Origin: Flavobacteriaceae bacterium
Lineage (GTDB): Bacteria > Bacteroidota > Bacteroidia > Flavobacteriales > Flavobacteriaceae
Assembly: GCA_027066745.1 (NCBI GenBank)
Contig: JAMONB010000212.1
Span: 1 to 38,099, forward strand
Direction of reading: 5' to 3'
Length of the DNA stretch: 38,099 nucleotides
Shown: one piece after another, positions 1 through 38,099 of the stretch
Numbering within the stretch: the first letter of the stretch is position 1
How the letters are laid out: each line of letters opens with the position of its first letter
The notes under the pieces: model-generated
Seen by the model: the letters and a program-made list of their open reading frames with translations, nothing else
What the model was told of the DNA's origin: nothing
Databases searched by the model: none
Translations under genes and position numbers: made by a program

Positions 1-802
1 CAACATCTTTATTCCCTTTACCCACCAAAAATAGTTTTGCATTTGGTATTTTCTGAACAATAGTTTTTAGACCAACAATGGCAGTGTCTAAGCCTCTATG
101 TGGGCCAAAACCACCAACATAAGTTATAGAAAAAACATCGTTATCAATAATATGTTGTGTATTATTAACTTCAAAATTAGCTTGGAATGATTTTTTTTCA
201 TGATTAGAAACAACATACATCTTGTTATTATCTATTTGAAATTTAGAATGTAATTTCTCTTTCATTTCATCAACAACACAAATAACAGCATCATACTTTT
301 TACAATACTTTTCTTCCTTTTTAGACCAACTTTTTGGATTCATAAAAATAGAATTCTTTAACCGTAAAATAGAACTCTTTTTCCATAAGAACCATGTTTT
401 TAAGGCTTCAGGAAAATTCTCATGTAAATCTAAAATTAAATTCTTTTTAACTTTCGATTTAAATAAATAACAAGTACCTGCCAAAGGAAGATCGTGTACA
501 TGTAAAAAATCAATAGTATATCTCTTAAAAACTGTTTTTAAATTAAAATAGAAAAACAGATTTACATTAAAAACACTTTCAATAACATCATGAATTCCTT
601 TTTTAAAGGTTGTATAATTATTACCTATTCTATAAACTTGAACACCGTTAATTTCTTCTTCTGTCTTTTGTGATGTGTACTTTGGACAGACAACCAATAC
701 TTTTTTTCCATTTTCAACTAGAGCCTCTGCCTCCTTCCTCACCCTAATGTCATTAGGATAAGAACCATCAACAACCATACAGATGTAATTGTTATTTGTC
801 AT
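1..802 (-). CDS. Glycosyltransferase, GT4-like (partial, C-terminus off window)
   Basis: My translation of the reverse strand gives an open frame from an ATG at 802 that is still open at base 1, about 267 residues. The N-terminus (VVDGSYPNDIRVRKEAEAL) and the segments DFLHVHDLPLAG, LDLHENFPEA and YVGGFGPHRGLD resemble the N-terminal acceptor half and the start of the donor-binding half of GT-B fold, GT4-type glycosyltransferases. Such enzymes transfer a sugar from an activated nucleotide donor to a cell-surface glycan. The start overlaps the end of the upstream methyltransferase gene by 11 bases (shared ATGACAAATAA), so the two are probably co-translated. The C-terminal half with the catalytic EX7E-type region lies outside the window, so specificity cannot be judged. 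The family call is fairly sure; the substrate is unknown. Confidence 0.85.
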   Translation of the reverse strand, partial: MTNNNYICMVVDGSYPNDIRVRKEAEALVENGKKVLVVCPKYTSQKTEEEINGVQVYRIGNNYTTFKKGIHDVIESVFNVNLFFYFNLKTVFKRYTIDFLHVHDLPLAGTCYLFKSKVKKNLILDLHENFPEALKTWFLWKKSSILRLKNSIFMNPKSWSKKEEKYCKKYDAVICVVDEMKEKLHSKFQIDNNKMYVVSNHEKKSFQANFEVNNTQHIIDNDVFSITYVGGFGPHRGLDTAIVGLKTIVQKIPNAKLFLVGKGNKDV

Positions 803-1316
803 TCTTTTCAGCGTAAACGGCGTAATATCTAGGTGTATATTTTCTCAAAACAGGTCTAAAACCTATTTGATTGATTGGGCTTGTCCATTTTTCAGTAGTT
901 TTTATCTCCCAACCAGATTTTTCTAGCAACCAATCAAACTGCCAATCTTCAAATTCATGATAATGTCTGTCCCATTTATCAGTTTTAGATTGGTAGGCTT
1001 TCGCAAACCATAAACTTAATGGTATAGAAGCTATTAGTTTGGTCGATTCAATGGCTCTTAACACATTAAAAGGAGCTATTAAATGTTCGAATATTTCAAA
1101 AGCGGTAACTGCATCTACTTTATGCTTTTTAACTATTTCTGGTAAAAAATCTAAATCTTCGCCCTCAGTATTTATCACAGTATAGCCATGTTCTTCCATG
1201 ATTTTACAAAATGGATTTCGAATTCCTAAATCTAAAATAGTTGCAGGAGCAGGCACTACTTTTTGTAGGAATTTTATAGTATGTGCGTACCGTTTATTAG
1301 GAATTTTATTGTACAT
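792..1316 (-). CDS. Class I SAM-dependent methyltransferase (small)
   Basis: A 174-residue protein with a compact Rossmann-type methyltransferase pattern: ATILDLGIRNPFC (residues about 25-37) fits motif I, VINTEGEDLDFLP follows as the acidic-loop region, and DAVTAFEIFEHLIAPFNVL (about 68-86) fits the motif that precedes beta-4 in Methyltransf_11/23-like enzymes. The glycine-rich motif I is degenerate (one Gly), so cofactor binding is likely but not proven. Its ATG at 1316 lies 11 bases inside the end of the YfhO-family gene, and its own 3' end overlaps the glycosyltransferase. The operon context suggests a role in modifying a polysaccharide or lipid-linked glycan. The actual acceptor cannot be read from sequence. 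Confidence 0.75.
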   Translation of the reverse strand: MYNKIPNKRYAHTIKFLQKVVPAPATILDLGIRNPFCKIMEEHGYTVINTEGEDLDFLPEIVKKHKVDAVTAFEIFEHLIAPFNVLRAIESTKLIASIPLSLWFAKAYQSKTDKWDRHYHEFEDWQFDWLLEKSGWEIKTTEKWTSPINQIGFRPVLRKYTPRYYAVYAEKNDK

Positions 1317-3741
1317 TTTTCTTTTTTTCTATAAAAAACCAGCCTATAGGAATAAATAATAATAAAGCATAAGAAATTAATGTTATGGTATTCCCTTTTT
1401 TAATCACTGTGGGTTCAAATCTAAAAATAATTTCATGGTTCCCTTTAGGGACCACTAAGGCTCTTAGCACATAGTTCACTCTAATAATTGGAACTTTAAT
1501 TCCATCAATATAAGCATACCAGCCGTTTTTATAATACATATCCGAAAACACAGCTAGTTGCTCACTATTTGTAGAACTTTTATATTTCATTTCATTAGGC
1601 TGATATGAAACTAATTTTATAGTAGCTAAACTATCTGTTGCAAAAGTTATTTGAGGTAATACATCTTTAAATTGAGTAGTTGTGATTGCTTTTTTCTTGG
1701 TTTTTAAACTATCTAAAGCTTTAATTTCTTCATCTGCAGTTTTAACAAATTCTATTTTGTTTACAAACCAAGCATTACCATTAGTATCAGAATTTTGTTG
1801 TAAGCGTGCTTGCCCTTGTTTATCAGGAAAAATAATATACTTGGTATTCAACATATTTAAGACTTCAAAATTATTCTTTGCTATTTGATGTTCAAACAAT
1901 TCTTCATATCGTCTAGGTTTTGCTGCATGATATCCACCAATAGAATTATGAAAATAGGAGGTGCTACCATCATTCATCGGGTTTACTGTAAAATTAGCTA
2001 CTCTATAATAAGATTTATCTTTTAAAATTTCTTTATCAATTTCGGTAGCTTTAAAAGGAACTTCTTCTTGTTTTTTTGAAACGAAGTCATCTGAATTTAA
2101 ATAGCGTTTATCTACGCCAACCAAATCGAATAAAATCAATACTGCAAATGCAATTGTAACAATATTCTTATTTAGTTTGTTTTTAAGAAATGCCCATAAA
2201 ACACTAGCTGACAACACAACTAAAATTAATGAACGTAAACTATCCTTAAAAAAAATAGCTTTTCTTTCTGCCAGTACAATATCCATAAAACCTGGGAAAT
2301 TTTCTTCATAGCCAGCCATTCCTGCATCTCTAAAGCTTTCAAAACTAAATAAACTTGTGCCAAACAATGTAAAGATTAATGTAAACCCTCCTACTCCATA
2401 CAAAGCAAATTTCAAATACTTTAATTTATCTTCATTCTTATCATCCTCTTTTAAAAACTGATTTAAACTTAATATTGCTAATAATGGCACTGCCAATTCA
2501 GCAATGACTTGAAAAGAAGAAACTGCTCTAAATTTATTATATAAAGGCACATAATCAATAAAAAAGTTAGTCAATATGGGGAAATTCTTTCCCCAGCTTA
2601 ATAAAATAGAAAATATGGTAGCAGCCAATAACCACTTTTTTAATTTTCCTTTCACCATGAACAACCCTAAAACAAATAAAAATATAAGCACCGCACCAAT
2701 ATATGCTGGTGCTTCTACAAAAGTTTGTGTTCCCCAATAGGCTGGGAAATTTTCAGAAAAACCCTTAGCTTCTTTTCTACCTATTTTATCTTTTAGAAAA
2801 GCATAAATTTCAGAATCTTTTCCTAAATCCTCTCTATTTCCACCACCATAAAACCTCGGAATTAAAAGATTAAATGTCTCACCTACTCCGTAACTATATT
2901 CCGTAATATATTCTCTCGACAAGCCTGTTGTAGCATCTTTTTTAGGTGTTCCTTCAGGTGTTAACTTCAATTCACTTTGACTTCTAGTACTGACTTTTGC
3001 ATAGTCTTGTGTTGCTAATAAACTGGTGGCATTGACACCTATTGATAATATCACAGCAACAATCAAAACAGCAATACCTTTAAAAAATTGAGGTAGCATT
3101 TTTTCTTTTAATGCATCTATCAAATAAACGACACCTAAAATAAGTATCATAAATAATAAGTAATAGGTCATTTGTGGGTGGCTTGCATTAATTTCAAATG
3201 CCATAGCAATAGCCGTAAGTAGAAAACCAACAAAATAATTTCGCTTAAAAACAGACAAAATACCTGCCAACACCATAGGCATATATGCAATAGCATGTGC
3301 TTTGGCATTATGCCCTGCTCCGAAAATTATAATCAGATATGTTGACAAACCAAAAGCTAATGCACCCACAATTGCCAGTTTCCAATCAACTTTCAAGACT
3401 GTAAGTAACACAAAAAAACTTAAAAAATATAAAAATAGATAATCAGCTGGTCTTGGCAAAAAACGCAAGAGTAAATCCGCTTTTTTTATATAATTATGCG
3501 GATAATACGCACTTACATTATAAGCAGGCATGCCCCCAAAAGCTCTATTGGTCCAATAAGGTTCTTTTTTGTGCTCTTTTCTAAAATTTATTATCTCTTT
3601 AGAAACACCTCTAAATTGAGCAATGTCACTTTGAAATAATCTCTTCCCTTCTAAAACAGGAGAAAAATAAGCTAATGAAACAATTACAAATACTACAATT
3701 GCAATGATGAAAGGTAAAAATTTATTATTTTTTATATCCAT
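1306..3741 (-). CDS. YfhO-family multi-pass membrane protein
   Basis: An 811-residue integral membrane protein. A first hydrophobic helix at about residues 11-29 is followed by a loop (GVSKEIINFRKEHKKEPYW, TNRAFGGMPAYNVSAYYP), then a dozen or so further hydrophobic segments. A long, mostly soluble region lies at about 560-780, and there is a final helix before the Lys-rich C-terminus. This layout matches the YfhO family (Pfam Bacterial membrane protein YfhO), whose Bacillus relatives are GT-C-like glycosyltransferases that modify teichoic acids with lipid-linked sugars. Here it is 18 bases downstream of the DUF4834 gene and overlaps the methyltransferase gene. With a glycosyltransferase next in line, a role in envelope glycan assembly is a reasonable inference. 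Family assignment is sure; biochemical role is not. Confidence 0.88.
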   Translation of the reverse strand: MDIKNNKFLPFIIAIVVFVIVSLAYFSPVLEGKRLFQSDIAQFRGVSKEIINFRKEHKKEPYWTNRAFGGMPAYNVSAYYPHNYIKKADLLLRFLPRPADYLFLYFLSFFVLLTVLKVDWKLAIVGALAFGLSTYLIIIFGAGHNAKAHAIAYMPMVLAGILSVFKRNYFVGFLLTAIAMAFEINASHPQMTYYLLFMILILGVVYLIDALKEKMLPQFFKGIAVLIVAVILSIGVNATSLLATQDYAKVSTRSQSELKLTPEGTPKKDATTGLSREYITEYSYGVGETFNLLIPRFYGGGNREDLGKDSEIYAFLKDKIGRKEAKGFSENFPAYWGTQTFVEAPAYIGAVLIFLFVLGLFMVKGKLKKWLLAATIFSILLSWGKNFPILTNFFIDYVPLYNKFRAVSSFQVIAELAVPLLAILSLNQFLKEDDKNEDKLKYLKFALYGVGGFTLIFTLFGTSLFSFESFRDAGMAGYEENFPGFMDIVLAERKAIFFKDSLRSLILVVLSASVLWAFLKNKLNKNIVTIAFAVLILFDLVGVDKRYLNSDDFVSKKQEEVPFKATEIDKEILKDKSYYRVANFTVNPMNDGSTSYFHNSIGGYHAAKPRRYEELFEHQIAKNNFEVLNMLNTKYIIFPDKQGQARLQQNSDTNGNAWFVNKIEFVKTADEEIKALDSLKTKKKAITTTQFKDVLPQITFATDSLATIKLVSYQPNEMKYKSSTNSEQLAVFSDMYYKNGWYAYIDGIKVPIIRVNYVLRALVVPKGNHEIIFRFEPTVIKKGNTITLISYALLLFIPIGWFFIEKKKNVQ

Positions 3742-3759
3742 TTTACGATTTTGAAATTA

Positions 3760-4035
3760 CTATTCAACATCCTCATAATCTACATATTCTCCCACATTTT
3801 TACTATTTTCAGCTCGAGTACTTGGTGCCTTATCAATAATCGTCTCCCCTTCTTTAACATGGGTTTCATTTGAAGAGTTTTGATGTTGCTGTTCTTTAAA
3901 TTTTTTTTCAACTTTCTGCATCATTTTTTTCAAAAATAGTGGCAAAACAAACCTTGCAATTAATTTTAAAACATAATATATGGCTACTATAATTAGTATT
4001 GTTTTCATAAAGTTAATAACACCTGCTTCTTGCAT
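3760..4035 (-). CDS. DUF4834 family membrane-anchored protein
   Basis: A 91-residue protein with one strongly hydrophobic N-terminal helix (about residues 8-35, TILIIVAIYYVLKLIARF). A basic amphipathic stretch (KKMMQKVEKKFKEQQ) follows, then a hydrophilic acidic tail ending VDYEDVE. This is the pattern of the small DUF4834 proteins found widely in Flavobacteriia. It is probably an inner-membrane protein with a cytoplasmic tail. It leads the unit with the YfhO-family gene 18 bases downstream. A second in-frame Met at residue 10 could be the true start; I keep the upstream ATG because residues before the helix fit the family. Function unknown. Confidence 0.75.
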   Translation of the reverse strand: MQEAGVINFMKTILIIVAIYYVLKLIARFVLPLFLKKMMQKVEKKFKEQQHQNSSNETHVKEGETIIDKAPSTRAENSKNVGEYVDYEDVE

Positions 4036-4313
4036 AAAGTTTTACTTCAAAAATAATTTTAATATTTGTTCCAAAAATAACAATTTGAACGCAACTAAAA
4101 CGTTAAGTATTTAAATAATACCAAAAGAAAATATTGTTTAGTCTGACAAACAATTTCTTTTTCCTGATTTCTGTATTGAAAAAATCAGTTATAACTAAGG
4201 CTATGACTACTATTTTTTTGTTTTGAACTCGAAAAAATAATTCTATTTATTTTAGACTAAATAACAGCTTCATTTGATATAAAATATTTATTTTGTAGTA
4301 TTAAAACATAAGT
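4036..4313. other. Divergent intergenic region, 278 bases
   Basis: This AT-rich spacer separates the minus-strand DUF4834 unit from the plus-strand barrel protein gene. I found no open frame with family resemblance, no tRNA and no strong hairpin. It holds the two TATTTTTG elements for the minus-strand unit and, at 4221-4237, a TTTTGAACTCGAAAAAA motif that has a relative at 8216-8232 upstream of another plus-strand gene. Confidence 0.6.
4048..4055 (-). promoter_or_regulatory. Candidate -7 promoter element for the DUF4834-YfhO unit
   Basis: On the minus strand this reads TATTTTTG, an exact match to the Bacteroidota -7 consensus TAnnTTTG, 12 bases upstream of the ATG at 4035. A second identical copy is at 4072-4079. 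I do not see a well-spaced -33 TTTG, so which copy is used, if either, is uncertain. Confidence 0.4.
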
Positions 4314-5513
4314 ATGCGAAAAGTTGGGTTGTTTTTATTTATTATTTTATGCTTTCAATTAAGTTCTGCACAATACACTGAGCTTATCAATTCAAAAAGG
4401 CCAGGTTTTTCTGACAGTCCATTTAGCGTTGGTACAGGTGTCTATCAAATAGAAGCAGGTTTTTTTTACAAAAAAGTTGGTAATTATTTATACTACGATC
4501 AAAAAACAAAAGAAAGCATTCGCTATAAAGCAAATTCAATTGGTACTGATATTACGATAAGAACAGGTCAGTTTTTTGAAAGATTAGAACTAGACTTAGA
4601 TTTAGCATTAGTTAGCGAAAAAAGAGATTACCTACAACCTACGGTATATCAAAAATCTGTATTAGGCTTAAGTAAACTAACCTTTGGTGCAAAATACCTA
4701 GTATATTCTCCAACATTTACTGACAAAACAAAAGAAATACGCAGTTGGAAAAAAAGACATAGCTACGACTGGAAAAGGTTATTACCTGCAGTAGGTATAT
4801 ATGCAGGTTTAAACACAAATTTTTTAAGTGATTTACATAAGAATCCTGATGGGATAAGTCCGAGAGTTGCAATTTTTACTCAAAATGATTTATCAGATAA
4901 ATTTGTACTTTTAACTAACTTTATTGCTGATAAACTATTTACTGATGAATCTGAAAATTCATTTATTATTACAGCAACTTATTCATTAACAGAAAAAATA
5001 GCTATTTTTGGAGAAAGTCAAGGATTTTTAAGAAAAAATGTACCTAATGATTTTCAATATGGAGCTGGTGGTGCCTATTTATTAAATAATAACTTACAAG
5101 TAGATGCGTCACTTAGGTTTATTAGTGATGAAAGAGGCGATGATACTTTTTTGGTAGGTGCAGGTCTTTCATGGCGATTAGATAGACATAAAGACAAGTT
5201 TAATGTAGTAGATTCAGAAGGGAAGGTAACTAAATCTAAAAAAGAAGGAGGAGGTTTCTTTTCAAGATTATTTAATAAAAAAGATAAAAAACAAAGAAAA
5301 GTTAAAAAGGTAAAAGCTAAAAAACAAAAAATAAAAAAGCTTAAACCTAAAATGAGTAAAGCACAAAAAAAAATAGAAAAAGAACAGAAAAAGAATGCTA
5401 AAGCAGCTAAAAAAGAAGCAAAAGCATTAAAAAAACAAAAGAAAAAGGAAGTTGATGATTTTAATAAAAATTACCAACCTCCAAAAGAAGATGAATTAAA
5501 TGATAATAATTAA
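4314..5513 (+). CDS. Outer-membrane barrel-like protein with lysine-rich tail
   Basis: A 399-residue protein. Residues 1-19 are a signal peptide (hydrophobic core LFLFIILCFQLSS, cleavage near SAQ). The mature N-terminus has SKRPGFSDSPFSVGTGVYQIEAG, the pattern of transporter-type outer-membrane barrels (Phenol_MetA_deg-like, PF13557-like). Alternating beta-strand segments continue to about residue 293 (LVGAGLSWRLD). The last 90 or so residues are very different: Lys-rich and low-complexity (KKDKKQRKVKKVKAKKQK and AKAAKKEAKALKKQKKK), ending in an acidic, Asn-rich tip. The barrel half fits a family usually labelled transporter or hypothetical. The tail is not part of that family and might bind anionic envelope polymers, which is a guess. 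The stop overlaps the next gene by 14 bases. Confidence 0.7.
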   Translation: MRKVGLFLFIILCFQLSSAQYTELINSKRPGFSDSPFSVGTGVYQIEAGFFYKKVGNYLYYDQKTKESIRYKANSIGTDITIRTGQFFERLELDLDLALVSEKRDYLQPTVYQKSVLGLSKLTFGAKYLVYSPTFTDKTKEIRSWKKRHSYDWKRLLPAVGIYAGLNTNFLSDLHKNPDGISPRVAIFTQNDLSDKFVLLTNFIADKLFTDESENSFIITATYSLTEKIAIFGESQGFLRKNVPNDFQYGAGGAYLLNNNLQVDASLRFISDERGDDTFLVGAGLSWRLDRHKDKFNVVDSEGKVTKSKKEGGGFFSRLFNKKDKKQRKVKKVKAKKQKIKKLKPKMSKAQKKIEKEQKKNAKAAKKEAKALKKQKKKEVDDFNKNYQPPKEDELNDNN

Positions 5514-6642
5514 AGAGGTTTTTTCAAAAAGTGAATTAAAAAAATTTGTAACTTTTCCTTTTAGTTTATATAAAGACAATCCGTATTGGATACCTCCAAT
5601 TATTAATGATGAATTGGCAAGTTTTGACAAAACCAAAAACCCTGCTTTTGAAAATGCTGAAGCTCATTTTTTTCTTGCCTACAAAGGTAACACTATAGTT
5701 GGTAGAGTTGTAGCCATACTCAACTTTACTGAAATAAACCAACAGGGTTTAAAAAAGATGCGTTTTGGCTGGTGTGATTTTATCAATGATATCTCAGTAA
5801 CAAAAGCTTTATTAGATAAAGTATCTGAAATTGGCAAACAACATAATTTAGAATATATTGAAGGACCAGTAGGGTTTTCTAACCTAGACAAAGTTGGTGT
5901 CTTAACTGAAGGTTTTGACCAATTAGGAAATATGATAACCTGGTACAATCATCCATACTACAAAGAGCATTTTGAACAATTAGGCTACACAAAAGAAAAG
6001 GAATACATTGAACATATTTTTCCTTTTAGTAATGTTAAACCTGAACTTTTTCTCAAAGCCCAAGCATTAATAAAAAAGCGATACCAACTTAAATCACTTA
6101 ATTTTACTTCTACCAAAGAAATTATGCCTTATGTAGATAAAATGTTTGATTTATTTAATGAAAGTTATGCTAAACTCTCATCTTTTGTACCTATCTCTGA
6201 TACTCAAAAAGCTTATTTTAAAAAAAAATATATTAGTTTTATCAATCCTGAATACATAAAATATGTTACTGATAAAGATGATAATATTGTTGCTTTTGCT
6301 ATTGTAATGCCCTCTTTTTCTGAAGCCTTGCTAAAAGCAAAAGGCAAACTTTTACCTTTTGGCATGTTCCATCTTTTAAAAGCAAAAAAACATAGTAAAG
6401 ATGTTATTTTTTACCTTATTGGAGTGCATCCTGATTTTCAAAACAAAGGTGTACATGCGATCATCTTTGATGAATACTTTAAAACTTTTACAAAAAAAGG
6501 AATTGTAAACTGCATTAGAACTCCTGAATTGGAAGACAATTTTGCTATCCATCAAATATGGAAACATTTTGACCCAAAGATCAATAAAAGACGTAGAACT
6601 TATCGAAAAGAAATAACACCTTCTGCCTTTAACATTTCTTGA
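5500..6642 (+). CDS. GNAT-like N-acetyltransferase family protein (unknown substrate)
   Basis: A 380-residue cytoplasmic protein. The N-terminal part has FPFSLYKDNPYWIPPI, AHFFLAYKGNTIVGRVVAI and GWCDFINDI, then YIEGPVGFSNLDKVGVL, features of a conserved Bacteroidota family with a GNAT fold. The C-terminal part contains FYLIGVHPDFQNKGVHAII (residues about 304-322), which resembles the acetyl-CoA pyrophosphate loop (Q/R-x-x-G-x-G/A) of GNAT enzymes. The ATG at 5500 lies inside the 3' end of the barrel gene (14-base overlap), so translation may be coupled. The protein is about twice the length of a single GNAT domain, so it may hold two GNAT folds. No substrate can be proposed. Confidence 0.65.
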   Translation: MIIIKEVFSKSELKKFVTFPFSLYKDNPYWIPPIINDELASFDKTKNPAFENAEAHFFLAYKGNTIVGRVVAILNFTEINQQGLKKMRFGWCDFINDISVTKALLDKVSEIGKQHNLEYIEGPVGFSNLDKVGVLTEGFDQLGNMITWYNHPYYKEHFEQLGYTKEKEYIEHIFPFSNVKPELFLKAQALIKKRYQLKSLNFTSTKEIMPYVDKMFDLFNESYAKLSSFVPISDTQKAYFKKKYISFINPEYIKYVTDKDDNIVAFAIVMPSFSEALLKAKGKLLPFGMFHLLKAKKHSKDVIFYLIGVHPDFQNKGVHAIIFDEYFKTFTKKGIVNCIRTPELEDNFAIHQIWKHFDPKINKRRRTYRKEITPSAFNIS

Positions 6643-6695
6643 AAAAGAGAAATTTAAAGTTCTAAATGTTCCTTAAATACCAATAAAAAAATATA

Positions 6696-7403
6696 ATGCA
6701 ACTTTTTTTCAATCCTCAACTAACCAAAAATGACAAACAGTTTACATTTGACAAAACTGAAAGTAGACATATTGTCAAAGTATTGCGTAAAAAAATAGGA
6801 GATTCGTTATTTATTACAAACGGAAAAGGAGAATTATTTAATGTAGAGTTAATTATTGCTAATGATAAAAATTGTACTGTACAGCTAATTTCAGCGGATA
6901 AAAAACTAAAACCATGGAATTATTATTTACACGTTGCCATAGCTCCTACAAAAAATATAGATCGATTTGAATGGTTTTTAGAAAAAGCAACAGAAATAGG
7001 AATTGATGAAATTACACCTATTCTCTGTGACCATTCTGAAAGAAAAATTATAAAAGCGGATAGATTAAATCGAATTATTGAATCTGCCATGAAGCAATCA
7101 CTTAAATTCAATTTACCTAAATTAAATGGGTTAACTTTATTTTCTGACTTTATTGCACAAAAACATGATAAAAACTTATATATAGCTCATTGTGAAAAAA
7201 TAGACAAGCCAATATTAAAATCTGTTATAAAGCCTCTCAAAGATACAACCATCTTAATTGGGCCTGAGGGTGATTTTTCAACCTCAGAAATCACAACAGC
7301 CATCCAAAACGGAGCTCTGCCTGTTTCTTTAGGTGAAAGTAGACTGCGAACAGAAACAGCTGGAATAACCGCTATACAAACTGTCTCGTTTATAAATCAA
7401 TAA
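6696..7403 (+). CDS. rsmE: 16S rRNA (uracil1498-N3)-methyltransferase RsmE
   Basis: A 235-residue SPOUT-class methyltransferase that methylates N3 of U1498 in the decoding centre of 16S rRNA using SAM. The N-terminal PUA-like part begins MQLFFNPQLTKNDKQFTFDK and has SRHIVKVLRKKIGD. The trefoil-knot SAM site is formed by ILIGPEGDFSTSEI and LGESRLRTETAGITAI near the C-terminus, both hallmarks of RsmE. FEWFLEKATEIGIDEITPI is the typical central segment. Length is close to the family norm. The gene lies 53 bases after the GNAT-like gene and converges on the yceI-type lipoprotein gene, with a candidate terminator between them. Confidence 0.95.
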   Translation: MQLFFNPQLTKNDKQFTFDKTESRHIVKVLRKKIGDSLFITNGKGELFNVELIIANDKNCTVQLISADKKLKPWNYYLHVAIAPTKNIDRFEWFLEKATEIGIDEITPILCDHSERKIIKADRLNRIIESAMKQSLKFNLPKLNGLTLFSDFIAQKHDKNLYIAHCEKIDKPILKSVIKPLKDTTILIGPEGDFSTSEITTAIQNGALPVSLGESRLRTETAGITAIQTVSFINQ

Positions 7404-7417
7404 TATCTATATCTCAT

Positions 7418-7451
7418 AAAAAAAGCACCATAATAAATTATAGTACTTTTA
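7418..7451 (-). terminator. Candidate intrinsic terminator between rsmE and the YceI gene
   Basis: An inverted repeat lies between the two convergent genes, with arms AAAAAGCACCATAAT and ATTATAGTACTTTTAT around a short AT loop. Read on the minus strand, the two non-Watson-Crick positions become G-U pairs and the hairpin is followed by a run of T, so it would work best for the YceI transcript. It may also stop rsmE transcription. Seen directly; termination is inferred. Confidence 0.6.
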
Positions 7452-7485
7452 TTGCATTAACCTAAGTTCTATTAATAAAAAACTC

Positions 7486-8142
7486 TTAGTTTTTAGAAGC
7501 CTTTACTTCTATTTGAAACTCAATATTATCATCAATCATTTTATCTTTGGCTAAATCTTGGAAGAATTTACCTGATTTGAATTTAATATCCCAGTCTGTT
7601 CTATCAATCGTAAAAGCTTCACTCTTAAAAGTTACAGCATCTCCATCAACAGAAACCGTTGCAGGAAATTCAATGTTCTTTTCGATTCCTTTAATCGTTA
7701 AATTTCCTTTTACAATAACTTTCCCTTCTTTTTCTTCAACACCTGTAATTGCAAATAAACTGGTAGGGTTATTTTCTATATCAAAAAAGTCTGCACTTGA
7801 CAAATGCCCTACTAAATCTGCATTATCCTCAGCATCTTCTATATCTAAATCTTTAATAGTTCTCATATCAATAACAAAATCACCTCCATTTAATTGACCA
7901 TTTTCAAAAGCCAAATAACCTTCTGAAATTTTAATTGTTCCATTATGTGTTCCTGTAAGCTTAGAACCTTTCCATGCTAATGTAGAATTCTCTGCGTCAG
8001 CCATATATTTTATAGCCTTTTCTTCAACTTTAGCAACCTCTTCCGCTTCTGTAGCTTCTGTCTTGTTTTTTGCTTCTTTACATGCCACAACCGTTAATCC
8101 TATAAAGAGAATTGTAGCAAATTTTAAAATTTGATTTTTCAT
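7486..8142 (-). CDS. YceI-family lipoprotein
   Basis: A 218-residue exported lipoprotein. The signal peptide ends in the lipobox LTVVAC with the lipidated Cys at residue 21, followed by an acidic, Glu-rich linker. The rest is a YceI-like lipocalin-type beta barrel: NSTLAWKGSKLTGTHNGTI, GGDFVIDMRTIKDLDI, LVGHLSSADFFDIENNPTS, VKGNLTIKGIEKNIEFP and FTIDRTDWDIKFKSGKFF are typical of the family. YceI proteins bind isoprenoid or other amphipathic molecules in the periplasm; in this group the ligand is usually unknown. The gene stands alone on the minus strand with a perfect TAGATTTG promoter element 27 bases upstream. Confidence 0.92.
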   Translation of the reverse strand: MKNQILKFATILFIGLTVVACKEAKNKTEATEAEEVAKVEEKAIKYMADAENSTLAWKGSKLTGTHNGTIKISEGYLAFENGQLNGGDFVIDMRTIKDLDIEDAEDNADLVGHLSSADFFDIENNPTSLFAITGVEEKEGKVIVKGNLTIKGIEKNIEFPATVSVDGDAVTFKSEAFTIDRTDWDIKFKSGKFFQDLAKDKMIDDNIEFQIEVKASKN

Positions 8143-8169
8143 TTTATTTTAGTTTTAAATTTAGAGTCA

Positions 8170-8177
8170 CAAATCTA
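8170..8177 (-). promoter_or_regulatory. -7 promoter element of the YceI lipoprotein gene
   Basis: The minus strand reads TAGATTTG, an exact TAnnTTTG match, 27 bases before the ATG at 8142. No clear -33 TTTG is seen at the expected spacing. Confidence 0.5.
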
Positions 8178-8215
8178 CAAAAGATACCTTATGAAAATCT
8201 TAATAACTTATTAAA

Positions 8216-8232
8216 TTTTGAGTTCGAGAAAA
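8216..8232 (+). promoter_or_regulatory. Candidate upstream element of the DUF4159-symporter unit
   Basis: The sequence TTTTGAGTTCGAGAAAA matches 14 of 17 positions of TTTTGAACTCGAAAAAA at 4221-4237. Its TTTTG is followed after 18 bases by TAAATTTT, one base off the TAnnTTTG consensus. It may therefore be a -33 region with an extended conserved part. The evidence rests on two copies only. Confidence 0.3.
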
Positions 8233-8301
8233 CCCTTATAAATTTTATATATTTACAATATAAATTTTATATCACTTTACAAAAAACATTACAGTAGATT
8301 T

Positions 8302-8937
8302 ATGTTTAGAATTGTCTTTTTATTATTATTTATATCACTCTCAACAAATGCTCAAGAAGTAGCTATTTTAAAATATAATGGTGGTGGTGATTGGTATGCC
8401 AACCCAACTGCTGTACCCAATCTGATAAAGTTCTGTAATACTAACATCAAAACTATTATTAAAGAAAAAATCAATAGTGTTGATGCCAGTAGTACTGATA
8501 TTTTCAATTATCCAATCCTATTTATGACAGGTCATGGTAATGTTTTTTTTAATGATAATGATGTTGAAAATTTAAGAAAGTATCTAATATCAGGTGGTTT
8601 TTTACATATTTCTGATAATTACGGGTTAGACAAATTTATTAGACCAGAATTAAAAAAATTATTTCCAAATTTAGAACTTCAAGAAATTCCCTATACACAC
8701 GCTATATATCATCAAACATATTCTTTTGAAAGCTTACCAAAAATACATGAACACGATGGAAAAACTCCACAAGGTTTTGGACTTTTTTATGAAGGTAGGT
8801 TGATCTGTTTTTACGATTATGAAAGTGATTTAAGTGATGGTTGGGAAGATGAAGTTGTACACAACGACCCTGCATCTATAAGAGAAAAAGCCTTACAAAT
8901 GGGTGCAAATATAATTGAATATGTTTTTAAACATTAG
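8302..8937 (+). CDS. DUF4159 domain-containing exported protein
   Basis: A 211-residue protein with a signal peptide (MFRIVFLLLFISLSTNAQ, cleavage after Ala17 likely). The mature protein begins VAILKYNGGGDWYANPTAVPNL and continues with FMTGHGNVFFNDNDVENLR, GGFLHISDNYGLDKF, FPNLELQEIPYTHAIYH and FYDYESDLSDGWEDE. These are the conserved blocks of DUF4159, which has a glutamine-amidotransferase-like (ThuA-like) fold. The family is frequent in Bacteroidota and its function is not known. The gene ends inside the start of the symporter gene, so the two are likely cotranscribed. A candidate promoter with a TTTTGAGTTCGAGAAAA block lies about 70 bases upstream. Confidence 0.85.
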   Translation: MFRIVFLLLFISLSTNAQEVAILKYNGGGDWYANPTAVPNLIKFCNTNIKTIIKEKINSVDASSTDIFNYPILFMTGHGNVFFNDNDVENLRKYLISGGFLHISDNYGLDKFIRPELKKLFPNLELQEIPYTHAIYHQTYSFESLPKIHEHDGKTPQGFGLFYEGRLICFYDYESDLSDGWEDEVVHNDPASIREKALQMGANIIEYVFKH

Positions 8938-9874
8938 TAGTAATCAAATTTTAGATAGCTTAAAAATAAACTTTGATTCTGGTGGACTTTGGGCATTGAA
9001 CATTACCCTAGCCATTATCATGTTTGGTGTTGCTTTAAATATTACTATTGATGATTTTAAACGTTTATTTAAAAATCCTAAAATTGTTTTGGTAGGAGTT
9101 TTTTCTCAGTTTGTAGTATTCCCAGCACTTACATTCTTATTAATTTATTTTATCAATCCTATACCTAGTGTTGCACTTGGTATGATTATGGTAGCTGCCT
9201 GTCCAGGTGGTAATATTTCTAATTTTATGACACAACTTTCTGGAGGAAACACTGCTCTATCAGTAAGTTTAACTGCTTTTGCCACTTTAGTAGCTGTTCT
9301 AATGACACCTATTAACTTGCAGTTTTGGGGTAATCTCTACGAGCCGACTTCTCTACTTTTAAAAGCAGTACAATTAGATTCTTTTGAATTGGCAAAATTG
9401 GTTTCATTAATTTTAGGGATTCCTTTACTATTAGGTATGCTAACTAGAAGGTTCTATCCTAAATTTGCAAAAAAAATATCAAAATTATTAAGACCTATTT
9501 CTATTCTTATTTTTATCTTATTTATTGTCATTGCTTTTTCTCAAAATCTTGATATTTTTATGGAGTACATTCATTATGTATTTTTCTTGGTCTTGTTACA
9601 TAACTTTTCAGGGTATATCGCAGGATTTTACTTTTCTAAAATTATGAAATTATCATACAGCGATCAAAAAACATTAGCTTTAGAAACTGGAATACAAAAT
9701 TCTGGATTAGGCTTACTATTGGTATTTACATTTTTTGATGGATTAGGAGGCATGGCATTATGTGTTGCCTTTTGGGGTATTTGGGACATCGTTTCTGGAT
9801 TAGGATTGGCATATTACTGGTCTAAAACCTCTTCTGGTATTGTAAACAGTTCTGACCTATCAAATTCATTTTAA
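8921..9874 (+). CDS. Bile acid:sodium symporter family transporter
   Basis: A 317-residue inner-membrane protein with about nine or ten hydrophobic helices. NITLAIIMFGVALNITIDDF (residues about 23-42) and MIMVAACPGGNISNFMTQLS (about 90-109) are the helices and sodium-site motif typical of the SBF/BASS family, and ALETGIQNSGLGLLLVFTFF in the second half is the other crossover helix. These proteins use the sodium gradient to import organic anions; the substrate here is unknown. I place the start at the ATG at 8921; an in-frame TTG at 8915 would add two residues. Either start overlaps the DUF4159 stop (by 17 or 23 bases), which supports coupling. Confidence 0.9.
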   Translation: MFLNISSNQILDSLKINFDSGGLWALNITLAIIMFGVALNITIDDFKRLFKNPKIVLVGVFSQFVVFPALTFLLIYFINPIPSVALGMIMVAACPGGNISNFMTQLSGGNTALSVSLTAFATLVAVLMTPINLQFWGNLYEPTSLLLKAVQLDSFELAKLVSLILGIPLLLGMLTRRFYPKFAKKISKLLRPISILIFILFIVIAFSQNLDIFMEYIHYVFFLVLLHNFSGYIAGFYFSKIMKLSYSDQKTLALETGIQNSGLGLLLVFTFFDGLGGMALCVAFWGIWDIVSGLGLAYYWSKTSSGIVNSSDLSNSF

Positions 9875-9889
9875 TTAAAATACTATTTA

Positions 9890-10924
9890 ATGTTAAAACA
9901 TATTTGGTATCATCTTTTTAAAGCATATGTAAGCATAGGCTTGTTTTTCTTTTTCAAAAAAATAAAAATCTATAATCAAAACCATGTCCCAGAAAAAGGT
10001 GCTATTCTATTAGTTTCTAATCATAAAAATGCTTTGTTAGATCCGTTAATTATTGCAACAATTATGAAACGAAATCTATATTTTTTAGCAAGAGCCAGTG
10101 CTTTTAAAATAAAACCTGTACATTGGTTTTTATCCTCATTAAATATGATTCCTATCTATAGGATTAGGGATGGAAAGGATAGTATCGTAAAAAATGAAGA
10201 AGTTTTTAACAAATGCTCTGAAATTTTAAATCATGACCAAGCACTATTAATTTTCCCTGAAGGCTCACATTTTATCAAACGTTCAGTACAACCACTAAAA
10301 AAAGGATTTGCTAGGATTGCTTTTGGTACACTAGAAAAACATCCTGACTTACAATTACAAATTCTTCCTGTTGGAATAAATTATAATAATCAAACCTTAT
10401 TTGCAGAAAGTACATCTATATATTTCGGAGAACCATTCTTAGTCAATGATTTTTATAATAAAAAAAGGTTAAACAATTCAATAGAAAATTTAAAAACCGA
10501 AGTGTTTAAAAGATTAAAGAAGCTCACTACTCATATTGAAGAGAAAAATTACGACACAACTATTGAACAGTTAAGTAATGTAGATTTTTTACAAGCTAAA
10601 AAAGTAAATGCACTTATAAAAGAATTACCAATTTCCAAACCTGATAATCTAATAAAAAGAACACCTTCATTAGCTTGGAAAACCATAAAATCAATAGTAG
10701 CTATTAATAGTTTTATTCCTTTATTAATATATAAATATTTTGTGCCAAAAATTAAAGAGATTGAATTTATTAGTACTGCTAAATTTGGTATTGGTATCAC
10801 TGCTTTTCCATTATTTTTAGGATTACAAAGCTTACTGATAAATTACTTTTTTGGAGGGGTTTTTACTTTGATTTACCTCACAACTAGTATTTTTTTTGTG
10901 TTGATAGCTGCAAAAACTAAGTGA
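9890..10924 (+). CDS. PlsC-type glycerolipid acyltransferase with C-terminal membrane helices
   Basis: A 344-residue membrane-bound acyltransferase that would transfer a fatty acyl group to a glycerol-phosphate backbone. Block I is SNHKNALLDP with His45 and Asp51, an H-X5-D spacing rather than the usual H-X4-D of PlsC. Block III is LLIFPEGSH (about 120-128), and LQILPVGINY is block IV. This X5 spacing resembles the eukaryotic Sct1/Gpt2-like glycerol-phosphate acyltransferases and a Bacteroidota subfamily, from memory. After residue 270 there are two or three C-terminal hydrophobic helices. The gene follows the symporter by 15 bases and ends six bases from the convergent cyclase-family gene. 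Confidence 0.85.
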   Translation: MLKHIWYHLFKAYVSIGLFFFFKKIKIYNQNHVPEKGAILLVSNHKNALLDPLIIATIMKRNLYFLARASAFKIKPVHWFLSSLNMIPIYRIRDGKDSIVKNEEVFNKCSEILNHDQALLIFPEGSHFIKRSVQPLKKGFARIAFGTLEKHPDLQLQILPVGINYNNQTLFAESTSIYFGEPFLVNDFYNKKRLNNSIENLKTEVFKRLKKLTTHIEEKNYDTTIEQLSNVDFLQAKKVNALIKELPISKPDNLIKRTPSLAWKTIKSIVAINSFIPLLIYKYFVPKIKEIEFISTAKFGIGITAFPLFLGLQSLLINYFFGGVFTLIYLTTSIFFVLIAAKTK

Positions 10925-10930
10925 ATTTCA

Positions 10931-11626
10931 TCAATTTTCAAACACAGCTACAGCTCTTACTGGAGAGCCTGTACCTCCTCTAATTTTCAAGGGCAATCCA
11001 ATAAAACGAAAACGACCACGACCAATTAACAAGTGAAGGTTTATCATGTTTTCATAATGTGTAAAACCAAGTTCACCACAAATATGATGTACTTCTTTAT
11101 TTGAAATACTAGGTACACCAGGAGACATTGTTTCTACTCCAAAAGCAGCAATACCTATATTGCCCAACCATAATGCAGCTTCAGAAGTAATGCCTGGTCC
11201 TTTTGCCCAATCATTTTTTCCATAATTTTTTCTATAATGATCTGTAAACAACAGCACTGTATCTCCTTTCTTAATTTTTAGCCCTTCATTAGCACAAGCC
11301 TCTTCAATTTCTTCAGAACTAATTAATTCTTGAAGCCCTTTATATGAAAAATCTAAACAAATCCCCTCTGTATAAAACATTGAAAGTGGCATAGTGTCAA
11401 TTGATTTCTCTTTATGTTCTCTAGCCATATGGCTTAATGAATCAACGTGAGTACCTGTATGTTCACCAAATTCTAATTTATATACACTTGGTGTAGATGT
11501 TTTGGCATCAATATCACCATCCCATTCTTCATGTGTTGCATACACATTCATCTTCACTTCAGGAAGACCTTTATAAACAGGCATTCCTGAAAAAATATCT
11601 TGACTTAAATCAATTATTTCACTCAT
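10931..11626 (-). CDS. Cyclase-family metal-dependent hydrolase (kynurenine formamidase-like)
   Basis: A 231-residue protein of the cyclase family (PF04199). The hallmark metal and catalytic motif HTGTHVDSLSH is at residues 56-66 (His56, His60, Asp62, His66), preceded by a DLSQDIFSGMPVYKG N-terminus. Other family blocks are GDTVLLFTDHYRKN and FGVETMSPGVPS. Relatives include arylformamidase KynB and other amidohydrolases that open formamide, lactam or ester bonds. No other tryptophan-degradation gene is nearby, so I do not call it kynB. It is the last gene of the five-gene minus-strand run, 31 bases after the GNAT gene, and nearly abuts the convergent acyltransferase gene. Confidence 0.85.
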   Translation of the reverse strand: MSEIIDLSQDIFSGMPVYKGLPEVKMNVYATHEEWDGDIDAKTSTPSVYKLEFGEHTGTHVDSLSHMAREHKEKSIDTMPLSMFYTEGICLDFSYKGLQELISSEEIEEACANEGLKIKKGDTVLLFTDHYRKNYGKNDWAKGPGITSEAALWLGNIGIAAFGVETMSPGVPSISNKEVHHICGELGFTHYENMINLHLLIGRGRFRFIGLPLKIRGGTGSPVRAVAVFEN

Positions 11627-11657
11627 AATAGTCGATGAATTGTTTTTATAGAATAGA

Positions 11658-12239
11658 CTAGTTCAATCGTAAAAACCAAATAGGAAATCCTAAAGAATCA
11701 TCTTCTTTAATAATTCTAAAACCAAATTTTTGATACATTTTTACATTTTTTTTAGAAGCAGCGTCTAAAATTACAGGTAATTTGTTATCCTTAAAATGAT
11801 GCATTAACTTTATCAATAATCTAGCCGCAGTCCCCTTACCATTAATCTCATTTTTAACTCCTAAAATAACAGGTCTAATATGTTTTTCTTTAGGATAGTT
11901 CTTTTTTGCAATTTTTTGCCTTTTTAAAACTTTATATACACGCTCAATACCAATACATTTAAATGCCAAATGAATATCAAGTCTAATCGTTTTAAATGTA
12001 ACTTTTTCTAAGTGCGTATATTTAACTAATAAACATGCTTTTTCATTATCAGAAATAAACACTTCACCAAAAAGCATCGCTCTTTCAAATAGATATTCCA
12101 TTAGAACTTTCATCCTTTCCACTCTATTCTCGTCTTGTTTTACAGTTAAATTAATAGAACTATCCTCTATGGAAGATTCAAATGCAGAAATTAATATTTC
12201 AGCGACTAAGTCTTTATCGTTAGGATTGGCTTTTCTCAA
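11658..12239 (-). CDS. GNAT family N-acetyltransferase
   Basis: A 193-residue GNAT-fold enzyme. Residues 1-16 (RKANPNDKDLVAEILISAF) form the usual first strand and helix. IRPVILGVKNEINGKGTAARLLIKL holds the acetyl-CoA pyrophosphate loop with N-G-K-G-T-A, and DAASKKNVKMYQKFGFRIIKED is the C-terminal motif B. The substrate is unknown. The start appears to be a TTG at 12239, because a TAA stop sits two codons upstream in frame and the next ATG would delete the first strand. It follows the fusion gene by 11 bases. Confidence 0.8.
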   Translation of the reverse strand: MRKANPNDKDLVAEILISAFESSIEDSSINLTVKQDENRVERMKVLMEYLFERAMLFGEVFISDNEKACLLVKYTHLEKVTFKTIRLDIHLAFKCIGIERVYKVLKRQKIAKKNYPKEKHIRPVILGVKNEINGKGTAARLLIKLMHHFKDNKLPVILDAASKKNVKMYQKFGFRIIKEDDSLGFPIWFLRLN

Positions 12240-12250
12240 TTCTTATAAGT

Positions 12251-15169
12251 TTATTTTAGAATAGCTTCTTGAATAAAACGCTGACCTATGGTTCTAATAT
12301 TATATTTTACCATTCCTTTATTTTCTGCTGTAGGATAAACTCTATTTGATAAAAACACATACACCAATTCCGTATCAGGGTCAGCCCAAGTATAAGTACC
12401 TGTATAACCACTATGCCCAAAACTTTTAGGAGAAACACAGCCACATGTAGCTTTAACTTTAGGGTTCAACTGTGGCTTATCAAAACCTAAGCCTCTACGG
12501 ACTTTTCCTTTTACATAATACCTATGGTTGAACTTTCTGATAGTTTCAGGTTTGAAATAACGTTTACCACCATAATAACCCTCTTGCATATACATTTGCA
12601 TCATTTTAGCAACATCATTGGCATTTGAAAATAGCCCTGCATTACCATTCACACCCCCATACATAGCAGCACCTTGATCGTGAACATAACCATGTAACAA
12701 CTGATTTCTAAAATATAAATCTCTTTCAGTTGGTACAATAATTTTCTTTGAAAAATTATCTAACGGTTTATAACCCAAGGTATTTGAACCTAAAGGTTTA
12801 TAAAAAAATGAGTTATTCAATTGATCCATTGGTTTCTTATTCATTCGTTCAAAATAATCTTTAAAAAGATAAAAAACGAGTCCACTATACTTATATCTTT
12901 TTCTTTTTAACAATGGAGAATCTGCAATAGCTTGATACATACTATCTTTATAATCTGTTCTTAAATATAGATTCTTAGCGACTAAAACCGAGAACTTTTT
13001 TGAAGGTTTATTTCTATAATATTTTCGTGAAGGCTTTTGTGTAACACTATCTATAGTATGTAAATAATAAGGTATCCAAGCCTTTAAACGTGCATAATGA
13101 GATAAAGCTTCTTTAACTGTAATGTTCTTTTTATCTGTATTTTTTAATATAGGAAAAAGTTCTGCTATAGGTGTTTCTAAAGTAAACTCATCATCCTCTT
13201 CAGCTTTCATAATTAATGGTAAGGCTCCTAAAATTTTAGTAATTGATGCTAAATCATACAAATGATTATTCTGTACTCTAGTTATCTTTTTACCAGTGTG
13301 GTATCCAAAGCTCTTTCTATAGACAACTTTACCTTTTCTAGCGACTAATACTTGTAAGCCTGGAGCCATTTTCGATTTAATTATACGTGCTGCCAAAGAA
13401 TCTATTCGCTTTAGTTTTTTACTACTCATATCTACTTGCTCAGGCAAACCATAAGAGAGTCTGTAAAGGTTTGTTGAATTAAAACCTGTTCCTACAGAAA
13501 ACTCATCATGGATAGATACTGGCAGCCTTCCTTTAGTTGTCAAAGCTCCAAAAATTTGTTGAGCAGAAACATCTTGTGCAATAACACTATTTTGATACGA
13601 AACTAAAATACTTTCAATATTGGTAAACGTTTTAATGTCTAATAAACTATACGCACTAGCAAAAATATCTAAAATTACAGGTTTATTCCTTGCTATCTCT
13701 TGTAACCAAACCAGTTCTTTATTTTTAAATTTAAAAGCTTTCCATGCACTAGCATTCGATTTATGGTAACCGATAATTACTAAATTATAAGGTTCTAATT
13801 TTTTAATTACTTCGTCTAACCTTTCAGCAGTAATCACATCAACTTGTGTATAGTCATTTAATCTATTAATAAAAGTGGTATTGTCATCGTCACCTAATTT
13901 CACATATGCAATTTTAGTTTCAACCAAGTCTATAACTGGAAAAACTTGTGACTCATTTTTTATTAATGTTGTGGAATGTTCAACCAGTTTATAGTGTAAT
14001 GCTTCAGCATCAGCTCCGTTTAAATCATCATGTAAATTTTTGGTAGATATGGGTGAAAACGCTCTTAACCCAGCCCAATATTTTGCTTTTAATATTTTTA
14101 AAACGGATTCATCTAAACGCTCTTCAGTAATAACACCATCAATAATTGCTTGCTTTAATTTTACAAATGAACCTGGAATATCTTCGGGCATTAATAAAAT
14201 ATCATTCCCAGCTTTTATAACTTCTAAATTAATTTCAGCTGAACTAGAAAAATTTGCTGCACCTTTCATATTTAAAGCATCTGTAAAGATTAACCCTTTA
14301 AATTTCATTTTATTTTTCAGCAAATCGGTTACAATATTTTTAGACAATGATGAAGGTAAATCGGTATTGGGTTCATATTCAGGCACACTTAAATGAGCAA
14401 CCATAACACTCGCCAAATCTGTTTTAAACAGTTCTTTATACGGATATAATTCTACTGAATCTAAACGTTGTAATGAAAACGGAATGGTAGGCAGAGCCAA
14501 ATGAGAGTCTGTATCAGTATCGCCATGACCTGGAAAATGTTTTGCATTTGCCAATACATATTGACTTTGAATGCCTTTAGTAAAAGCAATTGCTTTTGAA
14601 GCTACATTATAAGGGCTTTCACCAAAAGAACGATTTCCTATAATAGGATTATTAGGATTTATATTCACATCAACCACAGGAGCAAAATTTACATGAATTC
14701 CTAAACGCTTATGATGTTTACCAAGCATTACACCAAAATCTTCAATTAATCTTTCATCTTGAATGGCTCCTAAAGCCATATTCCAAGGGAAACGATAGGT
14801 ATCGTCTAAACGCATATCCAATCCCCATTCTCCATCAAAACCAATGAGCAAGGGTAGACTTGAAATACTTTGAAAAAAATTGGTCATTTTGACCTGCTTT
14901 TTTGGCGTTCCTTGAAAAAACACAAGTCCGCCCACTTTATACTTTTTAATCAAATTAGCAACCTCAGCTTGATGTTTTGCATCTCTATTTGAATAGGCAG
15001 GAATCATAAACAATTGACCTATTTTTTCATCTATGCTTAATGTTTTTAAAACACTATCTACCCAAACTTGTTGACCGTAGTTATCCATTTTCACAAATGG
15101 CTCTGGTCTTTGAGCATTAACAATTGAATATATTAAAAGAAATATAACGGGAAAAATTCTAGTATTCAT
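12251..15169 (-). CDS. GH3 (NagZ-like) and beta-lactamase-like serine hydrolase fusion, exported
   Basis: A 972-residue exported protein. Signal peptide 1-19 (ends VNAQ). Residues about 40-370 are a glycoside hydrolase family 3 domain close to NagZ beta-N-acetylglucosaminidase: KHFPGHGDTDTDSH (210-223, His-containing catalytic loop) and LIFTDALNMKG with the likely nucleophile Asp297. About 380-575 is the second GH3 region. Residues about 585-965 are a beta-lactamase/penicillin-binding-like domain (PF00144) with SITK (Ser642, Lys645), YSG (Tyr761) and HSG (919-921), replacing the KTG triad. Such fusions occur in Bacteroidota and suggest coordinated cleavage of cell-wall muropeptides. It would act in the periplasm. 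The motifs look intact; the substrates are inferred. It is the third gene of the run beginning at 16463. Confidence 0.9.
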   Translation of the reverse strand: MNTRIFPVIFLLIYSIVNAQRPEPFVKMDNYGQQVWVDSVLKTLSIDEKIGQLFMIPAYSNRDAKHQAEVANLIKKYKVGGLVFFQGTPKKQVKMTNFFQSISSLPLLIGFDGEWGLDMRLDDTYRFPWNMALGAIQDERLIEDFGVMLGKHHKRLGIHVNFAPVVDVNINPNNPIIGNRSFGESPYNVASKAIAFTKGIQSQYVLANAKHFPGHGDTDTDSHLALPTIPFSLQRLDSVELYPYKELFKTDLASVMVAHLSVPEYEPNTDLPSSLSKNIVTDLLKNKMKFKGLIFTDALNMKGAANFSSSAEINLEVIKAGNDILLMPEDIPGSFVKLKQAIIDGVITEERLDESVLKILKAKYWAGLRAFSPISTKNLHDDLNGADAEALHYKLVEHSTTLIKNESQVFPVIDLVETKIAYVKLGDDDNTTFINRLNDYTQVDVITAERLDEVIKKLEPYNLVIIGYHKSNASAWKAFKFKNKELVWLQEIARNKPVILDIFASAYSLLDIKTFTNIESILVSYQNSVIAQDVSAQQIFGALTTKGRLPVSIHDEFSVGTGFNSTNLYRLSYGLPEQVDMSSKKLKRIDSLAARIIKSKMAPGLQVLVARKGKVVYRKSFGYHTGKKITRVQNNHLYDLASITKILGALPLIMKAEEDDEFTLETPIAELFPILKNTDKKNITVKEALSHYARLKAWIPYYLHTIDSVTQKPSRKYYRNKPSKKFSVLVAKNLYLRTDYKDSMYQAIADSPLLKRKRYKYSGLVFYLFKDYFERMNKKPMDQLNNSFFYKPLGSNTLGYKPLDNFSKKIIVPTERDLYFRNQLLHGYVHDQGAAMYGGVNGNAGLFSNANDVAKMMQMYMQEGYYGGKRYFKPETIRKFNHRYYVKGKVRRGLGFDKPQLNPKVKATCGCVSPKSFGHSGYTGTYTWADPDTELVYVFLSNRVYPTAENKGMVKYNIRTIGQRFIQEAILK

Positions 15170-15195
15170 AAAGATATTAAGTGTGTTTTATAATT

Positions 15196-15684
15196 TTAAG
15201 ATGCCAAAAATTTAGCGTGCCAGCTTTTTCCTGCTTTGATTTCCCAAGCGTTCATTAAATCTGCTTTAGAGCTTATCATATTATTAAAGACAACGGTATT
15301 ACTATTTATTTTTTGTTGCTTCGCATATGCTTTAAACTCTTGTAAAGAAATGGTATTTATATTAGTCCCGTCTTTAAAAGTCACTTTCATTTTATCAAAC
15401 ATATCAATATTCAATTCTTTTTCAATTTCTCTCATTAAATGTACAGAGGCATCAATTGAACAGCCAGAAACATCATTATAATCTTCATCGACAGCTAAAA
15501 TAATAAACTGATTGTATGCTATTTTAAATGATGCTTTTAAATCGTCACCATGCCTTTTCCAATTAGAGACAAAAGGCACTAATTTTTTAGCTATATGTTC
15601 AACTTCTTGTTCTGTCAGTCTTCTGTCAGCCTGATACACCCAAACTCTTGAGTTACCCGATAATAATTCGAAATCTATAAACAT
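15196..15684 (-). CDS. Conserved protein of unknown function (often labelled ABC transporter ATPase)
   Basis: A 162-residue soluble protein. It has no Walker A (GxxxxGK[ST]), no LSGGQ and no Walker B, so the name ABC transporter ATPase that I recall for relatives in flavobacterial annotations is not supported by its sequence. Visible blocks are the N-terminal GNSRVWVYQADRRLTEQEVE, then IILAVDEDYNDVSGCSIDAS with a Cys, and the C-terminal NAWEIKAGKSWHAKFL. It lies 2 bases after the exonuclease gene and 26 before the GH3 fusion. I cannot assign a function. Confidence 0.7.
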   Translation of the reverse strand: MFIDFELLSGNSRVWVYQADRRLTEQEVEHIAKKLVPFVSNWKRHGDDLKASFKIAYNQFIILAVDEDYNDVSGCSIDASVHLMREIEKELNIDMFDKMKVTFKDGTNINTISLQEFKAYAKQQKINSNTVVFNNMISSKADLMNAWEIKAGKSWHAKFLAS

Positions 15685-15686
15685 TT

Positions 15687-16463
15687 TTAGCCTAATTTAT
15701 TATTAAAACTTCGCAACTTGATTGCTGTCAATACTTTTTTAGTATAAAGAGGGAAGTCTGCCTTTTGAATCCATGAATAATAACCTTTATCCTTTGCCAA
15801 TACCTCGGCTACAGATTTACCTTTATACTTTCCGAAGGTAAAAATTTCTTCATCTTTATCATTAAACATTATAAAACCTGCAAAATCTGCTCTCTTGTTA
15901 TGAGTAGAAAATTCATGTAAATAATTAACATTATTTTCTAAATCTTCATACTTATCTAATTGAGCTTTTAAAATTTCGTAGGTAGCATTGGTATCTGCTT
16001 CAGCAGAGTGTGCATTTTCTAAATTTTTACCACAATAATATTGATAGGCAGCACTTAAAGTACGTTGCTCTTTTTTATGATAAATAACTTGAACGTCAAC
16101 TCCTACTCTATTCTTCATATCAAAATCAATACCAGCACGTAAAAACTCTTCAGCCAATAACGGAATGTCAAATCGATTTGAATTAAAACCTGCCAAATCA
16201 CAACCTTCAATTAATTGACTAATTTCTTTCGCTAATACTGAAAAAGTTGGCTCAGTAGCAACCTTTTCATTTGAAATACCATGAATAGCAATCACTTCTT
16301 TGGGGATTTCCATTTCTGGATTTACCAGCCAAGTTTTACTTTCTTTATTACCATTAGGATAAACTTTAAGGATAGATATTTCTACAATTCTATCTTTGGC
16401 AATATTGATTCCTGTGGTTTCTAGATCGAAAAATACAATTGGTTTTGAGAGTTTTAATTCCAT
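15687..16463 (-). CDS. 3'-5' exonuclease, DEDDh (DnaQ-like)
   Basis: A 258-residue protein. Exo I motif FFDLETTG gives Asp13 and Glu15; exo II is GFNSNRFDIPLL with Asp99; exo III is AHSAEADTNATYEI with His152 and Asp157, so the DEDDh catalytic set is complete. The C-terminal 50 residues (FTFGKYKGKSVAEVLAKDKG, then YYSWIQKADFP) form the small domain seen in exonuclease X-type and DUF3820-type proteins. The enzyme would remove nucleotides from 3' DNA ends during repair or proofreading. It is the first gene of a five-gene minus-strand run, with a perfect TATCTTTG promoter element 16 bases upstream. Confidence 0.88.
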   Translation of the reverse strand: MELKLSKPIVFFDLETTGINIAKDRIVEISILKVYPNGNKESKTWLVNPEMEIPKEVIAIHGISNEKVATEPTFSVLAKEISQLIEGCDLAGFNSNRFDIPLLAEEFLRAGIDFDMKNRVGVDVQVIYHKKEQRTLSAAYQYYCGKNLENAHSAEADTNATYEILKAQLDKYEDLENNVNYLHEFSTHNKRADFAGFIMFNDKDEEIFTFGKYKGKSVAEVLAKDKGYYSWIQKADFPLYTKKVLTAIKLRSFNNKLG

Positions 16464-16479
16464 ATTTAAATTTAAGATT

Positions 16480-16487
16480 CAAAGATA
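16480..16487 (-). promoter_or_regulatory. -7 promoter element of the exonuclease-led run
   Basis: The minus strand reads TATCTTTG, an exact TAnnTTTG match, 16 bases before the ATG at 16463. No -33 TTTG at the expected spacing was seen. Confidence 0.5.
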
Positions 16488-16511
16488 CAAAAGATGAAAG
16501 GATAAAATCTT

Positions 16512-16552
16512 AAATTCTAAAAAACAAATTTCAAAAATTTTTATTAGAATTT
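16512..16552 (-). terminator. Candidate AT-rich hairpin after the E2 gene
   Basis: A perfect nine-base inverted repeat, AAATTCTAA and TTAGAATTT, encloses a loop that can itself pair through A and T runs. It lies downstream of the minus-strand E2 gene and upstream of the exonuclease promoter. It could end E2 transcription. The stem is almost all A-T, so it is weak. Confidence 0.35.
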
Positions 16553-16609
16553 GACATGTAAAATTAGTCTTTCAACACTGCTCAAACTTATTTAAAATTA
16601 CCATAAATT

Positions 16610-17935
16610 CTAAAAATCAGCATTCACATTCCAAGCTTCTAGGGTTTCTTTTAATGTTTTGATAAACATTCCACCTAAAGCACCATTTACCACTCTATGA
16701 TCGTAAGAGTGTGACACAAACATTTTATGTCGAATACCTATAAAATCACCTTCAGAAGTTTCAATAACAGCAGGTACTTTTCGTATAGCACCCAAGGCTA
16801 GAATTGCAACTTGCGGTTGGTTAATAATAGGTGTACCCATAACACTGCCAAAGCCACCTACATTAGTAACAGTATAAGTACCGCCTTGAACATCGTCAGG
16901 GTTTAACTGACCAGTTCTAGCTCTTGTTGCCAAATCATTAACGGTTTTAGTCATCCCCACCAAACTCAACATGTCAGCATTTTTAATTACAGGGACAATT
17001 AAATTACCGTCAGCTAAAGCAGCAGCCATTCCTAAATTGATATTTTTACGTTTGATAATCTTATTTCCATCAACAGAAATATTTATCATCGGAAATTTTT
17101 TAATTACAGAAGCTATAGCTTGCATTAAAATTGGAGTGTACGTAATTTTCTCTCCTTCTCTTTTAAAGAACTCATCCTTAACTCTTTCACGCCATTTTAC
17201 GATTTTTGTAACATCAATCTCAATAAATGACTGTACATGAGCAGATGTTTGTACAGAAGAGACCATGTGCTGTGCAATCAACTTGCCCATTCTTGTCATT
17301 TCAATAATCTCATCTTCTCCATTTACAGAAACTGGAACTGAAACTTTTTTATTTTGAACAGGTGCTTTTCGAGCGGGTGTTAACACTGTACCTTTATCAA
17401 CTTCTAATGGAGTTTTCTCTCTCTTATCTACATAGGTTAAGATATCATTTTTAGTAACTCTGTTGTCTTTTCCTGTACCAATAATAGCTTCTAATTCTGC
17501 CATAGATACATTCTCTTTTTTTGCAATAGTTTTCACCAATGGTGAATAAAACTTATCAGAAGAGGAACTCTCTAACCCAACAACCTCTTTTTTAGTCGTT
17601 ACAGCCTCAACTATTGAATTTTCAATAACTTTTATTTCTTCAGGCTCAGATTTTTGTTCTAGCTGCACCTCTACATCTTCAGTAAAACTACCGTCTTTTA
17701 CTTCTATAACGGCTATTGTTTCTCCCACCTTAACAACAGCATCTACTTCAAACATTCTTTCAATCAAGACACCTTCTACTTCACTTGGAACATCAGAATC
17801 TACCTTGTCAGTAGCAATTTCTACGACAGCTTCATCTAGTTCAATAGTGTCACCTACTTCTTTTAACCAAGAGGTTATTGTTGCTTCAGCAACACTCTCT
17901 CCCATTTTCGGTAATTTTAGTTCAAATTTAGCCAT
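16610..17935 (-). CDS. Dihydrolipoamide acyltransferase, E2 of a 2-oxo acid dehydrogenase complex
   Basis: A 441-residue E2 subunit that transfers an acyl group from lipoyl-lysine to CoA. The lipoyl domain spans about 3-78, with Lys44 in ATDKVDSD as the lipoylation site. A Glu-rich linker follows, then a peripheral subunit-binding domain at about 130-168 (SPLVKTIAKKENVSMAELEA and GKDNRVTKNDIL). The catalytic domain spans about 207-441, with TNVGGFGSVMGTPIINQPQ and the active-site block SYDHRVVNGALGG (His413). The Asp of the usual H-x-x-x-D-G is Asn417 here. The domain set best fits a branched-chain-type E2 rather than PDH, but pyruvate or 2-oxoglutarate types cannot be excluded. No E1 or E3 gene is nearby. 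Confidence 0.88.
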   Translation of the reverse strand: MAKFELKLPKMGESVAEATITSWLKEVGDTIELDEAVVEIATDKVDSDVPSEVEGVLIERMFEVDAVVKVGETIAVIEVKDGSFTEDVEVQLEQKSEPEEIKVIENSIVEAVTTKKEVVGLESSSSDKFYSPLVKTIAKKENVSMAELEAIIGTGKDNRVTKNDILTYVDKREKTPLEVDKGTVLTPARKAPVQNKKVSVPVSVNGEDEIIEMTRMGKLIAQHMVSSVQTSAHVQSFIEIDVTKIVKWRERVKDEFFKREGEKITYTPILMQAIASVIKKFPMINISVDGNKIIKRKNINLGMAAALADGNLIVPVIKNADMLSLVGMTKTVNDLATRARTGQLNPDDVQGGTYTVTNVGGFGSVMGTPIINQPQVAILALGAIRKVPAVIETSEGDFIGIRHKMFVSHSYDHRVVNGALGGMFIKTLKETLEAWNVNADF

Positions 17936-18059
17936 TACGAGTCTTTAATTTTTAGGTCTGCAATTTAAGAAATATTAAGATGTTATTTTGTCAAGTTGAT
18001 AAATAAATATGCAATTTGAAGTGTTAAATTATTAAAACTCCAGTCTATAAACCTAATCC

Positions 18060-18821
18060 TTAAGAATTATCAATACTTTTATTTTTTATTGTTTCAACTG
18101 TTTTTATAGTTGCCGCAGTAACAGAAAAAGGTAATACTAAGATAATTCCAAGTACAGGAATTAATAAAAAAAGCATAAAAACAAGGCCATTACCTATAGC
18201 TAAACCTTTATTCTTTTTCACAAAAGTTAAACTATCTTTATAATTAAAATGACGTTCTAAAGTATAATCCATATTACCAAAACCTGCATAATAGGCCTGT
18301 ATTAAAAACAATAAAACTGTTGAAAAAATATTAATTACGGGAATAAAACTCAATACTAAAAGAGGAAGGCTAAACAACAATTCTTTAGCTAAATTTCGAA
18401 TATTAATTCTAATTCCTCTTAATAACTGCTCACTAAAACTTGTTTTTCGATGCTGATGTATTTCTGTTAAAGACACACCTGATAAATAGGTTTCAATTTT
18501 TTCAGACACTGGACTCATAAACGGAGCCGATAAAGCCATAATAATATGTTTATAAAGTATTAAACCTAGAATTATAATACTTACTCCACCCATAAAAGTA
18601 CTTATACTCGTAAAAGTTTGCTTGCCCCATTCCCATCTCCAAATTTTAGAAATATAAAGACCTACATTATCTGACAACCCATAAGCTAAAAAACCAATAA
18701 TTGAAGCTGTAACCACACTAATTAAAATAGGTATAAAGAAATATTTCCAAAGTTTTAATCTTGAAATTAAACTAAGGGACTCTGCGTATGCTTTAAAACC
18801 TTGTAAAATATTTTTAATCAT
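18060..18821 (-). CDS. EI24/CysZ-like inner-membrane protein
   Basis: A 253-residue membrane protein of the EI24 domain family (PF07264), which includes the CysZ sulfate permease. I chose the ATG at 18821, which gives MIKNILQGFKAYAESLSL and a 4-base ATGA overlap with the GNAT stop. A longer frame to 18911 exists but would overlap that gene by 94 bases and adds 30 non-family residues. Hydrophobic segments are at about 25-52, 77-100, 170-198 and 215-245. In Bacteroidota, EI24 proteins often accompany haem genes; the substrate is unknown. It is the last gene of the haem operon. Confidence 0.8.
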   Translation of the reverse strand: MIKNILQGFKAYAESLSLISRLKLWKYFFIPILISVVTASIIGFLAYGLSDNVGLYISKIWRWEWGKQTFTSISTFMGGVSIIILGLILYKHIIMALSAPFMSPVSEKIETYLSGVSLTEIHQHRKTSFSEQLLRGIRINIRNLAKELLFSLPLLVLSFIPVINIFSTVLLFLIQAYYAGFGNMDYTLERHFNYKDSLTFVKKNKGLAIGNGLVFMLFLLIPVLGIILVLPFSVTAATIKTVETIKNKSIDNS

Positions 18822-19348
18822 TTGTATAGTTCGTACAATTCCATATCTAGCGGATGCCCATTCTCTGGTGTAAACTCTTTTGCTAATGTTTTTTGCCAAA
18901 TAAAATTGCATTTTTTAGCCACTTTTACACTTGCTATATTATTTTTATAAACAATTATTTGAAGTGTTTCTAATCCTAAATCTTTAAATGCATATTCAGA
19001 CAATCTCTCAACAGCAGTACTAATCAACCCTTTTCCATGAAAATTAGCATCAATACAATAAGCAAATTCACCTTGTTTTTTATCCCAATTTAAATCTTTT
19101 ATATAAATTAAACCTAAGACCTGATTGTCATCATTCATTTTTATTATGAATAAGAATTCTTTTTTAGCTTTGAACTGTTCCACCTTTTTTAAGGTAAATT
19201 TTTTTGAAGCTTCAAAACTTAAGTTTTGTTTTAAAGTTTGAGGGAAGTAAGTTGAAAATCTCTCTTTATTAGCAATCATTAAGGTATTAATTGCTTTAGC
19301 ATCCTCTAATAAAACCTCCCTAACAGTATACGTTTTAAATTGAATCAC
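18818..19348 (-). CDS. GNAT family N-acetyltransferase (RimJ/RimL type)
   Basis: A 176-residue GNAT enzyme of the RimJ/RimL type, which acetylates N-termini or small molecules with acetyl-CoA. Blocks are YTVREVLLEDAKAINTLM (N-terminal strand and helix), VLGLIYIKDLNWDKKQGEFAY, CIDANFHGKGLISTAVERL with the H-G-K-G CoA loop, and LGLETLQIIVYKNNIASVKV with KKCNFIWQ. The start is a GTG at 19348 that overlaps the DUF6973-type stop (GTGA), and its stop overlaps the EI24 ATG. This tight chain suggests coupled translation in the haem operon. No link to haem chemistry is evident from the sequence. Confidence 0.82.
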   Translation of the reverse strand: MIQFKTYTVREVLLEDAKAINTLMIANKERFSTYFPQTLKQNLSFEASKKFTLKKVEQFKAKKEFLFIIKMNDDNQVLGLIYIKDLNWDKKQGEFAYCIDANFHGKGLISTAVERLSEYAFKDLGLETLQIIVYKNNIASVKVAKKCNFIWQKTLAKEFTPENGHPLDMELYELYK

Positions 19349-19839
19349 ACTAATTCTTCTATATATACTAATTCATTACTGTACTTTTGAAGATCTTCTA
19401 TATTTTTTAAAAGCTTTGACTGTTCCGCTTTTTCTTTCAACCTAACAATTACTTCATTTAGGGGTAATTCTTCAGAAATAATAAAAAACTTTCTACCTAC
19501 TTGATTATTATGCAAATCCATTTCTCGCTCTAATGGTTCGTTAGGAGAAAAATCTTCATGCCAATTGGTGATTTTTTCAGCAAAATGAATTGCTTTTCGA
19601 GTATTCCCTCTCCAAATTGAACATTTTTTAGTAATTAGAAAATTCCATAAAGCATGTCTAAATGCATTGGTATAATTATTTTTATGATGTAAATCTCCAT
19701 ATTCTTCATCAGAAATTTTTACAGTTTGATAAGTTGCTAAAAAAGTGGGGATTAAATTAAAAGGATGTCTCATAAATAGAAGAATAAAGGACCATGCATT
19801 TCCTTTATTAATCAACTTTATGAATCCCATTTTCTTCAT
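19345..19839 (-). CDS. DUF6973-type conserved protein
   Basis: A 164-residue soluble protein. The middle part HHKNNYTNAFRHALWNFLI (residues about 51-69) and the later MDLHNNQVGRKFF (about 117-129) are the conserved blocks of the DUF6973 family, His- and Asn-rich motifs that look like a possible metal or active site. Function is unknown. Its ATG directly abuts the hemE stop (19839/19840), and its own stop overlaps the GNAT start, so it is part of the haem operon. The next in-frame Met at residue 4 is an alternative start. Confidence 0.65.
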   Translation of the reverse strand: MKKMGFIKLINKGNAWSFILLFMRHPFNLIPTFLATYQTVKISDEEYGDLHHKNNYTNAFRHALWNFLITKKCSIWRGNTRKAIHFAEKITNWHEDFSPNEPLEREMDLHNNQVGRKFFIISEELPLNEVIVRLKEKAEQSKLLKNIEDLQKYSNELVYIEELV

Positions 19840-20865
19840 TTAATCGCTATATTCTTTAACCGCATCAATAAATGCTTTAGCATTATCTAGCGGTATATTG
19901 GGTAAAATACCATGCCCCAAGTTAACAATATATTTGTCTTTCCCAAAATCATTAATCATTTGATGTACCATTTTTTTTATAGTAGCAGGTGGTGACAACA
20001 ATCTTGAAGGGTCAAAATTACCTTGTAAAGTCATATTACCTCCAGTTAAATAACGTGCATTTTGGGGAGTAATTGTCCAATCTACACCTAAAGCTGAAGC
20101 ATTTGATTTAGCCATTTCTTCTAATGCAAACCAACATCCTTTACCAAAAGAAATAATTGGAGCATCATCTTTTAAAGCTTCTATAATCTGATTGATGTAT
20201 TGCCAAGAAAATTCTTGATAATCTACAGGCGAAAGCATGCCTCCCCAAGAGTCAAAAATTTGTACAGCATCTACTCCTGCTTTTACTTTTGCTTTTAAAT
20301 AAGCAATGGTTGTATCGGTTAGTTTTTGCAATAACTGATGTGCTGCCACAGGGTTGGTAAAACAAAATTCTTTTGCTTTGTCAAAATTTTTGGAGCCCTG
20401 CCCTTGTACTGCATAACAAAAAACTGTCCATGGAGAACCTGCAAAACCAATCAAAGGCACTTCATTATTCAACTTTTCTTTTGTGGCTTTGATAGCTTGC
20501 ATTACATAATCAAGTTCAACATTCACATCTGGAACAATCACAGTATCTACACCTTTCTGGTCTCGTATCGGATTTGGCAAATACGGTCCAAAATTAGGTT
20601 TCATTTCTACTTCGATATTCATAGCTTGTGGAATCACCAAAATGTCAGAAAATAAAATAGCGGCATCCATCCCAAATCTTCTAATGGGTTGCACCGTAAT
20701 TTCTGATGCCAATTCAGGGGTACGACAACGTGTAAAAAAATCATATTTCTCACGTATTTTGATAAATTCAGGCAAAAATCGTCCAGCTTGACGCATCATC
20801 CATACTGGTGGTCTTTCTACTGTTTCGCCTTTTAAGGCTCTTAAAAATAAATCGTTTTTTATCAT
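19840..20865 (-). CDS. hemE: Uroporphyrinogen III decarboxylase
   Basis: A 341-residue enzyme that decarboxylates the four acetate side chains of uroporphyrinogen III to give coproporphyrinogen III in the cytoplasm. The N-terminal signature [17 protein letters not shown] (residues about 18-34) with Arg25 and Arg29 is diagnostic, and [16 protein letters not shown] and the C-terminal [15 protein letters not shown] are also typical. Length fits the family. It follows hemL by 9 bases and abuts the DUF6973-type gene. This product would next need coproporphyrinogen oxidase, which is not encoded in the window. Confidence 0.97.
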
Positions 20866-20874
20866 TTTTTTATT

Positions 20875-22164
20875 TTACATTTTTGATACAGCCTCCATTG
20901 CTTTATCAATTGCTTTTGCTGTTTTTTTAAGGTCTTTATCACTTAAAGCGGATGCTAAAAACCATGCTTCAAATTGTGATGGCGGTAAAAAGATACCATT
21001 ATGAATCATTTCCCAAAAGAATACTGCAAATTTTTTGGTATCTGATTCTTGGGCTTCTTTGAAATTCGTCACTTTGCCAGTAGTAAAAAACGGATTTATC
21101 ATAGAACCAAATCGATTTACAATAACATCAACCCTATGTTTTTTTGCAGAATCTAATAAAATTGTTTCCAATTTTTCTGCCGTTTCATTAAATTGCTTGT
21201 ATGGATTCTGTTTTTTTAATTCCGTTAAGGTCGCTATTCCTGCTGCCATAGCAATCGGATTACCAGAGAGTGTTCCTGCCTGATACATCTCACCTAAAGG
21301 CGAAACCATTTCCATAATTTCATTGCGTGCACCATAGGCTCCCACAGGAAAACCTCCGCCAATAACTTTTCCTAAACAAATAATATCTGCTTCCACACCC
21401 AATAGCTCTTGTGCTCCACCAAATTTTGACCGAAAACCTGTCATTACCTCATCAACAATCAACAACGCTCCTTTAGAAGTTATATATTCTTTTAAGTCTT
21501 TTAAAAAATTCTCTTGAGGTAATACCACACCCATATTTCCTGCTATAGGCTCAATAATAACGCCTGCGATATCATCGTATTTTTCAAAATGTGCTTTTAC
21601 ACTATCCAAATCATTATAATTGGCTATCAATGTATTTTTAACTGCACCTTCAGGCACACCTTTACTACCAGGTAAACTCAACGTTGCCAAACCAGAACCT
21701 GCAGCTACCAATAAGGCATCTGAATGCCCATGATAACAACCTGAAAATTTGATGATTTTATCCTTATTTGTAAAAGCTCTTGCCAATCGGATGGCACTCA
21801 ATACCGCTTCGGTACCAGAATTTACAAAACGGACTTTATCCATCGATGGAAAAGCATCACAGACTATTTTTGCAAGCTTAATTTCATTTTTAGTAGAAGC
21901 TCCAAATGTATAGCCATTTTTCAAGGCTTTATTAATGGCTTTCTGTACTTTTTTATGACGATGCCCTAAAATCATAGGTCCATAAGACAATACATAATCT
22001 ACATACGTATTCCCATCAACATCGGTAATTTTACTACCCTTTGCCTTCTTAATAAATAAAGGATTCCCTCCTACCGAAGCAAAAGCTCTTACAGGTGAAT
22101 TTACCGCACCAACTAAATGTTTAAGTCCTTTTTTATAGAGTTTTTCTGAATTTTCAAATTTCAT
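20875..22164 (-). CDS. hemL: Glutamate-1-semialdehyde 2,1-aminomutase
   Basis: A 429-residue PLP enzyme of aminotransferase class III that converts glutamate-1-semialdehyde to 5-aminolevulinate, the second step of the C5 route. GAVNSPVRAF is the N-terminal signature, VRFVNSGTEAVLSAIRLAR binds PLP phosphate, LLIVDEVMTGFR holds the aspartate, and DIICLGKVIGGGFPVGAYG contains the Schiff-base Lys266. YQAGTLSGNPIAMAAG is typical of the family. Length matches. It lies 29 bases after the unknown exported protein gene and 9 before hemE. Confidence 0.97.
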   Translation of the reverse strand: MKFENSEKLYKKGLKHLVGAVNSPVRAFASVGGNPLFIKKAKGSKITDVDGNTYVDYVLSYGPMILGHRHKKVQKAINKALKNGYTFGASTKNEIKLAKIVCDAFPSMDKVRFVNSGTEAVLSAIRLARAFTNKDKIIKFSGCYHGHSDALLVAAGSGLATLSLPGSKGVPEGAVKNTLIANYNDLDSVKAHFEKYDDIAGVIIEPIAGNMGVVLPQENFLKDLKEYITSKGALLIVDEVMTGFRSKFGGAQELLGVEADIICLGKVIGGGFPVGAYGARNEIMEMVSPLGEMYQAGTLSGNPIAMAAGIATLTELKKQNPYKQFNETAEKLETILLDSAKKHRVDVIVNRFGSMINPFFTTGKVTNFKEAQESDTKKFAVFFWEMIHNGIFLPPSQFEAWFLASALSDKDLKKTAKAIDKAMEAVSKM

Positions 22165-22193
22165 TTTAAAAAATTTTAATCTTACGGAATTAT

Positions 22194-22730
22194 TTATTCT
22201 TGAACAATATAATGTCCTTTATTTGGATGCTCTCCACTACAATCTCCTGTCAGGATACGATTATCTTCTATCCATATTAATTTCTTATTATTCTTTCCAT
22301 ACCACTTAGACAATGCTTTTTGAAATTTATTTCTATGTGCTACGCTTGATCTTAAATGAAAGTAATAAGAACAATATCCACATCCTTCTCTATCAAATTC
22401 TACATCTAATAAATCAAAAGTTGGTATTCCCTTAATTATTTCAGAGATAGCAACATAAGCAGCATCACCAACGGTATATTTACCTCCAAAATTAGGAACA
22501 TAAACGTTAACTTTAGTCGTATCATTCACCTTCTCAATTAATAATGGAACAATCTCTAATTTCTTTTTAACTAATTTCCAAAAAATAACATCTCCACATC
22601 CCAACTCTCCATATTTACCTATATATGGTAAATCAGCAATATTTTTCATATTTTCAACAAGGTCTTTATTCGTTTCTTGACCATGTGTAAATATTGGTAA
22701 TATCAATAAAAAAATTATCAAGTACTTCAT
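22194..22730 (-). CDS. Unknown exported protein inside the haem operon
   Basis: A 178-residue protein I do not recognise. Residues 1-18 form a signal peptide ([18 protein letters not shown]). The mature part has [17 protein letters not shown], a [19 protein letters not shown] stretch, the cysteine pair in [15 protein letters not shown], and a last Cys in [15 protein letters not shown]. The Cys residues could form disulfides in the periplasm, or bind a ligand. The ATG overlaps the hemB stop by 4 bases (ATGA), so it is very likely translated with hemB. Whether it acts in haem metabolism is unknown. Confidence 0.65.
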
Positions 22731-23683
22731 AATATTTTAGCCACCTCCTTAGCAAAATAAGTAATAATAATATCTGCTCCTGCTCTTTTCATTGAGAGTA
22801 AACTTTCTAGCATTACTTTTTCACCATCTATCCATCCTTTTTCTGCCGCTGCTTTTATCATGGCATATTCTCCACTTACATTATAACAGGCGATAGGTCT
22901 GTCAAAATTATTTTTTAAATCTCTAATAATATCCAAATAAGACAAGGCTGGTTTTACCATTAAAATATCAGCACCTTCAGCATCATCAAAAGTGGCTTTT
23001 CTCATGGCTTCATCTCTATTAGCTGCATCCATTTGATAGGTACGCCTATCACCAAAGCTTGGTGCTGAGTCAGCAGCATCTCTAAACGGCCCATAATATG
23101 CCGAAGCATACTTGACAGAATATGCCATAATTGGGATATCAGAAAACCCAGAATTATCTAAAGCTTCTCGTACCATCGCTACGGTACCGTCCATCATTCC
23201 AGATGGAGCAATCATATCGGCACCTGCTTTGACATGCGAAATAGATTGCTTTGCAATGTTGACTAAAGTAGCATCATTATCTACATCATTATCATGTATA
23301 ATTCCGCAATGCCCATGTGAGGTGTATTCACAAAAACAGACATCTGTTATTACATAAAGGCCTGGATAATTTTTCTTAATAAAACGGATGGCTTGTTGGA
23401 TAATTCCATTATCATTCCAAGTTTCTGTTCCCTCATCATCCTTTTTTGAAGGAATTCCAAAAAGCAATACCGCAGGAATTTTTAGAGACACAACTTCATC
23501 TAATTCTTTAGAAATTTTGTCTAAAGAAAATCGTTTTATGCCTGGCATGGAAATAATTTCAGTTTCTATGCCTGTTCCTTCTTCAATAAATAAAGGATAA
23601 ATTAAATCGTCTACAGATAATTTAGTTTCTCGAACCAACCGTCTAATATTTTCTGTTTTTCTTAATCTTCTTGTTCTGAACAT
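22727..23683 (-). CDS. hemB: 5-Aminolevulinate dehydratase (porphobilinogen synthase)
   Basis: A 318-residue enzyme that condenses two 5-aminolevulinate molecules to porphobilinogen. The catalytic lysines are Lys191 in [14 protein letters not shown] and Lys244 in [13 protein letters not shown] zinc-type site is present with Cys116, Cys118 and Cys126 in [14 protein letters not shown], so it should be the zinc form rather than the Mg-only form. The arginine-rich start [20 protein letters not shown] is typical. The upstream gap to hemC-hemD is 109 bases, larger than elsewhere in the operon, so an internal promoter or processing site is possible. The 3' end overlaps the unknown exported protein gene. 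Confidence 0.97.
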
Positions 23684-23792
23684 TTCTTTTGTTTTTAGAC
23701 TCCATAAGCTTTAAAAAGCTACGAAACCTTCTTAAGTTCTCCAAAACGTAGATACTAAAACTTCTAAATTTTCGAGACAGTTATGCTACAAA

Positions 23793-25376
23793 TTATAGTT
23801 TTGCGAAGTGTAAGTTTGCCAAATCTATTACACTTTCTACTGTTGGTACTTTTGCTATTTGCACCTGCTCAAAATACTTTTGTGCTACTTTGGCAGTAGT
23901 GTCACCAATACAAAAGGCTATACCTTTAGGTTCATTTTCTAACCTATAGCTTTCTACAGTAGATGGGCTATAGAACATGACACCATCAGTATTCTTACTA
24001 ACACTTTTTGGGCTTAACATTGTCTTATAAGCCTCAACTTCATTTACTGTGATTTCGTTTTTTTCTAAAATGACAGGCAAATCGTCTAAACGTAAGCTGC
24101 TTGTAAAATAAGTAATTTCTTGCCCTTTAATTTCTTCTGCCAAATGGTTTGCCAATAATTTTGCATTTCTTGCAACAAATTTAACCTCACCAATTTTCTT
24201 TTCTATTAATGCTTTGGTACGTCTACCAACACAATAAATATTTTTAAATTGTAATTCAGCTAAGGAAAAATTTGTCTCTAAAGATTCAACCGTATTTTTA
24301 CTAGTAATGATTACATTTTCAATTTCCTTTTTCAACAAAGGTTGCGGTATTCTGCAAAATCGTATTTTTACAAAATCACTTTCTTCAATAGCAATATCTT
24401 CATGAACTAATTTTGACTGTGCATCAGTAAATTTTTTGGTAGAATACACTTTGAATTTCTTTTCAAAAGCTCCGTAGTTTGATATTAATTTTTGACCACC
24501 TCTATCTATAATAATATCAGCAGCATCTTGTGCTAAATAAATATGTTTTCTGAGTTTAACCGTTTTGTTGACTTCTTTTTTACGAGTACCATCTTCACTT
24601 AATATAATTCCTTTTAATGTAATTTCTTCATCTTGATTTATATAGGATAAAGCCCCGATAGGTGAAGAACAACCACCTTCTAATAGGCGTAAAAATTTAC
24701 GTTCTACTGAAGTACAAATTTCTGTTTCTTCATGATTTAATTTTGCACATACTTCCTTGCAATATTCATCATCTTCAAGGGCTGTAATCATGATTGCACC
24801 TTGACCAGGTGCAGAGATCATCCAACTTAATGTAAGCATATTTTCAGGTTTAACACCAATACGTTTTAACCCTGCCGCTGCGAAAATAGCTCCATTCCAT
24901 TCATTATTTTTCAACTTTTCAAGTCGTGTATTGACATTACCTCGTAAGCCAACTACTTTATGAGACGGATAACGGTGTAACCATTGTGCCTTACGTCTTA
25001 AGCTACCTGTTGCTATAATTGCATCTTTTTGAGCTAAAAACTCTTCATTATCTTTAAAAACAAGTACATCTTCAGATGGACCTCGTTTTAAAACAGCAGC
25101 TTGAACAATACCTTCTGGTAAAACTGTAGGAACATCTTTCAAGGAATGGACAGCGATATCAATATCATTATTAAGCATAGAAATGTCTAAATTTCTAGTA
25201 AAAACACCTGTAATACCTAATTTGTAAATGGGCTTGTTTAACACCAAATCTCCTGTAGCTTTGATAGGTACTAATTTGGTTTTATAGCCTAAATATTCTA
25301 ATTGCTCTTGTACAGTTTTTGCTTGCCACATGGCCAACTCACTATCGCGAGTGCCAATTCTAATCGTTTTATCCAT
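23793..25376 (-). CDS. hemC: HemC-HemD fusion: hydroxymethylbilane synthase and uroporphyrinogen III synthase
   Basis: A 527-residue bifunctional protein. Residues 1 to about 300 are hydroxymethylbilane synthase: IRIGTRDSELAMWQAK at the N-terminus, DIAVHSLKDVP with catalytic Asp81, TGSLRRKAQ, and FLRLLEGGCSSPIGA with Cys236, the dipyrromethane attachment site. Residues about 310-527 match uroporphyrinogen III synthase (NVIITSKNTVESLE, YCVGRRTKALIEKK and DGVMFYSPSTVESYRL). It would make linear hydroxymethylbilane and close it to uroporphyrinogen III in one chain. The separate hemD function is the C-terminal part. The start is 3 bases downstream of hemA. A fusion of this order is known in some bacteria. 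Confidence 0.95.
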   Translation of the reverse strand: MDKTIRIGTRDSELAMWQAKTVQEQLEYLGYKTKLVPIKATGDLVLNKPIYKLGITGVFTRNLDISMLNNDIDIAVHSLKDVPTVLPEGIVQAAVLKRGPSEDVLVFKDNEEFLAQKDAIIATGSLRRKAQWLHRYPSHKVVGLRGNVNTRLEKLKNNEWNGAIFAAAGLKRIGVKPENMLTLSWMISAPGQGAIMITALEDDEYCKEVCAKLNHEETEICTSVERKFLRLLEGGCSSPIGALSYINQDEEITLKGIILSEDGTRKKEVNKTVKLRKHIYLAQDAADIIIDRGGQKLISNYGAFEKKFKVYSTKKFTDAQSKLVHEDIAIEESDFVKIRFCRIPQPLLKKEIENVIITSKNTVESLETNFSLAELQFKNIYCVGRRTKALIEKKIGEVKFVARNAKLLANHLAEEIKGQEITYFTSSLRLDDLPVILEKNEITVNEVEAYKTMLSPKSVSKNTDGVMFYSPSTVESYRLENEPKGIAFCIGDTTAKVAQKYFEQVQIAKVPTVESVIDLANLHFAKL

Positions 25377-25379
25377 TCT

Positions 25380-26627
25380 TTAATTTTCTAGCTGAAAAAC
25401 CTTAGAAATTAACGCCATACTTTCTTCAGATGAAGTATTATTTTCTTTTAAATGATTGGCAAACTGCTTAGTGATTTTCTGAACTATTCTATCAGAAAGC
25501 AATACTGCTTGCTCTTCATTAAAATCAGATATTTGCTTACGCTGATAATCTATTTCTTCTGACTGTATTTTTTCTAATTTTTGTTTTAAAGCTTTTATTG
25601 TAGGGGCAAATTTACGAGTTTCTAACCAAGCAATAAATTTTTCTTTATTCTCTTTAATAATTGCTTCTGCCAAAGGAATTTGCGATTCTCTTCGCTCTAG
25701 TGTATTGTCAGTAATTTTTGAAAGATCATCTAAATGCACCAAATTAACATTTGGTAATTCTAAAACATTACTAGCTACATTTTTAGGTATAGACAAGTCT
25801 AAAATTAATAATTCTTTTTCAGTATTGATGGTGCTTTTTGTTATTGTAGGCAACAAAGACCCTGTAGCTACAATTAAGATATCTGCATTACTAATTTCAG
25901 TTTGCAGGTTGGCATAATCTGCAACAGTCACATCAAGCTTATCTGCAACTTTCTCTGCTTTATCTTTTGTTCTATTTATTAGCGTGATTTTTTTGTTTTT
26001 CGTGTGCTTTACTAAATTATCACAGGTGTTTCTTCCTATTTTCCCTGTACCAAATAATAAAATATTCTTATCAGAAATTTGTTTTACTTCCTTAAGCATA
26101 TATTGTACAGAAGCAAAAGATACAGATGTTGCACCAGAACTTATTTCAGTTTCTGTCTTTACTAACTTACTCGCTCTAATAACACAATTCACCAACCTCC
26201 CCAAATAAGTGTTCAGCAGATTAAATTTCTTAGACAATGCTGCACTATTCTTTATTTGACCAATAATTTCAAAATCACCTAGAATTTGACTTTCTAAACC
26301 TGTACCCACACGAAACATATGATCTATTGCATCATTATTTTTATAAACATATGCCACTTTTTCAAATTCTTCAACAGTACCATTTGAATGTTGACATAAC
26401 AATTTTATCAATTGAAATGGATGCTGAGCAAAACCATAAATTTCAGTTCTATTACAAGTAGAAATCGCTAAAACCCCTTCTAAACCACTTGAAGAAGCAT
26501 CTTTTAATAGGTTTTCTTTTGAAGTAGCATCTAAACTAAAAAAACCTCTGACTTCTGCATTTGCTTTTTCATAGCTTAAGCCAATACAATAGAAAGAATG
26601 ATGCATAGAAATTTGATTTTGCTTCAT
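25380..26627 (-). CDS. hemA: Glutamyl-tRNA reductase
   Basis: A 415-residue enzyme that reduces glutamyl-tRNA(Glu) with NADPH to glutamate-1-semialdehyde, the committed step of C5 haem synthesis. STCNRTEIY holds the nucleophile Cys58, GLESQILGDFEIIGQIK (110-126) is the substrate loop, and GTGKIGRN (193-200) is the NADP-binding turn. A C-terminal helical dimerisation part follows. A second in-frame Met at residue 8 (MHHSFYCIGLSY) could be the real start. It is the first gene of the haem operon; the promoter candidate lies 19-51 bases upstream and the AraC-family gene is divergent. Confidence 0.96.
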   Translation of the reverse strand: MKQNQISMHHSFYCIGLSYEKANAEVRGFFSLDATSKENLLKDASSSGLEGVLAISTCNRTEIYGFAQHPFQLIKLLCQHSNGTVEEFEKVAYVYKNNDAIDHMFRVGTGLESQILGDFEIIGQIKNSAALSKKFNLLNTYLGRLVNCVIRASKLVKTETEISSGATSVSFASVQYMLKEVKQISDKNILLFGTGKIGRNTCDNLVKHTKNKKITLINRTKDKAEKVADKLDVTVADYANLQTEISNADILIVATGSLLPTITKSTINTEKELLILDLSIPKNVASNVLELPNVNLVHLDDLSKITDNTLERRESQIPLAEAIIKENKEKFIAWLETRKFAPTIKALKQKLEKIQSEEIDYQRKQISDFNEEQAVLLSDRIVQKITKQFANHLKENNTSSEESMALISKVFQLEN

Positions 26628-26645
26628 AAGAATTTATAATCAACG

Positions 26646-26678
26646 CAAAAATATCATTACTCAGCATAAAAAAACAAC
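26646..26678 (-). promoter_or_regulatory. Candidate promoter of hemA
   Basis: On the minus strand the -7 element is TATTTTTG (26646-26653), an exact TAnnTTTG match. A -33 element GTTG (26675-26678) lies 21 bases further up. The -7 ends 19 bases before the hemA ATG at 26627, giving a short leader. This is the best-spaced promoter pair I see in the window. Confidence 0.6.
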
Positions 26679-26721
26679 GCTAAAAGAGTTATTTATGTCG
26701 CTTTAGGTTTTTTAACTGTTT

Positions 26722-26755
26722 TTTGACATTAAACCCACTGTAAAGCTTATATTTG
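26722..26755 (+). promoter_or_regulatory. Candidate promoter of the AraC-family regulator
   Basis: The -7 element TATATTTG (26748-26755) matches TAnnTTTG exactly, and a TTTG (26722-26725) lies 22 bases upstream. The leader to the ATG at 26818 would be about 60 bases. It faces away from the hemA promoter, and the two -33 sites are about 44 bases apart, close enough for one bound protein to affect both. Confidence 0.55.
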
Positions 26756-26817
26756 CTGACGTTAAAAAACCTTGTATTTTCAAACGACTTAGAGTAGTTT
26801 TAAATAAAGTAATAATT

Positions 26818-27714
26818 ATGACCGAATTTGACATTAAAAATAACGATAAAAGTTCTGTTGAAAAAAAAGAAATTGAAAAAGGCATTTTTATTCTCAAATT
26901 TCAAAACAACAGCACTAAGACTCAAACCTTTCAACATCAAATAAATAGTAGTTATATACAATTTCATTATTGCTTAAAAGGTGCTTCAAAATTTTATTTT
27001 AACAATGGAAAATATGCTTTTGATATAAATAATGAATTTTCTTTACTCTTATACAATCCGCAGACTGATTTACCTTTACATTTAGAATTACAAAAAAAAT
27101 CTTGGGTGGTTTCTGTATTGATTTCTATTAAAACATTCCATTCTTTATTTTCTAACGAATCTGATTATATCCACTTTTTAAACGATGACAATAAGGATAA
27201 AAAATACTATGACACTAAGCCTATATCGCCTTCTAAAATTGTAATTTTGAATCAGATGATGAATTACAATCTACATCCGTCAGTTGAAAATTTATATTTA
27301 AAAGCCAAAACTTACGAATTATTAAGTCTTTATTTTAACAAAAGTGAGGATGCTGACATTGAACAGTGTCCGTTCTTAGTTGATGAGCAAAATGTACTAA
27401 AAATCAGAAAAGCAAAAGATATTATTATTTCAAACATTACAGAGCCTCCTAGCTTACAAGAATTAGCCAATCAAATAGGTCTCAATTTAAAGAAATTAAA
27501 AGATGGCTTTAAACAAATTTATGGAGATTCTGTTTATAGCTTTTTATTTGATTATAAAATGGAAGTCTCTCGCAAACTATTAGAAACGAAACAATACAAT
27601 GTAAATGAAGTTGGCTTAAAAGTTGGCTATAGCACTTCTAGTCATTTTATAGCTGCATTCAAAAAAAAATATGGGACTACTCCAAAAAAGTATATTAGTG
27701 CTTTACCTAGTTAA
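26818..27714 (+). CDS. AraC-family transcriptional regulator, divergent from hemA
   Basis: A 298-residue regulator. The C-terminal ~100 residues carry the two helix-turn-helix motifs of AraC/XylS proteins: PSLQELANQIGLNLKKLKDG and later YNVNEVGLKVGYSTSSHF with FKKKYGTTPKKYI at the end. The N-terminal ~180 residues form a sensor region with FHYCLKGASKFYFNNGKY that looks like a cupin-type strand pattern, but no ligand motif is obvious. It is divergent from hemA across 190 bases with promoter elements for both genes, so it may control the haem operon or iron-linked genes. No regulated ligand can be read from sequence. Confidence 0.88.
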   Translation: MTEFDIKNNDKSSVEKKEIEKGIFILKFQNNSTKTQTFQHQINSSYIQFHYCLKGASKFYFNNGKYAFDINNEFSLLLYNPQTDLPLHLELQKKSWVVSVLISIKTFHSLFSNESDYIHFLNDDNKDKKYYDTKPISPSKIVILNQMMNYNLHPSVENLYLKAKTYELLSLYFNKSEDADIEQCPFLVDEQNVLKIRKAKDIIISNITEPPSLQELANQIGLNLKKLKDGFKQIYGDSVYSFLFDYKMEVSRKLLETKQYNVNEVGLKVGYSTSSHFIAAFKKKYGTTPKKYISALPS

Positions 27715-27769
27715 ACCCGCTTTATGCATTAGAAAACCTATTGCATAATTCTGATTAAATTCTCACTTA

Positions 27770-28282
27770 ATGAAACAGCTAGACCATAACGAGACACAAA
27801 ACAAGAAGAAAAAATTCCCTATTACATTGATTTGTGATGAAATAAGAACACCTGAGAATATAGGGATGTGTTTTCGTATTTCGGAAAGCTTTGGTGTAGA
27901 AAAAATATACTTGCACGAAAATTCAGTAGAATTAGAAAACAGAAAAGTACAAAGAACTGCTAGAAACACCATCAACCAAGTTACCTCTGATCGCTACTCA
28001 AATTTCAATCAATTAGTTAGACAATTGAAAAACGAAGGAAATACAGTAATTGGATTGGAGATTACTGACTCAAGCCAACCTATTAAAAATTTTAGATTTA
28101 CCGCTCACAATAAAATAGCTTTAGTAATAGGCAGCGAAAGAAATGGAATTTCAGATGTTAACTTATTAGACCAAAGTATTTATATACCTATGCATGGTCA
28201 AAACACATCAATGAATGTAATTCATAGTTTAGCTATTGCATTATATGAAATCACAAATCAAATTAGTAATTGTAATTATTAG
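27770..28282 (+). CDS. SpoU/TrmH-family RNA methyltransferase
   Basis: A 170-residue SPOUT methyltransferase with the three SpoU motifs: CDEIRTPENIGMCFRISESF (motif 1, Asn30), IALVIGSERNGIS (motif 2), and IPMHGQNTSMNVIHSLAIAL (motif 3). It should methylate a 2'-OH in tRNA or rRNA using SAM. It lacks an N-terminal substrate-binding domain, so the size is like TrmL or the minimal TrmH-like proteins. The target RNA is unknown. The gene starts 55 bases after the AraC-family gene and its last 20 bases overlap the convergent TraB-family gene. Confidence 0.88.
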   Translation: MKQLDHNETQNKKKKFPITLICDEIRTPENIGMCFRISESFGVEKIYLHENSVELENRKVQRTARNTINQVTSDRYSNFNQLVRQLKNEGNTVIGLEITDSSQPIKNFRFTAHNKIALVIGSERNGISDVNLLDQSIYIPMHGQNTSMNVIHSLAIALYEITNQISNCNY

Positions 28283-31200
28283 AAACACTTTGAAGCCTCC
28301 TTCTTTCTTTATACCTTATTTTATCTAAAGCTTCTTTTACCAATTCATCTTCTGTTTTTGTTCCTTTTAACGAAACACTTTTAGTGTCCATAATAAAATA
28401 AGGTGCTACATCTATCTTTTTACCATCCCGCTTAAAAGCAACATAATAAAGCCATTCAGTAGCTGAATTTGAATATTGTTCTTTACCCTTCACCTTAAAA
28501 AAATAAATATCAATTGGCTTATTTTTAATAACTAATTCTTCCTTTTTAAAAAAAGAAATTTTATCATCATCATAATCGTCATATATTAACGAAAACAGTA
28601 CTGACTGTGCGTACTTTAGTTGAAACGCTCCTGTTTTAAAAACTTCAGGCAATAGATTTTTCGCATTTAATTTAGGAATTAAAACATTTAAATTGTCAAT
28701 ATTATTAAGTGTTTTATCTTCTAGTTTCTTTGGTATTGCTTCTCCTTTAGTTTTTAACAATACATAATAATCACTCAAAGCGTTAATATCATTACTTTCT
28801 AATAACCTTAAATAAAAGTGAGCTATATTTTTTTCTTCTCTAAATGGATATAACAAGTTTATATAATTACTCAACAATGTATTGTAAGCATACGATTCTT
28901 GTTCTATCAAGCTCCTTTTCAATTCAATTTTGGCATCATTAAAAATTTGATCTTTATAACGCTTATAAACTCTCGGCTTAACTAAACTACTATCTTTCAA
29001 CTGAGACAAAAGACCGTAAACTGGTTTTTTATATTCTTGAATTGTTGAATACTTTAATAACTCAGGAAACAATTTTCTTTTTAATTGTAGTGAGTCTTTC
29101 GCTTTAGGCAAATCAAAAAGGTTACTCATTCCGTAAGAACCAATTGGAAAATCTTCTTCCAATAAAGATAAGATTAATTTATATGATTCAATATTTCTTT
29201 TGGCTATCAATGCTTCAATAATAGCAATTTGAGTTTTAGGATCGGCATATGATTTTCTGTATAATTTTTTTAGAAAAGGGAGTATTTTGGCACTTTTCAA
29301 ACTTGATAAATTATATAAAATATTTCCTTTTACAAATTTTTTATCTTTAGGAAATTCAAAATCATTCAACGTGGCTATCATTGCATCTACGTCAGCTTCT
29401 GTATATTCTATTAAATAATCCGCATTATCTACAATACTATCTTTATTTTTCAACGCTTTAAAATAGTCAGTCACTTTACTCTCAAACACATCTCTACCTA
29501 ATAAGGTGTCTAAAGGTGTGAATGTCTTGTAAAATTTATTGACAAATTCAGAACTCGGACTAATGCTATCTTCTAATGTTTTAAGCTCAAATAAAACTCC
29601 CTTTTTGAGAATATTCTTTACTCTTATTCGTTTTGCACTCAAACTATCTTTCGCAAAAAATGAATAGCTATACAAATCATTTTCTTTACGTTTCTCTTTA
29701 TTGGTTAAAATAAATCGATTTACAAATGATTTATCAATTTGACTCCATAGACTGTCAATGTTTTTAACCATTTTATAATCGTGATACTTAGTTCTTGTTA
29801 TAAAAATACTCTCATTTGTTTTAGAAATATATTTGGTAGTTTTTGTTTGATATTCATAAGGTTTATGTGCACTACCATTATTCCCATAAAAATTCATCGG
29901 AAAAGGTTGCTTTATATTAGTAAGCACTGAAAAATGCAAAGCCGTATCTTTAACTTGTTTGAATTCTTTTTTATAAACAATGTCTTTTAATTGAAATGAA
30001 TCAAAATATGAAGTAGCGGCAGTCATATCTTTACCTACATAACCCATTAAGTAATAAATTTCATCTTTTACAATACTCCTTAATACTATTTTTTTACCTT
30101 TTAAGGTATCTAGTTTTGCTAATGATTGATAAGTAGTATAATTGGCATCTACAAATCTTCCTTTATCTTCTTTTAATTTGAGGTTTTTATAAAATGCTTT
30201 ATGAATGTATGCAGCTTCAAATTTATCTTCTTCTATAAAATTAAGCTCATGAACCGGTACTTCTTCCATAAAATAATATCCCTTATTGTCAAAAGATTGA
30301 ATGATGTTTTTACCTGCAACACCAAAATTTTCTGTGATATAATTTTGGGGTAATTTAATAGAATACTTTCCGAAATCTGGCGTAAAATTAACCAAATTAG
30401 TTGCTGAAGATTTGAATGAAATAGAATTAAAAATCTCATCACCATGTTTTAGCACATAATCTTTTTTACCGCCTAGTTTGATAATTACAATTTCAAGTGG
30501 TGTTTTATAAATATGATATTTTTGATAATCTTCTTTTTTAGTTTTATTCAAAATACTAATACCAGGGTATGGCCTGATTAACTCTTCTTTTTTAATTATT
30601 TTACCAGGAATATCTTCATACAACAGATTGTCTATATCTTTTAATTCTATCTTAGTTTTCATGTTTAAATAATCAAAAGTATTGACTCTTGTAATTGCAA
30701 GATATCCGCCATTAGCCATATCTGTTGCTATATAATATTTTTGACTAAAAAAATTCAATTCTCTTAATTCTTCAAAGCTTTTTATAGATAAAAATCCGTC
30801 AGGAGTTGCCTCAGTTTTTAAATGTGGTTTTGTAAAAGAAGTTTCTAATTCCTTTTTCTTTGCCTTACTGTAAGAAGTTCTTTTTGAAGTTAATGGAGTA
30901 ACAGTATACCCTTTACTTCTCAACAATTCAATAATACCTTTTTCTCCTGGTAAATGTGCTGCACCAACTCCAGAAAAAACAGCATAGTTCTGCATAATTG
31001 AATCAAGTACATTGACCATGTTTTCATTTCTTTTATACAACATGTATTTTCTAAAATGTTCGGTATTACTCGCTTCACCAATTGAATCTAATAAGTCTAA
31101 ATTCCTATCTCTATAAGCATCTTCCGTAAAAGTATACATTGGTTTTTCTTCGTACAATTTTCTTAACCATTTATCCTGTTGCTTCTTCATCATATTATAA

Positions 31201-31739
31201 CTAGCCTTAGTCACTAGAGATCTTGATTCATTAAAATCTTCTAGCCCAATCACTTGTTTGTTTTGTTTTTTACCTGCTTGATAAATAAACATGTCTAAAT
31301 ATGTTTCTTCTTCAAAATTATCTGAACCCATCTGCTTTCTATACAGATAACTATTTACCAAAGAATTATCTAATCGGATTGCATTTCTAATTGTACGTTT
31401 TTTAGGAAAAGGCAACTTAAATAGACTTGCATAAAAATCTTTATTATATTGACTCCCTCCAGAATAATAAGACATTCCCATGCTTAGAAGATCATAACTG
31501 TTTTCCATCCATTTTGACGGATCAGATTCTAAAGCAACCACATCACTTTTATATAACGATTCATAAAACACATCATCTAACCTAAAAGCGACTTTACTGC
31601 TTACATGCATTGTACCGTACAAATACGAATCTTTTGTTAGATTATTTCCTGATATTTTCCAAAGTAAACTCTGATACTTCTGTTGAGCATCAACATTACA
31701 AATTAATAATAGCAAAAATATTAGGGTGATTTTTTTCAT
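28263..31739 (-). CDS. TraB/GumN-family large exported protein
   Basis: A 1158-residue protein. Signal peptide 1-19 (MKKITLIFLLLLICNVDAQ). Residues about 25-285 form a TraB/GumN (Tiki-like) domain: LYGTMH (His45), VVALESD (Glu71), the RN pair at Arg237-Asn238 and GVGAAHLPGEKGI (257-269) are the conserved positions of this metal-dependent protease superfamily. The remaining ~870 residues match nothing I can name; the region at about 830-990 is helix-rich and could be a repeat scaffold. The gene is divergent from hemH and converges with the RNA methyltransferase gene. The active-site set looks intact, so proteolysis is plausible; its targets are unknown. The upstream AAGAAGGA is a Shine-Dalgarno-like stretch, unusual in this group. 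Confidence 0.85.
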   Translation of the reverse strand: MKKITLIFLLLLICNVDAQQKYQSLLWKISGNNLTKDSYLYGTMHVSSKVAFRLDDVFYESLYKSDVVALESDPSKWMENSYDLLSMGMSYYSGGSQYNKDFYASLFKLPFPKKRTIRNAIRLDNSLVNSYLYRKQMGSDNFEEETYLDMFIYQAGKKQNKQVIGLEDFNESRSLVTKASYNMMKKQQDKWLRKLYEEKPMYTFTEDAYRDRNLDLLDSIGEASNTEHFRKYMLYKRNENMVNVLDSIMQNYAVFSGVGAAHLPGEKGIIELLRSKGYTVTPLTSKRTSYSKAKKKELETSFTKPHLKTEATPDGFLSIKSFEELRELNFFSQKYYIATDMANGGYLAITRVNTFDYLNMKTKIELKDIDNLLYEDIPGKIIKKEELIRPYPGISILNKTKKEDYQKYHIYKTPLEIVIIKLGGKKDYVLKHGDEIFNSISFKSSATNLVNFTPDFGKYSIKLPQNYITENFGVAGKNIIQSFDNKGYYFMEEVPVHELNFIEEDKFEAAYIHKAFYKNLKLKEDKGRFVDANYTTYQSLAKLDTLKGKKIVLRSIVKDEIYYLMGYVGKDMTAATSYFDSFQLKDIVYKKEFKQVKDTALHFSVLTNIKQPFPMNFYGNNGSAHKPYEYQTKTTKYISKTNESIFITRTKYHDYKMVKNIDSLWSQIDKSFVNRFILTNKEKRKENDLYSYSFFAKDSLSAKRIRVKNILKKGVLFELKTLEDSISPSSEFVNKFYKTFTPLDTLLGRDVFESKVTDYFKALKNKDSIVDNADYLIEYTEADVDAMIATLNDFEFPKDKKFVKGNILYNLSSLKSAKILPFLKKLYRKSYADPKTQIAIIEALIAKRNIESYKLILSLLEEDFPIGSYGMSNLFDLPKAKDSLQLKRKLFPELLKYSTIQEYKKPVYGLLSQLKDSSLVKPRVYKRYKDQIFNDAKIELKRSLIEQESYAYNTLLSNYINLLYPFREEKNIAHFYLRLLESNDINALSDYYVLLKTKGEAIPKKLEDKTLNNIDNLNVLIPKLNAKNLLPEVFKTGAFQLKYAQSVLFSLIYDDYDDDKISFFKKEELVIKNKPIDIYFFKVKGKEQYSNSATEWLYYVAFKRDGKKIDVAPYFIMDTKSVSLKGTKTEDELVKEALDKIRYKERRRLQSVSNNYNY

Positions 31740-31954
31740 GTTATTCCTTCTTTTAGCAAAAGGTAAATATATCTATTTAATTAAAATAGAAAAAATACTA
31801 TTGAGTGAAATGGGTTTTGTCATCAAAAATAAATGATAAAAACAGTTTGTTTTTCTATCAATCATTTTAACATGTATTTGGCATTAGTGAGTAAACGTTA
31901 TTTTTTATATAAAATTTTATAAATAATTGTATTTTTGGCATCAACTTACACTCA
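31740..31954. other. Divergent spacer between the TraB gene and hemH, 215 bases
   Basis: Holds the Shine-Dalgarno-like AAGAAGGA next to the TraB gene start and the TATTTTTG element of hemH. I see no coding frame of substance, no tRNA and no strong hairpin. The only weak pairing is a short AT palindrome in the middle. Confidence 0.55.
31930..31937 (+). promoter_or_regulatory. -7 promoter element of hemH
   Basis: TATTTTTG, an exact TAnnTTTG match, ends 17 bases before the hemH ATG. The -33 region holds only T-rich sequence. A short leader would result. Confidence 0.45.
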
Positions 31955-32986
31955 ATGAAGAAAGGAATACTATTAGTCAATCTTGGTTCTCCAGATAGCA
32001 CAAAAACAAAAGACGTTCGGAAATATTTAGATGAATTTCTAATGGATGAAAGAGTAATTGACATCCCTCAATGGAAAAGATATTTACTTATTAAAGGCAT
32101 TATACTTAATACTAGGCCGAAAAAAGCTGCTGAAGCATATAAAAAAATATGGACAAAAGAAGGCTCTCCTTTAGTTGTTATTTCTGAATTATTTGCAAAA
32201 AAAGTAGCCAATCAACTAGATATTCCTGTTGCCTTAGGCATGCGTTATGGCTCTATGAGTATTGAAAAAGGAATTGCCGAACTAGAACGCAAAAATGTTG
32301 ATGAGATTCTTTTAGTTCCGTTATACCCCCATTTTGCCATGTCATCGTTTGAAACTGTGATTGAAAAAGCAAAAGAAATCAATAGAAAATCTTATCCTAC
32401 AATTAAAATGGATATTCACCCTGCTTTTTATAACAATCCTGATTATATTAAAGTAATGAGTACTAATATAAAACAACATTTGTCCAATTTTAACTATGAC
32501 CATATTTTATTTTCTTATCATGGTATTCCTGAAAGGCATATCTTAAAATCTGACCCGACAAAATCTCATTGTAAGATTGATGGTTCTTGTTGTGATACTC
32601 CTTCAAAAGCCCATAGAACATGTTATAGACATCAATGTTTTGAAACTACAAAACAAATTGTAAAAACACTTGGCTTAAAAGAAGGTACTTATAGTAACTC
32701 TTTTCAATCACGCATGTTAAAAGACCCATGGTTAAAACCTTATACCGATTTTGAATTTGACCGCTTGGCAAAAACTGGAGTCAAAAATTTAGTGGTAATT
32801 ACTCCTGCTTTTGTAGCTGATTGCTTAGAAACTTTAGAAGAAATTGCCATGAGAGGAAAAGAGGATTTTATTAAAGCTGGTGGTAAAAACTACAAATACA
32901 TCCCTTGTTTAAATGACAATGATGATTGGGTAATGACCATGGTAGGCTGGATAAATGAATGGGTTGGTGAACCTGTAATACTCTAA
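31955..32986 (+). CDS. hemH: Ferrochelatase (protoporphyrin route)
   Basis: A 343-residue enzyme that inserts Fe2+ into protoporphyrin IX. SYHGIPERHI holds the catalytic His189, and PAFVADCLETLEEI contains the conserved Glu (about 295). MKKGILLVNLGSPDS is the typical start, and RYGSMSIEKGI and LVPLYPHFAMSSFETV are family blocks. A short segment after the catalytic histidine holds five cysteines (Cys206, 212, 213, 223, 228), more than in E. coli HemH. It could hold a [2Fe-2S] cluster, as known for some ferrochelatases, though the spacing is not the well-known one. Two bases separate it from hemJ. Confidence 0.96.
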   Translation: MKKGILLVNLGSPDSTKTKDVRKYLDEFLMDERVIDIPQWKRYLLIKGIILNTRPKKAAEAYKKIWTKEGSPLVVISELFAKKVANQLDIPVALGMRYGSMSIEKGIAELERKNVDEILLVPLYPHFAMSSFETVIEKAKEINRKSYPTIKMDIHPAFYNNPDYIKVMSTNIKQHLSNFNYDHILFSYHGIPERHILKSDPTKSHCKIDGSCCDTPSKAHRTCYRHQCFETTKQIVKTLGLKEGTYSNSFQSRMLKDPWLKPYTDFEFDRLAKTGVKNLVVITPAFVADCLETLEEIAMRGKEDFIKAGGKNYKYIPCLNDNDDWVMTMVGWINEWVGEPVIL

Positions 32987-32987
32987 A

Positions 32988-33542
32988 ATGGATTATCTTT
33001 ATATAAAATCGCTCCACATCATCTTTGTAACCACATGGTTTGCAGGGCTTTTTTATATTATACGATTGTTTATCTATTTTAAAGAGACCGAAGAAAAACC
33101 TGAATTAGAAAAGAACATCTTACAAAAACAGTATCAATTAATGAGTAAACGGCTATGGTATATCATTACTTGGCCCTCAGCAATACTCACCGCTATTTTT
33201 GCTACTTGGCTATTAATTTTACAGCCTGATTGGCTAAAAACTAACTGGATGTTAATTAAATTACTTTTTGTACTAGCCTTATATCTGTATCATTTCAGTT
33301 GCCAACATATAATAAATCAAATTGAAAAAGGCTATTTAAAATATTCTTCTTATGGATTGAGAATTTGGAATGAAGTAGCTACCATTATCTTATTTGCAAT
33401 CGTATTTTTAGTGGTTTTAAAAAGTTCTTTTGGATGGATTTTTGGCGTATTAGGTATTTTTAGCGTTTCTATCCTTCTTATGCTTGGTATTAAATTGTAC
33501 AAAAGGATTAGAACAAAAAAAGATTGGGAAAAAAAATCATAA
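32988..33542 (+). CDS. hemJ: Protoporphyrinogen IX oxidase HemJ
   Basis: A 184-residue membrane protein of the HemJ (CopD-like, UPF0093) family that oxidises protoporphyrinogen IX to protoporphyrin IX, the step before HemH. His10 (YIKSLHIIFVTTWFAGLFYI) and Lys91 (NWMLIKLLFVLALYLYHF) match the two residues reported as essential in cyanobacterial HemJ. Four or five hydrophobic helices are visible (about 9-31, 56-80, 85-103, 128-146 and 149-167). It starts 2 bases after the hemH stop and is overlapped by the hydrolase gene. It explains how the cell makes protoporphyrin without HemG or HemY here. Confidence 0.93.
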   Translation: MDYLYIKSLHIIFVTTWFAGLFYIIRLFIYFKETEEKPELEKNILQKQYQLMSKRLWYIITWPSAILTAIFATWLLILQPDWLKTNWMLIKLLFVLALYLYHFSCQHIINQIEKGYLKYSSYGLRIWNEVATIILFAIVFLVVLKSSFGWIFGVLGIFSVSILLMLGIKLYKRIRTKKDWEKKS

Positions 33543-34060
33543 AAAAACGACTAATTATTCTTTCAGATTTATGGGGATTTCAAAAATCTAAATGGATAAA
33601 ATACTACACAGAATTATTAGACCCACACTTCAATATTGTGATTTATAATTCTTCAGACTTAGCAGGCATTACTTCAGACAATATAGACGATATTCACCAA
33701 CAATTTGTGGCCTTCGGAATTAAAAAGGCTGTTAAAAAAATTATCGAATTAGAAAAAAGACCTATTACCATTTTAGCTTTCAGTATTGGAGGAACCATTG
33801 CTTGGAGAACTGCATTAAAAAATGCCTCTATAAAAAATTTAATCCTTGTTTCTGCAACAAGACTGCGATTAGAAACCAAAACTCCTGATTGTAAAACAAG
33901 CTTGTTTTATGGTAAACTTGACAAGTTCAAACCTGCAAATCACTGGCTTAAAAACCACACAAATGTGACTTTAATTGAAAACGCTGGCCATGAATTGTAT
34001 ACTGACATAAATAAAGCTACACTGATTTGTACTGAAATTTTAAGAAATCACCTCTTATAA
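33524..34060 (+). CDS. Small alpha/beta hydrolase
   Basis: A 178-residue protein with the alpha/beta-hydrolase triad: nucleophile Ser87 in ILAFSIGGT (G-x-S-x-G-like, with Ala at the first position), Asp133 in YGKLDKF, and His156 in NAGHELYT. IILSDLWGFQKSKWIKYY is the N-terminal strand. It lacks the extended cap domain, so it is a minimal hydrolase of unknown substrate. The start is a TTG at 33524, with no usable ATG nearby; it overlaps hemJ by 19 bases, so the two are coupled. A link to haem is not evident. Confidence 0.7.
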   Translation: MGKKIIKKRLIILSDLWGFQKSKWIKYYTELLDPHFNIVIYNSSDLAGITSDNIDDIHQQFVAFGIKKAVKKIIELEKRPITILAFSIGGTIAWRTALKNASIKNLILVSATRLRLETKTPDCKTSLFYGKLDKFKPANHWLKNHTNVTLIENAGHELYTDINKATLICTEILRNHLL

Positions 34061-34108
34061 AAGCAACCTTTTCAACTTCTTGTATCTCACAGAAAACAAA
34101 CCTATACC

Positions 34109-34609
34109 ATGATACAAAAAATAGCCATTCTTCTCATTGCTCTTTCCCTACAATCCTGTCTTTTTCCTTTTGATGGTAATAGTGATGATGTCGAACCACC
34201 ATCGTCGTATTATAAAGCTGTTTATATGAATAGAGATGCTTTTGAAACTTCTGTAAGTTTACAAAACTCTAATTCAATTGATAAAGCTGGAAAAATATAT
34301 GTGTATCAAAACTATTTATTTATCAATGAAAAAAATAAAGGGTTTCATGTTTATGACAATACTAACCCGAGTAATCCAAAAGCGATTAAATATATAAAAG
34401 CCCCAGGAGCTACTGACATAGCAATAAAGAATGATGCTATTTACATCAATCAAGCACGTGATTTAATAGCCATAAAGTTAGGTGCAGACTTACAATCATT
34501 AACAGTTACCAAACGAGTTAAAAACATTTTCCCTGAAATGCTTTCTCCAGATGGTTTTAGTGCTAGAACACCAGAAGGTAAAGTTCTAATCAATTGGGTT
34601 CCTAAATAA
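34109..34609 (+). CDS. LVIVD-type repeat lipoprotein (short)
   Basis: A 166-residue lipoprotein with lipobox LSLQSC (Cys17). After a hydrophilic linker, KIYVYQNYLFINEKNKGFHV, then YDNTNPSNPKAIKYI, and GATDIAIKNDAIYINQAR show the beta-blade pattern of LVIVD-type repeats, which build propellers in extracytoplasmic proteins. Only about two blades are seen, so it is short for the family, perhaps a remnant or a partner of the following gene. Seven bases separate it from the next gene. Function is unknown. Confidence 0.65.
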   Translation: MIQKIAILLIALSLQSCLFPFDGNSDDVEPPSSYYKAVYMNRDAFETSVSLQNSNSIDKAGKIYVYQNYLFINEKNKGFHVYDNTNPSNPKAIKYIKAPGATDIAIKNDAIYINQARDLIAIKLGADLQSLTVTKRVKNIFPEMLSPDGFSARTPEGKVLINWVPK

Positions 34610-34616
34610 AAAACAA

Positions 34617-35348
34617 ATGAAATATTTATCAATATTATTAATTAGCATCTTATTTTTTGGGTGTAGTAGTGATTCTGATTCTTTAGCTTCAGAGCAATCA
34701 ACTGGTAAAGGAGGCTCTTTGGCAAGGTTTACCATACTTGACAATTATTTGTACACGGTAGATGAAAATAATTTAAATGTATTTTCTATTAGTGACAATA
34801 ACAATCCTGTTTTTTTAAACGAAGTTTTTATAGGTTTTAGAATAGAAACTCTATTTGCATATAATAATGTGTTGTTTATAGGCTCAGAAAACGGAATGTT
34901 TATTTACAGCTTAGAGAACCCTGAAGTACCAAAAAAAGAATCATCAGTTGAACATTTCACTTCTTGTGACCCTGTGGTTACAGATGGTGAGCTTGCTTAT
35001 GTTTCTCTGCATTCTAATTCTATTTGTGGCAACAACACCAATTTGTTAGAAATTTACAATGTGTCAGATATTCAAAACCCTGTACTTGTAGAACAACGTA
35101 ACATGATTAACCCAAAAGGTTTAGGTTTGTATAATGATTACCTGATTCTTTGTGATGATGAAGTCAAAATATTTGATGTGTCTGATGCTGGAAATATGAC
35201 TTTTTCTAAAAGTATTGATATTTCAGGATTTGATGTCATTATTCAAAACAATCATCTTATTGTTGTAGGAAAAAATAGCTTGTCTCAATACACTTTAGAC
35301 CCGACAAACATAGAAAACATCACACATTTGAGCACCATGAGTTATTAA
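34617..35348 (+). CDS. LVIVD-type repeat lipoprotein
   Basis: A 243-residue lipoprotein with lipobox LFFGC (Cys16). Repeated segments such as YLYTVDENNLNVFSISDNNNP, LFIGSENGMFIYSLENPEVP, LLEIYNVSDIQNPVLVEQ and LILCDDEVKIFDVSDAGN follow the beta-propeller blade pattern of LVIVD repeats. It likely sits at the outer membrane facing the periplasm or the surface. A binding or adhesion role is possible but unproven. Its partner gene lies 7 bases upstream and recR converges from the other side. Confidence 0.72.
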   Translation: MKYLSILLISILFFGCSSDSDSLASEQSTGKGGSLARFTILDNYLYTVDENNLNVFSISDNNNPVFLNEVFIGFRIETLFAYNNVLFIGSENGMFIYSLENPEVPKKESSVEHFTSCDPVVTDGELAYVSLHSNSICGNNTNLLEIYNVSDIQNPVLVEQRNMINPKGLGLYNDYLILCDDEVKIFDVSDAGNMTFSKSIDISGFDVIIQNNHLIVVGKNSLSQYTLDPTNIENITHLSTMSY

Positions 35349-35371
35349 TAAAGAATTATTTCCTATTACAA

Positions 35372-35398
35372 AAGATTTGAAAAAGTATAAAAAATCTT
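35372..35398. terminator. Weak candidate hairpin between the lipoprotein gene and recR
   Basis: Arms AAGATTT (35372-35378) and AAATCTT (35392-35398) form a 7-base AT stem around a 13-base loop. It could serve convergent genes on both strands but is weak, and its right arm touches the recR stop. Confidence 0.25.
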
Positions 35399-36014
35399 AA
35401 TTTCTTAAACTATTTGCAAACGGAATTCTATTTAAAATACTTCTACCCAAGGTAATTTCATCAGCATATTCTAGTTCATTACCAACGGCAATGCCTCGTG
35501 CAATGGTAGAAACGTTAAGTTCTAAATCTTCTATTTGCTTGTAGATATAAAAATTAGTGGTATCACCTTCCATGGTCGGACTTAAGGCAAAAATAATTTC
35601 TTTAATTGCACCTTGCCTAACTTTAGTCACCAAGCTTTCAATAGTTAAATTATGTGGCCCCACTCCTTCAATAGGTGATATTTTACCGCCTAATACATGA
35701 TACAGTCCTCTAAACTGAGCCGTACTTTCAATTGCCATGACATCACGTATATCTTCAACCACACATAACAATTCAGCATTTCTATTTTTATTCGCACAAA
35801 TTTCACAAATTTCAATATCAGAAATATTGTGACAATTTTCACACAATTTTACTTGCTCTTTTAATTGCATTAGAGCTTCAGTCAAATACGTTGTTCGTTC
35901 TTTAGGCTGCTTGAGTAAATGCAACACCAACCGTAAAGCTGTCCGCTTACCGATTCCTGGCAATTGAGACACTTCATTCACCGCATTCTCTAATAATTTG
36001 GAAGAAAAATTCAT
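35397..36014 (-). CDS. recR: Recombination mediator protein RecR
   Basis: A 205-residue protein of the RecFOR pathway, which loads RecA at gapped DNA. The helix-hairpin-helix segment is [17 protein letters not shown] (residues about 18-34). The zinc finger is [20 protein letters not shown] with Cys58, Cys61, Cys70 and Cys73. The Toprim part begins [15 protein letters not shown], and [15 protein letters not shown] and [15 protein letters not shown] are C-terminal blocks. Length is normal. Its promoter element lies only 5 bases from the ATG, suggesting a very short leader or leaderless mRNA. Confidence 0.96.
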
Positions 36015-36234
36015 GAAGACAAATGTACAATTTTTTCTTCCTAAGAACAGAGAAAATAGAGTAGAGAAAAAAGGTTTTTAAATTTACCATTATGAGTTTA
36101 TTATTAAAAATCGCTATAAATAAGAGTCTTTATTTTCTTTTCTATTCTCTTTCCTCTAAAAAAACTATATTAGCTTCTTAAATTAACACATCAAATCCCG
36201 ATAATTATCAGGACGTAATCCATAAATTCAATAA
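36015..36234. other. Divergent spacer between recR and the symporter gene, 220 bases
   Basis: Contains the recR promoter element next to recR and, at 36196-36213, the near-perfect palindrome TCCCGATAATTATCAGGA, about 21 bases before the symporter ATG. The stretch between is AT-rich with a pyrimidine-rich run. No coding frame or tRNA is seen. Confidence 0.55.
36020..36027 (-). promoter_or_regulatory. -7 promoter element of recR
   Basis: The minus strand reads TACATTTG, an exact TAnnTTTG match, with only 5 bases before the ATG at 36014. If used, transcription would start at or next to the start codon. No clear -33 TTTG was found. Confidence 0.45.
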
Positions 36235-37710
36235 ATGAACCCAACTACTATACTATTATTAATCGCTGGCTATTTCGGACTTTTACTATTGGTCTCATTT
36301 TTTACGGGAAAAAACGATTCAAACGATACATTTTTTAAAGGAAACAAACAATCACCGTGGTACGTAGTTGCTTTTGGGATGATAGGAGCTACGTTATCTG
36401 GAGTTACTTTCATCTCTGTCCCAGGTATGATAAAAGGTGAACAATTTGCCTATATGCAAGGTGTTTTTGGTTTTTTTATAGGTACTCTTTTTATTATTTT
36501 AGTGCTACTCCCTCTTTTCTATCGATTAAATGTGACTTCTATTTATCAATATTTAGAACAACGTTTTGGTAAAGTAAGTTATAAAACTGGAGCTTTTTTC
36601 TTTCTACTTTCTAGAGTTACAGGTGCTTCTTTTCGATTGTTTTTAGTCGCCTTATCTATGCAGTATATTGTCTTTGCAAAACTAGGCGTCCCTTTTTGGG
36701 TAACTGTAGTTCTTTCTATTTTATTGATTTGGATTTACACCTTTAGAGGCGGAATAAAAACTATCGTTTGGACAGACACATTACAAACCTTAGCTATGCT
36801 TACCGCAGTTGGAGTTGCCATCTATCTAATTCTTCAAAAATTAGATTTGACTTATTTTGAATTTTTACAATCTGAAGCATTTGCCTCAAAAAGTAAAATA
36901 TTTCATTTTGATGACCCGAATTCTAAAATTTATTTTTGGAAATATTTTATTGGTGGAATTTTTATTGCCATCACCATGACTGGACTAGATCAAGATATGA
37001 TGCAAAAAAACTTGACCTGTAAAAACCAAAAGGATGCACAAAAAAATATGTCAACCATGATTACGTTGTTGGTGATTGTTAATTTTATATTCCTATCACT
37101 AGGAGCATTATTATTTGTCTACGCTGATAAATTAGGAATTGATATTCCCTTTGTTGATGGTAGAGAGAGAACCGATTTATTATTTCCTGAAATAGCTATG
37201 AATAGTGGTTTAGGCTTACCACTATCTGTAGTCTTCATTATTGGTTTAATAGCTGCAGCTTATTCAAGTGCAGATAGTGCCTTGACTTCATTAACCACAT
37301 CATTTTCTATCGATTTTTTAGGTATTGAAAAAAGACCTCAACAAGAACAAAAACCTTTACGTCAAAAAGTACATGTTGGCGTTTCTATTTTATTAATAAT
37401 TGTAGTCATCATTTTTAACAACCTTGACGGAAGTGTAGTCAATAACCTATTCACCTTCGCAACATTTACTTACGGACCATTATTAGGTTTATTTGCTTTT
37501 GGTATTTTAACCCAACATAAAATTAAAGACCAATATGCTTGGCTGGTAGCCCTCAGTGCTATTGCCTTGACAATCACCATTGCATTTTTACCAGAGAATA
37601 TTATTGGAGCATATAAATTTCAATGGGAAATACTACCGATAAATGGATTACTTACTTTTATAGGATTGTGGCTGATTCGAAAAAAAGACACCGTTATAAA
37701 AAACTCTTAG
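36235..37710 (+). CDS. Sodium:solute symporter family protein
   Basis: A 491-residue membrane transporter with 12-13 predicted hydrophobic helices. FGMIGATLSGVTFISVPGMI (residues about 48-67), YQYLEQRFGKVSYKTGAFFF, TFRGGIKTIVWTDTLQT and AAYSSADSALTSLTTSFSID are typical blocks of the SSS family (the last is the helix-8-like sodium-site region). It would couple sodium entry to uptake of a small organic solute; the sequence does not tell which. The start is the ATG at 36235. It is separated from pdxH by 186 bases and does not share an operon with it as far as I can see. Confidence 0.92.
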   Translation: MNPTTILLLIAGYFGLLLLVSFFTGKNDSNDTFFKGNKQSPWYVVAFGMIGATLSGVTFISVPGMIKGEQFAYMQGVFGFFIGTLFIILVLLPLFYRLNVTSIYQYLEQRFGKVSYKTGAFFFLLSRVTGASFRLFLVALSMQYIVFAKLGVPFWVTVVLSILLIWIYTFRGGIKTIVWTDTLQTLAMLTAVGVAIYLILQKLDLTYFEFLQSEAFASKSKIFHFDDPNSKIYFWKYFIGGIFIAITMTGLDQDMMQKNLTCKNQKDAQKNMSTMITLLVIVNFIFLSLGALLFVYADKLGIDIPFVDGRERTDLLFPEIAMNSGLGLPLSVVFIIGLIAAAYSSADSALTSLTTSFSIDFLGIEKRPQQEQKPLRQKVHVGVSILLIIVVIIFNNLDGSVVNNLFTFATFTYGPLLGLFAFGILTQHKIKDQYAWLVALSAIALTITIAFLPENIIGAYKFQWEILPINGLLTFIGLWLIRKKDTVIKNS

Positions 37711-37870
37711 ACTTCAAACTCTCTAAGCTTCAGAATCAAAACTAAAAGACACAATACTCATTATAGCTAACTAATTAACTTCTAATTCAAAGCTCTTAAC
37801 TCAAAACATAATAACTTGTTTTCAAACCTGAATACTCCTAAAAAAGCAAGATAAGTTGCATGGTTTTAAG

Positions 37871-37878
37871 TACTTTTG
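37871..37878 (+). promoter_or_regulatory. -7 promoter element of pdxH
   Basis: TACTTTTG, an exact TAnnTTTG match, ends 18 bases before the pdxH ATG at 37897. The -33 site is not clear. Confidence 0.5.
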
Positions 37879-37896
37879 ATTTATTAAACTAAATTC

Positions 37897-38099
37897 ATGG
37901 AGAAAGATTTAAGTAATTATAGAAAAAGCTATCAAAAGGATGATCTCTTAGAAAAGAACACCCCAGAAAATCCGATAGAGCTATTTAGAGATTGGTTTTT
38001 GATTGCCGATAAAGATGATAATGTTCATGAAGCCAATGCTATGAATCTGGCAACTATTAGCTTAGATGGATTTCCAAAAAACAGAGTGGTTTTACTCAA
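37897..38099 (+). CDS. pdxH: Pyridoxamine 5'-phosphate oxidase (partial, C-terminus off window)
   Basis: The frame from the ATG at 37897 is open to the last base (67 codons). It has the PdxH N-terminus: NYRKSYQKDDLLEKNTPENP, then IELFRDWFLIAD and MNLATISLDGFPKNRVVLL, where the Arg in K-N-R-V-V-L-L is a conserved FMN-binding position. The enzyme oxidises pyridoxine or pyridoxamine 5'-phosphate to PLP with FMN. PLP is also the cofactor of HemL, but the genes are not adjacent. The rest of the gene lies past the window. Confidence 0.93.
   Translation, partial: MEKDLSNYRKSYQKDDLLEKNTPENPIELFRDWFLIADKDDNVHEANAMNLATISLDGFPKNRVVLL

Follow-up and report, generated by a model that had tools for sequence, protein, structure and literature searches.

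Introduction

Activators of the AraC/XylS family such as AraC, ToxT and Rns combine a strand-rich N-terminal domain with an AraC-type helix-turn-helix (HTH) domain and use a direct-repeat site near -33/-35; the regulator that we describe here has the same domains and a putative site of the same kind. AraC-type dimers use direct repeats, about two helical turns apart, beside the -33/-35 region. In contrast to AraC, ToxT and Rns, however, our regulator has an invariant Cys-Pro in its linker, genes of haem synthesis or import as partners, and no known ligand.

Haem-linked DNA-binding regulators of the Fur family, namely Irr of rhizobia and Har of P. gingivalis, likewise carry a Cys-Pro with a hydrophobic residue after it. 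This combination is the haem regulatory motif as defined in the relevant passages of PMC4222909 and PMC11442138. Har has the motif 97-CPL-99, and its C97A variant binds hemin four-fold more weakly (relevant passage of PMC4222909). Irr and Har are nevertheless of another fold and family, and the Cys-Pro of our regulator lies in an interdomain linker. Dedicated control of haem homeostasis has also been described for HrrSA/ChrSA of Corynebacterium, where it includes the hemA promoter (titles in the reference list of PMC12670364), and, among the matches listed, for HemKR of Leptospira; these are two-component systems, whereas the regulator described here is a one-component AraC protein. In F. psychrophilum, the haem receptor HfpR is paired with HfpY, which we take to be HmuY-like. 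The receptor gene and its hfpY partner are regulated, but this control is iron-dependent and suggested to be of the Fur type in the parts of PMC9331221 covered, the main text of which does not contain the term 'AraC'.

Among the open-access matches listed, covered as titles and beginnings of abstracts and leaving subscription papers mostly outside, none described a regulator of the AraC type for hemA or for HmuY uptake in Bacteroidota. The open-access matches listed, as far as their text was covered, also held no description of the control of haem synthesis in Bacteroidota, and the main text of two reviews of bacterial haem, PMC11442138 and PMC12670364, is without 'AraC'. AraC regulators are known, and regulators with a haem motif are known in other folds. 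We know of no case in which the AraC fold is combined with a haem motif.

Results

The haem gene cluster and its divergent neighbour

The window, by which we mean the whole stretch of 38,099 nucleotides that was analysed (contig JAMONB010000212.1 of the Flavobacteriaceae assembly GCA_027066745.1), contains a minus-strand cluster of haem genes recognised by Pfam and NCBIfam models, and a gene for an AraC-family regulator that points away from it:

19840-20865, minus strand: hemE, uroporphyrinogen decarboxylase (TIGR01464, over cut-off)
20875-22164, minus strand: hemL, glutamate-1-semialdehyde aminomutase (TIGR00713, over cut-off)
22727-23683, minus strand: hemB, porphobilinogen synthase (PF00490, 506 bits)
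23793-25376, minus strand: hemC-hemD fusion, one ORF of 527 aa (Porphobil_deam 225 bits and HEM4 88 bits in the same ORF)
25380-26627, minus strand: hemA, glutamyl-tRNA reductase, first gene of the putative haem operon (TIGR01035, 273.8 bits, over cut-off)
26818-27714, plus strand: AraC-family regulator, 298 aa (HTH_18, PF12833, 61.6 bits; HTH_AraC, PF00165, 35.1 bits; both over cut-offs)

The divergent arrangement of hemA and the AraC-family gene, first put forward in a sequence-only reading of the window, is confirmed, with 190 bases separating the start codons. Between hemB and hemL there is also an ORF of 178 aa (22194-22730) that matched no Pfam or NCBIfam model.

The pair is widely kept. 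Searching 299 family genomes gave an orthologue of the regulator in 284 (E<=1e-25); within the genus, 15 of 17 genomes have one at >300 bits, and the next-best AraC proteins there scored <90. Its named hosts among the best 80 matches are Aquimarina, Kordia, Galbibacter, Salegentibacter, Cellulophaga and other Flavobacteriaceae. Wherever a fetched locus held the two genes, with araC at 45% identity or more, araC and hemA are divergent (121 of 121), although these loci are not independent, since near relatives are included and some genomes occur twice. The spacer measures 183-218 bp in 116 of the 121 loci and 190-202 bp in 102; the five outlying lengths are 173, 271, 292, 368 and 368 bp.

Promoter-like elements and a conserved block in the spacer

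The following elements can be placed in the spacer:

26646-26653, minus strand: hemA -7 box, TATTTTTG, its plus-strand start 29 bp from the repeat start
26671-26700, plus strand: putative operator, direct repeat CAACG (26675-26679) and TGTCG (26696-26700), 21 bp apart, conserved across 112 spacers
26748-26755, plus strand: araC -7 box, TATATTTG, 73 bp from the repeat start

As the sequence-only reading had it, each gene has an exact TAnnTTTG; the spacer contains one on each strand, each facing its own gene. By themselves these elements are weak evidence, since their density gives an expectation of about 0.4 per 190 bp on both strands; the window holds 81, compared with a shuffle mean of 71.3. 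What lifts them above chance is the conservation of the -7 boxes across relatives: all of 112 unique spacers, taken from the 116 of normal length, keep the CAAA and TA of the hemA box (100%), and conservation of TA and TTT in the araC box is 98-100%.

The two -33 sites were said to lie about 44 bases apart, which is right within a base: 45 separate the TTG at 26675-26677 (minus strand) from that at 26723-26725 (plus strand). The TTG of the hemA -33 site is present in the window but not conserved among relatives. The minus-strand TTG derives from CAACG, and it is missing in most relatives because it needs C as the first base of the repeat; upstream regions, not deduplicated, carry CAACG in 42 of 156 cases, TAACG in 98 and TATCG in 16. 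The conserved feature in the hemA -33 region is an operator-like block and not a -33 box.

Aligning the spacer across relatives, the check proposed in the sequence-only reading, brought out this block, AAAAAAtAACGCTnnAAGaAcTTTtAgTaTCG, as the conserved non-promoter stretch between the two -7 boxes. Its consensus is a direct repeat of TAACG/TATCG with 21-bp spacing, so that by its letters the putative operator is a direct repeat beside a target promoter, like those of the AraC/XylS family. The -7 box is placed at -12 to -5 in the section of PMC9723704 that deals with it. On that numbering the block overlaps the hemA -33 region at about -34 to -59. The predicted transcript starts are at about 26641 for hemA and 26760 for araC. 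A site at about -34 to -59 is in the position of a class-II activator, and the putative operator fits this position relative to hemA.

The spacing between site and promoter is close to rigid. The target -7 box lies 29 bp from the site in 129 of 131 distinct surroundings and 30 bp in one (L181); in the other one, genome G122, no -7 box was recognised near the site. This rigidity bears on the possibility that the regulator is instead a repressor of hemA or hmuRY, sitting on the -33 region and using haem as its co-repressor. The site does overlap the -33 region, and a protein bound to it could obstruct RNA polymerase, but repressor sites need no fixed phase, and the loss of the -33 TTG from most relatives fits dependence on an activator. 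We consider repression improbable.

The layout had also been taken to suggest that the regulator controls both hemA and itself. Control of hemA is supported, as a sequence-based hypothesis, by the layout, the spacer length and the block, all of which are kept, and by the constant distance that separates the block from the hemA -7 box. The outcome named in the sequence-only reading as a refutation, a spacer that relatives do not keep, was thus looked for and did not occur. Self-control is the weaker half of the suggestion: one conserved site could serve both genes, but it mostly lies 73-75 bp from the araC -7 box. In genomes G143 and G249, which are without hemA, the site is still upstream of araC, and no divergent ORF of at least 90 aa was seen there.

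Occurrence of the site in genomes

A first site pattern, TAWCG-N16-TRWCG, was rejected as it missed 59 of 167 upstream regions, many of them with C first, and was widened to Y. The widened pattern had no match in 14 of 168 upstream regions. These came from seven genomes: one locus stops at a contig edge (G024), and the other six keep a degenerate block in place, as judged by eye, one of them matching a looser rule.

The exact IUPAC pattern gave 111 matches in 102 of 149 family genomes, against 11 for a reversed-pattern control; the 3.44-Mb assembly of the window itself has a single exact match (control 0). Positions of araC were listed for 89 genomes, which hold 83 of the matches, the other 28 falling in genomes without a listed position. 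Of those 83, 75 lie <500 bp upstream of araC on the same strand and 8 elsewhere; counted by genome, 75 of the 89 have the exact pattern upstream of araC and 14 are without the exact form. The operator-like site thus chiefly marks one locus and is near-unique per genome, and we do not take the 8 outlying matches as a wider regulon, since the reversed control occurs at a similar rate, with 11 matches in 149 genomes. Twelve regions with outlying matches or no listed araC were fetched. One lies at haem uptake genes (G031), one upstream of hemA (G137), one within the start of araC (G150) and one downstream of araC (G027); the ORFs of the remaining eight gave no haem link.

Two other features of the window were noted. 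A perfect 12-bp inverted repeat, AGGTTTTTTAAC/GTTAAAAAACCT (26705-26716 and 26761-26772), was rejected as a family operator, its right arm falling in poorly conserved columns. A half-operator-like sequence, AAAATAACGATAAAAG, occurs at 26837-26866 inside the first codons of araC, with three mismatches to the full pattern, which is at chance level.

The leader of araC contains one further element:

26785-26807, plus strand: degenerate, imperfect copy of a palindrome present in many relatives, TTTAGA-N5-TCTAAATA

Of the 30 loci of relatives that were read (L252-L281), 14 have the palindrome in the araC leader. From N-terminal reading only, the other 16 lie at apparent genes for cytochrome c (five), Fe-S assembly (HesB/SufB, Mrp; three), an iron-transport-like binding protein (one) and a hemA-like protein (one), with no assignment for six. 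The palindrome is possibly an iron-regulator box of Flavobacteriaceae, and it may add iron control to araC.

Change of partner between hemA and haem-uptake-type genes

Outside the home family, 55 orthologues turned up, of which 41 come from the order and 14 from the class. Thirty-three of these distant loci, picked to cover genera and drawn from 11 families, were read: 13 have the regulator beside hemA, 12 beside hmuR/hmuY-type genes (TonB receptor, HmuY) and 8 beside neither. In 12 of the 13 distant hemA loci, hemH is on the other side of araC. Within the home family, the regulator is present and hemA absent in five genomes (G010, G024, G122, G143 and G249), of which G010 and G122 have the regulator divergent from a TonB-dependent receptor gene that is followed by one for an HmuY protein. 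All 14 genomes with the hmu arrangement (the 12 distant ones, G010 and G122) are without hemA. PF14064 (HmuY, cut-off 27) was exceeded in all four loci tested (L198 of G010, 36.4 bits; L199 of G122, 39.0; L207 of G031, 56.6; L232, 27.5); the other hmuY loci were assigned by tblastn alone, several distant ones with weak scores of 48-66 bits. The hmuR calls are based on TonB-receptor models and an adjacent HmuY, NCBIfam haem-receptor models scoring below their cut-offs.

The site is upstream of araC in G010, G122, G143 and G249, and the 29-bp distance also holds at hmuR of G010 and G031. G031 is a MAG of 84% completeness that yielded neither hemA nor the regulator; here the site lies between a DUF6607-like gene (identified by eye) and a TonB receptor gene with HmuY. 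DUF6607 genes adjoin HmuR/HmuY-type uptake genes in both G010 (L198 6478-7377, by Pfam) and G031 (L207 875-1777, by eye), and the DUF6607 protein is possibly a partner in haem uptake.

Other hemA-less genomes have the regulator without the uptake arrangement: G143 and G249, where no hmu-type partner was seen beside it, eight of family f7 (two read) and three of family f29. In hemA-less genomes of two other families the orthologue adjoins a gene for a protein of about 55 aa with one hydrophobic stretch (FMFFLxKG-like), at L227 5158-5349 and L229 5070-5294 and in L244, L245 and L251 (f29 cases by eye); the proteins from L227 and L229 matched no Pfam model.

A tree of the regulator gave four changes between hemA and hmu with 74 rows, and five without ten of the rows. 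It is a quick tree with long branches, and its well-supported branches force one or two changes with all rows and three to five without the long ones.

In distant families the letters of the home-family site are replaced by TACC-type half-sites. With a five-letter half-site rule, seven of the 17 target spacers from these families show a 21-bp repeat (shuffled mean 0.39), although one of the seven (L242) falls inside the receptor gene region, away from the place found later. With a looser half-site rule a 21-bp repeat is present in 12 of 17, which is a description and not a blind test, as the rule was written after seeing the sequences; a 23-bp repeat, the second commonest spacing, is present in 7 of 17. 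The combination of a 21-bp repeat and a -7 box at 28-30 bp occurs in 8 of the 17 spacers, and no 23-bp repeat has that geometry.

Genomes that lack the regulator or its neighbour

Among family and genus genomes without an orthologue, 15 of 17 are also without hemA over cut-off, as are 8 of the 10 of good quality; in MAGs, part of this joint absence may reflect missing contigs, which remove both neighbours, and we treat it as supporting only. The two that keep hemA, G039 and G051, match neither the wide nor the loose pattern within 400 bp upstream of hemA. G039, whose congener G267 keeps regulator, hemA and site, is assembled as one contig. No rule of joint absence holds in the wider order, where orthologues were called at >200 bits: of 246 genomes, 64 have both orthologue and hemA, 17 the orthologue alone, 64 hemA alone and 101 neither. 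As 64 of the 128 hemA-positive genomes of the order are without an orthologue, hemA as such does not require the regulator.

In G137 the site (L214 1227-1256) lies 29 bp from the hemA -7 box with hemH, not araC, on its other side. The orthologue is elsewhere in the genome, and araC is not a neighbour on the stretch read; this arrangement would show action in trans.

These exchanges speak to the idea that the pairing is an old genome order with no regulatory link, its spacer kept as two ordinary promoters. Divergent neighbours can persist for a long time, and both -7 boxes are indeed conserved. However, given that relatives conserve a non-promoter block of 30 bp, near-unique in each genome, that the regulator stands beside hmu-type genes in 14 genomes that lack hemA, and that the site occurs upstream of hmuR in G031 and of hemA in G137 with no adjacent araC on the stretch read, we regard mere inheritance of gene order as very hard to credit.

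The regulator protein and its candidate sensor residues

An AlphaFold2 model of the protein (mean pLDDT 82.5) has a strand-rich barrel (residues 13-103), helices at 104-117 and 138-173, a linker at 175-188 predicted with low confidence (pLDDT <50) and an HTH domain (190-294). Foldseek returned ToxT and Rns, of the AraC family, as best matches, with E down to 3e-14 and TM-scores of about 0.3 over two domains. The N-terminal half matched no Pfam model; the protein nevertheless has the two marks of the AraC/XylS family, a C-terminal double helix-turn-helix by Pfam and an N-terminal cupin-like domain by predicted structure. The Fur fold of Fur, Irr and Har was not found, the Pfam matches being to AraC HTH models alone and the best fold matches to the AraC family.

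Two features stand out from a comparison of 173 distinct orthologues, whose identity to the window protein goes down to 19% over residues 5-190:

27139-27141, plus strand: codon of the invariant His108, sensor half (173 of 173)
27367-27372, plus strand: codons of Cys184-Pro185 (EQCPFL), resembling a haem regulatory motif (Cys in 173 of 173, Pro in 172 of 173)

His108 and Cys184 are the sole invariant residues of the sensor half, and the barrel has none. In the AlphaFold2 model His108 is in the first helix after the barrel and Cys184 in the low-confidence linker between sensor and HTH. A hydrophobic residue follows Cys-Pro in 171 of the 173 orthologues, the window protein included, which completes the form of the motif. 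The exceptions, both from hemA-less genomes without an hmu partner, are G249 (L202), where the Pro is lost, and G143 (L201), which has CPN. None of 18 paralogues has a CP in the linker. We note, against haem sensing, that Cys-Pro occurs in non-haem proteins too.

The regulator might control hemA or hmuRY and yet respond to another signal, such as iron status, oxygen or redox through the Cys, or a precursor (ALA) in the cupin-like domain. The fold, a strand-rich N-terminal domain with an HTH, would suit a small-molecule signal, as the N-terminal domain of an AraC protein often binds small molecules. The araC-leader palindrome of relatives is also found near cytochrome and Fe-S genes, and oxygen limitation raises the haem-biosynthesis enzymes of F. 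psychrophilum (relevant part of PMC9723704). On the other hand, what hemA and haem import have in common is haem, not iron or oxygen, and the invariant pair is His108 and the linker Cys, with no invariant residue in the barrel. We think a non-haem signal unlikely, though a more serious contender than repression.

Discussion

Taken together, the evidence leads us to favour, with somewhat better than even confidence, a haem-sensing class-II AraC activator of haem supply; the regulator is thus the probable haem-supply switch of these bacteria.

We propose the following model. An AraC-type dimer would bind the direct repeat with 21-bp spacing beside the hemA -33 region and, when haem is short, would activate hemA in class-II fashion; it would perhaps also adjust its own gene through this repeat. 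Binding of haem, or of a porphyrin-like product, would take place at Cys184-Pro185, His108 possibly serving as a second ligand, and would turn activation off, giving end-product feedback. In several hemA-less lineages the same regulator, with its site where recognisable, would control uptake through the TonB receptor and HmuY. Being turned off by the product is a sensible sign for a biosynthetic gene; for uptake the opposite sign would also be possible.

On a longer timescale, we give about equal weight to either answer on whether this is an ancient haem-sensing AraC regulator of the Bacteroidia, with a Cys-Pro linker, which has been wired to whichever haem route its host uses, regulator and operator having switched routes repeatedly.

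Haem sensing by an AraC protein becomes directly testable with this locus, as it calls for a single protein, a single DNA of 30 bp and a single point mutant. If true, our model would explain how abundant Bacteroidota set their haem supply.
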